Position numbers and translations under genes: made by a program
NCBI RefSeq assembly: GCF_003385955.1
Contig: NZ_QRDW01000004.1
Location: 186,001 to 250,000 of the forward strand
Direction: 5' to 3'
Source: Aestuariispira insulae
Lineage (GTDB): Bacteria > Pseudomonadota > Alphaproteobacteria > UBA8366 > Aestuariispiraceae
Length of the DNA: 64,000 bases
Notes under the pieces: model-generated
The model's database searches: none
The model's input: only the letters and a program-made list of their open reading frames with translations
Told to the model about the DNA's origin: nothing
In this document: in pieces, positions 1 through 64,000 of the stretch
Layout of the letters: the number at the start of each line of letters is the position of its first letter
Position numbering within the stretch: the first letter of the stretch is position 1

Positions 1-2541
1 CAGGATTTTTATCGGGCGTTCAGTGCCCGCAATTGGCACCAGGCGTCTGAGATCTATAACCTCAATCAGGATTATTTTTCTGATGAGGAAGAAGAATTTG
101 AAAGCACAATGGATCTGGTTGCCCGTGGCCTGAACCATGAATTTGTTCCAAAGCTGGAACAGTCCAAGAAAAAAATCGCCAAAATACAATGGCCTGAAAC
201 CAGGGATCGCTGGGGGACCGTTGGGGATAGTCTTGCCCAAGCCCGGGCATTGCTCGCGCAGTATAATGAGCATGAAATATTGAAGATCGAGCGTTACCGC
301 GCTTACTCTGTCGATCGATTGCAAGAGACGCTTTTTGAAATTGAGTCAAAGATTGCAACTTCGGCACCGGCGCATTTTTCAGCCTTCGACCATTTTGGCA
401 GCCAGTCCTTTTTTGAGATCTATCCCGTTGCCCTGGATCGCTCCCGTTTCATGACGCGGCATTATCCTGTCCTGCGTGATGAGGTGGAGCGGGCGAACCT
501 CGTCCAATTGGATCGGTTTTTGAATAATTATCGTGTCGGCCAGGAATTGACCGGCCTGGCAGCGGAACATGCCCAGGGCCGGTATGTGGAGGCACTGACC
601 CATCGATATACCGGCGGCAGCAATCCGGATCTGCTGGATTCCTGGTCTGTGTTGCAGCAAGCGCAAGCCAAAGGGATCGAGACAAAACAGGAGGCTATGG
701 GACGTTTCGTTGTTGTTGAGATTCCGAGCAGGCCGCGTCTGGGGGAGCCGGGGATCGCATTTCCGGTAACGTTGGAAGACGACATGGCTTTTGAGATCCG
801 GCAGGCCAGCCTTGAAAAGGCATTGCAAGATCCGGTTGGTGCACAAGCCGACTATTTGATCCTGGTGGATCTTGCTGCGTCCGCTACGCTTTTGAAGAAA
901 GGCGGAACCTCCAAAATTCCATCGCGCTATTACAGCCATTCAACCTATTTAACGAATCCAAAATACACTGCTGCCCAGGCTGAATTCCAAGAAGCGCAAC
1001 GGGCTCTGCAGCAGGCGAACGCGAACCGCAGTCGCCGGTCGGGACAAAATGGCGGATTTGGCACGGGGTCGGCGGACGCCTGGGCCGCAGTGATCGGTGA
1101 GATTTTGACAACTGCCGCCGGATCTTCGGAGGTTGCTGCCGCGGAAGAACGGCTGGAGAGGGCTCAGGAGGAGCTGAACCGCATTCCACCTCAGATAGAG
1201 CATAAGCAATACCAAGAATACCATGTGAGCCGTGTGAGCTTCTCTGGCAGCAAGTCCTATCAGTTCAACTATTATGTACTGGATCGGAAAAGCGGGAAAT
1301 ATGTACGCGGTTCGCTCAACCGGACTTTGGAACAGGATTTTGTCCGGCTGGAAGGTCTTAAACCCTCTGATCCCTATGCGGAGAAGTTACAAGAGGGAAC
1401 GGTAGATGAGGACTATCTTCAACGATGGCGTGACAAGGCTGTCACCGTGAAGATGTCGGATATTGTTGAGGATTACAAATTGCGCCGCTCCAGGGCTGGA
1501 CGGTTACCGGTATTAGCAATGGTACAACAGGATCTGTATGACCAGCGGAATATGTCTTTGCGGCAATCCCGGGAAAGAAAAGTTGCAGCGACCAGAAGGC
1601 CGGATGATAAATTCGGGGTTTCTCAGGAAGCTGGCGATAAAGCGCGACCCATTACCGGAGAGATAACAGAAGTTGGTTTTGGGCGTGTGGCAGACTACAA
1701 ATTCCCGGAAGGCCGCACCAATTCCAATGCCTTTGCTATTGTGATCGGGGTGCGGAATTATGATGATCGCGATATTCCGCCGGTGGATTATGCGTTGAAC
1801 GATGCGGATGCGGTTCGCCAGTATTTGATCAAGACGCGCGGCTTTCCCGCGGAAAATATCGTCATGCTGGAAAATCCGACCCAGTCAGCGCTGATGGCTC
1901 AGTTTGGTAGTGAAAACAACCACAAGGGCAAACTCTATGACACGGTACGGGAGGAAGGCATTCGTGAGGTCTTCGTTTTCTTTTCCGGTCATGGCATTCC
2001 AAGGGAAGGTGGCACTGGCGTCCTCATGCCGCGGGATGGAGATCCTCTTAAACCGGAATTCACAGGATATGGTTTAGATACCCTGATTCAAAACCTGAAC
2101 AGATTGCCCGATGTACGCGTGACACTTGCTGTCGACAGCTGTTTTTCCGGTGTCTCGGCCGGGGGGAGTCTTATTCGGCAGGCATCGCCCGTTTTTCTCT
2201 CTTCCCAGGCAACCAGGCGTGGTCTGGATAATGGCGTGGTCTTCACAGCTGCTGATGGCAGCGAAATTGCCTCCTGGGACAGTTCTGTCCGGTTGGGCCT
2301 GTTTACCCGGCATCTGCTGGAAGGCTTGATTGGGAAGGCGGATCAATTTGGTGACAAGAGTGGAACGGTAGAGGTTTACGAGATGGACCGCTATCTTAGG
2401 GAGGCAGTCGGCAAGGATGCCAACAGGCGTTTTTCGCGCCGTCAAACCCCGCAAACCCTTGGTGATCCGGATCTGACGATCAATGAAATAACGGACGTGA
2501 AGGTGACCAGTATTGATCAGATCATGGGGCTGGCGGATTGA
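1..2541 (+). CDS. Caspase-like (peptidase C14) protein, 5' end outside window
   Basis: The frame is open from base 1, so the gene starts upstream; 846 residues are visible. The C-terminal third is a caspase/metacaspase fold: a NAFAIVIG opening strand near 1726, SGHG with the candidate catalytic His codon at 1990-1992, and DSCFSG with the candidate Cys codon at 2140-2142. The preceding half is not a family I recognise. It contains a Gly/Ser/Ala-rich stretch and a probable coiled coil (about 980-1200), then charged segments. Bacterial caspase homologues are cysteine peptidases cleaving after basic residues, often attached to unknown N-terminal domains. A signal peptide cannot be judged. Its stop abuts the convergent UDG stop with no spacer. 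Confidence 0.85.
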   Translation, partial: QDFYRAFSARNWHQASEIYNLNQDYFSDEEEEFESTMDLVARGLNHEFVPKLEQSKKKIAKIQWPETRDRWGTVGDSLAQARALLAQYNEHEILKIERYRAYSVDRLQETLFEIESKIATSAPAHFSAFDHFGSQSFFEIYPVALDRSRFMTRHYPVLRDEVERANLVQLDRFLNNYRVGQELTGLAAEHAQGRYVEALTHRYTGGSNPDLLDSWSVLQQAQAKGIETKQEAMGRFVVVEIPSRPRLGEPGIAFPVTLEDDMAFEIRQASLEKALQDPVGAQADYLILVDLAASATLLKKGGTSKIPSRYYSHSTYLTNPKYTAAQAEFQEAQRALQQANANRSRRSGQNGGFGTGSADAWAAVIGEILTTAAGSSEVAAAEERLERAQEELNRIPPQIEHKQYQEYHVSRVSFSGSKSYQFNYYVLDRKSGKYVRGSLNRTLEQDFVRLEGLKPSDPYAEKLQEGTVDEDYLQRWRDKAVTVKMSDIVEDYKLRRSRAGRLPVLAMVQQDLYDQRNMSLRQSRERKVAATRRPDDKFGVSQEAGDKARPITGEITEVGFGRVADYKFPEGRTNSNAFAIVIGVRNYDDRDIPPVDYALNDADAVRQYLIKTRGFPAENIVMLENPTQSALMAQFGSENNHKGKLYDTVREEGIREVFVFFSGHGIPREGGTGVLMPRDGDPLKPEFTGYGLDTLIQNLNRLPDVRVTLAVDSCFSGVSAGGSLIRQASPVFLSSQATRRGLDNGVVFTAADGSEIASWDSSVRLGLFTRHLLEGLIGKADQFGDKSGTVEVYEMDRYLREAVGKDANRRFSRRQTPQTLGDPDLTINEITDVKVTSIDQIMGLAD

Positions 2542-3171
2542 TCAGTCGAGAAAATCACGGATATCGGAGAAGACCGCTTCAAACATTTTGACGGTCAGGC
2601 GCCCGGTGTTCAGATTGTAGCGGGAGCAATGGTAGCTGTCGAAGAGGGTGACCCCGTTTTCAAGCGTCTTTCTTGCGCGATGGGCGAATTTCATGGAAGA
2701 CTGCTTTTCACCGAAGACTTTCAAGGCTCGTTGATGAGCCAGTTTTCCAAGGTTCAAGACGGCTTGCAGGTTGGACATCGCCGCGATTTCCGCTTCGAGA
2801 AAAGGCATGCAGGCATTTGCTTCCGCGCCTGTGGGGCGGTTTTCGGGCGGGACACATCTGACCGCGTTGCTGACCCGACTATCGGTCATCAAAACGGTTG
2901 CAGCGTCATGATTTTCGTAATTCCCCTCGGCAAACCCGTATTTGATCAGGAACCGATACAAATAATCACCGGATCCGTCACCGGAAAAGGGCAGGCCGCT
3001 CATATTTGCCCCTTTCAAACCTGGGGCAAGGCCCAAGACCAGCAATCTCGCTTTCAGGCTGCCATAACCCTCAACGGGCGCGTTATGCCAGCCGGGCTCC
3101 CGTTCCCGCCAGTTTTGGCGAAATGCCAAAAGCCTGGGGCATTTGCAACAGTTCTTGTCTGGGATCAGCAT
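2542..3171 (-). CDS. Uracil-DNA glycosylase, type 5 (UdgB-like)
   Basis: This 209-residue protein removes uracil or deaminated bases from DNA, starting base excision repair. The N-terminus has CxxCPR (Cys8, Cys11), and later Cys residues in RCVPP and ANAC complete the four expected ligands of a 4Fe-4S cluster. The motif GLAPGLKGANMSG followed by PFSGDGSG is the family 4/5 active-site loop, and the HCSRYNLNTGRLT segment near the C-terminus is typical of type 5 enzymes. It lies 18 bp behind the NYN gene on the same strand, so the two are probably cotranscribed. It converges on the caspase-like gene with zero intergenic bases. Confidence 0.85.
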   Translation of the reverse strand: MLIPDKNCCKCPRLLAFRQNWREREPGWHNAPVEGYGSLKARLLVLGLAPGLKGANMSGLPFSGDGSGDYLYRFLIKYGFAEGNYENHDAATVLMTDSRVSNAVRCVPPENRPTGAEANACMPFLEAEIAAMSNLQAVLNLGKLAHQRALKVFGEKQSSMKFAHRARKTLENGVTLFDSYHCSRYNLNTGRLTVKMFEAVFSDIRDFLD

Positions 3172-3189
3172 CCGGGTTTGTCGGTTGGA

Positions 3190-3843
3190 TCAAAGATGCT
3201 CCACATGGGCTTCGTCGTCTTCTTCCTCATAGAAGCTGTCGTCGGGAAAGTCGTCAAATTCCGGATCGCCGACCTGCTTGCCATTTTTGGGTGTTGCGCC
3301 GGCACCATGAAAATTGCGGGCAATATCTTTGGCAATGGCAGAAAGCTCGATGAAATTATCGGCTTGGCGCCGCAATTCGTCGGCAATCATCGGCGGGCTG
3401 CTCTTTATCGTGCTGACGACGGTAACGCGAACGCCTTTGCGTTGGATCGCCTCGACCAACCGGCGGAAATCACCGTCACCTGAAAATAGTACCACATGAT
3501 CGAGATGCTGGGCCATTTCCAGTACATCTATGGCCAGCTCCATATCCATATTGCCCTTGATCTTGCGACGGCCCTGAGCATCCGTAAATTCCTTGGCCGG
3601 TTTGGTGACCATGGTATAGCCGTTATAGTCAAGCCAATCGACCAATGGGCGGATCGGGGAATATTCCTGATCCTCAAAGAGAGCGGTATAATAAAAGGCG
3701 CGGATCATTTGGCCTTTTTCTCGAAATACCGACAGAAGCTTCTTGTAGTCGATATCAAAGCCAAGTGCACGGGCGGCGGAATAAAGATTTGCGCCATCAA
3801 TAAAAAGAGCCAGACGTTCCTGCTTGTAAATGCCAATCGGCAT
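3190..3843 (-). CDS. NYN domain ribonuclease-like protein (LabA/DUF88 family)
   Basis: A 217-residue protein with the PIN-like NYN fold. The conserved acidic residues are visible: LFIDGANLY near residue 12, GNMDMELAIDVLEMA mid-protein and LFSGDGDF after it. In this family these residues coordinate metal, and several members are RNases, but the substrate cannot be read from sequence. The last 30 residues are acidic and probably disordered. A Shine-Dalgarno AAGGGA lies 8 nt before the ATG at 3843. It is the first gene of a two-gene unit with the UDG gene and is divergent from rpoZ. Confidence 0.85.
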   Translation of the reverse strand: MPIGIYKQERLALFIDGANLYSAARALGFDIDYKKLLSVFREKGQMIRAFYYTALFEDQEYSPIRPLVDWLDYNGYTMVTKPAKEFTDAQGRRKIKGNMDMELAIDVLEMAQHLDHVVLFSGDGDFRRLVEAIQRKGVRVTVVSTIKSSPPMIADELRRQADNFIELSAIAKDIARNFHGAGATPKNGKQVGDPEFDDFPDDSFYEEEDDEAHVEHL

Positions 3844-3891
3844 GGCGAATTCCCTTAATAAAATCAGTTTTTTATATGCTTTTTTTGAATA

Positions 3892-3906
3892 GAAGGCGTA
3901 ACGAAC
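3892..3906. promoter_or_regulatory. Weak LexA-like direct repeat upstream of the NYN-UDG operon
   Basis: GAAG-N7-GAAC, one mismatch from the alphaproteobacterial LexA consensus GAAC-N7-GAAC, about 50 bp before the NYN start. A DNA-repair gene downstream makes SOS control plausible, but one near-match in 300 bp could easily be chance. Confidence 0.2.
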
Positions 3907-4074
3907 GCACCAGAGATATGTAGAATAAAAATTCGATTAAATGACTATTCGGATTACGGTTTCCTTCAAATATAGCTCAGGGTAGCAAATGCCCGACCAA
4001 CATCAAGCGTAATTTACATTTTTCAGCCTTTTGGTTAAAACTGGAAAAAGATGCTGAAAAGGCTGGGAAAGCGA

Positions 4075-4104
4075 CTTGCGTTTGGGGGTGACTATCCCTA
4101 TATT
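4075..4104 (+). promoter_or_regulatory. Probable promoter of rpoZ-spoT
   Basis: CTTGCG (4075-4080), an 18-bp spacer and TATATT (4099-4104), matching housekeeping alphaproteobacterial promoters. An AAGGAAAGG Shine-Dalgarno follows at 4133-4141, 7 nt before the rpoZ ATG. Confidence 0.45.
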
Positions 4105-4148
4105 CTCGGCCTTCCTAACAGGTAAGAAGCTCAAGGAAAGGTCCCCTC

Positions 4149-4532
4149 ATGGCCCGCGTAACAGTTGAAGACTGTGTAGAAAAAGTCCCGAACCGGTTTG
4201 ATCTGGTGATGCTCGCTGCCCAGCGTGCCCGTGAAATCGCGACTGGTGCGACCCTGACGATTGACCGCGATCGTGATAAGAACCCGGTTGTCGCCCTGCG
4301 AGAAATCGCGGATGAGACTGTTGAGCTCGACAATCTTGAAAACGGCCTGATCAAGGGGCTGCAAAAGCAGGTTGATATTGAAGAGCCGGAAGACGAGGCA
4401 GAACTGCATGAACTGCTGTCCGCGGCACCTGCTGCTGTTGAAGCTGAAGAATCTGCAGCTCCGGCTGAAGACACCGAATTACCGACAGGCATCCGGTTTG
4501 AAGATGTAGATCTTCCCAATACGGAAGACTGA
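4149..4532 (+). CDS. rpoZ: RNA polymerase omega subunit
   Basis: A 127-residue omega subunit, which helps assembly and stability of RNA polymerase and contributes to ppGpp responses. The conserved N-terminal core is clear: [26 protein letters not shown] and [12 protein letters not shown]. The C-terminal 55 residues are an acidic, Ala/Glu-rich tail, usual in alphaproteobacteria. It directly precedes the RelA/SpoT gene, a common alphaproteobacterial arrangement that pairs a ppGpp-linked polymerase subunit with the ppGpp enzyme. Confidence 0.96.
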
Positions 4533-4605
4533 TGCGGAAGGGCGGCTGTTCTATCCAATGGTCGCGTTCCGTGTTAACCTGTATCCCACAAGGGAGTGAA
4601 TGGCC

Positions 4606-6747
4606 ATGATGCGCCAATACGAGCTTGTGGAGCAGATTAAGACCTATGACCCGGGCGCGGATGAGGATGCTCTCAACCGCGCCTATGTTTATTCCATGAA
4701 GGCGCATGGCAATCAGCTCCGCGCCTCTGGCGATCCTTATTTTTCCCACCCTGTCGAAGTCGCCGGTCTTCTGTGCGACAAGAAGCTGGATGCGGCTTCA
4801 ATCATCACCGGGCTGTTGCATGACACCGTGGAAGACACGGATGCAACGGTTGAAGATATTGAAAGCCTGTTCGGTGCTGAGATCGCTCAATTGGTTGATG
4901 GGGTCACCAAGCTTTCCCAGCTGGAACATCAGTCGGATGAAAACAAGCAGGCGGAAAACTTCCGCAAGCTTGTGCTTGCCATGTCCAAGGATATCCGCGT
5001 CCTCATGGTGAAGCTGGCGGACCGGCTACACAATATGCGCACTCTTCATTTCATCAAGAAAGAAGAAAAGCGTCGCCGGATTTCCAGGGAGACCATGGAT
5101 ATCTATGTCCCGCTGGCCGAGCGGATCGGTATTCGGGACTGGAAAGAGGAGCTGGAAGAGTTGGCTTTCCGGGAACTGAACCCGGATGCGCGCTCTTCCA
5201 TCATCAATCGCCTCAATTTCCTGAGCGACCAGGGCGAGGGGCTCATTGACCGTATCATTGCCGGTGTGAAAGGTCTTCTGGCGGAAAACGGTCTGACAGC
5301 GGAAGTGAAGGGCCGCCAGAAAACACCCTATTCCATCTGGAAAAAAATGCAGCGGCAAAATGTCGGCTTTGAACAGCTGTCCGACATTATGGCTTTCCGG
5401 GTGATTGTTGGCAGTAATGACGAATGCTATCAGGCTCTGGGTGCGATTCACGGTGCCTATTCCGTGGTGCCGGGCCGGTTCAAGGATTATATCTCCCTGC
5501 CCAAGCCAAATGGATACAGGTCACTGCATACCGGGGTGATCGGTCCGGAAAACCAGCGTATTGAAGTGCAGATCCGCACCCGTGAAATGAACGAGATCGC
5601 GGAGTTGGGGGTTGCCGCCCATTGGCAATATAAACAATCGGGCAGTGGCCAGGCCAACAAGGAAGGCAGCCAATATCGCTGGATGCGCGATATGCTGGAT
5701 ATCCTGGCCAATGCGTCCAATCCGGACGAATTCCTGGAACATACCAAGATGGAAATGTTCTCGGATCAGGTTTTTGTCTTCACGCCCAAAGGCGACCTGC
5801 ATGCGCTGCCACGTGGCGCGACACCTGTTGACTTCGCCTACGCGGTCCATACCGATATCGGGGATCACTGTGTTGCCAGCAAGGTAAACGGCAGAATTGT
5901 GCCGTTGCGGACCAAGCTGCGCAATGGTGACCAGGTGGAAGTTTCTACCTCCAAGGCGCAGACACCCAACCCGGCCTGGGAAGGGTTTGTGGTGACCGGT
6001 AAGGCACGTGCCTGCATCCGGAAATTTATCCGCTCCCGCCAGCGCGATCAATATGCCAGCCTGGGGCGCGAGATCGTTGAAAAAACCTTCCGCCAGGCCA
6101 ATTATGAAAAGTCCGAAAAATCACTGAAATCTGTCACCGAGCGGTTTCAATGTGACGACATTGACGAGCTTTATGTCCGGGTCGGCGAAGGGCAGATTAC
6201 CGGCCGTGACGTCCTCTATGCGGTTTATCCGGGGGCCAAGGATGCAGAGACGGCAAAGAAAACACCGACCACAAGGGCAAAGGACCTGCCGTCCCACGCA
6301 ATCCCTGTGCGCGGCCTTATCGCCGGCATGGCGGTGCATTACGCAAAATGCTGCCATCCTTTGCCTGGCGATCGGATCGTTGGCATCGTGACCACCGGAA
6401 AAGGGGTGACGATCCATACAATCGATTGCCGCACCCTGGAGGCCTTTGCAGACATGCCAGAGCGCTGGTTGGATGTTTCCTGGGAGCAAGATACCGAAGA
6501 AACCGCAAGCTTTGTTGGCCGTGTGCATGCGGTATTGTCGAATGAGCCGGGGGCACTGGCATCGCTGACCTCCGCGATCGGCCGCGATGGCGGTAATATC
6601 ATCAATCTCAAATTCACCAACCGCGGACAGGATTTCTTTGACATCCTCGTGGATGTGGAGGTGACGGATGTGCGACAGCTGAACAATATCCTGGCAGCCC
6701 TGCGTGCCACGCCGGAAGTGAATACGGTAGAGCGGTCCCACGGCTGA
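4606..6747 (+). CDS. spoT: Bifunctional (p)ppGpp synthetase/hydrolase, RelA/SpoT homologue
   Basis: Makes and degrades (p)ppGpp in the stringent response. Domains in order: HD hydrolase with an intact HDTVEDT motif (about residues 50-150), synthetase with RFKDYIS, PNGYRSLH and EVQIRT (about 230-340), TGS (about 385-445), a Cys-containing region with AKCCHPLPGD, and a C-terminal ACT domain. Intact HD and synthetase motifs indicate a bifunctional long RSH, usual for alphaproteobacteria with a single copy. ATGs occur at 4600, 4606 and 4609; AGGGAG at 4591-4596 is 9 nt from 4606 but only 3 from 4600, and family members begin MMRQYELV, so 4606 is preferred. Confidence 0.96.
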   Translation: MMRQYELVEQIKTYDPGADEDALNRAYVYSMKAHGNQLRASGDPYFSHPVEVAGLLCDKKLDAASIITGLLHDTVEDTDATVEDIESLFGAEIAQLVDGVTKLSQLEHQSDENKQAENFRKLVLAMSKDIRVLMVKLADRLHNMRTLHFIKKEEKRRRISRETMDIYVPLAERIGIRDWKEELEELAFRELNPDARSSIINRLNFLSDQGEGLIDRIIAGVKGLLAENGLTAEVKGRQKTPYSIWKKMQRQNVGFEQLSDIMAFRVIVGSNDECYQALGAIHGAYSVVPGRFKDYISLPKPNGYRSLHTGVIGPENQRIEVQIRTREMNEIAELGVAAHWQYKQSGSGQANKEGSQYRWMRDMLDILANASNPDEFLEHTKMEMFSDQVFVFTPKGDLHALPRGATPVDFAYAVHTDIGDHCVASKVNGRIVPLRTKLRNGDQVEVSTSKAQTPNPAWEGFVVTGKARACIRKFIRSRQRDQYASLGREIVEKTFRQANYEKSEKSLKSVTERFQCDDIDELYVRVGEGQITGRDVLYAVYPGAKDAETAKKTPTTRAKDLPSHAIPVRGLIAGMAVHYAKCCHPLPGDRIVGIVTTGKGVTIHTIDCRTLEAFADMPERWLDVSWEQDTEETASFVGRVHAVLSNEPGALASLTSAIGRDGGNIINLKFTNRGQDFFDILVDVEVTDVRQLNNILAALRATPEVNTVERSHG

Positions 6748-6761
6748 CAGCGGAGATATTC

Positions 6762-7184
6762 ATGATCATTGGCATTGGCACGGATCTTTGTGACATTTCG
6801 CGGATCGAAAAGACCTTGCAACGGTTTGGCGATCGTTTTTTGAATAAAACGTATCGGCATCAGGAACAGCAACGCGCGGCGCGAAGACCCGCCAAGCAGG
6901 CCGACCGGTTGGCCCAGATGTTTGCTGCGAAAGAGGCTTGCTCCAAAGCTTTGGGGACGGGGTTGCGCAATGGAGTCTGGCTGACAACGATGGAGGTTGT
7001 GCCTTTGCCCAGCGGCAAGCCGACATTGCAGTTGCATGGCGGGGCTCTTGCGAGACTCGAAGCGCTGACGCCGGCGGGAATGGTGCCGCATCTTGATGTC
7101 TCGCTGACCGATGAAAGTGGTTTGGCCCACGCAATGGTGGTGATTTCAGCTGTTCCGAAGGAATGGAAAATCGAACGCGGTTGA
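6762..7184 (+). CDS. acpS: Holo-[acyl-carrier-protein] synthase
   Basis: Transfers 4'-phosphopantetheine from CoA to apo-ACP. The 140-residue protein begins with MIIGIGTDLCDI, including the Mg2+-binding Asp8, and has the second signature FAAKEACSKALGTG with the metal-binding Glu. It follows the RelA/SpoT stop by 14 bp. In many alphaproteobacteria pdxJ stands between these genes; it is absent here. Confidence 0.95.
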   Translation: MIIGIGTDLCDISRIEKTLQRFGDRFLNKTYRHQEQQRAARRPAKQADRLAQMFAAKEACSKALGTGLRNGVWLTTMEVVPLPSGKPTLQLHGGALARLEALTPAGMVPHLDVSLTDESGLAHAMVVISAVPKEWKIERG

Positions 7185-7258
7185 CAGGCGAGGGGCTCGC
7201 CGCCCATAACCGCTAAACGCCGTGGCACATTGGCTACAGATAGTTCGAAGGCAGAAAA

Positions 7259-8077
7259 TTGGCTGAAAAATTGAAAACCGAGAATTCGAAATCGACGGAT
7301 AAAGTCGAGCGCAAGGAAGAAAGCTGGCTGGAAACGGTCAAGACCCTGGGTTGGGCCGTTGGCATCGCGCTGGTTGTGCGCACTTTCTTTTTCGAACCCT
7401 TCAATATCCCATCGGGGTCCATGATCCCGACACTTCTGGTTGGCGACTATATGTTCGTGAACAAGATGTCTTATGGGTATAGCAAATACAGCCTGCCAAA
7501 AGCATTCATCCCGTTTGAGGGGCGAATTTTCTCGGATATCCCGGAACGAGGTGATGTTGCGGTTTTTCGCAAGCCAAGCGATACAAGCATTGATTATGTG
7601 AAACGCATTATCGGTTTGCCAGGTGACGAGATCGAGGTCCGTTCCGGGGTGCTGCATATCAATGGCGCACCGGTCAGCCGCCGGAAGGTGGATATTGACA
7701 GCCTTGATATGGACAAGCGGCTGGATCTGAATTTCCCGGGCAGCAATGCCAATGGTGGGGACAAGGATTTCCAGATGTATGTTGAAACCCTTCCCAACGG
7801 TCGGGAGCACTATATCCTGGAATCGGGCGGGGATGACATGCGCAATGATAATACCGGCGTCTATACGGTTCCCGAAGGCCACTATTTTGCCATGGGTGAT
7901 AACCGGGATAATTCGCTGGACAGCCGGTATCCGACTGTCGGTTTTGTGCCGCATGAAAACCTGATCGGCAAAGCGACTTTCTTCTTCTTCTCCATTGATG
8001 ATGATGCCCACTGGTATTTGCCTTGGACCTGGCCGGGTGCCATTCGTTATGGACGTTTGCTCAACAGCATAGATTAA
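7259..8077 (+). CDS. lepB: Signal peptidase I
   Basis: An inner-membrane serine protease that removes signal peptides from exported proteins. It has one N-terminal membrane segment (about residues 27-47), box B with nucleophile Ser54 in PSGSMIPTL, general base Lys115 in DYVKRIIGLPGDE, and box E GDNRDNSLDSR. Length is 272 residues. No ATG lies upstream of Ser54 and a TAG at 7241 closes the frame, so translation must begin at TTG 7259, which has a GAAGG Shine-Dalgarno at 7247-7251 with 7-nt spacing. Its TAA overlaps the rnc ATG (TAATG). Confidence 0.95.
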   Translation: MAEKLKTENSKSTDKVERKEESWLETVKTLGWAVGIALVVRTFFFEPFNIPSGSMIPTLLVGDYMFVNKMSYGYSKYSLPKAFIPFEGRIFSDIPERGDVAVFRKPSDTSIDYVKRIIGLPGDEIEVRSGVLHINGAPVSRRKVDIDSLDMDKRLDLNFPGSNANGGDKDFQMYVETLPNGREHYILESGGDDMRNDNTGVYTVPEGHYFAMGDNRDNSLDSRYPTVGFVPHENLIGKATFFFFSIDDDAHWYLPWTWPGAIRYGRLLNSID

Positions 8078-8757
8078 TGACCGTGTATGATGCGTTATTC
8101 GCCCGGCTAGGGCATGAATTTGAAAATGTTGAGCGCCTTGAACAGGCGCTCACTCATCGCAGTGCGAGCCATGGCCAGGATATCGGCTATGAACGGCTGG
8201 AGTTTCTGGGCGACCGGATCTTGGGGCTGTGCATAGCCGATATGCTGATGCAGGCTTTTCCAGAGGAGCCGGAAGGAGCGTTATCCAGACGGTTGAACGC
8301 GCTTGTTCGGCAAGAAACGCTTGCAGAAATTGCTGCGGAAATCGGTTTGAACGATTATCTGCGCCTGGGCAAGGCGGAAGAAGAATCTGGTGCCTCGGAT
8401 AATCCCGCGATCCTGGCTGATGTCTGTGAAGCTGTTATTGCCGCACTTTACCGGGACAGTGGTCTTGACGCATCCCGTCGGTTCATCAAGCGCTACTGGG
8501 AAAAGCGTCTTGAGAAATCCAGCCGACCTCCGAAGGACGCAAAATCGAGCCTTCAGGAATGGGCGATGGCCCGTAAGATTCCGCTGCCAGAATATGAAAC
8601 GATAGAAAAAGAGGGGCCGGATCATGCGCCGGTCTTTACGATACAAGTATCTGTGCGAGGCAAGGAGCCCGCACAGGCAACAGGTGATTCCAAACGATCC
8701 GCGGAGCAAAAAGCCGCAGAAATCCTGTTGAACCGGTTGTTAGGGGACATCAAATGA
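8077..8757 (+). CDS. rnc: Ribonuclease III
   Basis: A double-strand-specific endoribonuclease for rRNA and mRNA processing. It has the catalytic-domain signature ERLEFLGDR (near residue 40) and the acidic DVCEAVIAALY segment, followed by a C-terminal dsRNA-binding domain starting at DAKSSLQEWA. The ATG at 8077 overlaps the lepB stop, giving 226 residues. An upstream GTG-type extension to 8023 would lie inside lepB and is rejected. Stop and era start overlap as ATGA. Confidence 0.95.
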   Translation: MTVYDALFARLGHEFENVERLEQALTHRSASHGQDIGYERLEFLGDRILGLCIADMLMQAFPEEPEGALSRRLNALVRQETLAEIAAEIGLNDYLRLGKAEEESGASDNPAILADVCEAVIAALYRDSGLDASRRFIKRYWEKRLEKSSRPPKDAKSSLQEWAMARKIPLPEYETIEKEGPDHAPVFTIQVSVRGKEPAQATGDSKRSAEQKAAEILLNRLLGDIK

Positions 8758-9659
8758 CCATGCCAGATAATATGCGGTCGGGTTTTGTAGCCCTCATCGG
8801 CGCGCCAAATGCCGGAAAGTCGACCTTGTTGAACCGGTTTGTCGGCGCGAAGGTCTCGATCGTCACACATAAGGTCCAAACCACTAGAACACGTGTGCTT
8901 GGTGTTGCCTTGGCTGGTGATGCTCAAATTGTTTTTGTCGATACGCCCGGGATTTTCACGCCTAAGCGCCGGCTGGATCGTGCTATGGTCGCGGCTGCCT
9001 GGGAAGGGGTGAACGATTCTGATCTGACGGTCCTTTTGATTGACGCCGAAGGTGGTTTGCGTCCGGATGTTCAAAACATTGTGGATGGTCTTGCCAAGTC
9101 AAATAAGAAGGCTGTGCTCGCCCTCAATAAGATTGACGCGGTTAAGCGTGAAGATCTTCTTGCATTGGCAGCCAAGCTCAATGAAAGCGGTGTTTTCACC
9201 GATACTTTCATGATTTCGGCCTTGAAGGGCGACGGCACCAAGGATCTTCTGGAACATCTTTCCAATGCCATGAAGCCCGGCCCTTGGATGTTCCCGGAAG
9301 AACAGCTGACAGACATGCCTATGATGCTGTTATCCGCGGAAATTACCCGAGAGAAGCTTTTCTTGAATGTTCATCAGGAACTGCCTTATGAACTGACGGT
9401 TGAAACCGAGACCTGGGAAAATTTCAAGGATGGCAGTGTTAAGATCGAGCAGACAATATACGTCAGCCGGGAAAGCCAGCGTGCGATCATTCTGGGGAAG
9501 GGCGGGCAGCGTGTGAAACGCATTGGTGCCGCCGCGCGCGAGGAATTGCAGGAGATGCTTGAACGGCGCGTTCATCTGATGCTCTACGTTAAAGTCAGGG
9601 AAAACTGGTCTGATGATCCCTCGCGCTACAAGTTGTGGAACCTGGATTACAATGCCTGA
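8754..9659 (+). CDS. era: GTPase Era
   Basis: Essential GTPase in 16S rRNA maturation and 30S assembly. The G1 motif GAPNAGKST, G3 DTPG and G4 NKID are intact, and a C-terminal KH domain contains GKGGQRVKRIG. Length is 301 residues. It overlaps rnc by 4 bp and ends the rpoZ-era cluster. The usual downstream recO is absent; a strong terminator follows instead. Confidence 0.96.
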   Translation: MTMPDNMRSGFVALIGAPNAGKSTLLNRFVGAKVSIVTHKVQTTRTRVLGVALAGDAQIVFVDTPGIFTPKRRLDRAMVAAAWEGVNDSDLTVLLIDAEGGLRPDVQNIVDGLAKSNKKAVLALNKIDAVKREDLLALAAKLNESGVFTDTFMISALKGDGTKDLLEHLSNAMKPGPWMFPEEQLTDMPMMLLSAEITREKLFLNVHQELPYELTVETETWENFKDGSVKIEQTIYVSRESQRAIILGKGGQRVKRIGAAAREELQEMLERRVHLMLYVKVRENWSDDPSRYKLWNLDYNA

Positions 9660-9712
9660 CCACGCCAGTTGTTAAGCCTGGGAAATGACCTATCGGCAAA
9701 GATGTTATTCTT

Positions 9713-9744
9713 AAGGCCTCGTTGCAGTGTTGCAGCGGGGCCTT
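9713..9744 (+). terminator. Intrinsic terminator-like hairpin after era
   Basis: AAGGCCTCGTTGCA and TGCAGCGGGGCCTT pair over 14 positions (two G-T wobbles) around a GTGT loop, followed by a moderately T-rich CATTGTTATTG. It closes the rpoZ-era transcription unit. Confidence 0.65.
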
Positions 9745-9779
9745 CATTGTTATTGCAGATCAATTGCTTGTGAGGGGGT

Positions 9780-10172
9780 ATGGCGATCAAGGTTACACAT
9801 TTGGACCATTTTGTCCTAACGGTCGCGGATATTGACCGGACCTGTGATTTTTATCAATCCGTGTTTGGTATGCGCCGGGAAGATTTTGGCGAGGGCCGGA
9901 CCTGTCTCGTCTTTGGATCGCAGAAAATAAATTTACACCTGGTTGGCAAAGAACTGGAACCCAAGGCAAGGGCAGCTGGCCCCGGGACCGGTGATATCTG
10001 CCTGATCACGCAAGCATCCGCCGATGAGATCGGGCGTCATCTCTCTGCGTTTGATGTGGAAATTATTGATGGCCCGGTCCTGCGCACGGGCGCGCAGGGG
10101 CCGATCACATCCTATTATTTTCGAGATCCGGACGGCAATCTGCTGGAATTATCCTGTTATGGCGACGCCTAA
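9780..10172 (+). CDS. VOC family protein (glyoxalase/extradiol dioxygenase fold)
   Basis: A 130-residue single-module vicinal-oxygen-chelate protein with two beta-alpha-beta-beta-beta repeats. Candidate metal ligands are His10 in LDHFVLTV, a His in KINLHLVG and the Glu in DPDGNLLELSCY. The family includes glyoxalase I, fosfomycin-modifying enzymes and ring-cleavage dioxygenases, and this sequence does not decide among them. It converges on hisI with a 4-nt CTAA in which both stops overlap. Confidence 0.8.
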   Translation: MAIKVTHLDHFVLTVADIDRTCDFYQSVFGMRREDFGEGRTCLVFGSQKINLHLVGKELEPKARAAGPGTGDICLITQASADEIGRHLSAFDVEIIDGPVLRTGAQGPITSYYFRDPDGNLLELSCYGDA

Positions 10173-10579
10173 CGCAGTTTGCGGATGCCGGCAGGTTCCA
10201 GTTTGTCACCGCCCACCGGAATGGAGCGATAAAAACAGCTTTCATATCCGACATGGCAGCATCCGCCGTCCCCGCCAGGGAGAATCTTGATCCAGATGGC
10301 ATCCTGGTCGCAATCCGTCCGAATGTCAGTCACTTTTTGAACCTGGCCGCTGGTAGCGCCCTTATGCCACAGCTCTCCCCTGGAGCGGCTCCAATAATGG
10401 GCTTCTCCGGTCTGGATGGTCAGTTCCAGCGATTCTTCATTCATATAGGCCATCATCAGGACATCGCCGGTTTTCGCATGGGTGGCAACCACGGGTAATA
10501 AACCGTCCGAACCGAATTTGGGGGCAAAGACACTGCCTTCCTCCAATTCTGATTTGCTGAGCTTGTTGCGTTCGGTCAT
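10169..10579 (-). CDS. hisI: Phosphoribosyl-AMP cyclohydrolase
   Basis: Opens the purine ring of PR-AMP in the third step of histidine biosynthesis. Diagnostic motifs are EAHYWSRSRGELWHKG, the Mg2+-binding DCDQDA, and GCCHVGYESCFYR with zinc-binding Cys. The ATG at 10579 gives 136 residues (MTERNKLSK). A longer open frame reaches 10651, but it crosses a terminator hairpin and is not credible. This is a stand-alone HisI without HisE, and no other his gene is near. Confidence 0.93.
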   Translation of the reverse strand: MTERNKLSKSELEEGSVFAPKFGSDGLLPVVATHAKTGDVLMMAYMNEESLELTIQTGEAHYWSRSRGELWHKGATSGQVQKVTDIRTDCDQDAIWIKILPGGDGGCCHVGYESCFYRSIPVGGDKLEPAGIRKLR

Positions 10580-10597
10580 GAGCTGTAATCCCTGATG

Positions 10598-10633
10598 CAA
10601 AAACAAAAATCCCCCGGAGCAGGCCCCGGGAGA
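10598..10633 (-). terminator. Leftward intrinsic terminator after the GGDEF gene
   Basis: On the minus strand TCTCCCGG pairs with CCGGGGGA (one wobble) around an eight-base loop, followed by TTTTTGTTTTT. It separates the diguanylate cyclase transcript from hisI and supports the short hisI start. Confidence 0.75.
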
Positions 10634-10671
10634 GGTATGTCGTAGCTTCACGTTTGAGACAAGGATTATTG

Positions 10672-11391
10672 TTAGCGCATGCGTGCAAGGCGCACCGTCA
10701 TGGGGGCTGTTTCAGACCGCTTGGACGAGTACATATTCACATCCGCCTGATGCATGATCACGTCCGCATCAGTATCGGGGCCGTAATATTCAACGCCGAC
10801 ACTGGCGGCAACCTTGATGCTTTGACCGCGCCAGGGCACGGTGAGCGCATTGAGCGAATCAGAAAGTTGTTTCGCCTTTTTAGAACCAAGATCCTTGCTG
10901 GTGCCGGAGAGGATTACCGCAAATTCGTCGCCGCCAAGGCGGGAAACAGCATCCAGCTGTCGCGTTTGGCGGGACAAGAGAGTTGCAACCGAAGCAAGCA
11001 CCAAATCACCTGCAGTATGGCCGAAAGTGTCATTAATTTGTTTGAAGCCGTCCAGGTCAATCATCAAAAGCACACCGGACTCATCTTGTCGGCGGGCACG
11101 TTCCAGGCTGCGCTCCAGGGCTTTTCTAAACCCACGACGGTTTAGAATGCCCGTCACTTCGTCCGTTACGGACAATCGACGCAAACGGGTCAGCTCCCGG
11201 CCTAGCTTTTCCAGCGCTTCTTGGGCACTGGCAGCATCCCGGATCGCACTTTCCAAAAGCTTGCGATAGGCAACATCAGGCTCTGTCTCCGGATCGATGG
11301 ATGAAAGGAGCCTGTTGGTTACAGCACGAAGCTGGTTGCGTTCCTCATCCGTCTCCTGAGAAATCAGGATGGTTTCTAGCTGTTTTTCCAT
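10672..11391 (-). CDS. Diguanylate cyclase (GGDEF), soluble
   Basis: A 239-residue cytoplasmic protein making c-di-GMP from GTP. The first 75 residues are helical and probably a dimerising coiled coil, with no recognised sensor. The GGDEF domain has LSVTDEVTGILNRRGF, MIDLDGFKQINDTFGH and an intact LGGDEFAV. RQLD five residues before the GGDEF is the RxxD inhibitory site, so product feedback is expected. It stands alone with its own terminator. The 200 bases upstream hold its promoter. Confidence 0.92.
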   Translation of the reverse strand: MEKQLETILISQETDEERNQLRAVTNRLLSSIDPETEPDVAYRKLLESAIRDAASAQEALEKLGRELTRLRRLSVTDEVTGILNRRGFRKALERSLERARRQDESGVLLMIDLDGFKQINDTFGHTAGDLVLASVATLLSRQTRQLDAVSRLGGDEFAVILSGTSKDLGSKKAKQLSDSLNALTVPWRGQSIKVAASVGVEYYGPDTDADVIMHQADVNMYSSKRSETAPMTVRLARMR

Positions 11392-11551
11392 TATCGGTTC
11401 TCCCGATGCCTTTGACTTCTCTCCGGCAACGCCGCCGGGTCATTTGACGCATTTGCAGATACGATTCGCAATTCCTGTGCCATATTGTGGATATGGAAAA
11501 AATACAGTTGTAGTTAACGGTTAGCAGGCTCAATGGGGAAAGGTCGGAATC

Positions 11552-11573
11552 AATTGCCCGGAACTAGGCAATT
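11552..11573. terminator. Possible weak hairpin downstream of dinB
   Basis: AATTGCC and GGCAATT form a 7-bp stem with an 8-base loop about 20 bp after the dinB stop. There is no T-tract on the dinB side, so intrinsic termination is doubtful. Confidence 0.25.
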
Positions 11574-11591
11574 TTGGTTCGCAGTTTTTGC

Positions 11592-12887
11592 CTATTGAGG
11601 CGGAAAGCCTTTGACAAGAGCTGATGGCCCAAGTTTTTCACGGATCTCCGTGATCGTTTTATCCAAATGTGCCTTTCTAAGAGAGTCCGGATTTGCGAGG
11701 CTTGGTGGATCTGCTTCAGATGCTTCGACCAATTCTGAGCCACCAATTCCCATCAGGCGATATGCGGTTCCGTTGATTTCCGGTTTCAGAAGATCCAGGC
11801 CGATGTTGAAAAAAATTTCAGCCCGCTGGGTTGGATCCGGCAATGTCTTGCTCCGGGTGATCAAGTGGAAATCCCGATCCTTGAGCTTCAGGGTAACCGT
11901 TCGGGCTCCATAGCCTTTCTTCTGCATGCGGGCGGAGAGCTTATCACACATCTTGGACAGCTCGGCGGCAAGGATTTCGAAACTATCGATATCCGTATCG
12001 AAGGTGTATTCCACCGAAATGCTTTTGGTTTCCGATTCGGGTTCAACCTTCCGGCTGTCTTGACCCCTTGCAAATCTGTACAACCTGCGGCCCATCACAC
12101 CATATCGCTTGATCAGGCTATGCTCATCTTCCCGCAGCAGATCGCCAATGACCTGAAAACCATTTTGGTTGAGCTTTTTCTCAAGGGCCTTGCCCACCCC
12201 CCAGATCATATTCACTGGTTTGTCGGCAAGGAACGTTTGCGCTTCCTTCTGACCGATGATCGCGAAGCCCCTTGGCTTCTCAAGGTCTGAGGCCACCTTG
12301 GCAAGGAATTTATTGTAGCTGAGCCCCACAGAGGCGGAGACCCCGATCCGGTTTTCGATGCGCCGGATGAGACCCGCCAAAGTTTGGGCTGGCGGGGTGC
12401 CGTGCAAACGCTCGGTGCCCGCCAGATCCAGGAAAGCCTCATCGATGGAAAGTGGTTCAACCAGAGGAGTAACTGCACGCATTAATTTCCTGATCTCTTG
12501 GCCTACGGCAGCATATTTCTCCATATTCGGGCGGATCACCACGGCATCGGGGCAGAGATCCAGTGCCTTATACATCGGCATGGCAGAGCGCACACCATAA
12601 ACCCTTGCGACATAACAGGCTGCCGAGACCACACCCCGATGACCGCCGCCAATAATGACAGGCTTGTCCCGCAGGCTGGGATCATCCCGTTTTTCAACGG
12701 TCGCGTAGAAGGAATCACAATCGATATGGGCAAGGGAAAGGGACGGCAATTCATCATGAATGGCCAAACGGGGTGAGCCGCAGCGCGGGCAACGGCCATC
12801 ACCCGGCGCACCAGCCCACAAATGCAGGCAATCACGGCAAAGAGAATGCAAATCAGGATGGTCGTTCAACGCTCTTCTATATCCCAT
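11592..12887 (-). CDS. dinB: DNA polymerase IV with N-terminal zinc ribbon
   Basis: A Y-family translesion polymerase of 431 residues. An N-terminal zinc ribbon (Cys17-x2-Cys20 and Cys33-x2-Cys36) precedes the catalytic core, which has IDCDSFYATVEKRDDP, the SIDEAF carboxylates and SYNKFLAKVASDLEKP, then the helix-hairpin-helix IWGVGK and the little-finger domain. It ends without an obvious beta-clamp motif. The ATG at 12887 lies inside the 3' end of the ROK gene (22-bp overlap), so the two are cotranscribed and probably translationally coupled. No clear LexA box precedes the pair. Confidence 0.94.
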   Translation of the reverse strand: MGYRRALNDHPDLHSLCRDCLHLWAGAPGDGRCPRCGSPRLAIHDELPSLSLAHIDCDSFYATVEKRDDPSLRDKPVIIGGGHRGVVSAACYVARVYGVRSAMPMYKALDLCPDAVVIRPNMEKYAAVGQEIRKLMRAVTPLVEPLSIDEAFLDLAGTERLHGTPPAQTLAGLIRRIENRIGVSASVGLSYNKFLAKVASDLEKPRGFAIIGQKEAQTFLADKPVNMIWGVGKALEKKLNQNGFQVIGDLLREDEHSLIKRYGVMGRRLYRFARGQDSRKVEPESETKSISVEYTFDTDIDSFEILAAELSKMCDKLSARMQKKGYGARTVTLKLKDRDFHLITRSKTLPDPTQRAEIFFNIGLDLLKPEINGTAYRLMGIGGSELVEASEADPPSLANPDSLRKAHLDKTITEIREKLGPSALVKGFPPQ

Positions 12888-13780
12888 AACCAGGCGGCCC
12901 CCCGGACGCCGCTGGCGTCACCGTGGCGGGGCGGCAGGATTTTCGTTTCAATGCTATCAGAAAAGGCGAAGGACTGCAGTAGATCCGGCAGGGTCCGATA
13001 GAGGCGGTCAATGCGTGAAAGGCCACCACCAAGGATGATCGCATCAGGATCCAGCATGTTGACCACGCCAGCCAATCCGCGGGCCAGCCTGTTTTCAAAG
13101 AGAGAAAAGACCGGGCCGGCAATGGGGTGGTCTTCTTCTGCCAGCAGCGCGATCTGCGTCGCGCGCAGAGGGGGGCCGCCTGCTTCGACGAACTGCTTCT
13201 CAAGGGCGGGCCCTTTGATCAGGCTTTCGATGCACCCTTGTTTGCCGCAATAGCAAGGGGTGGACCGCTCACGATCATCCTGTGGCCAGGGCAGGGGACT
13301 GTGACCCCATTCACCGGCAATCCGGTTGCATCCGTCGATAACCTGCCTGTTGATGGAAATCCCGCCGCCGATACCGGTGCCGAGTATAACACCAAACACG
13401 GAATTGAAACCGGCACCGGCACCATCAATCGACTCAGAGAGCGTGAAGCAATTGGCATCATTCATCATTCTCACAGGACGTTCCAGACGGGCTTCGAGAT
13501 CCTCCTTCAATGGCCGCCCATTAAGGTAAGTGGAATTGGCATTCTTGATCAGGCCAGTTTTGGGGGATATTGCACCGGGCATGCCGATCCCGACCGAACA
13601 TGGTTGGCCGCATTGCCGCTCAATGTCGAAAACAAGCTCTTTCAACCGGTCGAGGACGGTTTCATATTCCCATGCAGGGGTGTCAATTCGGTCGTGGTGG
13701 TGTTCTTTGCCGGTATCGTCAAGGGCGATTGATTCGATCTTGGTGCCTCCCAGATCGATCCCGATGCGGATCTTCTTCAT
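12866..13780 (-). CDS. mak: ROK-family fructokinase (Mak-like)
   Basis: A 304-residue sugar kinase of the ROK family. It has the ATP phosphate-binding GIDLGGTKIESIAL, the substrate loop KNANSTYLNGRPL, GTGIGGGISINR, and the zinc site built from GEWGHSPLPW and CYCGKQGCIESL. The segments NMLDPDAIILGGGLS and HGDASGVRGAAWLW resemble E. coli Mak closely, so D-fructose phosphorylation is the best guess; N-acetylglucosamine or glucose are alternatives. It precedes and overlaps dinB, with no metabolic partner nearby. Confidence 0.88.
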   Translation of the reverse strand: MKKIRIGIDLGGTKIESIALDDTGKEHHHDRIDTPAWEYETVLDRLKELVFDIERQCGQPCSVGIGMPGAISPKTGLIKNANSTYLNGRPLKEDLEARLERPVRMMNDANCFTLSESIDGAGAGFNSVFGVILGTGIGGGISINRQVIDGCNRIAGEWGHSPLPWPQDDRERSTPCYCGKQGCIESLIKGPALEKQFVEAGGPPLRATQIALLAEEDHPIAGPVFSLFENRLARGLAGVVNMLDPDAIILGGGLSRIDRLYRTLPDLLQSFAFSDSIETKILPPRHGDASGVRGAAWLWDIEER

Positions 13781-13988
13781 GCCGGTTCTACCGATGTGTT
13801 TATAGCTATTTTATTGTGCTATGCAGGGATTTGGAACAATTGATAAAAAATGCTTCTGGGCTACGGATTTAGGTGGCTTTAATAGTTTATTTGTGTTGTC
13901 ATGATAGCGTGCTCGAGAGGAGCCGTTATGTTTTTAAATGCGGCATCCCGGAAAGATGGTCGCCAGATAACAGGGTAGAGAAGGTATC

Positions 13989-14354
13989 ATGTCCAAAACA
14001 GTTATGATTGTCGAGGACAACGAACTCAATATGAAGTTGTTCCATGATCTGCTGGAAGCACGGGGCTATAACATCCTGGAAACAAGAGACGGCATGGAAG
14101 CGCTGAAAATGGCGCGAACCGAGAAACCTGATCTGATCCTGATGGATATCCAGCTTCCCGAAGTATCGGGGTTGGAAGTGACCAAATGGTTGAAGGAAGA
14201 TGATGACTTGCGGTCGATCCCGGTCATTGCCGTCACGGCATTTGCCATGAAAGGTGACGAGGAGAAAATCCGGGAGGGCGGTTGCGAAGCCTATATCGCA
14301 AAACCGATCTCGGTCAGCAGTTTTCTTGCGACCGTCGAACAGTTTTTAAGCTAA
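13989..14354 (+). CDS. divK: Single-domain response regulator DivK
   Basis: A 121-residue receiver domain with no output. Phospho-acceptor Asp53 lies in [13 protein letters not shown], the acidic pair in IVEDNELN and the conserved Lys in YIAKPIS. In Caulobacter DivK links DivJ/PleC kinases to DivL-CckA and so to CtrA. It lies 18 bp upstream of pleD, the standard alphaproteobacterial pair, and both are probably one transcript. Promoter elements in the 208 bp upstream are not clear to me. Confidence 0.93.
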
Positions 14355-14372
14355 CACGCAGAATGTGGTGAT

Positions 14373-15809
14373 ATGACAGCCAGGGTTCTCGTTGTTGACG
14401 ACTTAAAACCGAACGTCAAACTTCTCGAAGCAAAGCTTACTGCCGAGTATTTTGATGTTATTACCGCCAGTGACGGTCCGTCCGCCCTAGTCGCTGTGGA
14501 TGAACATTCCCCCGATATCATCCTTTTGGATGTGATGATGCCCGGCATGGATGGTTTTGAAGTCTGCCGCCGGATTAAGGAAAATCCGGCCACCATGCAT
14601 ATTCCCGTCATCATGGTCACGGCCTTGTCTGACAGTACGGATCGGGTGAGGGGGCTTGAGTCCGGTGCTGATGATTTCCTGACCAAACCGGTGAATGATA
14701 CGGCCATGTTCGCTCGTGTCCGGTCTTTGGTACGGCTCAAGATGATGACGGATGAATGGCGGCTGCGGGAGCAAACTTCCGGGCAGCTAGGCGTTATTCG
14801 CAATGAAGAGCCGCTATCGACGGTTGATGCCTCCCATGCACAGGTTCTGGTGGTTGAGGATAGTCGTGTCGATAGTGCCAAGATTGTTGATACGCTGGCT
14901 CAGGATAATGACGATGTGATTGCCGTCACAAACCTGACGGATGCGGAAGCGCAACTGGCTGAAAAGCGATTTGAGCTGGTGGTGATCAATCTCAGGCTTC
15001 GCCAGGAAGACGCTCTTCGTTTCTGCAGCCATATGCGCGCAAAAGAAGTGACGCGCGCAACACCCATTCTGATGGTGGCGGAAGAAGATGACACGGATCG
15101 CCTGGCCAAGGGGCTTGATCTTGGAATCAATGACTATTTGATCAAGCCGATCGACCGGAACGAATTGCTGGCCAGAAGCCGGACACAGATCCGTCGCCAG
15201 CGTTATCAGGACCGTTTGCGGGATAATTATGAGCGCAGCCTCGCCATGGCGCTTACGGACAGCCTGACAGGTTTGTATAACAGGCGTTATGTGACCGCGC
15301 ATCTGGGCGGCATGATCGAACAGCATGCCCGTAGTGGTAAGCCCTTGTCTTTGCTGGTTTTCGATATCGATTTTTTCAAGACGGTCAATGATTCCTATGG
15401 TCATGCTGCTGGTGATGAAGTTCTGATCGAGCTGTCCCAGCGTGTGGTCAAGAATGTCCGCAATGTGGATATGGTTGCCCGTATGGGCGGCGAGGAATTC
15501 ATGGTGATTATGCCGGATACGGATATGGAGATCGCTGCTTTGATCTCTGATCGGCTGCGTGATTATGTTTCCATGGATCCTTATGTGTTCCAGGAACAAC
15601 CCGAAGGCATAACCATCTCCATTTCCATTGGCCTGACCACCATGCAGAGTGATGACGATGCCGACAGCCTCTTCAAGAAGGCGGATGATGCTCTTTATGA
15701 AGCCAAGCGCCAGGGGCGCAACCGTGTTGTTGCCTGGATCGAAGGGGAGATGGTCCTGAAAGGCGCAGGCGAACCCGCGCAGCCTCATGGTGGGCGTAAG
15801 CCGGTGTAA
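14373..15809 (+). CDS. pleD: Response regulator/diguanylate cyclase PleD
   Basis: A 478-residue REC-REC-GGDEF protein. The first receiver has Asp53 in IILLDVMMPGMDG and should be phosphorylated. The second receiver (about 150-270) has Asn where the phospho-Asp is expected (VVINLRLR), as in an adaptor receiver for dimerisation. The cyclase domain has ALTDSLTGLYNRRY, DFFKTVNDSYGH and an intact MGGEEF, preceded five residues earlier by RNVD, an RxxD inhibitory site. In Caulobacter PleD drives the swarmer-to-stalked transition through c-di-GMP. It is cotranscribed with divK. Confidence 0.95.
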   Translation: MTARVLVVDDLKPNVKLLEAKLTAEYFDVITASDGPSALVAVDEHSPDIILLDVMMPGMDGFEVCRRIKENPATMHIPVIMVTALSDSTDRVRGLESGADDFLTKPVNDTAMFARVRSLVRLKMMTDEWRLREQTSGQLGVIRNEEPLSTVDASHAQVLVVEDSRVDSAKIVDTLAQDNDDVIAVTNLTDAEAQLAEKRFELVVINLRLRQEDALRFCSHMRAKEVTRATPILMVAEEDDTDRLAKGLDLGINDYLIKPIDRNELLARSRTQIRRQRYQDRLRDNYERSLAMALTDSLTGLYNRRYVTAHLGGMIEQHARSGKPLSLLVFDIDFFKTVNDSYGHAAGDEVLIELSQRVVKNVRNVDMVARMGGEEFMVIMPDTDMEIAALISDRLRDYVSMDPYVFQEQPEGITISISIGLTTMQSDDDADSLFKKADDALYEAKRQGRNRVVAWIEGEMVLKGAGEPAQPHGGRKPV

Positions 15810-15856
15810 GGGCTTTTTCTATTAACGCGGCCTTAAACTCATTGATCCGCTTCGAA

Positions 15857-15890
15857 ATAAAAAAGGCTGCCAAAGGGCAGCCTTTTTTTC
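15857..15890. terminator. Bidirectional terminator between pleD and rpmG
   Basis: AAAAGGCTGCC and GGCAGCCTTTT form an 11-bp stem with an AAAG loop and continue into T7 on the plus strand and an A/T-rich tract on the minus strand. It can serve both convergent transcripts. Confidence 0.85.
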
Positions 15891-15911
15891 ATCAAACAAA
15901 AAGCCTGATGA

Positions 15912-16079
15912 TTATTTCATTTTGGACTCGCGGTATACGACATGCTTGCGCACAACCGGGTCGTATTTTTTGAGTTCCAATTTTTCGGTGATGTTCCGCG
16001 GGTTCTTCTTGGTGACATAGAAGTGACCGGTATCAGCGGTGCTCACCAGCTTGATTGCCATTGTAGCAGGTTTAGCCAT
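15912..16079 (-). CDS. rpmG: 50S ribosomal protein L33
   Basis: A 55-residue protein beginning [20 protein letters not shown], followed by [19 protein letters not shown] and [10 protein letters not shown], the whole L33 fold. It lacks the zinc-binding CxxC pairs, so this is the Cys-minus form typical of proteobacteria. The ATG is at 16079 and TAA at 15912-15914. It stands at the end of the long leftward block, 88 bp after the Nudix gene, and probably has its own promoter. Confidence 0.93.
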
Positions 16080-16167
16080 CGTAATCGTCCTGAATTGATG
16101 AGCGCCGTAGCGCCAAGTTCATTGAATCTGCCGGGCAAAATACATGGGAAATCCGCCAAGTCAAGTA

Positions 16168-16734
16168 TCAACTGGTCGTGCGGCTGTCGGTCCAGCTGAT
16201 TTCAAGACCTTCCGTGCCGTAAGTAAAGAGAGGGACAGGACCGGTATCCACTAAAGCTGTCGACAAACGGTGGTGATGCAAGGCCTGCTGCATGACCGCT
16301 GCGGTTATGTCGGCCAGCCACTGACGTGTGTTCTCCGCATGAGGGTCATACCAACCAATTGCTTCTAATTCCCCATCAACGTTGCCATTGGAGGTGAAAG
16401 TAGCCGGATCCATCATGTAAAACCGTGTGTCGAACCGAATCGGGCTTTCTTTGGGAGTGATGGCCCGGGCAATTTCCTTGTAGCGGGGAAGCTCTTCGGA
16501 ACAGTTGGACAAATGCCATCCCGTTTCTTCATGGCATTCCCGCAGGGCTGTTAGGATAGGAAGTTTTGGGTCTTCGTTATCTTCAACCCGCCCACCGGGG
16601 AAAACCAGGAAACCTGGCATGAACCGCAAAGTTTGCAGCCGCCGCCCCATCAGGAATTCTGGATGGCCGGTTGACCTGTTGTCTCTAAGTAGCACCAGGC
16701 TGGCTGCTGGGTATGGGGTTGCATAATCAGGCAA
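16168..16734 (-). CDS. Nudix hydrolase (NUDT19-like)
   Basis: A 188-residue Nudix protein, hydrolysing a nucleoside diphosphate linked to another moiety. The Nudix box is recognisable but expanded: FPGGRVEDNED is followed by ten residues rather than seven before RECHEETGW. The general-base and metal-binding Glu residues are intact. Such expanded boxes occur in NUDT19-like CoA diphosphatases, which makes CoA or acyl-CoA a possible substrate, by inference only. It starts 5 bp after the S41 protease stop, so they are cotranscribed. Confidence 0.85.
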   Translation of the reverse strand: MPDYATPYPAASLVLLRDNRSTGHPEFLMGRRLQTLRFMPGFLVFPGGRVEDNEDPKLPILTALRECHEETGWHLSNCSEELPRYKEIARAITPKESPIRFDTRFYMMDPATFTSNGNVDGELEAIGWYDPHAENTRQWLADITAAVMQQALHHHRLSTALVDTGPVPLFTYGTEGLEISWTDSRTTS

Positions 16735-16739
16735 GACAG

Positions 16740-18374
16740 TCAGCTTCCATCTGCAGAGAAAGGCAGGGCCAGCGCATCGTCAAACAGCTTTTTGTCATTC
16801 AGCAGAGTAACTGCCGCCTCTAGGTCCAAGTCGCGCGTATCATCTGCCTGCCATGAGCAGGAGCGCCTGAAACTGCTGATTTTGGCTGAAGAATCATATT
16901 GCATGCGCCGCAGCTTGTTAAAGGCCTTCTGAGTTTGAGAGGCTTGTTTGCGTAGGGTGACAAGAACGGCGGCAATACCGTTATCAAATCCTGCCGTGCA
17001 GATGGTCGGTAATACACCATAACCGTTGATCATGTATTTCCCTGCGGTGCGATAATAAGCCCAGGTCAGGTCGAGCTTGCCTCCATTAGGCAGGTCTTGG
17101 AAAACCTGGACAGCCCCTTTGCCATAACTGATGGAACCCACCACCACTGCACGCCTGTTATCCTGCAAAGCTGCCGCCAGTATTTCCGCCGAACTGGCCG
17201 TTGCGCCGTCAATTAGGACAACGATGGGTAGGCCATTAAGCACGTCGCCTCTAAGGGCCCTGTATTGACGACGGCTCCGGAAATGGCGTCCGGATTCACT
17301 TAAGATTTCTCCCCGATCCATGAATAAATCGGCCACCTCAATCGCTTGTATGAGCAGACCACCGGCGTTACCACGCAGATCCAAAATCAGTCCCCGCCAC
17401 TTCCGTGCTTGGATATCCATGCGTTTCCGAAGCATTGTCCTAAATTGGCTCGACGTTTTTGCGTTGAAAATGGAAATGCGAACCACAGGAAAGTAGGGGT
17501 CATCATTGAAGGTGACAGAATCTGGAATAACCCTGGCACGCACCAGTTCAAAATCCTCTGCGCGTTCTACGCCTGGTCGCCTGATACGAATGTTTAAGAT
17601 AGATCCTTTAGTGCCGATCAGTTTGGCACGGGCTTCATGTAGCGAGAGTTCCGGGGCAGGTATTTCATCAATAGCAATCACTTCACTGCCAGGAATAAGG
17701 CCAGCCCGCTCGGCAGGGGAATCGGCCTCTATCGCGGTTACCTTTAAAAGGCCATCAATGGCGCTGAGCTTCAAGCCAACGCCATCCTTTCCCTCCAGTG
17801 CTGCAATGATATCCACGGCATCATTTGGGCCGTAATAACGTGAAAACGGGTCTAAGGCACTTAGGCTGGTATTTAAGAAGCCGTTCAATAATTGTTCGTT
17901 GCTAAGGCTTGCGACCTTGCTGGAGGTTTCTTGTGCTTTTCTCAGGAGGATACTGGCGGTTTGAGACCATCGCGTCGCGGATCTTGCATGAGGTGCAGCC
18001 CGTTCGGCCACGACCTCGTCATTCATCGTCAGTTTAACGGTTTGCCCCTCATAGAGGATGCTGAGATCGGGATCCGTTTTTTGAAGGTATACCAAACCGT
18101 TCAGCACAATCTTTTCGGCATCGACGTCATCGACATAAAATTGAGCAATCTGGGCGATCGCCTGCTCGATCGGCTTTTGAACCTCATCCGCAAAATTTTG
18201 GTTGAACGGCCAAAGATTGTTCGTCTGACACCCAGATGACAACAGGACGAAGATCGACAGCAGCAAACGAAAACCGTGGCTGCGGAGGCTTATATCGGCG
18301 CAGCAGGTCGGACTGGTTTGTCTGGGAAAAATCAAATGTGCCCTCATGGCACCATTTTTACCGCAGGCGGACAC
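16740..18374 (-). CDS. S41-family carboxy-terminal processing protease, putative lipoprotein
   Basis: A 544-residue periplasmic serine protease with PDZ domain. A hydrophobic stretch ends in LLSSGC, a lipobox with Cys49, so it is probably membrane-anchored by lipid. A PDZ domain spans about residues 195-270. The S41 core has LILDLRGNAGG and the catalytic Ser394-Lys419 dyad in GATASSAEI and SYGKGAVQ. A second ATG at 18347 gives a more usual signal-peptide length and may be the real start. It follows rnr by 17 bp and precedes the Nudix gene by 5 bp. Confidence 0.88.
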   Translation of the reverse strand: MSACGKNGAMRAHLIFPRQTSPTCCADISLRSHGFRLLLSIFVLLSSGCQTNNLWPFNQNFADEVQKPIEQAIAQIAQFYVDDVDAEKIVLNGLVYLQKTDPDLSILYEGQTVKLTMNDEVVAERAAPHARSATRWSQTASILLRKAQETSSKVASLSNEQLLNGFLNTSLSALDPFSRYYGPNDAVDIIAALEGKDGVGLKLSAIDGLLKVTAIEADSPAERAGLIPGSEVIAIDEIPAPELSLHEARAKLIGTKGSILNIRIRRPGVERAEDFELVRARVIPDSVTFNDDPYFPVVRISIFNAKTSSQFRTMLRKRMDIQARKWRGLILDLRGNAGGLLIQAIEVADLFMDRGEILSESGRHFRSRRQYRALRGDVLNGLPIVVLIDGATASSAEILAAALQDNRRAVVVGSISYGKGAVQVFQDLPNGGKLDLTWAYYRTAGKYMINGYGVLPTICTAGFDNGIAAVLVTLRKQASQTQKAFNKLRRMQYDSSAKISSFRRSCSWQADDTRDLDLEAAVTLLNDKKLFDDALALPFSADGS

Positions 18375-18391
18375 GGCTTGGAAGTGGTTTC

Positions 18392-20656
18392 CTAACGTTT
18401 CCTCTGAGGCTTGCGTCCTGTTTTTCGTGGCTTACCGCGAAATTTGCCACCGCTTTTGCGTTGAGGCGCCTGCCGACGGGCATTTTTGCGCGCGGTCATG
18501 TTGATTTTCCCACCATCTTCCATGTGGAAGACCATGCCGCCGGTGACTTTATCGGCTTCAGCCAGTTTAACCGTCACGGTTTCACCAAGCGTATAGGTAA
18601 GGCCGGTATGCTGGCCAACCAACGCATGAAGAACTTCGTCATGGAAATACCTGTCGTCGGGCAATGTACTGACCGGCACAAGACCATCGGCCTGTGTTTC
18701 ATCCAATGTCACAAACAGGCCAAATCTTGTCACGCCGTTGATGCGTCCCTTGAAGCTTGCACCGATCCGGTCTGCCATGAAGGCGGTGATGTAGCGTTCT
18801 GTAGCTTCGCGTTCCGCCACGGCGGCACGCCTTTCCGTCTGGGAAATAGCTTCTCCGATATCCTCAAACTCAGCGGCCTGTTCATCCGGTAAGCCATCTT
18901 TGCCAAGCCCATAAGCGGAGATCAGAGACCGATGCACCAGCAAGTCCGCATAACGCCTGATCGGGGAGGTGAAATGCGCATAAGAATGCAGCGCCAAGCC
19001 AAAATGACCGAGATTTTCCGGAGAATAAACTGCCTGCGCCTGTGAGCGAAGGATCAGGCTGGAGACCAGTTCTGTTTTTTCGGTGCCGGCCGCTTGCTTA
19101 AGGATGCCCGTGAAATGCAGCGGTTTGACCACTGTGCCTTTGGCCAATTTATACCCAAGGCTGTCCAGGCTTTCTCTCAAGGCTTCCATTTTTTCCATCG
19201 AGGGGCTGTCATGAACACGATACATGACAGCCCGGTTTTTCTTTTCCAGCGCAAGAGCTGCGGCCACATTCGCCGTGATCATGAATTCTTCGATCAACTT
19301 GTGGCTGTCCAGGCGTTCGCGCTTGGAGATATGGGAAACCTGGCCGTCATCGCCAAGGATGACTCGGGTTTCCGGAATATCCAGCTCCAGGGTACCGCGT
19401 TTCTCACGGTTGCGATTAAGTGCTTCGTAAGCCCCGAAGAGCGGCTCTATGACATCTTTCCTAAGCGGGGAGGCGGTTTCATCCTCAAAGCCATCCAGGA
19501 CCTTCTGGACCTGCTCATAGGTCAACCTGGCAGCAGAGCGCATCAGGCCACGGACGAACTCATAACTGATCAGTTTGCCGTTTTTGTCGATCCACATATG
19601 GACAGCCATGCAGGCGCGGTCTTCATTGGGGCGCAGCGAGCAGAGATCATTGGAAAGCCGTTCGGGCAGCATAGGCACAACCCGGTCGGGGAAATAGCAT
19701 GAATTTCCGCGTTCCCGGGCGGATCGATCCAAGGCACCGCCAGCCTTTACGTAATAAGAAACATCGGCGATGGCGACAAGTAGATGCCAGCCCCCTTTAT
19801 TCTTTTCGGATGGGTCCGGTTCTGCCCAGACAGCATCGTCAAAATCACGGGCGTCGGCACCATCGATCGTCACCAACGGGTATCCCCGCAGGTCCGTTCG
19901 TTTACCAAGTGCCGCCGGTTTCAGCTTTTCCGTTTCAGCTAAGACCGTTTCATGGAATTCAACAGGAATTCCCTGGGCATGAATGGTGATCAGACTGTAG
20001 GCCTTCGGATCGGAGAAGGATCCGACGATCTCGACTACACGGGCGGGACGGGGACCGAGGGCTTTTCCCGGAAGAGGCTCGGCCAGTACCAGTTGACCGG
20101 GTTTTGCGTCCTTCATATCACCGGGGTTAATCTTATATTCCCGGCTGTTCTTCCGGTCGGTTGGCTTCAGGACACAACCATGTTTTGCTTCTTCCAACAG
20201 GCCCAGCACCTTTTGAGCACCGGGTTTCAGAATGCGGATGGGCTGAGCCTCATATTCAAATTCAGACAGACGCCTTAGGCGGGCAAGCACCCGGTCACCA
20301 GGCTTGGGCGCGGCACCCGACCGACGGGACGGCACCACTAAAATGCTGATTTCTTCTGCATGGTCGCCGACCGGCTTGGCGTGAAGTTCGCCATCAAGGT
20401 CGGCGTAGGAAACCTCAATAATCGAGACTTCGGGCAGGCTGCCCCGGGCGGCAACCCGTTTTTTGTGCCCCTGGTCAATCAGGCCATCTGCTGCCAACTC
20501 CTTGAGCAGTCCGCGCAATTGCGCGCGCATGTCACCTTTGATCTGAAAGGCCCGCGCTATCTCCCGCTTTCCCACCGGGGTTGGGCTTTCATTGATGAAT
20601 TCAAGCAGCTGTTCCTTAGTGGGAAGGGCGGGAATATGTTTGGGCGGGCGGGCCAA
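18392..20656 (-). CDS. rnr: Ribonuclease R
   Basis: A processive 3'-5' exoribonuclease that degrades structured RNA. It has an N-terminal winged-helix/cold-shock region, the RNB catalytic domain with the Asp cluster in DGADARDFDDAVW, a C-terminal S1 domain from about residue 630, and a strongly basic tail. The nearest ATG (20752) lies 95 bp inside topA and would add 32 Arg-rich residues read out of frame from the topA Lys tail. I prefer TTG 20656 (LARPPKHIPALP), two bases after the topA stop, with AAAAAGG 9 nt upstream. The start remains uncertain; the gene call is firm. Confidence 0.93.
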   Translation of the reverse strand: MARPPKHIPALPTKEQLLEFINESPTPVGKREIARAFQIKGDMRAQLRGLLKELAADGLIDQGHKKRVAARGSLPEVSIIEVSYADLDGELHAKPVGDHAEEISILVVPSRRSGAAPKPGDRVLARLRRLSEFEYEAQPIRILKPGAQKVLGLLEEAKHGCVLKPTDRKNSREYKINPGDMKDAKPGQLVLAEPLPGKALGPRPARVVEIVGSFSDPKAYSLITIHAQGIPVEFHETVLAETEKLKPAALGKRTDLRGYPLVTIDGADARDFDDAVWAEPDPSEKNKGGWHLLVAIADVSYYVKAGGALDRSARERGNSCYFPDRVVPMLPERLSNDLCSLRPNEDRACMAVHMWIDKNGKLISYEFVRGLMRSAARLTYEQVQKVLDGFEDETASPLRKDVIEPLFGAYEALNRNREKRGTLELDIPETRVILGDDGQVSHISKRERLDSHKLIEEFMITANVAAALALEKKNRAVMYRVHDSPSMEKMEALRESLDSLGYKLAKGTVVKPLHFTGILKQAAGTEKTELVSSLILRSQAQAVYSPENLGHFGLALHSYAHFTSPIRRYADLLVHRSLISAYGLGKDGLPDEQAAEFEDIGEAISQTERRAAVAEREATERYITAFMADRIGASFKGRINGVTRFGLFVTLDETQADGLVPVSTLPDDRYFHDEVLHALVGQHTGLTYTLGETVTVKLAEADKVTGGMVFHMEDGGKINMTARKNARRQAPQRKSGGKFRGKPRKTGRKPQRKR

Positions 20657-20657
20657 A

Positions 20658-23342
20658 TCAATCGGCCTTTTTCGCGGCGGATTTCTTCGCAGACGCTTTT
20701 TTCGATTTCGCCTTTTTCGCCGCTGTCTTCTTGGCTGCTGTTTTCTTCGCACTGGCCTTCTTTGCGCCAGCCTTCTTAGCGGCCCCTTTCTTGGCGGTGC
20801 CTTTTTTGGCAGCGCGCGCCGCCAACAGTTCCACGGCCTGTTCCAAGGTCACCTCTTCAATAGTGACGCCTTTGGGAAGGGACGCATTGTTGCGGCCATG
20901 TTTGACATAGGGACCATAACGACCACCCTGGGCAGTGATCATCTGGCCATCTTCCGGATGGGCACCGATCTCGCGCTTAGGTGTCGCTTTCCCTTTTTCT
21001 CCTGCCTGAGCAATAACTTCAACCGCGCGGTTGATGCCAATACTTAAGATATCGTCTTCTGCCGGCAGGGAGATGAAGGCGCTGCCATGCTTGAGATAGG
21101 GGCCATAGCGGCCAATGCCGGCCTGGATCAATTCGCCGCTGTCGGGATGCGTGCCCAGATCACGTGGCATGGATAGCAGTTTGACGGCGATTTCCAGTGT
21201 GATTTCCTCGGGCTTCATGCCTTTCAGCAGTGAGGCGCGCTTTGGCTTCTCCGCTTTTTTCCCCTTTTCTTTGGGGGCGGGCTCACCCAACTGCACATAC
21301 ATGCCATAGGGGCCCTTACGCAGGCTGATCTCGATCCCGGTATCCGGATCATTGCCGAGAATTTTCGGATAGGTCTCTTCCGCGCTGCCCTCACTGCCGT
21401 CACTGGCCGGTTCGTCCAGCTGACGGGTATAGCGGCAGTCTGGATAATTGGAGCAGGCTATGAATGCGCCCCATTTCCCAAAATTCAGGCTCAAGCGGCC
21501 ACCGTCACAAGAGGGGCATTTCCGGGCGGCTTCCGTGTCGCCATGTTCGTCCGCTTTGAAGAAGTGGCGTCCTAGTTCTTTATCAAGCGTATCACGAACC
21601 TCGGTCCCGGTCAGGGACAGGGCTTTTTCGGACTGGCCACTAAAGGAATCCCAGAATTCACGCAGAACCGCTTTCCAGTCGATCCGACCGTTGGAGATTT
21701 CATCCAGCTGCTCTTCCATACCAGCGGTGAAATCATATTCAAAATAGCGCTCGAAGAAGGCGGACAGAAAGGTGGTGACCAGGCGGCCACGGTCTTCCGG
21801 CACAAAGCGCCGACTGCTCAGGGTGACATATTCCCGGTCCTGGAGCACTTTCAGGATGGAGGCATAGGTGGATGGACGTCCGATCCCCAGCTCTTCCATC
21901 TTTTTAACCAGGCTTGCTTCGGTAAAGCGCGGCGGGGGCTGGGTGAAATGCTGTTCGGATTTGGCTTGCTGCAGATCCGTCATATCCCCCTGTACCATGT
22001 TTGGCAGGCGGCGATTATCGTCGTCATCATCCGACGGATCATCTTTATCTTCGGTGTAAACTTTAAGGAAACCGTCAAATTTCACCATGGAGCCATTGGC
22101 GCGCATGGTGGCGGATTTATCGCCGTTGACCAGATCGACGGCAACCTTGTCCAGGACGGCGTTTTCCATCTGGCTGGCCAGGGTCCGTTTCCAGATCAGC
22201 TCATAAAGGCGCATCTGGTCATGATCGAGATAATCGGCCAGATCTTTTGGAAGCCGTGCAAGGTCGGTTGGACGGATCGCTTCATGCGCTTCCTGGGCAT
22301 TCTTGGCTTTGGTTTTGTAAACTCGAGGCTGGGCCGGCAGGTAATTGTCACCATATTGCGTGCCGATGACCTTCCTGGCGCCTTCAACGGCTTCATTGCT
22401 CAGTGTGATGCTGTCGGTACGCATATAGCTGATCAGACCAACCGTTTCACCGCCAAGATCAATCCCTTCATACAGTTTCTGGGCAACCTGCATGGTGCGT
22501 GAAGCGCCCATGCCCAATTTGCGGCTGGCTTCCTGTTGCAGGGTGGATGTGGTGAAAGGCGGGTAGGGATTCCGGCGAACCGTCTTATTTTCGATTGCAG
22601 AAACCGAAAAATTGCCGCGCTGAACCTTTTCAAGGGCTGTTTCAGCACTCAACTGGTCAGCAAGCGAGAATTTATTGAGTTTTTCCCCATCAACATGGGT
22701 CAGTCGGGCGGCAAACCGATCGCCGCTTGGTGCGGTGAAGTCGCCTTGCACGGACCAATATTCCTGAGGAATAAAGGCCTCGATTTCCGCCTCGCGCTCA
22801 CAAATTAGACGCAGAGCCACACTTTGTACACGCCCTGCGGATTTGGCACCGGGCAGTTTACGCCACAAAACCGGGGAAAGGGTGAAGCCGACCAGATAAT
22901 CCAGAGCGCGCCGCGCCATATAGGCGTCAATCAGTTCCTGATTAAGCTCGCGAGGTTCATCCATCGCCTTAATGATGGCACCTTTGGTGATTTCGTGAAA
23001 CACCACCCTTGAGACATCCATATCCTTGATGACTTTCCGCTTGGAAAGTTCTTCACGAACATGCCAGGAAATGGCCTCCCCCTCACGATCGGGGTCAGTC
23101 GCCAAAAGCAATTTTTCGGCGCCTTTGCAGGCTGACGCAATTTCATCAAGCTGTTTCTTGCCACGGCCATCCACCTGCCAGCTCATGGCAAAATCATTGT
23201 CCGGTTGGACAGAGCCGTCTTTGGGGGGCAAATCGCGCACATGGCCGAATGATGCCAGCACCTTATAATCCTGGCCCAGATATTTATTGATGGTTTTGGC
23301 TTTCGCCGGGGATTCGACGATGACGACGTTCCGAGCTGACAT
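20658..23342 (-). CDS. topA: DNA topoisomerase I
   Basis: An 894-residue type IA topoisomerase relaxing negative supercoils. The TOPRIM domain opens with VIVESPAKAKTINKYLG and has ATDPDREGEA (Asp83, Asp85); the catalytic Tyr306 is in LISYMRTDS. The C-terminus has one four-Cys zinc ribbon (KCPSC to CSNYPDC) and several glycine-rich topoisomerase repeats (RYGPYLKHG, RYGPYVKHG). The last 50 residues are a low-complexity Lys/Ala tail for DNA contact. It is followed within two bases by rnr, as in many alphaproteobacteria. Confidence 0.96.
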   Translation of the reverse strand: MSARNVVIVESPAKAKTINKYLGQDYKVLASFGHVRDLPPKDGSVQPDNDFAMSWQVDGRGKKQLDEIASACKGAEKLLLATDPDREGEAISWHVREELSKRKVIKDMDVSRVVFHEITKGAIIKAMDEPRELNQELIDAYMARRALDYLVGFTLSPVLWRKLPGAKSAGRVQSVALRLICEREAEIEAFIPQEYWSVQGDFTAPSGDRFAARLTHVDGEKLNKFSLADQLSAETALEKVQRGNFSVSAIENKTVRRNPYPPFTTSTLQQEASRKLGMGASRTMQVAQKLYEGIDLGGETVGLISYMRTDSITLSNEAVEGARKVIGTQYGDNYLPAQPRVYKTKAKNAQEAHEAIRPTDLARLPKDLADYLDHDQMRLYELIWKRTLASQMENAVLDKVAVDLVNGDKSATMRANGSMVKFDGFLKVYTEDKDDPSDDDDDNRRLPNMVQGDMTDLQQAKSEQHFTQPPPRFTEASLVKKMEELGIGRPSTYASILKVLQDREYVTLSSRRFVPEDRGRLVTTFLSAFFERYFEYDFTAGMEEQLDEISNGRIDWKAVLREFWDSFSGQSEKALSLTGTEVRDTLDKELGRHFFKADEHGDTEAARKCPSCDGGRLSLNFGKWGAFIACSNYPDCRYTRQLDEPASDGSEGSAEETYPKILGNDPDTGIEISLRKGPYGMYVQLGEPAPKEKGKKAEKPKRASLLKGMKPEEITLEIAVKLLSMPRDLGTHPDSGELIQAGIGRYGPYLKHGSAFISLPAEDDILSIGINRAVEVIAQAGEKGKATPKREIGAHPEDGQMITAQGGRYGPYVKHGRNNASLPKGVTIEEVTLEQAVELLAARAAKKGTAKKGAAKKAGAKKASAKKTAAKKTAAKKAKSKKASAKKSAAKKAD

Positions 23343-23509
23343 TCGGCCTTTTCCGATTATTGAATATTATTAACAGGTGGATCGGGAGAGAATTGGCATT
23401 TACTAGCGCGTCCGTCAACCATTCACCGCCCGAGCATTTTGGTGAAATGCAGGATTCTGAGCTGTTTCCAGGAAGGAAAACAGTCTGTTCACGGGCAATT
23501 CAACCCCGA

Positions 23510-24616
23510 CTATGATTTCTTCCATTTCTCTTGGGGGAGGGTTTTCCAGCTTTGCAGAATGCCACCGGCATTGTCCTTATCGACTTTGTCAAAATAGGCG
23601 AGGGCCTTATCAAACAAACCTTTGGCATTATATTGCCGGAATTTGGCGCCCAGCAGTTCCTGCAGCAGGCGACCGAAATGCGTACGGCCAAAACCGATCG
23701 CTTTACAGGCGATGGCGATGGTTTCCAGATTGGTCATGTCAAAAATGCTGCGCGTGGCTGTCATATTTAAGCCTGTCGCTCCGGAAAAGGCATACATAAA
23801 GCCTTCCTTGCCTTCGTTGATCAATGCCTGGACCAGACTGTCGCCGATGCTGCGGCCGGTTCCTTCTTGAAGTTCTGGTTCATCGTCATTCAAAGACTCA
23901 CGCAACTGTTCAAAATCAGGGCCTTCATGCCCTTTTTTAACAGCATGGGAAACGGCTGCATTTACCAGTTCCGGGTCAATATCAAACTGCTGACTTATAT
24001 GATTGCGCAAGGATTCGCCAACCCAAATATACATTCGGCGAGCAAGATCGTCGGGCAGGTCACGGCGCCTGGCAATCCCGGCTTGAAGATTTTCGTCATC
24101 AATGGAACGTTCCACAAGTTGGTCCAACGACTGCCGACTGATTTTAGCGGAATAGTTTTTGGTCAACTGGGCCGCGACTTCATTATCGTCGGTATCGACC
24201 AATGCAGCAGAAACCAGTTCGCTTAAACCATCCCTTTCGGCGATGGCCATATGATGGCTTCTGGCCTGGTTATGGATGATTTTGACTAGACGCACATCAT
24301 CCAGTTGCCTGGAGTGGACAAGAATGGGGTAGGCAACGTTGATGGTATCGTTGGACAAAAAATCGATCAGGTCATCCGGCACATCCGTGCGTTCTGCCAG
24401 ATAATCGGCGATATAGCGGCGGATCTCGATCTCAACCTTGTCGATCAATTGCCGGAGAATGGCATATGTCAGCTCTAATTCCTGTGCGGTCAGTTCCGCG
24501 CGGGAGTCCAGGCACATTTTCGCAATGGAAGCCGCCAGGCCCCCTTTGCCGTCAATTGCCCGCTGATGGGCAAGCCTCAATAGCCTCTCGTATGATACTG
24601 GGCGCATATCACTCAT
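23510..24616 (-). CDS. DUF2336 protein
   Basis: A 368-residue all-helical protein of the DUF2336 family, common in alphaproteobacteria, with HEAT-like repeats. Recognisable segments are VSYERLLRLA, RSEL-type helices around residue 40, YLAERTDVPDDLIDFLSND and ARRRDLPDDLARRMY. No catalytic motif is visible and no function is established to my knowledge. It sits between dprA and topA, interrupting an otherwise familiar gene order, with about 290 bp before it and 167 bp after it. Confidence 0.8.
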   Translation of the reverse strand: MSDMRPVSYERLLRLAHQRAIDGKGGLAASIAKMCLDSRAELTAQELELTYAILRQLIDKVEIEIRRYIADYLAERTDVPDDLIDFLSNDTINVAYPILVHSRQLDDVRLVKIIHNQARSHHMAIAERDGLSELVSAALVDTDDNEVAAQLTKNYSAKISRQSLDQLVERSIDDENLQAGIARRRDLPDDLARRMYIWVGESLRNHISQQFDIDPELVNAAVSHAVKKGHEGPDFEQLRESLNDDEPELQEGTGRSIGDSLVQALINEGKEGFMYAFSGATGLNMTATRSIFDMTNLETIAIACKAIGFGRTHFGRLLQELLGAKFRQYNAKGLFDKALAYFDKVDKDNAGGILQSWKTLPQEKWKKS

Positions 24617-24873
24617 TCTTTACCGCCTTCTGGCATTATGAACTGCGATCCGACGCCGTCTCCCGTTCGAATAGTCAGACCAGGAGATGCGAATTTCCAG
24701 TTAGCATTCTGCTTTCCAGAGATCTTAAACCCACCCGCATTCGGGCAGAGTTCCGTTAACATTAGAGGCCAGATAACTATAGTTTTAAATACAAGGCAAA
24801 GGAATTTTAAGTTGGGATTCATCTGAAATTTTATCAAAAAATCCAAGCTTTTTAAGGGCTTCTGACTAAGCAT
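24613..24873 (-). CDS. Possible small ORF coupled to the DUF2336 gene
   Basis: An 86-codon frame fills the dprA-DUF2336 gap and its TGA overlaps the DUF2336 ATG as ATGA, the arrangement of coupled genes. It has a hydrophobic N-terminal stretch (FLCLVFKTIVIWPLML) and a polar end. There is no Shine-Dalgarno before its ATG at 24873 or the alternative at 24822, and I do not recognise the product. It may be only open intergenic sequence. Confidence 0.2.
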   Translation of the reverse strand: MLSQKPLKSLDFLIKFQMNPNLKFLCLVFKTIVIWPLMLTELCPNAGGFKISGKQNANWKFASPGLTIRTGDGVGSQFIMPEGGKE

Positions 24874-24907
24874 ATGGATTTTATGACTCTTTGCTTAAGC
24901 GTTTCGC

Positions 24908-26065
24908 TCAAGGCTTGCAAACATAACCGCCTGGGAGGCGTGCGATTTTTCCAAGCAGTTCCATTTCAACCAATGCGGCATGTAATTCCTGAATGTTTAA
25001 TGAAAGCTCTCGCGCCAGTTCATCGACATGAATCTGAGTATGGCTAAGCGCATTTTCGATCCGGAAATTGATGTTTCCGGTGGAGGTGGGTAGTGGGTCG
25101 GCAGGCGGTCCTGGGTTTTTAACTTCGAAAGAGGGGGGCTCTTTTTCACGAGGGGTGAATACGGGGTGGGGGGCGGGTCCCAGATTATCCAGAATGTCAT
25201 CCGGGGTTTCCGTCAGGATGGCCCCCTTGCGGATCAGATCGTTTGTTCCTCGGCATCGAGGATCCATGGGTGATCCTGGCACGGCAAAAACATCCCGACC
25301 CTGCGTGGCCGCCAGTCCGGCGGTGATTAGGGAGCCGGATCTCAACGCGGCTTCAATGACCAGGACACCTTGTGACAGGCCTGACACAATACGATTGCGC
25401 GTTGGAAAATGGCGTGCTTTTGGCTGGGTTCCCAGTGGAAATTCGGTGATGATCAATCCTTTGGCAGCAATTTCCCGATAAAGTGCCTGATTGGATTCAG
25501 GGTAAATCACATCAAGCCCACATGCGGTGACCGCGATCGTGCCGCTTTCAAGTCCTCCCTGATGAGACGCCGTATCGATGCCCGAGGCCAGCCCCGAAAC
25601 GATGGCAAATCCTTTTTCACCCATGGTCTGGGCAAAGCGCCGTGCGAGACGGCAACTTCCGGCAGACGCATTTCTGGCCCCAACAATGGCAAGGCAGCGC
25701 CTTTCCAATAAGGCCTGATCGCCTAATGTGGTTAGAACCGGTGGGGGAGCATCGATGGATGCCAGTTGCAGTGGATAATCAGAATCGCAAATGTGAAGGA
25801 AGCGGCCACCCAGTTTTGAAACCTGTTCGATTTCCCATTCGACCAGATCGCGGTCGATCAAACGAAGGGCGGTTCTTCCCGTTTGGCCGATAGACCAATT
25901 CGGATGGGCTGATACAGCTTTCGTGGCCGAACCGAACCTGTCGATCAGCTTAAAAAATCGCGCTGGGCCAATGGATTCCGAACGAACCAAACGAAGTCGG
26001 TTGATTTTTTCCTCTTCCCCCAGGCGAGCCGTTTGCTGCTTGCTACCCATGGTGTCACGATGCAC
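24908..26065 (-). CDS. dprA: DNA-processing protein DprA (Smf)
   Basis: Binds incoming single-stranded DNA and loads RecA during natural transformation. The 385-residue protein has an N-terminal helical/SAM-like part, a Rossmann-like DprA domain (LAIVGARNAS, VSGLASGIDTASHQG, TACGLDVIYP, FPTRNRIVSGLS) and a C-terminal winged-helix domain (ELARELSLNIQELHAAL to LPGGYVC). A second ATG at 26050 is an equally possible start. It follows plsY by 47 bp. Confidence 0.94.
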   Translation of the reverse strand: MHRDTMGSKQQTARLGEEEKINRLRLVRSESIGPARFFKLIDRFGSATKAVSAHPNWSIGQTGRTALRLIDRDLVEWEIEQVSKLGGRFLHICDSDYPLQLASIDAPPPVLTTLGDQALLERRCLAIVGARNASAGSCRLARRFAQTMGEKGFAIVSGLASGIDTASHQGGLESGTIAVTACGLDVIYPESNQALYREIAAKGLIITEFPLGTQPKARHFPTRNRIVSGLSQGVLVIEAALRSGSLITAGLAATQGRDVFAVPGSPMDPRCRGTNDLIRKGAILTETPDDILDNLGPAPHPVFTPREKEPPSFEVKNPGPPADPLPTSTGNINFRIENALSHTQIHVDELARELSLNIQELHAALVEMELLGKIARLPGGYVCKP

Positions 26066-26112
26066 CTAATAGTCATAACGGGTCAATCGGAAATAAACCG
26101 GCGGCTGCGCGC

Positions 26113-26724
26113 TCAATTTTCTTTCTTTTTTCCGATCCGCGGTTCGTTTCCGCTCAGCAGGCGCTTGATATTGGTGTGATGGCGTATCCAGGCCAGGATG
26201 GCCAAAATCACGGATGCCCACATGACCAGATCCTGGTGAAGATACCAGGCAAAGGCCGGTGCCAGAGCGAGGCCTACCAATGCGGCCAGGCTGGAAATCC
26301 TGAAGAGGGCGGCCACCACCAGCCAGGTTGCACAGGCTCCCAGGCCAACCGGCCAGGCCATCGCCAGCAATGTGCCAAGGGTGGTTGCAACGCCCTTACC
26401 ACCTTTGAATTTCAGCCATATTGGGAAGTTATGCCCGAAAACAGCAGCAACGCCCGCCGGAATAGCCGCTTCTGGCGCAAGAAGGTACCCACAAAGGAAA
26501 ACAGCGATGGCCCCCTTGCCGGAATCCAGCAGCAAGGTGGCCAACGCAAGTGGCTTGTTCCCGGTGCGGAGTACGTTGGTAGCCCCGATATTGCCTGAGC
26601 CGATCTTTCTGATATCGCCATAGCCACCAATCCTGGCCAGGACCAGACCGAAAGGGATGGATCCCAGACAATAGCCGATGGCAATGGCGAGCGTTGTCGT
26701 TTCCGGTGTGAGTTCCCAGGTCAT
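26113..26724 (-). CDS. plsY: Glycerol-3-phosphate acyltransferase PlsY
   Basis: An integral membrane acyltransferase using acyl-phosphate to acylate glycerol-3-phosphate, the first step of phospholipid synthesis. The 203-residue protein has five or so membrane segments and the three conserved loops: GSIPFG, SGNIGATNVLR, and GHNFPIWLKFKGGKGVAT. It begins 3 bp after the pyrC-like stop, so pyrB-pyrC-plsY-dprA form one operon. Confidence 0.95.
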   Translation of the reverse strand: MTWELTPETTTLAIAIGYCLGSIPFGLVLARIGGYGDIRKIGSGNIGATNVLRTGNKPLALATLLLDSGKGAIAVFLCGYLLAPEAAIPAGVAAVFGHNFPIWLKFKGGKGVATTLGTLLAMAWPVGLGACATWLVVAALFRISSLAALVGLALAPAFAWYLHQDLVMWASVILAILAWIRHHTNIKRLLSGNEPRIGKKKEN

Positions 26725-26727
26725 GAA

Positions 26728-28029
26728 TTAAAACCCTTCATCTTTGAAGAGCATGCGGCCGTCAACAATCGTAGCCATAACACGGCCCTGGATTGGACGC
26801 CCGTCATAAGGAGAGTTGTTGGATTTGCTCCGGAACCCGTCCTCACGGATGGTGCCGGGCCGGTCCGGATCAAATATGGTCAGGTCGGCCGCTTCACCCC
26901 GTTTCAACCGACCGCCGCCCATGCGCAGCACATGGGCCGGTTTCTGAGTGATCTTGGCGATGGCATCGAGCAGGCTGAGATGTCCGTTATGATAAAGCTC
27001 CAGCGTCAGCGCCAGCAGGGTCTCCATGCCGATGATACCAAATTCCGCCAACGCAAAAGGCAGGCGCTTGGAATCCTGGTCATGGGGGATGTGGTCGCTG
27101 GCAATGAGGTCAATGGTGCCATCGGCCAGCCCTTCGACAATGGCGCGTCGGTCAAACTCATCGCGCAGCGGCGGTGAAACTTTGGCAAAGGTTCGGTAAT
27201 CGCCAACCGAGGTCTCATTGAGCGCAAAATAATGCGGGGCGGTGTCACAAGTGACTTTTAAGCCCTTGCGTTTGGCTTCGCGGATGACATCAACCGCCAT
27301 TTTGGTGGAGACATGGGCTACGTGATAGCGTGCACCGGTCATCTCGACCAAACGCAGGTCCCGTTCGATCATCATCACTTCGGCTTCGGGGGGGATGCCG
27401 CCAAGGCCCAGGCGGCTTGATAGCTCACCCTTATTCATCACGCCACTGCCAACCAAATCGGGCTCAGCCGGATGCTGGACCACGAGAAGATCGAACGCCT
27501 TGGAATAGGAAAGGGCCCGGTGCATGACCTTGGCGTTGGCAACAGCCTTGTCGCCATCGGTGAAGGCGAGGGCGCCTGCTTCGTGTAGAAGGCCGAGTTC
27601 GGTGAGTTCCTTGCCTTCAAGTCCCTTGGTGATCGCGCCATAACAATAGGCTTTTGCCCGCTTGAGATCACGCGCGCGCCTGGCCACATATTGAACACCG
27701 GCCACATTATCGATCGCGGGTTCAGTATTGGGTAGGCAGACATAGGCCGTAATGCCACCGGCAAGGGCGGCTTCACTGGCGGAATCAAAGGTTTCTTTGT
27801 GTTCTTCACCTGGTTCCGGAACCAGGACACGCATATCAATAAAACCGGGCGAGAGGCAGTTGCCCTGGCAATCGATCACGCGACTGACGGAAGGCGCTCC
27901 CCCTTTGAAAAGGCCGGGGCCGAAATCCGCGATTTTACCATCTTCTACCAGAACGGCTCCGGTGGCATCCAATCCACTGGCAGGATCAAGCAATCTGGCA
28001 TTCAGATAAGCAATGCGTCCTTCACTCAT
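26728..28029 (-). CDS. pyrC: Dihydroorotase-like protein (PyrC'), metal-binding HxH missing
   Basis: A 433-residue amidohydrolase of the long dihydroorotase type. At the first metal site, where active enzymes have DxHxH, this protein reads DMRVL (residues 65-69): Arg67 and Leu69 replace the two His. Later features are partly kept, such as VAHVSTK and [12 protein letters not shown]. In several bacteria such a PyrC' partner is catalytically dead and needed only to assemble aspartate transcarbamoylase, with the true dihydroorotase encoded elsewhere. Overlap with pyrB as ATGA fits this. Annotation as an active dihydroorotase would be misleading. Confidence 0.85.
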
Positions 28030-28988
28030 GCCTGTTCCTCCCGTTTCGCGCGGGTCAATATATCGACGCAGGCCATGCGCACTGCCACACCCATTTCAAC
28101 CTGTTCGCGGATCACAGAACGATCGATATCGTCTGCCAGATCCGAATCAATCTCGACGCCGCGGTTCATTGGGCCCGGATGCATAACCAGCGCATCCGCC
28201 TTGGCAAAGGCCAGTTTTTCCCGATCCAGACCAAAGAAGCGGAAATATTCGCGCGTGCTGGGCACAAACGACCCTTGCATGCGCTCCATCTGCAAGCGCA
28301 ACATCATAACAATATCGCAATCCTTGAGGCCTTCACGCATATCGGTGAACACCTCAACCCCTAAACGGTCTGCTGCGGCCGGCAACAGGGTTGGAGGCGC
28401 GACCAGGCGCACGCGGGCACCCATGGTATGCAGCAGGTGGATATTCGACCGGGCAACCCGGCTGTGGGCGACATCCCCGCAGATGGCGACGGTCATATTA
28501 TTCAGGCGTCCCTTGCGCCGCCGGATGGTCAGCGCGTCCAGCAGGGCCTGGGTGGGGTGTTCATGGCTGCCGTCGCCGGCATTGATCACTGCGCAATTGA
28601 CCTTTTCGGAGAGCAGTTTTGTTGCCCCCGATTCCGAATGACGCACCACCAGTACATCGGGATGCATGGCATTCAGGGTCATGGCTGTATCGATCAGGGT
28701 CTCCCCTTTTTTGATCGAACTTGATTCGACCGACATATTGATCGTGTCGGCGCCAAGCCTCTTTGCCGCCAGCTCGAAAGAGGTGCGGGTCCGGGTGGAG
28801 TTTTCGAAAAACAGGTTGATCACGGTCATCCCGTGCATCTCGTCGGTCTTCTTGTCGAACCGGCGGTTCTGATCGACATATTTGTCGGCCAGATCCAGCA
28901 GATGGGTGATGTCCTGCGCGGAAAAGCCCTCGATCCCCAAAATATGGGGATGCGGGAAACGGTAATCTGTAGCGGATGTGTCAGTCAT
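28026..28988 (-). CDS. pyrB: Aspartate carbamoyltransferase catalytic subunit
   Basis: Condenses carbamoyl phosphate and aspartate, the committed step of pyrimidine synthesis. The 320-residue protein has the carbamoyl-phosphate motif [13 protein letters not shown], the Lys loop [27 protein letters not shown], and [11 protein letters not shown] near the end. No pyrI is nearby. Overlap with the following PyrC'-like gene suggests a PyrB-PyrC' dodecamer-type enzyme. Confidence 0.96.
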
Positions 28989-29081
28989 TAAAAGGCGTTT
29001 CTATCCTGTTGTCGCAGAGCGGCCAAGCCCTTTCATGTGGGGAAATGCGATTTCCAGACAATATGGTCCCGAGATGCCTGA

Positions 29082-30014
29082 TCAGCTTAGCAAAATCGGT
29101 AGATAGGTGAGGGCAAGGGGAAGGCTTGCCACGGAAAGAAGCGTCTGCATTGTGATCAGCCCGGCCATGAGCTGCGAATCACCGCCCAACTGCCGGGCCA
29201 GACTGTAGGCGGATGCCGCGGTCGGCAGGCTGGCAAATGTAATCGCGACCATGGCGGGTACACCGGTGAGGTTGGTAAGGTTCAACCCAACCATAACCAC
29301 ACCCGGCAGCAGCGCAAATTTGCAAAAGGAAGAGAGAAAGATCGGCATGCCGGCGGTTTTCATCGCCCGGAGGCGCAATCCTGCCCCGACACAAAGAAGG
29401 GCCAGTGGCAGGGCGGCCACCGTTAGCATGCCCAGAACCGGCGAAATCACCGGGATTTCACCAATCCCAACCAGGTTCCAGGCAATGCCGGCAGCGATGG
29501 AAAGAATAAGCGGGTTTCTGGAAAGTTCGCGCAGCAGCCTCACACCCAGCGAGCGCCCATCCCGGGGGCCGTGCAAGGTGATCAGGGTGGTAACGCATAA
29601 CAAATTGACGAAGGGGACCATCACGGCAGTTGCCAGCGCGGCAAGCAAAAGTCCTTCTTCCCCCAGAAGGACCGCGACCACCGCAAAACCAATATAGGTG
29701 TTATGCCGGATGGCTCCTTGATAAATAGAGCTTATTGACGGCTTTTCCATGCCGGAAAAACACCCGAAGAGCCAAATGGCTGCGCCGCTCAGGAAGATGC
29801 CGGGCAGCAGGACCAGGGCATAGTCTAGAACGATATCACCGCCGATGGGGGCGACAGATGTCTTGTGAAACAGCATGGCTGGGAACATGACCCAATAGAC
29901 CAGCTTATCCAGGCCGGACCAGACCTCTTCCCCGACGATAGCCCGTTTCCTTAAAGTGAGTCCGATCACGAGAATCAGAAAGACGGGTAGTATGGCCAAA
30001 ACCACCTGGAGCAT
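29082..30014 (-). CDS. AEC family auxin-efflux-carrier-type transporter
   Basis: A 310-residue inner-membrane protein with about ten hydrophobic segments in two five-helix halves, matching bacterial members of the auxin efflux carrier/malonate transporter family. It starts with LPVFLILVIGLTLRK; FPAMLFHKT and a conserved Asn/Pro-rich helix around RNPLILSIAAG are typical. Substrate is not predictable; relatives carry dicarboxylates or other organic acids. It starts 11 bp after the ruvX stop. Confidence 0.85.
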   Translation of the reverse strand: MLQVVLAILPVFLILVIGLTLRKRAIVGEEVWSGLDKLVYWVMFPAMLFHKTSVAPIGGDIVLDYALVLLPGIFLSGAAIWLFGCFSGMEKPSISSIYQGAIRHNTYIGFAVVAVLLGEEGLLLAALATAVMVPFVNLLCVTTLITLHGPRDGRSLGVRLLRELSRNPLILSIAAGIAWNLVGIGEIPVISPVLGMLTVAALPLALLCVGAGLRLRAMKTAGMPIFLSSFCKFALLPGVVMVGLNLTNLTGVPAMVAITFASLPTAASAYSLARQLGGDSQLMAGLITMQTLLSVASLPLALTYLPILLS

Positions 30015-30025
30015 ATCAAATCCCG

Positions 30026-30526
30026 TTAATCGAGAGAGCTGTCCGAATTCCGCATGGCTTGCTCGACCATGGCGTCAAGCGCGCCCTGCAAGATGAATCC
30101 TGCCGCCATTTTGTCGACCACTTCACCACGTTTTTTCCGGGACATATCTGCTTCATCCACCAGGAACCGCTCAACCGCGCTGGTCGAGAGGCGCTCGTCC
30201 CAGAAAGTGATCGGCATTTCCTCCCAGCCCCGTTTTTCGAAATTGCGGGCAAACTGCCGAACAGACTGGCAACGTGGTCCCTCTGTTCCATCCATGTTGC
30301 GGGGCAGGCCAATAACCAGGCCGCCGATGTTTTTTTCCGCGATAACAGCTTCCAACTGCTCTACATCGGTGGTGAATTTTTTGCGCCGGATGGTGTCTAA
30401 TGGGCTGCCAACGCGGAAGGCGGGATCAGACACGGCCATGCCGATGGTTTTTTCGCCCAGATCCAGGGCCAGCAATCGCTTCCCCTTGGTCACATGGGAG
30501 GCGAGGTCATATATTTCGACAATCAT
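30026..30526 (-). CDS. ruvX: Holliday-junction resolvase-like / pre-16S rRNA nuclease YqgF
   Basis: A 166-residue RNase H-fold protein. LLALDLGEKTIGMAVSD carries the first acidic residue, GLVIGLPRNMDGTEGP the central conserved loop, and WDERLSTSAVERFL the next Glu; the family matures the 5' end of 16S rRNA. The ATG at 30526 (MIVEIYDLASH) is preferred over a longer frame to 30607, which would run into the divergent gatC promoter region. Confidence 0.92.
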   Translation of the reverse strand: MIVEIYDLASHVTKGKRLLALDLGEKTIGMAVSDPAFRVGSPLDTIRRKKFTTDVEQLEAVIAEKNIGGLVIGLPRNMDGTEGPRCQSVRQFARNFEKRGWEEMPITFWDERLSTSAVERFLVDEADMSRKKRGEVVDKMAAGFILQGALDAMVEQAMRNSDSSLD

Positions 30527-30618
30527 GGGGTCTTCCGTTCTGCGAAGGTTGCAAATCCCTGTGTAGCCCGTTGGCGGCGAGGGGTCCAGCATACCGTTAC
30601 TGTTCACCGGTGCGAATG

Positions 30619-30647
30619 CTTGCGATGCCGGGGTTCAGGTGTTAGTT
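30619..30647 (+). promoter_or_regulatory. Possible gatCAB promoter
   Basis: CTTGCG (30619-30624), 17-bp spacer, TTAGTT (30642-30647). The -35 hexamer is the same as in the rpoZ promoter; the -10 is weak. Confidence 0.3.
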
Positions 30648-30692
30648 TCCGCGCGGTCTCACCATTTCCAAAAGCTTAAGGAGACGGAGCGG

Positions 30693-30980
30693 ATGTCGCT
30701 CGATAAGAAAACAGTCGCGAGAATCGCGCATCTGGCACGCATCAAAGTGCCTGAAGAGGATCTTGAGCCGCTGGCCGGCGAATTGAATAACATCCTTGGA
30801 TTTATCGAACAGCTGAACGAGGTCGATACCGATGGGGTCGATCCGCTGGCTTCGGTCGTGGAAATGAATATGCGACAACGTGAGGACGCAGTGACCGACG
30901 GCGGTTATCCCGACCGCGTTCTTGCCAATGGTCCGGAAACGGCCATGGGTTTCTACACCGTCCCCAAAGTTGTCGAATAA
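30693..30980 (+). CDS. gatC: Aspartyl/glutamyl-tRNA amidotransferase subunit C
   Basis: A 95-residue subunit bridging GatA and GatB in the enzyme that converts Glu-tRNA(Gln) or Asp-tRNA(Asn) to the amidated form. Family features are [36 protein letters not shown] and [12 protein letters not shown]. The ATG at 30693 is preceded by AAGGAGACGGAG; the upstream in-frame TTG-type extension to 30639 is rejected. First gene of gatCAB. Confidence 0.95.
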
Positions 30981-30991
30981 GGCCATTGACC

Positions 30992-32464
30992 ATGACCAAA
31001 CTGACTGATCTCACGATCGCCCAGGCCCGCGACGGCCTGCGTGCAAAAGAGTTTAGCGCCGTTGAACTGACCGACGCCTATATTGCTGCTGTCGAATCCT
31101 CACGCCCGCTGAATGCATTCATTACCGAAACCCCGGAAATTGCCCGGGATATGGCGAAAAAGTCGGATGCGCGCATTGCCGACGGCTCTGCCGGTGCCAT
31201 GGAAGGCATGCCTATTGGCATGAAAGACCTTTTTTGCACCGAAGGTACCCTGACAACTGCCGCCAGCCACATTCTGGATGGTTTCAAGCCGCAGTATGAA
31301 TCTACGATTTCCAAGAATCTCTGGGATGCCGGTGCGGTGATGCTGGGCAAGATGAACCTGGATGAATTTGCCATGGGGTCGGCGAATATTACCTCTTATT
31401 ATGGCAATGTGGTCAATCCGTGGAAACGGGAAGGCGATGACACGGATCTGGTTCCCGGTGGTTCTTCCGGTGGTTCATCCGCTGCGGTTGCCGCTCATTC
31501 CGTGATTGCTGCGACCGGTACCGATACCGGCGGTTCCATCCGTCAGCCGGCTGCCTTTACCGGTATTGTCGGCTTCAAGCCGACTTATGGCCGTTGCTCC
31601 CGCTGGGGGGTTGTCGCTTTCGCCAGCTCCCTCGATCAGGCCGGTCCGATGACGCGCGATGTGCGCGATAGTGCCATCATGCTGGGCGCCATGGCCGGAC
31701 ATGATCCGAAGGATTCTACCAGTGCGGATATTGCCGTGCCGGATTTTGAAGCGGCCCTGACGGGGGACGTTAAAGGCCTGCGCATTGGTATCCCGAAAGA
31801 ATATCGCATGGATGGCATGCCGGCCGAGATCGAAAAAATCTGGGACCAGGGCATTGCCTGGCTGAAAGATGCCGGTGCCGAGATCGTGGAGGTTTCACTG
31901 CCGCATACCAAATATGCGCTGCCGGCTTATTACATCATCGCCCCGGCTGAGGCGTCTTCCAACCTGGCACGCTATGACGGTGTACGCTATGGCCTGCGTG
32001 AGGAAGGCAAGGATCTGATCGAGATGTACGAAAATACTCGCGCCGCCGGTTTCGGTGCCGAGGTGAAGCGTCGTGTCCTGATCGGAACCTATGTTCTTTC
32101 CGCCGGTTATTATGATGCCTATTACCTTAAAGCCCAGCGGGTGCGTAGCCGCATCGTCGATGATTTCAAAAAGGCCTGGAACAGCTGTGATCTTCTGCTG
32201 ACACCGGCCACGCCATCTGCAGCTTTTGGTGCCGGTGAAAACCAGGATGATCCTTTGGCCATGTATCTGAACGATGTCTTCACTGTCCCGGCAAGCCTTG
32301 CCGGATTGCCGGGAATCGCAGTCCCCGCGGGTCTGGACAGTAAGGGGCTTCCGCTTGGCCTGCAGCTTCTGGGCCGTCCGTTTGACGAGGAAACCGTCCT
32401 GCGCGGTGCCCATGTTCTGGAACAGCAGGCTGGCTTTAACGCCAAGCCTCAGTTCCTGGCTTAA
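30992..32464 (+). CDS. gatA: Glutamyl-tRNA(Gln) amidotransferase subunit A
   Basis: A 490-residue amidase-signature enzyme that releases ammonia from glutamine. The Ser-cisSer-Lys triad is visible: Lys in [14 protein letters not shown], the cis-Ser in [13 protein letters not shown] and the nucleophile in [12 protein letters not shown]. The ATG at 30992 is 11 bp after gatC; a TTG two codons earlier (30986) is less likely. It hands ammonia to GatB. Confidence 0.96.
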
Positions 32465-32491
32465 ATGACCGAGATTGAGTGAGATATAGCA

Positions 32492-33946
32492 ATGGCAAAT
32501 CTTATCAAAGGCAACACCGGTGACTGGGAAGTTGTGATCGGTCTTGAAGTTCATGCCCAGGTATCCAGTAAGGCAAAGCTGTTTTCCGGTGCGGCAACCG
32601 CATTCGGTGCAGGACCCAACGAACAGGTCAGCCTGGTTGATGCCGCCATGCCAGGCATGCTGCCGGTGATCAATAAGGAATGTGTACGCCAGGCGGTCCG
32701 TACCGGACTGGCCATGGGCTGCGCGATTAATTTGAAATCCGTTTTTGCCCGCAAAAACTATTTTTATGCGGATCTGCCGCAGGGCTATCAGATTTCCCAG
32801 TATGAACTGCCTGTTGTGGGTGAGGGGGAAATTACGATTGACCTGGAGGATGGTGAAAGCAAACAGGTCGGTATTGAGCGCCTGCATCTTGAACAGGATG
32901 CTGGCAAATCCATCCATGACCAGGATCCGACCAAATCCTATATCGACTTGAACCGGTCCGGCGTCGCGCTGATGGAGATCGTTTCCAAGCCGGATATGCG
33001 TTCTGCAGACGAGGCCGCGGCCTATGTGACCAAATTGCGTTCGATTCTGCGCTATATAGGTGCCTGCGACGGCAATATGGCTGAAGGTTCCATGCGGGCC
33101 GATGTCAACATTTCCGTTCGTCGCCCGGGGGAGCCTCTGGGGACTCGTGCGGAGCTTAAAAACATCAACTCCATCCGGTTCATCCGGCAAGCGGTTGACT
33201 ATGAGGTCAAGCGCCAGATTATGCTGATTGAAGATGGTGGCGAGGTGGTTCAGGAAACCAGGCTGTTTGATTCGATAAAAGGTGAAACGCGTTCCATGCG
33301 TTCCAAGGAAGATGCGCATGATTACCGCTACTTCCCGGATCCGGACCTTCTGCCTTTGGTGATCGAATCTGCTTTCGTGGAGGAAATGAAAGGCACTTTG
33401 CCGGAATTGCCGGATACGAAAAAAGATCGTTTTATCAGTGATTTCGGCCTGTCTGCTTATGACGCGGGTGTGCTTGTTTCCGAAAGGGAAACCGCTTCTT
33501 ATTATGAAGCCGTTGCCGCGAAGGCGGATCCAAAGCTGGCTGCCAACTGGGTCATTTCCGAGCTGTTTGGACGCCTGAACAAGGCTGGCAAAGATATTAC
33601 CGATAGCCCGGTAAGCCCAGAAAACCTCGGCAACCTGCTTAGCCTTATTTCCGACAACACCATCTCCGGCAAAATTGCCAAAGAAGTCTTTAACGAGATG
33701 TTCGAGACCGGTAAGGATGCTAAGGATATTGTTGAGGAAAAAGGCCTGAAACAGATCACCGATACCGGCGCGATCGAAGCCATTGTGGACGGCATCATCG
33801 CCAACAGCCCCGGTCAGGTGGAACAATATCGCAGCGGTAAAACCGGACTCATCGGCTGGTTTGTCGGCCAGGTGATGAAAGAGACCCAGGGCAAGGCCAA
33901 CCCGGGTGTGGTTAATCAGTTGCTGAAATCCAAGCTGGAAGGCTAA
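32492..33946 (+). CDS. gatB: Aspartyl/glutamyl-tRNA amidotransferase subunit B
   Basis: The 484-residue subunit that binds and phosphorylates Glu-tRNA(Gln) and Asp-tRNA(Asn). Markers are [38 protein letters not shown] and the cradle domain [12 protein letters not shown], followed by the helical tail domain with YqeY-like end. It lies 27 bp after gatA and ends at a strong terminator. Confidence 0.96.
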
Positions 33947-33972
33947 TCAGCGGTTTTTAAACTGAAAAAGAT

Positions 33973-34007
33973 AAAGGCGGCTGGTCATCATCAGCCGCCT
34001 TTTTTTG
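33973..34007 (+). terminator. Intrinsic terminator after gatB
   Basis: AGGCGGCTG (33975-33983) pairs with CAGCCGCCT (33992-34000) around an eight-base loop, followed by T7. It closes gatCAB. Confidence 0.9.
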
Positions 34008-34020
34008 TTAGGTAACGGAA

Positions 34021-34215
34021 TTATTGGACTGCGACCAACACCACACCAAGCTCTTTTTCGAGAGCGCGGATTTTTTCCAGTTTTTCATCCGGGATCGGGG
34101 CGGGGGCGACTTCCTTAACCTCTGTCATGGCAACGATGGTGCCGCCAATTTCTTGTTCCAGTCCCTGTATGGCACTGAGCTTGTCTGTGCTCAGATTTGC
34201 AAAGGAATAGAGCAT
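34021..34215 (-). CDS. 64-residue conserved-type hypothetical protein with internal duplication
   Basis: A small cytoplasmic protein with two copies of one unit: KLSAIQGLEQEIGGTIVAM (about residues 12-30) and KLEKIRALEKELGVVLVAV (about 45-63), joined by a Pro/Ala-rich linker. Each copy looks like a helix followed by a strand. GGAAGGA lies about 6 nt before the ATG, which supports real translation. I do not recognise a named family or function. It stands between the gatB terminator and the MASE1-GGDEF gene, and is probably monocistronic. Confidence 0.7.
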   Translation of the reverse strand: MLYSFANLSTDKLSAIQGLEQEIGGTIVAMTEVKEVAPAPIPDEKLEKIRALEKELGVVLVAVQ

Positions 34216-34311
34216 TTTCAGTCCTTCCGTTGTTGCATGGATCAGTCTTGTTTCTACGACAGTATAGCAGGTTCAGTTTTCAGTTTTTCTCTTTTTTGAA
34301 CCCGTTCGGCG

Positions 34312-36093
34312 TCAACTGGCTAATTCAAAGCCGTTTCTGCCGCGTCTTTTAACCTGATACATAGCTTTGTCCGCCCGTTCCAGAAGGGTATTCTCTTCCT
34401 GGCCGTGATCGGGAAAAATGGCGCAGCCGATGCTCACCCCGACCGCACAGCGCACATTATCCACCTGAATGGGCTGGGAGACCGATTGGATGATCTTTTC
34501 AGCGATCCTCTTCAGATCTTCGGGCTGACAGGTTTCTTCCACAACGATGGTGAATTCGTCCCCACCGAGACGTGTGACGGTATCATTGATACGCAGGGAT
34601 TTGGTGAGGCGGCGGGCAACCTCTACCAAGACCTGATCGCCCACGCCATGACCGTGTAGGTCGTTGATTTGTTTGAAATAATCCAGATCCAGCATCATGA
34701 CTGAAAATCGGAAGCCATGGCGTTCGCCCCGTGCAACCGCCTGGGCGAGCCGGTTATTCAGGTAAGCCCTGTTGGGCAAGCCGGTCAACGTGTCCCGGTA
34801 GGCTTGTTCCCGGAACTGTGCCTCAGTTCTTTTTTCATGGGTGATATCGCGGCATGTGCCATGGCTCTCCACGACGCGGCCCGACTTTTCAGTGACGAAG
34901 GTGTAAACACAGTGGAGATATCGGATGCGGCCATCGGGCCGAACGATCCGGAACTGATGCTCGAAAGATGTGCCGGCAACCCGGGCCTTCCGGATGTCAT
35001 CAAAGACCCGCTCCCGGTCATCCTCATGCAGGACTTTCTCCAATTCTTCGACTGTTGCCGGGTAGTCGTCTTTTAGGCCAAAGACACGGCAGAGCCGTTC
35101 ATCCCAATGCTGTTGATTGGTTATGAAATTCCATTCCCAATTACCCAGCTGCAAAAGCTCATGGGCTTCATCCAGTCGTTTTTCGCTGGTCTGCAGTTTT
35201 GTTTGGGCATCCCTTAGTTCTTTGACGATGGCGGATACGATATAGGTGGTTAGAAAAACAACCCCCAAAAAGAATTCAAGCGATTGCACGACGTCATGGG
35301 GGGGCAGAGAGCTGTCGTCTTGCCAGAAGGGGCCGTTTCCGGTGATGGTTAGGTAACAAGCCAGGAGAATGTTTATCAGCGCTGTCAGGGAATAAATGAA
35401 AGAGGGGAGCCTGATCGCCATAATCAAGAGTGGCGGCAGCATCAGATACAGGTTGACCGGTGAGGTTTGCAGAAAAACAAGCGCTGTTATCACCAGGGAA
35501 AATGCAGGCCATGCGAAACTTTCTGCCAATTGCCTGGAAAACGGTATTCTCGATCTTGGATCAGGGTCCCAGGTCAACAGGGGTGGGGTCGCCACCAGCA
35601 GGCCCAATGCTCCGGTAAACCACCAATCCAGCCAGGATTGCTGAAAATCATGCCCATGCATGACAACTAAATATCCGGCAGCTGCTATCGCTCCGCCCGC
35701 CGAGGGCAGAAGTGCGCCATAGAAAAACAGGCCCAGTGCCTGTCCAAGACGTTCCAATAGCACGATGGCGCCATGAAGATTGCAGACAAGCGCGTAAGCC
35801 AACAGAGTCTGAAAAAGGTGAATGGCGGAGAAAGCAACAGCATCGATGGGGGATGCGCCATCGGCTAAAAATGCGAGGCAGGTTGCACTCCAGACCGCCA
35901 AGCTGTTGCCTGGCAGGTAGCGGCCCTCTGTTCGCAGGAGATAGGCGAGGAATACGGCATCAGCCAACCAGATAATAGGAAATTCAGATATTGTGCTGAT
36001 GAAGAAACCTGAAGCATATGCGGTGAGGAAGCAAGCAGACGAAAGCAGGAATGTTTCTGCAGCAATGGTGCTTCTGGCGCGCGTGGATTCCAT
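34312..36093 (-). CDS. Membrane diguanylate cyclase, MASE1-PAS-GGDEF
   Basis: A 593-residue sensor. Residues 1 to about 300 hold eight or so membrane segments of MASE1 type. A PAS/PAC domain follows (LGNWEWNFITNQQHWDERL to ESHGTCRDITHEKR, about 320-430), then GGDEF (DTLTGLPNRAYL, LDYFKQINDLHGHGVGD, intact LGGDEFTI). RIND five residues before GGDEF is an RxxD inhibitory site. No EAL domain is present, so it should synthesise c-di-GMP in response to an unknown signal. It is transcribed alone. Confidence 0.9.
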   Translation of the reverse strand: MESTRARSTIAAETFLLSSACFLTAYASGFFISTISEFPIIWLADAVFLAYLLRTEGRYLPGNSLAVWSATCLAFLADGASPIDAVAFSAIHLFQTLLAYALVCNLHGAIVLLERLGQALGLFFYGALLPSAGGAIAAAGYLVVMHGHDFQQSWLDWWFTGALGLLVATPPLLTWDPDPRSRIPFSRQLAESFAWPAFSLVITALVFLQTSPVNLYLMLPPLLIMAIRLPSFIYSLTALINILLACYLTITGNGPFWQDDSSLPPHDVVQSLEFFLGVVFLTTYIVSAIVKELRDAQTKLQTSEKRLDEAHELLQLGNWEWNFITNQQHWDERLCRVFGLKDDYPATVEELEKVLHEDDRERVFDDIRKARVAGTSFEHQFRIVRPDGRIRYLHCVYTFVTEKSGRVVESHGTCRDITHEKRTEAQFREQAYRDTLTGLPNRAYLNNRLAQAVARGERHGFRFSVMMLDLDYFKQINDLHGHGVGDQVLVEVARRLTKSLRINDTVTRLGGDEFTIVVEETCQPEDLKRIAEKIIQSVSQPIQVDNVRCAVGVSIGCAIFPDHGQEENTLLERADKAMYQVKRRGRNGFELAS

Positions 36094-36166
36094 CTTTCTT
36101 TCCGCTATATTAGCCTAACTGTCAGGCTTATCGTCCCGAATATATCATATTGAACAAGTGCTTGCC

Positions 36167-36217
36167 GTAAAAAGAAGAAAGGCCTACAGATTGGTATTTG
36201 TCCCATTCTGCAGGCCT
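36167..36217 (-). terminator. Leftward terminator after the ferredoxin reductase gene
   Basis: AGGCCTACAGA (36180-36190) and TCTGCAGGCCT (36207-36217) pair with a single mismatch around a 16-base loop; on the minus strand TTTCTTCTTTTT follows. Confidence 0.75.
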
Positions 36218-36256
36218 GACTCTGACTTGGTTCCGCTTTTGATGTATTCAGTCGGA

Positions 36257-37576
36257 TCAATTCAACAGCGCCAACATATCCTGAATTGAGGTGAATTTTT
36301 CACGTGGTGCTGGGGCAGTTGCATTTTGTTCTTCCGCGCGTTCAATGGTTTTCCAGTCGGAAAAACTCGTGGGCGAGAGCCCTTTGTCTCGGATCAGGGA
36401 ATCAAATGCGTCGGGGCCACCCTTTTCACTGTCCTGGCCAGCCAGATCATCCAGCAGCTTATTGGCAACCTGGAAGGAATCGGCGCGGTTGGTCGGGATG
36501 GTACCACTTGGCCCGCGCTTGCCCCAGCCAACGACATAGAGATTATCTTCAATATGGCCGTCGTTATTCGGGAAATTGCCACGTTTCTCATCAAAGGGAA
36601 TCCCTTCGATAGGTCTGGATCGATAGCCAATGGCCGTCACGACAAGATCGGCCGGAATTTCAAAAAATTCGCCTGTTCCTACAGCTCGGCCTTCGTCGTC
36701 GATGGCAGTTTTTTCAAATCGCACCGCAGTCACATGGCGGTCGCCAAGAAAAGCCACGGGCGAGGCGTGAAACAGAAGGTGGATTTTCCGCTCTGCTTTG
36801 TCAGCTTCAAGGTCGGCAAAACTGCGCATGATTTCCATATTTTTCGCGGTGACGCGGCCGCTGGGGATAGAGGTGTCGATTGAATCCGGTAATGCATCCG
36901 GAATATCGGCATTCTCAATGACCGGCACAGCCTTTTCCAGCTTACCGAGTTCGCGAAGTTCCGGTGGTGTGAAGCTCGCCTCCAGAGGGCCGCGCCGACC
37001 CGCCAGATAGACATTCTGAATGCCTGCTTCAAGAATAGCCTTGCGGGCATGGGCGCAAATATCCGACTCCGCCAGTTCAGATTCTTCCTTAATCAGAAGC
37101 CGCGAGATATCGATAGAAACATTACCATTGCCGATCACCACAGCTTGACGAGTATGTTCAGCGATCGGATTTTTCGCAAATCGGTCCGGATGGCCGTTAT
37201 ACCAGCCAACAAAGGCGGCGGAACCATATATGCCCTCCAGGTCTTCGCCCTCGATCCCAAGGGTTTTATCCTGCTGGGCGCCGGTTGCCAGGAGAACGGC
37301 ATCATATCGGGATTTTAGTTCTTCGATGGTAATATCGTGGCCAACCGTTAGATTGCCGAACAGGCGAACATTCTCTTTTTCAAATGTTTTATCGAACTGG
37401 CGGGTAACATTTTTAGTGCCAAGATGGTCTGGTGCAACACCGAAGCGGACAAGACCATAGGGAGTCGGTAAGCGATCGATCAGATCAATTCTTGCTTCTG
37501 GGGCCTTCTTTAATATTCCGTCCGCGGCATAAAGGGCGGAAGGGCCGGTTCCAATGATGGCAATCGAGAGGCTCAT
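36257..37576 (-). CDS. FAD-dependent ferredoxin/adrenodoxin-type NADP+ reductase
   Basis: A 439-residue two-dinucleotide-binding flavoprotein of the adrenodoxin reductase/FprA family. It has an N-terminal FAD motif IAIIGTGPSALYAADGIL, PTPYGLVRFGVAPDH, the NADP-binding GNGNVSIDISRLL, LAGRRGPLEASFTPPELREL, and the C-terminal FAD contact GWGKRGPSGTIPTNRADS. It passes electrons between NADPH and a ferredoxin; the partner is not nearby. The ATG at 37576 begins the FAD motif correctly; the longer frame to 37681 adds 35 residues unrelated to the family and is rejected. Confidence 0.9.
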   Translation of the reverse strand: MSLSIAIIGTGPSALYAADGILKKAPEARIDLIDRLPTPYGLVRFGVAPDHLGTKNVTRQFDKTFEKENVRLFGNLTVGHDITIEELKSRYDAVLLATGAQQDKTLGIEGEDLEGIYGSAAFVGWYNGHPDRFAKNPIAEHTRQAVVIGNGNVSIDISRLLIKEESELAESDICAHARKAILEAGIQNVYLAGRRGPLEASFTPPELRELGKLEKAVPVIENADIPDALPDSIDTSIPSGRVTAKNMEIMRSFADLEADKAERKIHLLFHASPVAFLGDRHVTAVRFEKTAIDDEGRAVGTGEFFEIPADLVVTAIGYRSRPIEGIPFDEKRGNFPNNDGHIEDNLYVVGWGKRGPSGTIPTNRADSFQVANKLLDDLAGQDSEKGGPDAFDSLIRDKGLSPTSFSDWKTIERAEEQNATAPAPREKFTSIQDMLALLN

Positions 37577-37827
37577 ATCGCTTCCTTTTCTTCGACACTC
37601 AAAGTTACTCCGACCTAGCAGGCCGGGCCAATTAACACTGAACTCTATGTACCGGATTGGCGATCGGTCACTCCAGCGCAAACCCTGTTCATATCGCTAA
37701 ATGCTTGTTTAATTAATTTGTCCAAATTTACGGTTTAGACGACTTTTTTCAAACAAACAAATAGAGATGGTTTCCATTTTGGATGGCGTATAGATCCGCC
37801 ACTTTTCTAATTTCGCCGAAGTTTTGC

Positions 37828-38010
37828 CTATTTCCAACCAGCAAAGAGAGCGGGGAAGCCTCTCAATGAAGCTTTTTCTGGGGTATATGTGCCATATTCT
37901 TTCGCTAAATCAATATGGTTGAAGCGATTGCTGCAAATTAGATGTTTTGAACCGGAGTTGGCGGCAGAGTATTTTTCAACATGATCAGAAAAATAAATGA
38001 TGAATGTCAT
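37828..38010 (-). CDS. Doubtful 60-residue ORF
   Basis: Begins MTFIIYFSDHVEKYSAANSG and ends FPALFAGWK; no family recognised. It lies alone in the AT-rich gap. GGATAG before the ATG is a poor Shine-Dalgarno. The AT-rich base composition matches the surrounding gap rather than the genes, so it may not be coding. Confidence 0.22.
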   Translation of the reverse strand: MTFIIYFSDHVEKYSAANSGSKHLICSNRFNHIDLAKEYGTYTPEKASLRGFPALFAGWK

Positions 38011-38088
38011 GGCGATCTATCCATTAATTTTTTCATGGGTCGGAAAAATAATGTCGCCATGGTGTGCGAAATTGACGTTTTAAAAAAT

Positions 38089-38116
38089 TTGCGCAGCGCC
38101 TTTTGGGTGCTATAAG
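38089..38116 (+). promoter_or_regulatory. Probable pyc promoter
   Basis: TTGCGC (38089-38094), 16-bp spacer, TATAAG (38111-38116). A start site near 38122-38124 would exclude the upstream ATGs at 38103 and 38118 and favours ATG 38175. Confidence 0.5.
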
Positions 38117-38174
38117 CATGTTGGGTTCAGAAAAGATAAGGGAAAACTCCCGCAGGGTATGGAGTATTAAGCGT

Positions 38175-41100
38175 ATGGGATTCAAAAAGATTTTGGTGGC
38201 GAACCGGGGCGAGATCGCAATCCGTGTTTTCCGGGCCGCCAACGAATTGGGTATCCGGACGGTATCGATTTATTCGCATGAAGACCGGTTTTCACTGCAT
38301 CGTTTCAAGTCCGATGAAAGCTACCTGATTGGTGAGGGCAAGGGACCTGTCCAAGCATATCTGGATATTGAAGGCATCCTCGACCTTGCAAAATCGATTG
38401 AGGTGGACGCGATCCATCCCGGCTATGGTTTCCTCTCTGAAAACCCGGAATTTGCTGATGCCTGCCGTGCCAATGGGATAGAATTCATCGGCCCCGATTC
38501 TGATTCCATGCGTCAACTGGGTTCTAAAGTCGCCGCCCGTAACTTGGCAGAAGAGGCCGATGTGCCGGTCATGCCGGCGACCGGACCGCTGCCGCGGGAT
38601 ATGGCGGAAGTCCATAAACTGGCTGAAAATGTCGGCTACCCGCTGATGCTTAAGGCCAGTTGGGGCGGTGGCGGCCGAGGCATGCGGGTAATTGAGCAGG
38701 CCTCCGAACTGGAAGAGCAGGTGAATACGGCTCGTCGCGAGGCCCAGGCAGCTTTTGGCAATGACGAGGTGTATCTGGAAAAACTGGTCCGTAATGCCCG
38801 CCATGTGGAAGTGCAGATCCTGGGGGATTCGGCTGGAAATTGTGTCCATCTTTTTGAACGCGATTGCACCGTGCAACGCAGAAATCAGAAAGTGGTCGAG
38901 CGCGCACCAGCCCTCTATATGACCGATGAATCGCGTACGGCTCTTTGCGAGTCCGCGCTGAGGCTAGCCAAGGCGACCAACTATAAATGTGCCGGCACCG
39001 TTGAATTCCTGATGGATGCTGAAACGGATAAATTCTATTTCATCGAGGTTAATCCCCGGGTTCAGGTCGAACATACCGTCACGGAGGTTGTGACCGGCAT
39101 CGATATCGTAAAGGCCCAGATCAGGATCAGCGAAGGCGCCTTGATCGGTGATGACCAAAGCGGCGTGCCCGAACAGGAGGAAATCCGCCTTCATGGTTAT
39201 GCGATGCAATGCCGCGTTACCACGGAAGATCCGGAAAATAACTTCATTCCTGATTATGGCCGGATCAAGGTTTATCGCGGCGCGAATGGATTTGGCATTC
39301 GTCTGGATGGCAGCACCGCCTATTCCGGCGCGGTCATCACACCCTATTTTGATTCCATGCTGGAAAAGGTTACAGCCTGGGGCAATACCCCGGAAGAGGC
39401 GCTGACCCGCATGGACCGGGCATTGCGTGAATTCCGGATCCGCGGTGTCGCCACTAATCTGGTTTTCCTAGAAAACCTGATCAACCATCCGAAATTCATC
39501 AATGCGGATTATACCACCCGCTTTATCGATCAGACGCCGGAGCTGTTCCATTTCCCGCGCCGGCGGGATCGGGCCACCCGATTGCTGCGCTTTGTTGGCG
39601 AAGTGACGGTGAACGGCAATCCGGAGGTAGAGGGGCGTGATATTCCCAAGCGTTTGCTTTATCCGCAAGCACCCGTCAAGGCGACCGGCCCTGTGCCGGA
39701 CGGTTACAAACAGAAGCTGAGCGAATTGGGGCCGAAAGCCTTCTCTAAGTGGATGCGCAATCATGGGCCGGTCCTGGTGACCGACACGACCATGCGTGAC
39801 GCGCATCAGTCCTTGCTGGCCACGCGCATGCGCACGTTTGACATGTTGGCTGTCGCGCCGGCCTATTCCCGCCTGCTGCCGGAACTTTTTTCCATGGAAT
39901 GCTGGGGGGGGGCCACCTTTGATGTGGCCATGCGGTTCTTGAAAGAAGACCCTTGGCAACGTCTGGCGCAATTGCGTGAGTCCATGCCAAACATGCTCAC
40001 CCAGATGCTGCTGCGGGCCAGCAATGCTGTTGGATATACCAATTATCCCGACAATGTGGTTCAGCATTTTGTGCGTGAAGCCGCGGGAGCCGGTATGGAT
40101 ATCTTCCGGGTGTTTGATTCCCTGAACTGGGTTGAGAATATGCGGGTCGCTATGGATGCGGTGCTGGATACCGACAGCCTGTGTGAAGCGACCATTTGTT
40201 ATACCGGGGACATGCTACGCGGCGGCGAAAACAAGTATGACCTGGCCTACTACGTGAAGATGGCCAAGGAACTGGAAAAGGCTGGCGCCCATATCATCGG
40301 GATTAAGGATATGGCGGGTGTCGCAAAACCTGCCGCCATTTCAAAACTTGTCCGGACATTGCGGGAAGAGATCGGTCTGCCGGTTCATTTCCATACTCAT
40401 GATACCAGCGGGATATCTGCTGCCAGTGTGATTGCCGCCGCGCAAGCCGGGGCCGATGCCGTCGATTCCGCCATGGACAGTTTTTCTGGCCTGACCTCCC
40501 AGCCCAATCTGGGGTCAATCGTAGAGGCTTTGCGTGATACCGACCGGGATCCTGGCCTCGACCCAGAAAATATCCGAATCATTTCCCGTTACTGGGAAGC
40601 GGTTCGTGAGAATTATTCTGCCTTTGAAAGCGATATCCGTTCAGGCGCATCCGAGGTTTATCTGCATGCCATGCCGGGCGGGCAATATACCAATCTTCGC
40701 GAACAGGCGCGCTCCCTCGGTCTGGAACCGCGCTGGCCGGAAGTGGCTAAGGCTTATTCGGAAGTCAATGAAATGTTCGGCGATATTGTGAAAGTGACGC
40801 CGAGCTCGAAGGTTGTCGGCGACATGGCGCTGGCTATGGTGTCCAGCAACCTTTCATCGGCCGATGTCAAAGATCCGAATACTCCGGTTGCCTTCCCGGA
40901 TTCTGTTGTTTCGCTCTTCAAAGGGGATCTGGGGCAGCCCGTCGGCGGCTGGCCACAGGAATTGCAGAAGAAGATTACCAAGGGGGAAGGGGTGTATACC
41001 ACACGCCCCGGCGCGGATATGGAGCCAATTGACCTTGAGGCAAAACGTAAGGAGCTTGGTGAGAAACTGGGCCGGAAAATCAACGAACGTGACGTTTCAT

Positions 41101-41612
41101 CTTACGTTCTTTATCCCAAGGTCTTTATGGATTATTCGGATGCGCGGAAATCCTTTGGCGATCTTTCTGTTTTGCCAACACCGGTCTTTTTTTACGGCAT
41201 GGAGCCGGGCCAGGAGATCACTGTAGAGATCGATAAAGGGAAGGCGCTCGTCATTCGCTATCTCTCTACCGGTGAGGCGGATGAGGAAGGCAACCGGACC
41301 GTCTTTTTCGAACTGAACGGCCAGCCGCGCACGGTCAAGGTCCGGGATAAGTCCATGGCCGCCAGCAGTGCCGTTCATATCAAAGCGGAAGAGGGCAATG
41401 ACAAACATGTTGCGGCCCCGATGCCGGGCATGGTCGCAAGCTTAAGTGTCCAGGAGGGGCAAAAAGTTGCTGCTGGAGACGTTCTCCTCTCGATCGAGGC
41501 TATGAAGATGGAAACATCCATCAGTGCAAATGTAGACGGACGGGTGAAGCGTATCGTTACGCCGGTCGGAACACAGGTCCAGGCCAAAGACCTTATGATC
41601 GAGCTCGACTGA
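38175..41612 (+). CDS. pyc: Pyruvate carboxylase
   Basis: A biotin enzyme that carboxylates pyruvate to oxaloacetate to refill the TCA cycle. At 1145 residues it has the full single-chain length. Domains: biotin carboxylase (FKKILVANRGEIAIRV, HPGYGFLSENPEF, KASWGGGGRGMRV, EVNPRVQVEHTVTE, residues 1 to about 450), carboxyltransferase (VLVTDTTMRDAHQSLLATR, about 530-810), the conserved PYC/OADA and allosteric region, and biotinyl domain with biotin-Lys1111 in EAMKMET. ATG 38175 is chosen from promoter position and homologue starts. It is monocistronic with its own terminator. Confidence 0.96.
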   Translation: MGFKKILVANRGEIAIRVFRAANELGIRTVSIYSHEDRFSLHRFKSDESYLIGEGKGPVQAYLDIEGILDLAKSIEVDAIHPGYGFLSENPEFADACRANGIEFIGPDSDSMRQLGSKVAARNLAEEADVPVMPATGPLPRDMAEVHKLAENVGYPLMLKASWGGGGRGMRVIEQASELEEQVNTARREAQAAFGNDEVYLEKLVRNARHVEVQILGDSAGNCVHLFERDCTVQRRNQKVVERAPALYMTDESRTALCESALRLAKATNYKCAGTVEFLMDAETDKFYFIEVNPRVQVEHTVTEVVTGIDIVKAQIRISEGALIGDDQSGVPEQEEIRLHGYAMQCRVTTEDPENNFIPDYGRIKVYRGANGFGIRLDGSTAYSGAVITPYFDSMLEKVTAWGNTPEEALTRMDRALREFRIRGVATNLVFLENLINHPKFINADYTTRFIDQTPELFHFPRRRDRATRLLRFVGEVTVNGNPEVEGRDIPKRLLYPQAPVKATGPVPDGYKQKLSELGPKAFSKWMRNHGPVLVTDTTMRDAHQSLLATRMRTFDMLAVAPAYSRLLPELFSMECWGGATFDVAMRFLKEDPWQRLAQLRESMPNMLTQMLLRASNAVGYTNYPDNVVQHFVREAAGAGMDIFRVFDSLNWVENMRVAMDAVLDTDSLCEATICYTGDMLRGGENKYDLAYYVKMAKELEKAGAHIIGIKDMAGVAKPAAISKLVRTLREEIGLPVHFHTHDTSGISAASVIAAAQAGADAVDSAMDSFSGLTSQPNLGSIVEALRDTDRDPGLDPENIRIISRYWEAVRENYSAFESDIRSGASEVYLHAMPGGQYTNLREQARSLGLEPRWPEVAKAYSEVNEMFGDIVKVTPSSKVVGDMALAMVSSNLSSADVKDPNTPVAFPDSVVSLFKGDLGQPVGGWPQELQKKITKGEGVYTTRPGADMEPIDLEAKRKELGEKLGRKINERDVSSYVLYPKVFMDYSDARKSFGDLSVLPTPVFFYGMEPGQEITVEIDKGKALVIRYLSTGEADEEGNRTVFFELNGQPRTVKVRDKSMAASSAVHIKAEEGNDKHVAAPMPGMVASLSVQEGQKVAAGDVLLSIEAMKMETSISANVDGRVKRIVTPVGTQVQAKDLMIELD

Positions 41613-41632
41613 TCTATTGAATTGAGCAAAAG

Positions 41633-41664
41633 AAACACCCCGGCAATGTCCGGGGTGTTTTTGT
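41633..41664 (+). terminator. Intrinsic terminator after pyc
   Basis: AAACACCCCGG (41633-41643) pairs perfectly with CCGGGGTGTTT (41650-41660) around a six-base loop, followed by TTG and more T. Confidence 0.88.
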
Positions 41665-41858
41665 TTCCTTTTCAATGGCTTTCATCAGCCGTTAACTTTC
41701 GCAGCCTAATCTCGGTGCGTAAACTGATCATTCTTGGTTAGGCGCATCATGCAGAGTCTGCTCGCATTTTAGCAAAAATGACTAGCATGAGACTCTTCCA
41801 TGATTTATTTTTATTGGACGGTCGATCAAAAAAAATCTGGTAAAGAGGGGTTCCGGTC

Positions 41859-43871
41859 ATGTCATTCTTGGGTGGCTTGCGTATTTCAGCTAAAATTACG
41901 CTTGCCAATATTCTGTTGCTGTCGCTTTTGCTGATTGTGGGAACAACCTCCGTCTTGAGTCTGCGACAGTCCCTGACGACCTTCGGTTCCTATCGCGAAC
42001 TAACGACCCAGGCCAATGAGGCTGCTGATGTTCTGGAAGCATTACAAAATGCCGAGAAGTCAGTGCGGGATTATGTCCTACGCCCCAACGACGAAACCAA
42101 GAATAATGTTCTGGCCAGAATTGGCGATACTTCAACGGCGATCGCCACGACCAGGGAACATGCCAAAACAGAGTTAATGAATGCCCATCTCGACCGGGCT
42201 GAGGCCTCATTGGCCGCTTTTTCCACCGTTTTTGAAAATGTTACAGCAAAACAGGCAGAGCGCGACCAACTGATTAATGTCGACCTTAGCTCGATCGGTA
42301 AGAATATCGGAACAAACCTGTTTGCCCTGATGGATACCATCAGCTTGGATGAAGATGCCTTTGTCACCTTTTTGGCCGGCGAGGTTCTTAAGGAATTCAT
42401 GGAGGCTCGTGCTCTGGTTCAGTCATTCCTGTTCCTGAATGATGAAGACTCATACGAACAAGCGACCAAGAAATTTGCGGGCTATACCAAAAAGCTGAAT
42501 GAGCTTGAGGCAGAGCTACAGAAAAAACATAAAGCGACCTGGAACAAAGCGGTTCGGGATACCGAGAAATACCTGCCGCTGTTGCAAGAGGCCAAAGAGA
42601 TTATTGGCGCGAGAAATAGTCTGATTGAAAACGATCTGGCACAAAGCAGCCGGGAACTGGCCGCTGTGGTGCATGCCCTGAAGGCTGATGTTTTGGTTGA
42701 ACAGGATGGACTTGGCCAAGAGGCGGAAGAGGTCGTTAGTTTTGCCACCCGCAATGTTGTGATTGTCGCGGTGATCAGCGTGGTTTTTGCCATTGGTCTT
42801 GCCTATGTCCTCAGTCGCGGGATTGCGACACCGATCGCAGCTATGACCCGTGCGATGACAGGTCTGGCGCGTGGTGACTTGGATCTGGAGATCCCGGCTA
42901 AGAACCGCGGGGATGAAGTGGGGCGCATGGCCCAGGCAGTACAAATCTTCAAGGAAAATGCCCTGCAGATGCAGGAAATGGAAACGCAGCGTGAACGTCA
43001 GCGTGAAGAGTCTGAGGCCGAAAAGAGACGCCTGATGACCAAATTGGCCGATGATTTTGAAACGTCGGTCGGCCAAATTGTTGAACAGGTCTCGCACCGT
43101 TCAGAAGAGATGAAAAACAGTTCTGCCTCGCTATCACAATTGGCGAACCGAACGTCGGACCAAAGCCAGTCCGTAGCTAAAACAGCCGAATCTGCTTCCA
43201 CAAATACCCAGGCTGTTGCTTCCGCGGCAGAAGAGCTTGCGGCATCAATTCGTGAGATCAGTGATCAGGTCTCCCAATCCAGTGTTGTTTCCGGCGATGC
43301 GGTAAAGGATGCCCACACGACCCAGGATCTGGTGAAAAGCCTTGAACAGACGGCAAATAATGTCGGTAGTGTTGTTCAGATGATTACCGAGATTGCAGAT
43401 CAAACAAACCTTCTGGCTTTGAATGCCACCATTGAGGCCGCTCGCGCTGGAGAAGCAGGTAAAGGATTTGCGGTTGTGGCCAACGAAGTCAAATCCCTGG
43501 CATCGCAAACCGGCAAAGCTACAGAGCAGATCACATCTCAAATCAATGAGATACAGGGCGCCACCTCACAGGTGGTACGCTCTATTGAGGGAATATCGGA
43601 AGCCATTGGCCGCATGGATACCATTGCGGCGACCATCGCGGCTGCGGTGGAACAACAGGGGGCAGCCACCCAGGAAATTGCCCGCAATGTCCAGGTTGTC
43701 TCCGGTAATACGCAGGAAGTCTCTGACATTATCCAGGATGTGAACCGGGCAGCCCAGGATTCAGGTTCTGCAACCGATATGGCCCTGGAATCTGCTCAGG
43801 CCCTTTCCGAGCAGGCCAGCCATCTGAAACAGGAAATCCAAAGCTTCCTACAGCAGATCCGAGGCCGCTAA
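41859..43871 (+). CDS. Methyl-accepting chemotaxis protein
   Basis: A 670-residue chemoreceptor. It has a membrane segment at about residues 12-34, a long helical periplasmic sensor of roughly 270 residues, a second membrane segment near 297-320, a HAMP domain ([19 protein letters not shown]), and a cytoplasmic coiled coil whose hairpin contains [20 protein letters not shown], the CheA/CheW contact tip. No C-terminal NWETF-type pentapeptide for CheR/CheB is present. The sensor is not a family I can name from sequence; the ligand is unknown. No cheA/cheW is near. AAAGAGGGG is its Shine-Dalgarno. Stops overlap with the convergent CoA-transferase gene. Confidence 0.92.
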
Positions 43872-44929
43872 TCCAGAAGACTATTATTTTCTCCAAGTGC
43901 CGGGGCAGGGGGTAATACCCTGGTCCCGGCTACGGCTTCACAGACAGGCAAATTGATACCATCATCATGGAATTGGGATGCTTCCGCCATCGTGCGGATC
44001 AAAGAGACACAGACATCTTCACCATCAAATAGTGTCATCCAATGATCATGGTTCTTATTAGACAGAATATTCGCAGTTCTTTCGATGACATAGGGGCCAT
44101 CAACCGATTTTGGCCTCATATCGGCGGGCAACTGGATCAGATCGCAAAACCGATTCCAGAATTTGTCTTCCAGAGCCGCAACGGCCAGATAGCGGTTATC
44201 TGCAGTTTGATAGATCTGATAGCGGGCAGAGCCGCCCGAAAGCAGCGATCCATTTGTGTCCGGTCCGGAAGGATCTGCACCGATTTCCGCCAGGGCCCAC
44301 CACATCCAGGGTGATAAATTTTCCGTCATGGAAATCGGCAAATAGCAACCCGAACCGATCCGATCAGACTGACGGAGTGCCAGCAGAATATTCATAACTG
44401 CCGGATAGGCGCCACCGCCGATATCGGCAATCAACCCCGGTGGAATGACAGGTTTTCCCACAGCATCACCAGTAAGCGACAGAATGCCGGAATCAGCTAA
44501 ATAATTGAGATCATGGCCCGCTTTTAAACGGTTCGGCCCGTCTGGACTGTGCCCCGAAAGAGAACAATAGACGATTGCTGGGTTGATCTTTGCCACGTCA
44601 TCATATCCCAGGCCAAGCCGATCCATGACCCCCGGGCGGAACTGTTCGATCAGGATTTGGCTTTGGCGGATGAGCGGAGAAAGTTTATCCAGGATATCAG
44701 TCTCTTTTAGATCAATGGCCAGGCTTTTCTTTCCCTTGTTCAAATACTGAAAAGAAAGACCACCCTTCGCATCAAAGGGCGGGTAATGCCGTAGATCATC
44801 TCCCGTGATCGGACGTTCGATCTTGATCACTTCCGCACCGGCCTGGCAAAAAATCGCTGTTGCCAGCGGGCCTGGTAATAATGTGGTAAAGTCCAGAATC
44901 CGGATATCGTCAAGCGCCCCTACCGTCAT
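43868..44929 (-). CDS. CaiB/BaiF family protein, alpha-methylacyl-CoA racemase-like
   Basis: A 353-residue family III CoA-transferase fold. Features match the alpha-methylacyl-CoA racemase branch: [23 protein letters not shown], the catalytic His in [11 protein letters not shown], Asp in IADIGGG and a Glu in VAALEDKFW, all three present. Racemases of this branch invert 2-methylacyl-CoA thioesters; CoA transfer is the alternative. It is the last gene of the six-gene operon and overlaps the GGT-like gene by TAATG. Its stop overlaps the MCP stop as CTAA. Confidence 0.87.
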
Positions 44930-46854
44930 TATGATTCCTTGGATTGCTCCGTTAAATTTTGTTTTGGTACAACAAGTTCAAATGCTTCCCTTAAGTTTTT
45001 CAGAAGGTTTTGGTCGCCAATGGCCATACCTTCCCCGCGCGGATCCACCCCGCCTTCCAAACCACGATCCTGTATCAGGCTGATCCCATGCAAACCGGTT
45101 TTTTTTGCCTGAAGACGGACAGTGTAACCGAGATTACGCAATCTGACCGCCAGTTCGGCCAGGGAGGATTTAACCTCAAGGTGGATGGCTCCGTCGGCAT
45201 AGCTGAATTGGGGCAGGGAAACCGCATTTTGCAGGCTTAAGCCCCAATCCAGGACAGCAACCAGCACGCGGGCAACGTAAAGGGCGGATTGATCGTCCCC
45301 TGCGGCACCCAGCGCCAAGATAGGCCGATCTTGCGGATCAAAAACGATGACCGGTGCCCAGGATGCAGCTGGTCGTTTTCCAGGCTCAATACGGTTTCTA
45401 ACAGGAACACCATGTTCGGTATTATGTTTTGAAAACCCAAGCAAAGCGCTGTTCAGGGGCAAGCCATGCACCCAATGACCGGAGCCAAAACGAGTCTCCA
45501 ACCCACTGGTCAACAGTGCAAAATTGCCCATTTTATCCCGGGCCACGATTTGGGTGGCGGTGCCGGGCGGAAGGGCCTTTTGCCGACCGTAGCGAAGATT
45601 GGATGCGCCGGGTGGATAACCGGACCGCGCATCCCCTTTTGGACCGGGCCCCAGACTGAACTCCTGTGCCCGCATTGCCAGATACCGGCTTTCAACCAGG
45701 CCGCCCGACGGGACATCAACATAGTCCATATCCGCCACGTAAAGATCATGATCAGCAATTGCAAGACGGGCTGCTTCCGCAATCATTTGCACGGCCGCTA
45801 CTGAATCCGGACTTTCCTTGTCAATGGGATGATGTTCGAGCATTCCCATGATTTGTAAAACCGACAGGCTGCCAGAGATTGGCGGCCCCATACCGCAAAT
45901 ACGGTAGCCACGATAGGAAATGCAAATGGTGTTGCGCTCTTTGGGCTGGTAGGACGCTAAATCCCCCTTCGACATGCTGCCGGGAATGCCTGGCGCATGG
46001 TTAATCGTCTGAACCAAACTGTCTGCCATCGGCCCATGATAAAATGCGCCATAACCGCATTGTGCGATGACATTCAAGAATGACGCGAATTCAGTATTCT
46101 TTATCAGGCTGCCGATCTGGAGCTGGCGGGACAGGGCGTCTTTTATGGGATTGGATCGGCTGTTCTCCCGCTCAACCACCTGTGTTTTCCTGATCTCTTT
46201 ATGCAGTGCCGGGCTTAGGGGAAAACCGTTTTTTGACAAAAAAATGGCATCTCCCAAAACCTGCTCCAGGGGAAATTCGCCATGTCGCGCATGGGCATGC
46301 CCCAACAAAGACATCAGGCCGGGCACGAGAATGGTCGCGCCGCTATTGCTAACCTCATCCAAGGCACGTTCAGAGCCATCTGGGTTCAGAAAAATTCGCC
46401 GATCCACGGCCAATGGTGCCATGCCACGCCCATCATACGCGTATAATCTTTGCGCGGCTTCATCCCAATAGATCAGAGCACCGTCGCCGCCAAAACCGCT
46501 GGATTGTGGCATTACAAGGTTCAAGATCGCCTGTGCGGCAAAAACCGAATCAACGGCGTTTCCACCCTCATGGAGCAATCGCGCACCGGCTTGGGAGGCG
46601 GCCGGGTGGGCCGCGGTGATCATGTAACCTTTTGAAATGGCGCGGGCTGTTCTTTCCTCACGCAGTGGATCAGGAGGGAGGACCTCTTCAATGCCTGCCG
46701 GCGCCAGCAGGTCTACATCGCGATACGGGCTAAGCCATTGGTCCATGGCATGCCCTCCGGCATATACACCTGTTGCTATCGCGATAGACACGAATACTGC
46801 TGGAAGATTTCCAGACTTTGCCCGCTTGGTCACAGAGCCGTTCCCACCAGTCAC
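44929..46854 (-). CDS. Gamma-glutamyltranspeptidase-like protein, active-site Thr apparently lost
   Basis: A 641-residue Ntn-hydrolase of the gamma-glutamyltransferase family with an N-terminal membrane anchor or signal segment (AVFVSIAIATGVYAG). The large-subunit signature AAHPAASQAGARLLHEGGNAVDS and Arg143 in DGRGMAP are conserved. At the autoprocessing site, where active enzymes read TTHxSVVD, this one reads TATQIVARD (432-440); aligned without gaps on DKxGN, Ala433 occupies the nucleophile position. The substrate residue of the DDFS motif (LLGFS here) and the GSPGG loop (GAAGDD here) are also changed. It may be a pseudoenzyme or have different chemistry. 12 bp after the upstream gene. Confidence 0.85.
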   Translation of the reverse strand: MTGGNGSVTKRAKSGNLPAVFVSIAIATGVYAGGHAMDQWLSPYRDVDLLAPAGIEEVLPPDPLREERTARAISKGYMITAAHPAASQAGARLLHEGGNAVDSVFAAQAILNLVMPQSSGFGGDGALIYWDEAAQRLYAYDGRGMAPLAVDRRIFLNPDGSERALDEVSNSGATILVPGLMSLLGHAHARHGEFPLEQVLGDAIFLSKNGFPLSPALHKEIRKTQVVERENSRSNPIKDALSRQLQIGSLIKNTEFASFLNVIAQCGYGAFYHGPMADSLVQTINHAPGIPGSMSKGDLASYQPKERNTICISYRGYRICGMGPPISGSLSVLQIMGMLEHHPIDKESPDSVAAVQMIAEAARLAIADHDLYVADMDYVDVPSGGLVESRYLAMRAQEFSLGPGPKGDARSGYPPGASNLRYGRQKALPPGTATQIVARDKMGNFALLTSGLETRFGSGHWVHGLPLNSALLGFSKHNTEHGVPVRNRIEPGKRPAASWAPVIVFDPQDRPILALGAAGDDQSALYVARVLVAVLDWGLSLQNAVSLPQFSYADGAIHLEVKSSLAELAVRLRNLGYTVRLQAKKTGLHGISLIQDRGLEGGVDPRGEGMAIGDQNLLKNLREAFELVVPKQNLTEQSKES

Positions 46855-46866
46855 ACAAAAACCCAG

Positions 46867-47253
46867 TTATTCAGAGGCCAAAAGTTCCTTGCCCGCTTTG
46901 GTCAGCTTGCAAACAAGCCACTCTTGTTTCAGGGGGTTGTTGAACCAGGGCTCCGCCCATCCATGATCGATACAGGACTGAATGGTCCGGTCACTGTAGC
47001 GTTGTCCATTCTGATTGAACAGCGGCAATTTACCACCTGGCTGTTCAAGGCCACGGGACAAATATTCCCGTTGGGTTGCAGTTGGTCTCGCACTTCCAGA
47101 CGTTGGCGATGGTTTTACATCTTTTAGCAGAATGATGTCTGGATCGCTGGCCATTGTCTGTAATGCCTCATGATCGGGATTTTCAGGTTTCAGCTTTTCG
47201 GACGCTAGCCAGCCTATCATGTCCTGCGATCTAGGTGAATATGATCCCGCCAT
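46867..47253 (-). CDS. Hypothetical protein, 128 residues
   Basis: I do not recognise this protein. The N-terminal half is polar and probably disordered, with a Pro/Ser/Thr-rich stretch. The C-terminal half (from ATQREYLSRGLEQPGGKLP to LTKAGKELLASE) looks like a small winged-helix fold ending in a beta-hairpin typical of DNA-binding wHTH domains, but this is a guess from pattern. It lies 31 bp after the HD gene and 12 bp before the GGT-like gene in one operon. Confidence 0.7.
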   Translation of the reverse strand: MAGSYSPRSQDMIGWLASEKLKPENPDHEALQTMASDPDIILLKDVKPSPTSGSARPTATQREYLSRGLEQPGGKLPLFNQNGQRYSDRTIQSCIDHGWAEPWFNNPLKQEWLVCKLTKAGKELLASE

Positions 47254-47284
47254 CCAATCAGCACAAATTGCTAGGCAGCAGGCA

Positions 47285-47878
47285 TCACCGTTCCAATTCG
47301 CCCATCAGCGCGTGAAACCGGTCCAGAAATGCCTGTTTTGCCTGGCCGGTAGAAAGTGGCGTGACATCCAGGGAGATCTCTAATTGGGGCTTTCCCCAGA
47401 TTTTCTTAGCCTCAGCTTCCGAGAAACCGGCAATTTGGATTGCTTCAAAAAAAGCGGATATCCGATCTGCGGATTTAATCAGCCGGTGGATTTTATTCGG
47501 GGTTTTCGCTGGCAGTCCAAACCTCAAATGGATCGCTTCTTCAAGCCTTTGTTCGAAATTCTTAAAATCAACGCCTATGGCTGATTTGAAAGGCGAGATC
47601 ATATCGCCAATCACATATTCAGGTGCATCATGCAGCAATGCGATCAGACGCCATTGAATATCCAAATGCGGCTGAAGGTTGCCGGATATCTCTTCCACCA
47701 GTACCGAATGCTGGGCGACGGAAAAAGCCCAATCTCCTTCGGTCTGGCCATTCCAGCGTGCAACGCGGGCCAAACCGTGGGCAATATCCTCAATTTCGAT
47801 ATCGACCGGAGAAGGATCCAGAAGATCCAGTCGCCGGCCGCTTAGCATTCTCTGCCAGGCTCTTTTAGCTTTTGCCAC
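47285..47878 (-). CDS. HD-domain hydrolase, YfbR-like
   Basis: A 197-residue HD phosphohydrolase. The metal-binding motifs are visible: AQHSVLV, ALLHDAPEYVIGDM and KSADRISAFFEA, in the order found in YfbR-type 5'-deoxynucleotidases, which hydrolyse dNMPs. The substrate is not certain. Translation begins at GTG 47878, two bases after the preceding gene's stop, so coupling is likely. Confidence 0.85.
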   Translation of the reverse strand: MAKAKRAWQRMLSGRRLDLLDPSPVDIEIEDIAHGLARVARWNGQTEGDWAFSVAQHSVLVEEISGNLQPHLDIQWRLIALLHDAPEYVIGDMISPFKSAIGVDFKNFEQRLEEAIHLRFGLPAKTPNKIHRLIKSADRISAFFEAIQIAGFSEAEAKKIWGKPQLEISLDVTPLSTGQAKQAFLDRFHALMGELER

Positions 47879-47880
47879 AG

Positions 47881-48660
47881 TTATCGGTCCAAATACTGTT
47901 CTGCCCAGGTGAGGCCGTCTTGTGTTGCGCCCATGGGGTTATATTCACATCCAATCCAATCCCGGTAGCCCACATCATGGATGGCTTTGAATATAGCTTT
48001 GAGATCCAGTGTTCCGAGATTCGGTTCATTGCGGTCCGGCACACCGGCAATTTGAATATGCCCGATATAGTTCCGGAATTGCTCAATCGCGCCGACGGTA
48101 TCGCCTTCCACGATTTCCCGATGATATAGATCAAGTTGCAGTTTGACATTGGGCTGGCCCAGCCGGTCTATCAGATTGGCAACCTCAGAGGTTCGGCTAT
48201 AGAGATATCCCGGCATATCTCCGGGATTCAGAGGCTCCAGCAGGAGTGTGATGTTATTTTTCGCAGCCAGCAGGGCTGCCCACTGAAGGTTTCGTGCCAG
48301 GACGGCATAACAATCATGTGCTCCATATCCCACCGGTATGTTACCTGCCATCACATGGATCCTGGGGCAGTTGAGGTTGGCGGCATAGCTTAAGGCTAAT
48401 TGGAAACTCTGTTGAAATTCCTCTTCACGGCCGGGCAGGGCGGCAATACCGCGCTCTCCGTTTTTCCAATCGCCTGGCGGCGCGTTAAAAAGAACCGATT
48501 CTAGCTTGGCTTCCTTGAGCCAGTTTTTGATTTCTTCTGCAGGATTGCCGTAGGGAAAGAGAAACTCTACACCATGAAAGCCGCAGGCCGCTGCCGCTTG
48601 AAATCTGTCCTGGAAGGATAATTCCGGGAAGAGAAAAGACAGATTGGCAGAAAGCTTCAT
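47881..48660 (-). CDS. hyi: Hydroxypyruvate isomerase family protein
   Basis: A 259-residue TIM-barrel protein of the xylose-isomerase-like superfamily. The start MKLSANLSFLFPELSFQDR, HVMAGN, LLLEPLN (catalytic Glu), LQLDLYH, and IQIAGVPDRNEP are typical of Hyi, which interconverts hydroxypyruvate and tartronate semialdehyde. No glyoxylate-pathway genes lie nearby, so another ketose-like substrate is possible. Its ATG overlaps the stop of the NlpC/P60 gene (ATGA). Confidence 0.85.
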   Translation of the reverse strand: MKLSANLSFLFPELSFQDRFQAAAACGFHGVEFLFPYGNPAEEIKNWLKEAKLESVLFNAPPGDWKNGERGIAALPGREEEFQQSFQLALSYAANLNCPRIHVMAGNIPVGYGAHDCYAVLARNLQWAALLAAKNNITLLLEPLNPGDMPGYLYSRTSEVANLIDRLGQPNVKLQLDLYHREIVEGDTVGAIEQFRNYIGHIQIAGVPDRNEPNLGTLDLKAIFKAIHDVGYRDWIGCEYNPMGATQDGLTWAEQYLDR

Positions 48661-49529
48661 GCCAGTTCCTCCAGGCGGCGGATGCTGCTGATCTCAGTTC
48701 CTTCGATTTCTTTGATATGGGCCGAAACCTTCTCCAGCGGCGCAATGGAAGTTTTCATGTCGGTGGCATTGGCATGGATGAGCGAGGAATCGTCCATCAT
48801 GATGCCCACATGGCCCGGCCAGAAGACAAGATCATTTCTTTTGAGACCTGAATGGTCTGCGTTGATTGTTATTGATTCACCGACGCTATATTCCTGCTGG
48901 TCGGTGTCTCTTTTGGCCATGATTCCAGCCCGGAGCAGGGCCAATTGAACGAGCCCGGAACAGTCCAGACCAAGATAGCTGTTCCCGCCCCAGAGATAGG
49001 GGGATTCGAGAAATTTTGACGCGGTTTCAGCCAGATCCGGCTGCGTCACGCCGCGCGAGGCCAAATGGCGCGAATAAACCCAGCCTCCATTCGCCAATTT
49101 TGAAAATTTTTCATTTTTTTCAATGATCTCGACATGGCTTCCTAGAGATAACGTAAAGATTGGATGCCGTTTTATATCCGGTTCAGGAAAGATCAGGCTG
49201 AATGCGGATGACACCAAATGGGTCGGGTTCGTGGTTCCTGTGTTCAAATCGGACGAAGGACAATAGCCGACATAGCCATCTCGGTTATTTTGCACCCATG
49301 CCCAACCATCCTTCTCTTCGAAACAGCGGATATTGTCACCAAAAAGCAGTTGGCTATCCTGAGGAAACTCAAAACCTGGTCCTCGGCGCAAGCTCACGAC
49401 AGGAGCCGTCACATGAAACGCGCTGCCCTCGGTGTAACGTTCCGCAACAACATCATCGCGCAGTTCCATCGCGGCTAAATCAGGCCGATAAGCATTCAAT
49501 CTTTTATCTGGAGCGGTGACGTCATTCAT
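48657..49529 (-). CDS. NlpC/P60 cysteine peptidase with SH3 domains
   Basis: A 290-residue peptidase probably acting on peptidoglycan peptides. Two bacterial SH3-like segments (about residues 35-160) precede an NlpC/P60 domain with the Cys in LGLDCSGLVQLALLRAG, the His in FWPGHVGIM and the third polar residue, His in LIHANA. The arrangement resembles the YkfC-type gamma-D-glutamyl-diamino-acid endopeptidase, which works on recycled muropeptides in the cytoplasm; absence of a signal peptide agrees. First gene of the six-gene leftward operon. Confidence 0.9.
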   Translation of the reverse strand: MNDVTAPDKRLNAYRPDLAAMELRDDVVAERYTEGSAFHVTAPVVSLRRGPGFEFPQDSQLLFGDNIRCFEEKDGWAWVQNNRDGYVGYCPSSDLNTGTTNPTHLVSSAFSLIFPEPDIKRHPIFTLSLGSHVEIIEKNEKFSKLANGGWVYSRHLASRGVTQPDLAETASKFLESPYLWGGNSYLGLDCSGLVQLALLRAGIMAKRDTDQQEYSVGESITINADHSGLKRNDLVFWPGHVGIMMDDSSLIHANATDMKTSIAPLEKVSAHIKEIEGTEISSIRRLEELA

Positions 49530-49556
49530 AGCATTGGCCGTTGGGGAAAAGAGTAT

Positions 49557-49586
49557 TTGACCTGTCAGTTGGGAGAGGCTTAATCG
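49557..49586 (+). promoter_or_regulatory. Possible promoter of the histidine phosphatase gene
   Basis: TTGACC (49557-49562), 18-bp spacer, TAATCG (49581-49586), 38 bp before the ATG. The -10 is only partly matched. Confidence 0.3.
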
Positions 49587-49624
49587 ACAATAGATGAATA
49601 TTTCACAGTTTAACGGAGTTTGTC

Positions 49625-50326
49625 ATGGCATTACCAGGAACGAAAGGCCGCAGACGGATATATTTGATGCGTCATGGCGATGTTTCCTATGTCGATGCTG
49701 ATGGCCGCCCTGTTGACCCTGAATCAGTGATGTTGACCGCAACGGGCCGAAAACAGGTCGCTGCGGCCAGGGAAATGCTGTCTGAAATACCCCTCGACCG
49801 TATCTTGTGTTCAGGGCTTCCCAGAACACAGGAAACAGCAAGCATCATGGCTACAAACCGTGGAATAGAGATAGAAAATGATGAGCGACTGCGTGAGATC
49901 AGAGGAGGGCGCTTGTCCCAGGTTTCACCGGAGAATCGTGAAGCAGCCTTTGTCTACGGCCTTGAAACAGCCGGTAACGCGGGCGCTGCCTTCGCCGGCG
50001 GTGAGGAATTCCAGGTATTCGGAGACCGGATTATCTCAGCTTTTGAGGAAAAACTGTTTGAGGATGGTTGGCAGCGCATGCTGCTTGTGGCTCATGACGT
50101 GGTCAACCGAATGATCTTATCTCATATCTGTGGCGCAGGCTTGTCAGGCTTGGCCACGTTTGAACAGGATATGGCCTGCATAAACGTTATTGATGTGGAT
50201 ATCATAGAGGGGCAGCTGGAGAGGACGTTGATCAAGGCTCTCAATGTGACGGCCTATAACACCTCCAAATCAGGCATGTATCAGACAAGCTTTGAGCAGG
50301 TGTTCAAAACATTGTTTGATTATTGA
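49625..50326 (+). CDS. Histidine phosphatase family protein
   Basis: A 233-residue phosphoglycerate-mutase-like phosphatase. The RHG motif in IYLMRHGDVSY carries the phospho-His, with the supporting Arg in CSGLPRTQETA, Glu in LREIRGG and second His in LLVAHDVVNR. The family acts on many small phosphoesters and some phosphoproteins; no substrate can be assigned. It stands alone and converges on the histidine kinase gene with a 12-bp spacer. Confidence 0.88.
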   Translation: MALPGTKGRRRIYLMRHGDVSYVDADGRPVDPESVMLTATGRKQVAAAREMLSEIPLDRILCSGLPRTQETASIMATNRGIEIENDERLREIRGGRLSQVSPENREAAFVYGLETAGNAGAAFAGGEEFQVFGDRIISAFEEKLFEDGWQRMLLVAHDVVNRMILSHICGAGLSGLATFEQDMACINVIDVDIIEGQLERTLIKALNVTAYNTSKSGMYQTSFEQVFKTLFDY

Positions 50327-50338
50327 AAAATCGGCGTG

Positions 50339-51154
50339 TCAGTCTGGGAATTTCAATGTGACCAATGTTCCGATGCCTTCCTGGCTTCGGATCTCCAGCA
50401 CAGCCCCCATTTCGTCGGCCAATCGCTTTGAAATGGAGAGGCCCAGACCAGACCCATTGTCGCCGCGGGATTCCAGGCCTTCAACCTGTTCAAACGGCGC
50501 CATGACTTTCAAGACATCCTCTGCTGCCATGCCAAATCCCGTATCCTGGATAACCAGGATAACGGCGCCGTCGATCTCATCAACTGTTGCCTTGACTGTT
50601 ACTTCACCGCCTTCCGGGGTGAATTTAACCGCATTAGTCACCAAATTGTAGAGAATTTGCTTCAAGCGGGTCGGGTCGGTTTTTAGAATCGGGAAATCCT
50701 CCGACACGACAGCATTGAGTTTCACGCCAAGATCTTCGGCAAATTTTGTCAGATCTGTCAGTGTGCTGTTGATCAGGCCGGTGACCTCAACATCGACTTT
50801 TTCAACGATGGCGGGAATTTCGTGCCCAGTAGCCTTGTTTTTGGCATATGAAAGTTCTTGCTCACAAATGGATAGAAGATGCTGGGCGGAACTGTGGATC
50901 AGTTCTGTATATTCCCGATAATGATCATGACCGAGAGGACCGAACCGTTCGGACATCATAATTTCGCTAAAACCGATGATGGCATTCAGCGGATTCTTTA
51001 TCTCATGGGCCAATTCACCGATACGGATGCTGTTATCGCGGTCTATCTGGCGGCACCGCTTCATAGAATCTTCCAGAGAGGCTTCTGCCTGCCGCAGCAA
51101 TTTGCGGAGCCGGTCCTCGGTCTGGATTTTCAATTTGTCCGCCGTATTGCTCAT
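50339..51154 (-). CDS. Orphan cytoplasmic sensor histidine kinase
   Basis: A 271-residue kinase with a short N-terminal coiled coil, a HisKA domain (H-box in ELAHEIKNPLNAIIGFSEIM, near residue 52) and a HATPase_c domain (N-box NLVTNAVKFT, G1 DTGFGMA, G2 DNGSGLGLSISK). No membrane segment or sensor domain is present. The H-box resembles those of PleC/DivJ-type kinases, so DivK or PleD might be partners, by inference. No response regulator is adjacent. Confidence 0.9.
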   Translation of the reverse strand: MSNTADKLKIQTEDRLRKLLRQAEASLEDSMKRCRQIDRDNSIRIGELAHEIKNPLNAIIGFSEIMMSERFGPLGHDHYREYTELIHSSAQHLLSICEQELSYAKNKATGHEIPAIVEKVDVEVTGLINSTLTDLTKFAEDLGVKLNAVVSEDFPILKTDPTRLKQILYNLVTNAVKFTPEGGEVTVKATVDEIDGAVILVIQDTGFGMAAEDVLKVMAPFEQVEGLESRGDNGSGLGLSISKRLADEMGAVLEIRSQEGIGTLVTLKFPD

Positions 51155-51208
51155 TCAGTGTATATTCCGCAAAAGCGTGTCCAGGGGATGGTGCCCGTCA
51201 GCTTACAA

Positions 51209-51430
51209 TCAAGATTTATATAATTTCTTAATAATCCAATAGGCACCCGGCACCCATAAAATACCGGCAATAGGATAATAAGCCATTTGGAACCAAGCAG
51301 AATCGCTGGTCAAATGATCACCGGCAACCCAGGCTAGGCAGATATATGCGGCCATATAGGCAACAACAATAATTGCCGTAAAAGCCCGCCTTGGGGCAGA
51401 AGGGACACCGGCTGTGTTTTCTCCAGACAA
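51209..51430 (-). CDS. DUF2842 small membrane protein
   Basis: A 73-residue inner-membrane protein with two hydrophobic segments (about 17-36 and 50-67) and the family end AYYPIAGILWVPGAYWIIKK. The function is unknown; the family is alphaproteobacterial. There is no in-frame ATG before the first membrane helix; translation probably begins at TTG 51430, with GGAG 8 nt upstream and an in-frame TAA above it. Confidence 0.75.
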   Translation of the reverse strand: MSGENTAGVPSAPRRAFTAIIVVAYMAAYICLAWVAGDHLTSDSAWFQMAYYPIAGILWVPGAYWIIKKLYKS

Positions 51431-51485
51431 GCGGAAAGCTCCAATTTAGTGATATGCCTGAGCCGTATTAAATGAGCCCGGTTGA

Positions 51486-52043
51486 TCAGTCAAAGAGCTT
51501 ATCAATATCATCCTGGCTGATAGAGCTTTCGGTTTCTAGAGCCGGACCGTTCAAAAGCGCAGCATCACCTTCCCGTTCATCGGTCGCGATACCGTCGGCC
51601 ATAGCGCTTATTTCATCTTTGCCCCAAAGCTGGGTCATTGTCTCGACACGCTCTTCAACAAACTGCATCGAACGGACGATCTTATTCACGCGCTGACCCG
51701 TAATATCCTGAAAGGTGCAAGCTTCCATTGCGGCCATGGTCTTATCACCGATTTCATCGCACAGGCTATTGCGCTCCTCATCACCGGAAGCTGACCGAAT
51801 CTTCTCAACGATCTCATCAATGGATTCCACTGATTCAAGGATGGAATGAGTCGCTTTTTCCGTCGCAGAGACAATAGCGTCCAACTGCTCAGCCATGGAA
51901 TCGAATTTGGTCTGATCGTTCTCGCGGGCCACCATTTGGGCCACTTCTTCGCGGAACCGATGGATATATTGCACCAGGCTGATGATCTCATTCTTCAGGC
52001 GGACATCGGAAATGCCGTCCAGTGCATTTGTGCTGACCATCAA
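51486..52043 (-). CDS. CheZ-like chemotaxis phosphatase
   Basis: A 185-residue, almost fully helical protein. The segment CTFQDITGQRVNKIV matches the CheZ active-site helix, whose Gln activates water for CheY-P hydrolysis. A variable acidic linker then leads to a C-terminal helix SISQDDIDKLFD, like the CheY-binding tail of CheZ. True CheZ is uncommon in alphaproteobacteria; this belongs to the wider CheZ/ChePep-type group. No cheY is close; DivK-like receivers are possible targets. Start may be the first or second Met. Confidence 0.8.
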   Translation of the reverse strand: MMVSTNALDGISDVRLKNEIISLVQYIHRFREEVAQMVARENDQTKFDSMAEQLDAIVSATEKATHSILESVESIDEIVEKIRSASGDEERNSLCDEIGDKTMAAMEACTFQDITGQRVNKIVRSMQFVEERVETMTQLWGKDEISAMADGIATDEREGDAALLNGPALETESSISQDDIDKLFD

Positions 52044-52143
52044 CTACTTCCTTTCATCTTCATGCACTTACCCTGCACAGAATACGTTGAAGCAGAGGAT
52101 TAACGCAATGAGATTATTGAATAAGTGTGATGGTTGGTGACGG

Positions 52144-52383
52144 TCAGTTAAATGCCTTGAAGGTAATAATGGTGAATGTGTCCCTGATACCGGCAAGCGG
52201 TTGGATGCTTTCATTCACAAAATGACCAATGTCTTCATCGGCCGGAAGATAACATTTCATCATGAGATCATAATGGCCGGACGTGGAATAGACTTCGGAA
52301 ACCTGTTCAACTTCAATGGCAGCATCGGCAACCTTGTAAGCCTGCCCCAATTCACATTTTACCTGAATGAAGATGGTTTGCAT
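52144..52383 (-). CDS. Stand-alone Lrp/AsnC ligand-binding (RAM) domain
   Basis: A 79-residue protein containing only the RAM (ligand-binding and oligomerisation) domain of Lrp/AsnC regulators: FIQVKCELGQAYKVADA, VSEVYSTSGHYDLMMKCY and IRDTFTIITF. No helix-turn-helix is encoded upstream in frame, so it cannot bind DNA alone; such proteins may sense amino acids or modulate full-length Lrp proteins. It is 26 bp behind the DEAD-box helicase gene and likely cotranscribed. Confidence 0.88.
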   Translation of the reverse strand: MQTIFIQVKCELGQAYKVADAAIEVEQVSEVYSTSGHYDLMMKCYLPADEDIGHFVNESIQPLAGIRDTFTIITFKAFN

Positions 52384-52409
52384 CGTCTTCCCCGTCCGGT
52401 CACAGATAC

Positions 52410-53759
52410 TTATTTTCTAAGAAGAAAGGCTGGCACACCATCCGTCTGGCCAAAGGGCAGATCGGATTCCGGCTCCACACCAATCACAACATCATCGTCA
52501 CGGCGGTTCCGGCCACGATCTCGTCCTCGGCCTTTTTGGCTTTGACGAGCAGGGCGTTCTTTATCGCGGGAAGGACGATTGTCTTTGCTGCTGGATTCCT
52601 TTTTGGTATCCGGCGATTTTTCTTCTCGCTTGTCCTTGGTGAAATCTTCCAGAACCGGTATGGGCTTCTTAATGATATGTTCGATGGCCCGAATCAATTT
52701 GTCATCCCGATCCGTCGCCAGCGTAAACGCTTTTCCATCACGGCCTGCACGGCCTGTCCGCCCGATCCTGTGTACATAATCTTCTGGGTTGTTGGGCACA
52801 TCATAGTTAAAGACGTGGCTTACAGAAGCAATGTCCAAGCCGCGGGCCGCAACATCGGAACAGACCAGGAGCGTTATTTTACCCTCCCGAAATTCGGTCA
52901 GACACTCCATGCGCTTATATTGATCCATGTCGCCATGAAGGGCGCCCACCGGATATTCACGCTTTTTGAGGCTTGAATAGAGCGTTGCCACATCCCGTTT
53001 CCGGTTACAGAAAATGATCCCGTTTTTGACATCATCCTGATCAAGCCAGCGCCGCAACACATTGCCTTTCTGGCGCGGAGAGACATATGCCAAGCCCTGA
53101 ACGATCGTATCAGCCGTTGACGACGGCTTATCAACAGTAACTTCTTTCGGGTTGCTCAGGAACTTGTCCGCTAGGCGGCGAACTTCTTTGGGCATGGTTG
53201 CGGAAAACATCACGGTCTGCCGCAAAGGAGGCATCATAGAAACAATGCGCTCAACATCCGGAATAAAGCCCATATCCAGCATACGGTCTGCTTCATCGAT
53301 AACAACAATCTTGGTATCTGTCAGCATCACTTTGCCGCGTTCGCAGTGATCGAGCAGTCGGCCCGGAGTTGCGATTAAGACATCAACACCGCGATCAAGT
53401 TTCTTTTCCTGTTCACCAAACGACACGCCGCCAATCAGCAAAGCCATGTTCAGCTTGTGATACTTCCCATAAGTCTCGAAGTTTTCAGCAACCTGGGCAG
53501 CCAGTTCACGTGTCGGCGCGAGGATTACGGAGCGCGGCATCCGCGCACGGGCACGACCATGAGAGAGGATATCGATCATTGGCAGGGTGAAGGATGCCGT
53601 TTTTCCGGTTCCGGTTTGCGCACATCCAAGCACATCTCGGTTCATCAAAACGAAGGGGATGGCCTTTTCTTGGATAGGGGTCGGGGTTTCATAGCCCGCA
53701 TCCCCAATGGCGCGCAGGAGGTCTTCACCGAGGCCAAGATCGTCAAATTTTACTGTCAT
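52410..53759 (-). CDS. rhlE: DEAD-box ATP-dependent RNA helicase (RhlE-like)
   Basis: A 449-residue RNA helicase. Q motif (FDDLGLGEDLLRAIGDAGYE, TPIQ), Walker A AQTGTGKT, PTRELAAQ, DEAD variant VIDEADRMLDMGF, SAT motif and C-terminal HRIGRTGRAGRDG are intact. The last 70 residues are Lys/Arg/Ser-rich and disordered, typical of RhlE-type tails. ATG 53759 (MTVKFDDLG) is chosen; the open frame reaches 53852 but adds 31 residues outside the fold. It probably acts in ribosome assembly or mRNA decay. Confidence 0.93.
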   Translation of the reverse strand: MTVKFDDLGLGEDLLRAIGDAGYETPTPIQEKAIPFVLMNRDVLGCAQTGTGKTASFTLPMIDILSHGRARARMPRSVILAPTRELAAQVAENFETYGKYHKLNMALLIGGVSFGEQEKKLDRGVDVLIATPGRLLDHCERGKVMLTDTKIVVIDEADRMLDMGFIPDVERIVSMMPPLRQTVMFSATMPKEVRRLADKFLSNPKEVTVDKPSSTADTIVQGLAYVSPRQKGNVLRRWLDQDDVKNGIIFCNRKRDVATLYSSLKKREYPVGALHGDMDQYKRMECLTEFREGKITLLVCSDVAARGLDIASVSHVFNYDVPNNPEDYVHRIGRTGRAGRDGKAFTLATDRDDKLIRAIEHIIKKPIPVLEDFTKDKREEKSPDTKKESSSKDNRPSRDKERPARQSQKGRGRDRGRNRRDDDVVIGVEPESDLPFGQTDGVPAFLLRK

Positions 53760-53983
53760 ATAGGCGCTTTGCGACTGTTGTTGATGGCAGGACCGTTCCT
53801 GCTCAAATGCGTCAAGATGCGCGGATATTAGGCTTCTCAGCCTTGCTGTCAATTGTGAATCAAGGAACAGAAGCTTTCTTGACGGTCGAAATCATATGGT
53901 ATTTTCCCATCGTTGCCTTGATGCAACGGTCAAAGCGTGTGAATTATGCCGCACCAGCAGGTTAACGGGGAGGTTTATCGTTC

Positions 53984-54535
53984 ATGCTGATGAAAGCTCA
54001 AACAGCGCAGCTTATTGTGGTTGATTTGCAAGAGCGGCTCTTGCCTGCAATCCACGGGGGAGAGCAGGTTATCGTTTGTGCAAACAAATTAATTTCGGCT
54101 GCGGCGGAATTGATGATTCCAGTCACAGTCACAGAACAATATCCGAAAGGACTGGGAGGCACGGTACCAAGCCTTACGGAATCGCTCAGGGCTTCGAATG
54201 CCACTTTTCTGCCTAAAATCAGCTTTTCTGGCATGGCGGATCAACAGATATCCAATGCTATTGCTGGGACCCCGGAAAGAAGGCAGTTGATTGTCTGCGG
54301 AACGGAAACCCATGTTTGTGTTCTGCAATCTGCCATGGATGCTCAATTGGCTGGTTATGAGGTGTTTGTCGTTGCGGACGCTTGTTCCAGTCGGACCCAG
54401 GAAAACAAAAATCTTGCTCTTGAGCGTATGCGGGCGGCGGGAATTACCATTGTTTCCACAGAAATGGTCTTGTTCGAATGGCTGGAACAGGCCGGCACCT
54501 CCATGTTCAAGGAAATTAGCAAGTTAATAAAATGA
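53984..54535 (+). CDS. Isochorismatase-family cysteine hydrolase
   Basis: A 183-residue hydrolase with the Asp-Lys-Cys triad: Asp in LIVVDLQERLLP, Lys in FLPKISFSG and Cys in GTETHVCVLQSA. It is nearer the YcaC/ISOC-type group than to EntB, because no carrier domain or siderophore genes are present. The substrate is unknown. GGGGAGG precedes the ATG. It overlaps the following alpha/beta hydrolase gene by ATGA, so the two form an operon. Confidence 0.87.
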   Translation: MLMKAQTAQLIVVDLQERLLPAIHGGEQVIVCANKLISAAAELMIPVTVTEQYPKGLGGTVPSLTESLRASNATFLPKISFSGMADQQISNAIAGTPERRQLIVCGTETHVCVLQSAMDAQLAGYEVFVVADACSSRTQENKNLALERMRAAGITIVSTEMVLFEWLEQAGTSMFKEISKLIK

Positions 54536-55236
54536 AAAAAGAAAAACTGGTCCTGATCCCGGGGCTGCTGTGTGATGAACGTTTATGGTCGCATCAAAAA
54601 CAATATCTGGCAGAGCTGGTAGAAATAGTCATTGGGGACACCTTTCAAGACCATACGGTTGAAATGATGGCCAAAAGGATCTTGGCGCAGGTGGACGGAT
54701 CCTTTTCTTTGGCGGGCCTTTCCATGGGGGGCTATGTGGCCCAGGAAATTATGAGGCAGGCGCCGCAGCGGGTGAAGCGTCTTGCGTTGCTGGATACCTC
54801 CGCTAGGAAGGATGACGAAAGCCAGGCCAGGCGGCGACGCGGATTGATTAACTTGGCAAAAATGGGAAAGTTTAAAGGGGTTACACCTCGTCTGCTGCCT
54901 ATGTTAGTTCATCCCGACCGGCTGGATGATGAGAAACTGACCAATGCTGTGATGGAGATGGCCGCGCATGTCGGCCAATCCCGTTTTGTTGATCAACAGA
55001 ATGCAATTTTACACCGACCGGACGGCATAGAAGATCTGAGCCGTTTTGCCGTGGATACGATGGTGGTTTGCGGCCGGCAGGACGAAATAACACCGCTTGA
55101 ACTATCCGAAGAGATCGCAGCCCATGTGCCCAAGGCAAGGCTGGTGATCATCGAAGATTGCGGGCATTTGTCTTCCATGGAGCGACCGCAGGCGGTCACC
55201 GCCCTTATGCGTGACTGGCTGCTTCGAAAGCCCTGA
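54532..55236 (+). CDS. Alpha/beta hydrolase
   Basis: A 234-residue single-domain esterase-like protein. Oxyanion region LIPGLLCDERLW, nucleophile elbow GLSMGGY, acid Asp in CGRQDEITP and His in EDCGHLSSMERP form the triad. The substrate is unknown. Coupled to the isochorismatase-type gene, it may act on the same compound. Its TGA abuts the convergent stop of the next gene as TGATCA. Confidence 0.88.
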   Translation: MKKEKLVLIPGLLCDERLWSHQKQYLAELVEIVIGDTFQDHTVEMMAKRILAQVDGSFSLAGLSMGGYVAQEIMRQAPQRVKRLALLDTSARKDDESQARRRRGLINLAKMGKFKGVTPRLLPMLVHPDRLDDEKLTNAVMEMAAHVGQSRFVDQQNAILHRPDGIEDLSRFAVDTMVVCGRQDEITPLELSEEIAAHVPKARLVIIEDCGHLSSMERPQAVTALMRDWLLRKP

Positions 55237-55803
55237 TCAGCAGTCTGTTGTTGTAATGGATGAACAGCCTCTGCCTTTTGCTGGATTGTATGGCGATAAA
55301 ATCAATGATATTGCCTGCCTTATCGCATGATAAATCTGATCGTCATCCCGCTCGGATAGTTTCTCTAAACTGACCCGGACCGAAGACATATGACGCTCCC
55401 TGTTGCAATAAGCAACAAACAGGCCTTCGGGGTTTCCCCCGGTTAACTCTTGCAGGGACGGTTCCCCTCCCATTAGCTCGCAAGCTTCATGTGTAGAGAG
55501 GTTCTTGCGTGGCGAGAAGACAACTAGGAGCCGTGCCGCATGTTCCGTATCCTTCAATGGTTCGCTGACCGCATCCAGGTCATGCAGGCGATGGCTCTCG
55601 AGAATACTTTGTCTAACGCGTGCCTTGAAGACCTCTGGATCCCTGTCCTCTGGAATGCCGGTTATCTGAATAAGGGCAGGGCTCTTCCTCGCCAAGAACG
55701 TAAAGGTCGAATAACTGTAGCTGCCGCTATAAAACTGGTTCCAAAAGACAGGACCGTCGCCAACGAGGGCGCATCCATCCAGCATCACCAGAAGCGCCAG
55801 CAA
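55237..55803 (-). CDS. Hypothetical protein, probable envelope lipoprotein, start unclear
   Basis: An approximately 188-residue protein I do not recognise. From TTG 55803 it begins MLALLVMLDGC, with too short a charged region for a signal. In the same frame an upstream stretch (codons back to ATT about 55842) reads ISKHHFHSRRFGCLLALLVMLDGC, a proper lipoprotein signal with n-region, hydrophobic core and Cys, but with no ATG, GTG or TTG. An ATT start after GAGGGGG or a sequence error are the candidate explanations. The mature part is mixed alpha/beta with several Cys. Confidence 0.6.
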   Translation of the reverse strand: MLALLVMLDGCALVGDGPVFWNQFYSGSYSYSTFTFLARKSPALIQITGIPEDRDPEVFKARVRQSILESHRLHDLDAVSEPLKDTEHAARLLVVFSPRKNLSTHEACELMGGEPSLQELTGGNPEGLFVAYCNRERHMSSVRVSLEKLSERDDDQIYHAIRQAISLILSPYNPAKGRGCSSITTTDC

Positions 55804-55892
55804 ACAGCCAAAACGGCGACTATGGAAATGATGTTTGGAAATTGCCTCAACCCCCTCTGGCCAGACCTATCAGATCCCAGGAGAAATCCAGT

Positions 55893-55920
55893 AACAGGTC
55901 AGTCCAAATATCGACCTGTT
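55893..55920 (-). terminator. Possible terminator after parE
   Basis: AACAGGTC (55893-55900) and GACCTGTT (55913-55920) form an 8-bp stem with 12-base loop just past the parE stop. The T-tract is poor. Confidence 0.35.
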
Positions 55921-55943
55921 TGACTGTTATGGTATAGAAACAA

Positions 55944-57935
55944 TCAGAGATCCAAATCCTCAACAAATTCAGCATTTTCCTGAATGAAGCTAAACCGTCG
56001 CTCTGGTTTTTTTCCCATCAAAGTGTCAACCAGCTGAGCGGTCTCCCGGCTTTCCGTCAGCTGTGCCTCATCCCGGCGATCCGGTATGTGAACTTGGATC
56101 AAAGTGCGTTTGGACGGATCCATGGTGGTTTCTTTCAACTGGCCCGGCGGCATTTCGCCCAAGCCTTTGAACCGGCTAATATCGACCTTCCCGCGTCCGG
56201 AAAAATCGGACCGGATTAAATCATCCTTATGTTGGTCATCGCGTGCATACACGGTTTTGCCACCCTGGCTGATGCGATAAAGCGGCGGCAGGGCAAGGAA
56301 CAGGCGCCCCGCCTCTATCAAACCGGGCATCTCACGATAAAAGAATGTCATAAGAAGTGAGGCAATATGGGCACCATCCACATCTGCGTCAGTCATGATG
56401 ATGACACGTTCATACCGCAGCTTGTCGAGGGAAAAATCGGATCGGGTACCGCATCCCAGCGCCTGGATCAGATCTTTTAGCTCCTGATTGGCCTTCAGCT
56501 TCTCGGTTGTTGCACTGGCGACGTTCAGGATTTTGCCTCGAAGTGGCAAAATAGCCTGGTTTGCCCTGTTTCGAGCCTGTTTGGCAGAGCCACCAGCCGA
56601 ATCCCCCTCGACAAGGAAAATCTCGGTACCTTCTGAATTGCTCGCAGAGCAATCCGCCAGTTTCCCGGGTAGTCGAAGTTTCCGTGTTGGCGCTTTCCTG
56701 GCCGTTTCTTTCTTCTGACGGCGGCGCAGCCGCTCATCGACACGCTCGAGGACGAATTCCAGCAGTTCGTTGGCACTGGCCGGATCTTCGGCAAGCCAAT
56801 GGTCAAACCGATCCTTGATTGCCGTTTCAACAAGCTTGGTCGCAGCGGGCGAGGCCAGCTTTTCTTTCGTCTGTCCTTGGAACTGAGGGTCCGGGATAAA
56901 GACCGAAAGAATGCTGGAAGCCGTACCCATTACATCTTCACCGGTGATCTGGGTTGCCTTTTTGTTGCCGACCAGCTCACCATAAGCGCGCAAGCCCTTG
57001 CCCATGGCAGAGCGCATGGCCGATTCATGGCTGCCACCAAGCGGTGTTGGCACGGTGTTACAATAAGAGCTGCTGAAACCGTCATCTAAATGAGCCCAGC
57101 CGATGGCCCATTCCACGCGCCCAATATCATCATCCGACTGCATCTCTCCCGCAAATGGGCGCGGTGTGATGGTCTGGCTGTCGCCAAGGCTGGCTGACAG
57201 AAAATCAACTAGGCCGCCCGGGAAATGCAGCGTATCTTTCTGTGGGGTCTCGTCGCCCTCGGCAATCAGACTGGGGGCACAAGTCCACCGAATCTCGACA
57301 CCTTTGAAAAGATAGGCTTTGGACCTTGCCATGCGATAAAGCGTGGCCGGATCAAACTTGGCCTCGGCCCCAAAAATTTCATGATCAGGAAGGAAGGAAA
57401 CCGAGGTGCCGCGACGGTTATTGACCGCGCCCAAATCTTCCAATTTGCCTTGTGCCAAGCCACGCGAAAACCGCTGCCGGAATAGCTGCCGGTCGCGCGC
57501 AACCTCTACATCCAGCCACTCAGAAAGCGCATTTACCACGGAAATACCAACGCCATGCAGGCCGCCGGAGGTGGAATAGGCCTTTCCCGAGAATTTACCG
57601 CCGGAATGCAGGGTGGTCAGTATGACCTCCAGGGCCGACTTATCCTTATATTTCGGATGCGGGTCGATGGGGATGCCGCGGCCGTTATCGCGAATGGTGA
57701 CGGAGCCGTTTTCCTCCATTGCCAACTCAATGCGACTGGCATGGCCGGCGACAGCCTCGTCCATTGCGTTATCCAGCACCTCTGCGACCAAATGGTGCAG
57801 GGCGCGTTCATCCGTGCCGCCGATATACATGCCAGGACGGTGCCGAACGGGTTCGAGACCTTCGAGAACTTCGATATCTTTGGCGGAGTAACTGCCACTA
57901 TCTTCTGCAGTTGCGGTATTGAATAAGTCAGACAT
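55944..57935 (-). CDS. parE: DNA topoisomerase IV subunit B
   Basis: The 663-residue ATPase subunit of topoisomerase IV, which decatenates daughter chromosomes. The GHKL ATP site (EVLDNAMDEAVAGH, IRDNGRGIPI, SGGLHGVGISVVN), transducer domain, and TOPRIM region (LVEGDSAGGSAKQARNR, then MTDADVDGAHIASLL) are intact. TOPRIM motifs and length separate it from GyrB, which would be about 800 residues in proteobacteria. No parC is adjacent. Confidence 0.93.
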   Translation of the reverse strand: MSDLFNTATAEDSGSYSAKDIEVLEGLEPVRHRPGMYIGGTDERALHHLVAEVLDNAMDEAVAGHASRIELAMEENGSVTIRDNGRGIPIDPHPKYKDKSALEVILTTLHSGGKFSGKAYSTSGGLHGVGISVVNALSEWLDVEVARDRQLFRQRFSRGLAQGKLEDLGAVNNRRGTSVSFLPDHEIFGAEAKFDPATLYRMARSKAYLFKGVEIRWTCAPSLIAEGDETPQKDTLHFPGGLVDFLSASLGDSQTITPRPFAGEMQSDDDIGRVEWAIGWAHLDDGFSSSYCNTVPTPLGGSHESAMRSAMGKGLRAYGELVGNKKATQITGEDVMGTASSILSVFIPDPQFQGQTKEKLASPAATKLVETAIKDRFDHWLAEDPASANELLEFVLERVDERLRRRQKKETARKAPTRKLRLPGKLADCSASNSEGTEIFLVEGDSAGGSAKQARNRANQAILPLRGKILNVASATTEKLKANQELKDLIQALGCGTRSDFSLDKLRYERVIIMTDADVDGAHIASLLMTFFYREMPGLIEAGRLFLALPPLYRISQGGKTVYARDDQHKDDLIRSDFSGRGKVDISRFKGLGEMPPGQLKETTMDPSKRTLIQVHIPDRRDEAQLTESRETAQLVDTLMGKKPERRFSFIQENAEFVEDLDL

Positions 57936-58032
57936 GAGAGCATTATAGAAATGGAATAACCAGCGAACAAGGCTGATAAAGTAGCCGTAATTTAAAATAC
58001 TACAAGATATGGTGGACCAGAAGGATCTTTAA

Positions 58033-58428
58033 ATGTCGGAAAATGAACCAAAAACACCCCGCGGCGATCTCGTTCTCAGGGATCTGGCTATGCCGGCCGA
58101 CACCAACCCAGATGGCGATATTTTCGGCGGTTGGCTGTTATCCCAGATGGATATAGCGGGCGGCATGGCCGCGAGGCAAAAGGCCGGGGGGCGAGTCGCT
58201 ACCGTGGCGATAGATTCAATGGTCTTTCACAAGCCGGTGAATGTCGGTGATGTGCTTTGCTGTTATGCCGATCTTATTCGGGTGGGCACCACATCCATGA
58301 CATTTCATATTCAGGCTTTTGTCATGCGTCAGGGCAGTGGGGAGCGAGAATTGGTTACAGAAGGCAAATTCACCTTTGTTGCGATCGGTCAGGATCGGCG
58401 GCCAAGAACCATTTCATTGCCTAATTAA
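58033..58428 (+). CDS. Acyl-CoA thioesterase (YciA-type hotdog)
   Basis: A 131-residue hotdog-fold thioesterase. RDLAMPADTNPDGDIFGGWLLSQMD is the YciA/ACOT signature with the catalytic Asp/Asn region, followed by VAIDSMVFHKPV. YciA-type enzymes hydrolyse a broad range of acyl-CoA. It is divergent from parE and appears monocistronic. Confidence 0.92.
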   Translation: MSENEPKTPRGDLVLRDLAMPADTNPDGDIFGGWLLSQMDIAGGMAARQKAGGRVATVAIDSMVFHKPVNVGDVLCCYADLIRVGTTSMTFHIQAFVMRQGSGERELVTEGKFTFVAIGQDRRPRTISLPN

Positions 58429-58464
58429 GTATGCCAGGAGGTCCTGCTAAATAAGACCGGACAT

Positions 58465-58830
58465 TTAAATGCGGTTTCGTGACAATAATGGCAGTCGCCC
58501 CAAGGCCAGATAAATTGCTATGCCCATGACGGCACCGGCACCGTTTGCCATCGCATCCAGCCAGTCAAGGGTGCGGTGGCCCATGCCGCCCTGGATCAAC
58601 TCGATGATGATGCCCATCATAATTGCTGCCAGGCCGCCAATGAACGGTTTTCGCCATCCCAGACAAAACAAGAAGGCGAGCACCATATAGCAGATGCCAT
58701 GCTCCCATTTGTCACTCAGGCCCGTTTCCGGCGCGGAATTACCGGGGATGAGGGACATGATGGTAATAAAGGCAGCCCACAAAAGTGCTAATAATCGAAA
58801 GAAGTGATTATTCATAAAAAAAATCGCCAT
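58465..58830 (-). CDS. VanZ-like membrane protein
   Basis: A 121-residue inner-membrane protein with four hydrophobic segments and the VanZ-type features SDKWEHGICYMVLAFLF and GHRTLDWLDAMANGAGAVMG. VanZ itself gives low-level teicoplanin resistance; most homologues have no known role. It lies 11 bp downstream of the 133-residue unknown gene. Confidence 0.82.
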   Translation of the reverse strand: MAIFFMNNHFFRLLALLWAAFITIMSLIPGNSAPETGLSDKWEHGICYMVLAFLFCLGWRKPFIGGLAAIMMGIIIELIQGGMGHRTLDWLDAMANGAGAVMGIAIYLALGRLPLLSRNRI

Positions 58831-58841
58831 AAACCTATCGG

Positions 58842-59243
58842 TTAACCAGCGAGTGCCTCACCATGTTTCATATCGCGAACCAGGTTTGATTTAACCCATT
58901 TGTCCTCGACCACATATTTTGGCCAATCTTCCCAAAAACCTTCAAACACACCGGTTTGTTGATGTACGAACCGGCCATTCTCAATTTTCAGCAAGATGTG
59001 ACGCACGGTGAATGTTTCGCCATGGCGGTAACAGATATACCAAACGCCGATACCATTAAAGTCCAGATTGACCGGGACACCTTCTGACGTTTTGAGCTTG
59101 GCTTGCTCATATTGCTCAAACACGATCGGATCCCGGCTGGCGCTGGCGGCATCATAAACAGAGAAAACACAAACATCGGCACTACGTGCCAGACGTTTGA
59201 TCTCAGAAGCCAAGTTTTCTTTGAGTTCTTCGCGTTTTTTCAT
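58842..59243 (-). CDS. Hypothetical protein, 133 residues
   Basis: A soluble protein I do not recognise. It opens with a charged helix (MKKREELKENLASEIKRLAR), then alternating strands, including GIGVWYICYRHGETFTVRHI and GFWEDWPKYVVEDKWVKSN, as in a small alpha/beta or PAS-like fold. No catalytic motif is seen. ATG 59243 is preferred to a TTG at 59306. Probably cotranscribed with the VanZ-like gene. Confidence 0.65.
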   Translation of the reverse strand: MKKREELKENLASEIKRLARSADVCVFSVYDAASASRDPIVFEQYEQAKLKTSEGVPVNLDFNGIGVWYICYRHGETFTVRHILLKIENGRFVHQQTGVFEGFWEDWPKYVVEDKWVKSNLVRDMKHGEALAG

Positions 59244-59364
59244 GGTAAAGCTGTCTAGATATGCCCTGTTTCGACAGCAATATAGAACGAAAGACAGAAT
59301 AAACAAAATAGAATAAAGTAAAAAACCACAAGAAAACTGCGATTGCAGTCAATAGGATGGAGAA

Positions 59365-59727
59365 ATGAAGCATTTCTTTTTAGTTTTTACTTTATCAGTT
59401 GGCTGGTTATGTCCGGTACAAGCTGGCCAGGTCATCATAGAGCAGGTCACTACAACCGCCGGCGGGGATGGGCGCATCGATTTTCATGTAACGTTGCGTC
59501 ACGGTGATACCGGCTGGGATCATTATGCCAACAAATGGGAGGTCCTGGCCCCTGACGGCACAATTCTGGGAACAAGAGTGCTTTACCATCCCCATGTGAA
59601 TGAGCAGCCCTTCACACGTTCACTCATTGGTGTCTCGGTACCGGATGGCATTGGGGTTGTACGGATCAGGGCGTTCGACAGCCGGCATGGTTCTTCGCCG
59701 GACTTATTTGAAGTCCATCTGGATTAG
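59365..59727 (+). CDS. Secreted hypothetical protein
   Basis: A 120-residue exported protein with a signal peptide (MKHFFLVFTLSVGWLCPVQA, cut before GQV). The mature domain is a probable immunoglobulin-like beta-sandwich with TLRHGDTGWDHYANKWEV, LGTRVLYHPHVNEQPFT and FDSRHGSSPDLFEV. His- and Asp-rich positions could bind metal, but this is not established. Its stop is 6 bp from the convergent EAL gene stop. Confidence 0.78.
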   Translation: MKHFFLVFTLSVGWLCPVQAGQVIIEQVTTTAGGDGRIDFHVTLRHGDTGWDHYANKWEVLAPDGTILGTRVLYHPHVNEQPFTRSLIGVSVPDGIGVVRIRAFDSRHGSSPDLFEVHLD

Positions 59728-59733
59728 AAGAAT

Positions 59734-61446
59734 TCACCACTTGCGTTCTGTATCGTGGAGTGCTGCTTTTGGTTTGTTCATGCCGGGCTTAAAGGTGGAA
59801 TGATCCAAGGTCGGCCGACCATAGAGATAACCCTGTCCATATTCGACACCCAGGCTCTCCATCAAATGCGCCTGTTCCCGGTCTTCAATCTGTTCGGCAA
59901 TCAGCTTGGTATTCAGTTTTTTACCGACCTCAATGATGCTTTTCAAGAGCGTCATATCTCGTTCATTGGTGTTTGCGGCACGGACAAACCGCCCGTCGAT
60001 CTTCAGGAAGTCCACTTCCAAATCATACAGGGATTGGAACGAGGTAGAGCCGGATCCAACATCATCAATGCATACCTGCATGCCGGCGTTACGATATTCC
60101 TGCAGCACCTTATTCAATTCCTCGAAATTGGAAACGCTGACCGTTTCTGTCAATTCCAGCATCAATTGTTCCTGGATCTCGGAGAAGGGGGCCAATACTT
60201 CTTCAAAGCTCTTCCGGAAGATGGAACTATTCATGGATTTGGCGGAAAGGTTGATGGCCACGCGTGGTTTCCAGCCGCCCTTCCTGTGATTGGCAAGCTC
60301 TTCCATGACGCGTTGTGCCAGGGTGAGGTCGAAATCCTCAATCAAGCCGACTTCTTCGGTGAATTCGATGAAAGCCTGTGGAGAGGCAAGGCCGGTGATC
60401 CGGGTCAGGGCCTCTAAATGATGAACATCTTCGGTATATATGTCCACGATAGGCTGGAAAACCACATCGAAATTGCGCCGGTCAATGATTTCCCGTACCT
60501 GGTTCACTCGGTTCACCACGTCATTCAGCATCTCCCGGGCGCTGGATTGCAGTGATGTGATGGAAAATTCATTGGGGTCGGTATCGACAAATTTCTGCAC
60601 GGAATAGAGCAGGGCCTTGGTGGCATCCGTTTCACTCAATTCATGTGTGTCGAAATCCATTGAAAAACTTTTGACCTCAAGATCGGTATCCGCGGCCTCT
60701 TCAGCAATGATTTCGGCAATACGCGCCTTGATCTCTTTTTCATCAACATTCGCGGAATGAAGCACGCCGAATTTCTCACTACCCAATTCGCTGGCGCAAG
60801 TGCCATCAAATGAGATGGCACGCAGGTAAGCGGAGAGTTTCTCCAGCACTCTCGCCAGTTTTTCCATATCCCCGGAGCTTCTCAATTCATCCAGGCCGTC
60901 AATCACAAGCATGGTCAACTGACTGTTGACATCCATACTTTCCGAAGTCGCGAGTTTATCTTGGGCAACCGAGCCAAAATCCCGCTTGTCGAGCAGGTCT
61001 GTTTCGGTCGTTTTGCGCCCACCGGCCTGGCTGTCATTTTTAGGTTTGATATTTGTCTTGGGTGGCACGGTAAAAGAAAGGAACAGCCTTTGTTCCTGAG
61101 AGGGCAGCAACAATCCACCCATCAATAATTCCAGACGTTTGCCGGTTTTGGACGTAAGGCAGATCAGTCGCGGTTCTATCCGGCCGTGCTGGAACAGTCG
61201 TAGCAATATTTCTGCGAAATACGCCTGGTCTCCCGGATCCACAAAAGAGGCAAATTTCTTTTCAACAAGATCATCCGATTTGCCGCTGGCCAGGCCACTG
61301 GTTGTGCCGGATGCATGTTTGATGACCCCGTTTGGATCCAATTCAACAAACATATGGGCAGCAGCAAAGGCATAGGCCACGAAACGATCGCGTTCGCTGT
61401 TAAAGGATGTCATCATTGGGATTTCTGACATAGCGCCTTCTACCAC
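59734..61446 (-). CDS. EAL-domain protein (c-di-GMP phosphodiesterase-like)
   Basis: A 570-residue cytoplasmic protein. An N-terminal PAS-like region (about 15-130) and a middle region that may be a degenerate GGDEF (LLVIDGLDELR onward) precede an EAL domain from about residue 290. EAL is present as LEALTRI, with the Asn in NLSAKSMN, ELTET and a Glu near AEQIED. Loop 6, normally DDFGTGYSS, reads DDVGSGSTS: the metal Asp pair is kept, but the rest of the loop has diverged. Activity is likely but not certain. It is the only EAL gene in the window. Confidence 0.85.
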   Translation of the reverse strand: MVEGAMSEIPMMTSFNSERDRFVAYAFAAAHMFVELDPNGVIKHASGTTSGLASGKSDDLVEKKFASFVDPGDQAYFAEILLRLFQHGRIEPRLICLTSKTGKRLELLMGGLLLPSQEQRLFLSFTVPPKTNIKPKNDSQAGGRKTTETDLLDKRDFGSVAQDKLATSESMDVNSQLTMLVIDGLDELRSSGDMEKLARVLEKLSAYLRAISFDGTCASELGSEKFGVLHSANVDEKEIKARIAEIIAEEAADTDLEVKSFSMDFDTHELSETDATKALLYSVQKFVDTDPNEFSITSLQSSAREMLNDVVNRVNQVREIIDRRNFDVVFQPIVDIYTEDVHHLEALTRITGLASPQAFIEFTEEVGLIEDFDLTLAQRVMEELANHRKGGWKPRVAINLSAKSMNSSIFRKSFEEVLAPFSEIQEQLMLELTETVSVSNFEELNKVLQEYRNAGMQVCIDDVGSGSTSFQSLYDLEVDFLKIDGRFVRAANTNERDMTLLKSIIEVGKKLNTKLIAEQIEDREQAHLMESLGVEYGQGYLYGRPTLDHSTFKPGMNKPKAALHDTERKW

Positions 61447-61669
61447 ATTCTCGCTGGTTTCCCTTGCGCCTGCCCAGAATCCCCTGAGCGTTTCAGGAAG
61501 CCAACAACATTAACTCACTGCCCTGTGCCAATCCACCAATCTGACAGTCTAAGGTTTGATTGTTAACACTCAGTAAAAGCGGTGTGAAGCGACAAAGATT
61601 GACCTGACAGATAAAGACGATAAAAGAGGGGCCATGATAATACGGAAACAGCCCTTCTAAGGCGCCCCG

Positions 61670-62311
61670 ATGGCACATCTCATTTTTGTCCATGGCTGGG
61701 CTGAGGCCCCTGATCTCTGGCAAGAGATGGCGGCAGGCCTTAATGGGCATCAGACGACCTTCCTTGACCTCGGATTTTTTCGGGAACAGTCGGCACAGCC
61801 CATTCCGGCTGTTGCAGAGGGAGCAGTATTTGTGGGCCATTCACTCGGGTTTCTTTGGGGCCTGCAAAACGTTTTGCCGCGAATCAAGGCGATCGTCGCA
61901 ATCAATGGGTTCACGAAATTCTGTTCGAGTGACGACCATTCGGAAGGCGTCCCGGTTCGTGTGTTATCCCGCATGATACGCGGGCTGGAAACGAACCCGG
62001 ATCGAGTGGTATCCGATTTCCTGAAAAAATGTGGAGGTTCCGCAGAGCCAGAAAGATCAATAGAATCAGACCGTCTATTTGAGGGGCTATGCTGGCTTCG
62101 TGATTGGGACGGGCGTGCGGCATTTAGAGATTTCGACGGTGATTTTCTTGCCCTTGCCAGCAAGAATGATCCTATCGTGCCGCCCAAACTGACCCAAGAT
62201 AGCTTCCAGGGGAAAGAGATCTGCTGGCATGAAGAAGCTGGCCATCTACTCCCTCTGAGCCATCCGGATTGGTGCGCTCAGAAAACATCGGAATTCCTGG
62301 ACCAGTTATGA
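61670..62311 (+). CDS. Alpha/beta hydrolase, probable pimeloyl-ACP methyl esterase (BioH-like)
   Basis: A 213-residue hydrolase. HLIFVHGWAEAPDLW resembles the oxyanion region of BioH; the triad is Ser in FVGHSLGFLWG, Asp in ASKNDPIVPP and His in EEAGHLLPLSHP. It overlaps bioC by ATGA, so it most likely demethylates the pimeloyl-ACP methyl ester that BioC's pathway produces. The family of esterases in this role (BioH, BioG, BioK, BioJ) is diverse and this sequence is not decisive among them. Confidence 0.78.
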   Translation: MAHLIFVHGWAEAPDLWQEMAAGLNGHQTTFLDLGFFREQSAQPIPAVAEGAVFVGHSLGFLWGLQNVLPRIKAIVAINGFTKFCSSDDHSEGVPVRVLSRMIRGLETNPDRVVSDFLKKCGGSAEPERSIESDRLFEGLCWLRDWDGRAAFRDFDGDFLALASKNDPIVPPKLTQDSFQGKEICWHEEAGHLLPLSHPDWCAQKTSEFLDQL

Positions 62312-63096
62312 CAGACGATTTTAAAAAACGGGTCTCAACACGGTTTGGCCGCGCGGCACTGAGTTACGATTCCGCCTCAGAGGTTCAATTACAGATTGGT
62401 CAGAAGCTTTTGGCTTTTCTCGGCAAGCACCGGGAAGGCGGGCCGCAACCCAAATCGATTATGGAACTAGGATGCGGCACAGGACGATTTACCGAGCTTT
62501 TACGGCATACGTTTCCGGATACCGACCTCTTGGCGACTGATCTGTCACCAGAGATGGTCCGGACGGTTCAACAGAAATTTGCAGACGACAAATTATTTCA
62601 CAGTCAGGTGCTGGATGCGGATCGTTTTGAGCTCCGCGCGGGCGAGGGGGCATTTGATCTCATCTGCTCCAACATGGCATCTCAATGGTTCTCTGATCTG
62701 AAAGGGTCGCTTCAGACGCAATCAGCGCATTTATCACGCGGCGGATGCATCATGCATACCTTTCTGACGGATCAGACATTCATACAATGGCGTGAAGCAT
62801 GTGTTTTGGCCGGACAGGAGGGAGTCGCAGTCTCTTATCCGGCTTTCGAAGAGATCCAGGCTACCGTGCCGACAGGTCTGCAAGCGTTTTGGCAACGTGA
62901 AACCGTGACCCAGAAATTCCAGAATTCCCAGGCATTTCTGAACTACCTTAAGGATATTGGAGCCAGGGCCGCGGAAAATCGGCCAATGTCGGCGGCAGGT
63001 TTACGGCGCGCCTGCCGGATTTTTGAAGAAAAACATGTTTCGACAATCAGTTACGACATTGTCTTCGGCTTGTTTTTTTTAAAGCGTGATCCTTAA
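62308..63096 (+). CDS. bioC: Malonyl-ACP O-methyltransferase
   Basis: A 262-residue SAM-dependent methyltransferase that starts pimelate synthesis by methylating malonyl-ACP. It has RFGRAALSYDSASEVQLQIG, SAM motif I IMELGCGTGRFTELL and LICSNMASQWFSDL, all BioC-like. The ATG at 62308 overlaps the stop of the BioH-like gene; an upstream TTG frame to 62269 is rejected. No bioA, bioB, bioD or bioF lies in the window. Confidence 0.9.
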   Translation: MTDDFKKRVSTRFGRAALSYDSASEVQLQIGQKLLAFLGKHREGGPQPKSIMELGCGTGRFTELLRHTFPDTDLLATDLSPEMVRTVQQKFADDKLFHSQVLDADRFELRAGEGAFDLICSNMASQWFSDLKGSLQTQSAHLSRGGCIMHTFLTDQTFIQWREACVLAGQEGVAVSYPAFEEIQATVPTGLQAFWQRETVTQKFQNSQAFLNYLKDIGARAAENRPMSAAGLRRACRIFEEKHVSTISYDIVFGLFFLKRDP

Positions 63097-63099
63097 AGA

Positions 63100-63128
63100 G
63101 AATGCCCGCCGAAATACGACGGGCATTC
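63100..63128. terminator. Terminator between bioC and glnA
   Basis: GAATGCCCG and CGGGCATTC pair perfectly over 9 bp with an 11-base loop; ATCTTTT follows on the plus strand and CTCTTTAA on the minus strand, so it may serve both genes. Confidence 0.75.
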
Positions 63129-63157
63129 ATCTTTTAAACGACTGACTTCACTCGAGC

Positions 63158-64000
63158 TTAGCAGCTGTAGTACATGTCGAATTCGACCGGATGGGTGGTC
63201 ATTTCGTAGCGCTGTACTTCTTCCCATTTCAGTTCCAGATAAGCGTCAATCATATCGTCACTCATCACGTCGCCTTTGCGCAGGAAGGCACGATCTGCAT
63301 CCAGGCACTCCAATGCTTCGCGCAGGGAGCCGGCAACAGTCGGAACCTCAGCCAATTCTTCCGGCGGCAGGTCATAGAGATCTTTGTCCATCGGCTCACC
63401 CGGGTGGATTTTATTCTCAATCCCGTCGAGGCCGGCCATCAGCATGGCGGTGAAAGCCAGATACGGGTTTGCGGTCGGATCCGGGAAGCGGACTTCAACA
63501 CGCTTGCCGTTGGGGCTAGCCACATAAGGAATACGGCAGGAAGCCGAACGGTTGCGGGCGGAATAGGCCAGCAGAACCGGTGCTTCGAAGCCTGGCACCA
63601 GGCGTTTGTAGGAGTTGGTGGACGGGTTTGTGAAGGCATTCAGGGCCTTGGCATGCTTGATGATGCCGCCAATGTAATAGAGGCAGATTTCAGACAGATC
63701 CGCATAACCGGAACCGGCAAACATGTTTTTACCGTCTTTCCAGATGGACTGATGGCAATGCATGCCAGAACCGTTATCACCAACAACCGGCTTCGGCATA
63801 AAGGTTGCGGTCTTGCCGTAGGAATGGGCTACCATATGGGTGACATATTTGAAAATCTGCATCTGGTCGGCGATGGAGATCAGGGTGTCGTACTTCATGC
63901 CGAGCTCATGCTGGGACGGCGCCACCTCATGATGGTGCTTTTCCATGTCCAGGCCCATTTCACGCATGACGGTGACCATTTCCGCGCGGATATCGGTGCC
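63158..64000 (-). CDS. glnA: Glutamine synthetase type I, 5' end outside window
   Basis: The C-terminal 280 residues of GlnA, which makes glutamine from glutamate, ammonia and ATP. The frame is open to base 64000, so the start is outside. [15 protein letters not shown] holds metal and substrate residues, [14 protein letters not shown] follows, and LYDLPPEEL carries the adenylylation Tyr, so GlnE control is expected. [17 protein letters not shown] and the final VEFDMYYSC are usual for the proteobacterial enzyme. Confidence 0.97.

Follow-up and report, generated by a model that had tools for sequence, protein, structure and literature searches.

The closest described relatives of the locus reported here are the gamma-glutamyltransferases (GGT; PF01019) of E. 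coli and B. licheniformis and the YkfC-like NlpC/P60 peptidases. According to PMC8062742, the GGT mutants T391A, T380A and T399A do not autoprocess and have undetectable activity, while T353A of GtGGT keeps some activity. The same paper reports that S460A and S461A raise the activity of BlGGT, that D445A leaves BsGGT with 40% of its hydrolysis, and that a G482E mutant is 80% processed with 4% activity. The YkfC-like subfamily is marked, according to PMC2954226, by its catalytic dyad together with Asp256 and Tyr118 of the SH3b domain.

Members of both families lie in a run of six genes, all on the minus strand, at positions 43868-49529 of the window, the 64,000-nucleotide stretch of Aestuariispira insulae contig NZ_QRDW01000004.1 analyzed here. 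ORF order and strand are as given by the first-pass annotation, and all but one of the six family names have Pfam support. The genes, in the order of transcription, are as follows.

48657..49529, minus strand: NlpC/P60 YkfC-type peptidase with an SH3 domain (Pfam SH3_16, NLPC_P60)
47881..48660, minus strand: Hyi/OtnI-like TIM-barrel sugar isomerase (Pfam AP_endonuc_2)
47285..47878, minus strand: HD-domain protein, YfbR-like (Pfam YfbR-like and HD)
46867..47154 (ORF listed to 47253), minus strand: gene 4, small conserved winged-helix-like (wHTH) protein of no named family
44929..46854, minus strand: putative pseudoenzyme of the GGT fold, hydrophobic near its N-terminus (Pfam G_glu_transpept, 329.6 bits)
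43868..44929, minus strand: alpha-methylacyl-CoA racemase (AMACR)-like CoA-transferase family III protein (Pfam CoA_transf_3)

We read this run as a patchwork operon of the family level, not a new pathway, in which the GGT member has lost its catalysis, and assign this reading a probability of about 0.78. The first-pass annotation had described six leftward genes separated by overlaps or gaps of at most 31 bp. The ORF list and all five junctions agree (in order, a 4-bp ATGA overlap, 2 bp, 31 bp, 12 bp and a 1-bp TAATG overlap for the ORFs as listed), with the exception of the start of gene 4. Homologues of gene 4 begin near the equivalent of Met34 of the 128-residue ORF, so the true start is probably the ATG at 47154 (95 residues). 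This start lies 99 bp later than listed and would widen the gap to the HD gene from 31 to about 130 bp. Five terminator-like sites were found, none of them in the gaps between the six genes; the two on the operon strand both fall inside the last gene. Promoter-like sites number 10 against 5.1 expected by chance, counting consensus matches only, and four are on the operon strand. Of these, two are intragenic, another straddles the beginning of the last gene, and the fourth lies 68 bp upstream of the run. Co-transcription of the six genes is likely.

The order of the genes was surveyed by searching each of the six proteins in 59 genomes, including that of the window. Linkage was tabulated for the 14 genomes of the window's family, with gene presence set by the E-value limits of the protein searches and linkage defined as the same contig and strand with starts no more than 6.5 kb apart. 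All six genes occur together in 3 of these 14 genomes (G000, G001 and G007, from three genera). The pairs differ widely in how often they are linked: NlpC-HD in all 13 genomes holding both, Hyi-HD in 10/14, wHTH-GGT in 10/13, NlpC-Hyi in 9/13, HD-wHTH in 7/13, HD-GGT in 5/14 and GGT-CoA-transferase in 3/8. Elsewhere in the family the run splits, mainly into NlpC-(Hyi)-HD and wHTH-like-GGT parts. For example, G004 and G009-G013 carry a Hyi-HD block apart from the wHTH-GGT pair, and NlpC heads the block in five of these six; the sixth, G012, has no NlpC match and a partial Hyi, probably owing to a contig end. A TauE/SafE-like gene lies between NlpC and Hyi in G001, and in G002 and G007 a gap of similar size at this position is occupied by an ORF that BLAST places in the same cluster. 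The flanks of the run are also syntenic in G001, so shared descent accounts for much of the gene order. Judged by eye, about 5-9 kb separates HD from NlpC in G018, G020, G029 and G032, four genomes that belong to a different family.

A second view of linkage comes from gene 4. Scanning named genomes with its alignment turned up 556 relatives, and the 80 best were analyzed further. The flanking DNA was searched by tblastn (E 1e-10) for up to 8 kb in either direction, or less where a contig ended; 10 of these best 80 loci have other operon genes nearby, all assigned to the window's family. Among the remaining 70 loci outside the family, 69 have no other operon gene near gene 4, and the last shows a CoA-transferase match (31%) at a distance of 7.5 kb.

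These distributions bear on the proposal of the first-pass annotation that the six genes form one undescribed metabolic system, perhaps a pathway salvaging muropeptides or gamma-glutamyl compounds. Tight spacing, the presence of a YkfC-type peptidase and the same gene order in G001 and G007 all favor such a pathway. Set against them are the rarity of the complete run within the family, the lack of linkage around gene 4 outside it and a GGT-like member without its nucleophile, and we know of no substrate common to the Hyi, HD and racemase families. We therefore reject a single system on the modular structure in the family and the missing linkage beyond it, and consider it highly improbable. Gene order, proposed earlier as the check, is conserved within the family in its parts, but among its 14 genomes the whole is seen only in the three named. 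The members do stand apart elsewhere, both in family genomes and at the gene 4 loci, which is the second of the two outcomes that the first-pass annotation had said would refute its proposal. The patchwork that we prefer would have NlpC and HD as its core, in many cases with Hyi separating them; a few genera would add the wHTH-like-GGT pair, with the AMACR-like gene at the end of the run.

The NlpC, Hyi, HD and racemase proteins are four members of ordinary kinds. The best PDB matches of the NlpC protein are dipeptidyl-peptidase VI proteins, with BcYkfC (3h41) ranking fourth. Aligned to 3h41, it has equivalents of YkfC Cys238, His291, Tyr118 and Arg255-Asp256, and thus shares with the YkfC/dipeptidyl-peptidase VI subfamily the catalytic Cys and His as well as the Tyr118 and Asp256 marks. 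The numbering assumes that the published residue number equals the chain position plus 22, an offset that places Tyr226, Trp228, Asp237 and Cys238 on matching residues. The protein is likely a gamma-D-glutamyl-diamino acid endopeptidase. The locus differs from YkfC systems in that Pfam finds none of what we take to be the YkfA- and YkfB-type families among the other five genes.

The Hyi-like protein scores below the cut-offs of two NCBIfam models, OxoTetrIsom (323.5 bits, cut-off 325) and the hydroxypyruvate isomerase equivalog (298.7 bits, cut-off 353.45); its PDB matches, 3ngf and 1k77/YgbM, are of the YgbM/OtnI type. For the HD protein, the closest solved structure is Atu1052 (2gz4, E 9.1e-69 over residues 2-191 of 197), which its PDB entry describes as hypothetical. 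The fit to YfbR models is modest: the protein clears the Pfam YfbR-like family (33.7 vs 25.9 bits) and falls below the cut-off of the NCBIfam 5'-deoxynucleotidase equivalog (21.8 bits, cut-off 122). It contains what we take to be the H, HD and D motif. The CoA-transferase III protein is best matched in the PDB by the methylacyl-CoA racemases 2g04, 8rmw and 1x74, and the PDB alignments show the same letters at the racemase His, Asp and Glu positions, presumably the active residues. Its gene, the last of the run, shares 4 bp with a chemoreceptor gene that converges on it.

The GGT-like protein resembles active GGT in several respects. The GGT fold spans its full length according to both Pfam and a predicted model, an Arg114 equivalent is present, and it groups with the GGT copies of its family. 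The AlphaFold2 model (13-row alignment) has a pLDDT of 75.2 and a pTM of 0.81, with values below 50 at residues 1-67 (including a helix at 21-40), residues 428-430 and parts of 471-484. The closest structures are two engineered precursor mutants, 4y23 (T399A; TM on target 0.88) and 2e0w (T391A; 0.86), which are also its best PDB sequence matches. The alignment to both is ungapped, and Ala433 of the window protein falls on their engineered Ala at the nucleophile position. Each of the two carries one laboratory change, whereas the window protein carries several natural ones. Because such structures are in the AlphaFold training set, the model is evidence for the fold but not for inactivity. The hydrophobic N-terminal stretch is probably a membrane anchor.

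Unlike active GGT, the window protein lacks the Thr nucleophile, an intact oxyanion pair and the equivalents of Gln430, Asp433 and Ser462. It was compared with 33 homologues. Each of the remaining 13 family genomes contributed one, the window's own genome contributed copy 2, and 19 came from 18 genomes beyond these; together with the window copy these are 34 of 60 matches, leaving out four stronger ones (G028, G029, G035 and G052) and 22 below 213 bits. Ala433 occupies the place of the catalytic Thr391 (Thr in 33/33), and Asp520 that of the second Gly of the oxyanion hole, Gly484 (Gly in 33/33). Ser462 is replaced by Ala (Ser in 33/33), His393 by Gln (His in 33/33), Asp433 by Gly (Asp in 31/33) and Gln430 by Ala (Gln in 25/33). 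Equivalents of Arg114, Ser463 and Gly483 (Gly519) are kept, and the Glu in the Asn411 column is shared with 29/33 homologues. Some of these losses, taken singly, have mild effects in other GGTs; the case for a pseudoenzyme rests on the Thr together with the sum of the losses. Over the 96 columns conserved in at least 95% of the other sequences, the window protein keeps 76 and loses 20, compared with at most about 9% lost in any of the 33 others (leave-one-out retention 0.91 to 1.0). The losses concentrate within three residues of ligand residues (9/21 vs 11/75 elsewhere, Fisher p 0.008), and the small subunit likewise has more than its share (12/38 vs 8/58 elsewhere, p 0.034). The ligand residues, apart from Thr391, were those given in PMC6769717.

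From these replacements we infer that the protein is inactive in the cell. It should neither self-cleave nor form a gamma-glutamyl-enzyme, and would persist as a single chain. An alternative is that catalysis continues through a shifted nucleophile, given that the local sequence Gly-Thr-Ala-Thr-Gln places a Thr on either side of Ala433. The strand after the site aligns with relatives without a gap, and the equivalents of Gly484, Gln430, Asp433 and Ser462 are gone as well; on the strand register in particular, such a shift was judged unlikely, and we give it very little credence. The first-pass annotation had pointed to two members of the run whose families recognize gamma-glutamyl bonds. The NlpC protein does carry the YkfC marks. 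The shared theme does not hold, however, since the nucleophile and much of the substrate pocket are gone from the GGT-like protein. Reading the operon as a gamma-glutamyl pathway would be a mistake, and a family-based name would label a probably dead protein gamma-glutamyltransferase.

If catalysis is lost, the gene may be decaying or may be kept by selection. In the tree, the window GGT falls in an 11-row clade with copies from family operons and wHTH-paired copies (support 98/92), on an end branch that measures 2.35 where the median is 0.38, a length at which the program warns that placement is unsure. The ratio of G000 to G001 distances is 1.62 for GGT (9 sequences) and 0.89-1.08 for NlpC, Hyi, HD, gene 4 and two neighbors; GGT is thus the only accelerated gene among the seven tested (five from the operon and two adjoining), the CoA-transferase and a histidine phosphatase having too few rows for the test. 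The long branch, the 20 lost columns and the presence of three further GGT-family members in the genome would suit a gene made redundant, freed from constraint and on its way out. This is countered by the 76 columns still kept and by a reading frame of 641 codons without a stop. Neutral decay was simulated from the G001 gene, with which the window protein shares 41% identity, in 100 runs for each of two end points; at 60% identity a mean of 8.6 stops (least 2) had accumulated, and at 42% a mean of 13.3 (least 5). The control is only rough because all divergence was put on one branch, part of it belonging to the G001 side. Simple decay appears doubtful to us.

We tentatively favor retention, though at less than even odds. 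The gene would then encode a selectively kept, permanently unprocessed, membrane-anchored pseudo-transpeptidase that exchanged catalysis for a role in the envelope. In the window's lineage, the other GGT copies in the genome may have relieved the constraint on this one, and the single-chain, probably membrane-anchored product could now act in the envelope as a binding protein or a partner, with no catalysis of its own. If selection does keep this dead GGT, nature would have supplied a counterpart to the T391A precursor, through which to ask what else a GGT can do besides catalysis.

At the level of the class, GGT-family matches (E 1e-60) occur in 54 of 76 genomes, 148 in total, all of which were aligned to a profile of the 34 GGT sequences. 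The nucleophile column holds Thr in 144/148, and the window copy is among the four exceptions. The others are L236 (Ala in a gapped alignment; Ser on an ungapped reading), L237 (Gly) and L302 (Ala), which resemble the window copy in lacking Thr at this column and are more divergent in sequence. Thr-less relatives are uncommon in the class, not unique to the window. L237 and L302 have a common local pattern after the nucleophile site and may form a separate Thr-less group. At the Gly484 column, Gly is present in 130/148, Ser or Ala in 12 and Asn in 2, three matches do not cover it, and Asp occurs in the window copy alone. The window's genome contains four GGT-family members at E 1e-60. Besides the window gene these are copy 2, whose checked motifs are intact and which clusters in the tree (100/100) with four sequences from a different family of the same order, one with the Thr but minus several other residues, and L237. 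The loss described here is seen in one genome, and no other member of its genus is among the 14 family genomes. Among the papers listed in literature searches that reached few subscription papers, no title or abstract opening describes a bacterial GGT pseudoenzyme.

The remaining member, gene 4, matches no family in Pfam or NCBIfam, and a search against PDB sequences gives nothing meaningful (best E 0.44). It is conserved, with 30 columns invariant across 12 sequences including that of the window. The predicted model has block-mean pLDDT values of 75-93 over residues 61-128, and Foldseek returns weak MarR-like matches (best E 0.019, TM about 0.4; none at E 0.001). Across the phylum, 3 of 120 genomes carry the gene, counting the window's own, and all three are of one class. 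Around the 70 loci outside the family, ORFs named by eye as IHF-alpha-like (27), MerR-like (27) and FabH-like (25) recur, each counted separately and so possibly at different loci. These neighbors suggest a conserved chromosomal place, but no functional partner. One neighboring gene in the same locus comparison encodes a stand-alone Lrp/AsnC ligand-binding domain.

Gene 4, the small winged-helix-like member of the operon, belongs to a small, strongly conserved family whose core includes the motifs GWAEPWFNNP and KPDWLVCKLT. The window protein has no match in Pfam or NCBIfam; a single scan of the named genomes returned 556 relatives, the best 80 of which are the named loci L053-L132.

46867-47154 (window): gene 4

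One record among these loci, CP051228.1 (L053), is titled Mesoflavibacter sp. and contains the alphaproteobacterial neighbourhood of gene 4. The title is probably wrong.

GGT-like genes also occur beyond the operon; two of the three listed here are in the genome of the window.

L049:764-2521 (window's genome): GGT copy with intact motifs
G000:C2:9165-10900 (window's own genome): divergent GGT-like gene, L237
G216:C7:20992-22762 (a compared genome): divergent GGT-like gene, L302

In the tree, the motif-intact copy clusters with another family of the same order rather than with the window's family, a placement that may reflect horizontal transfer or an old paralogue. In the class-wide GGT alignment, neither divergent gene has Thr in the nucleophile column, as is also true of the window copy, and the two have in common a local pattern past this column. 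They possibly constitute a separate Thr-less GGT group.

Two further features concern the surroundings of the operon genes.

L033:7585-8409 (compared genome G001, between NlpC and Hyi): TauE/SafE-like gene
52144-52383 (window): stand-alone Lrp/AsnC ligand-binding domain, 79 aa

The TauE/SafE-like gene is absent from the window; G002 and G007 have NlpC-Hyi gaps similar in size to that of G001, with a related ORF. The Lrp/AsnC domain is found at 67-86% identity in 10 of the 20 loci compared.
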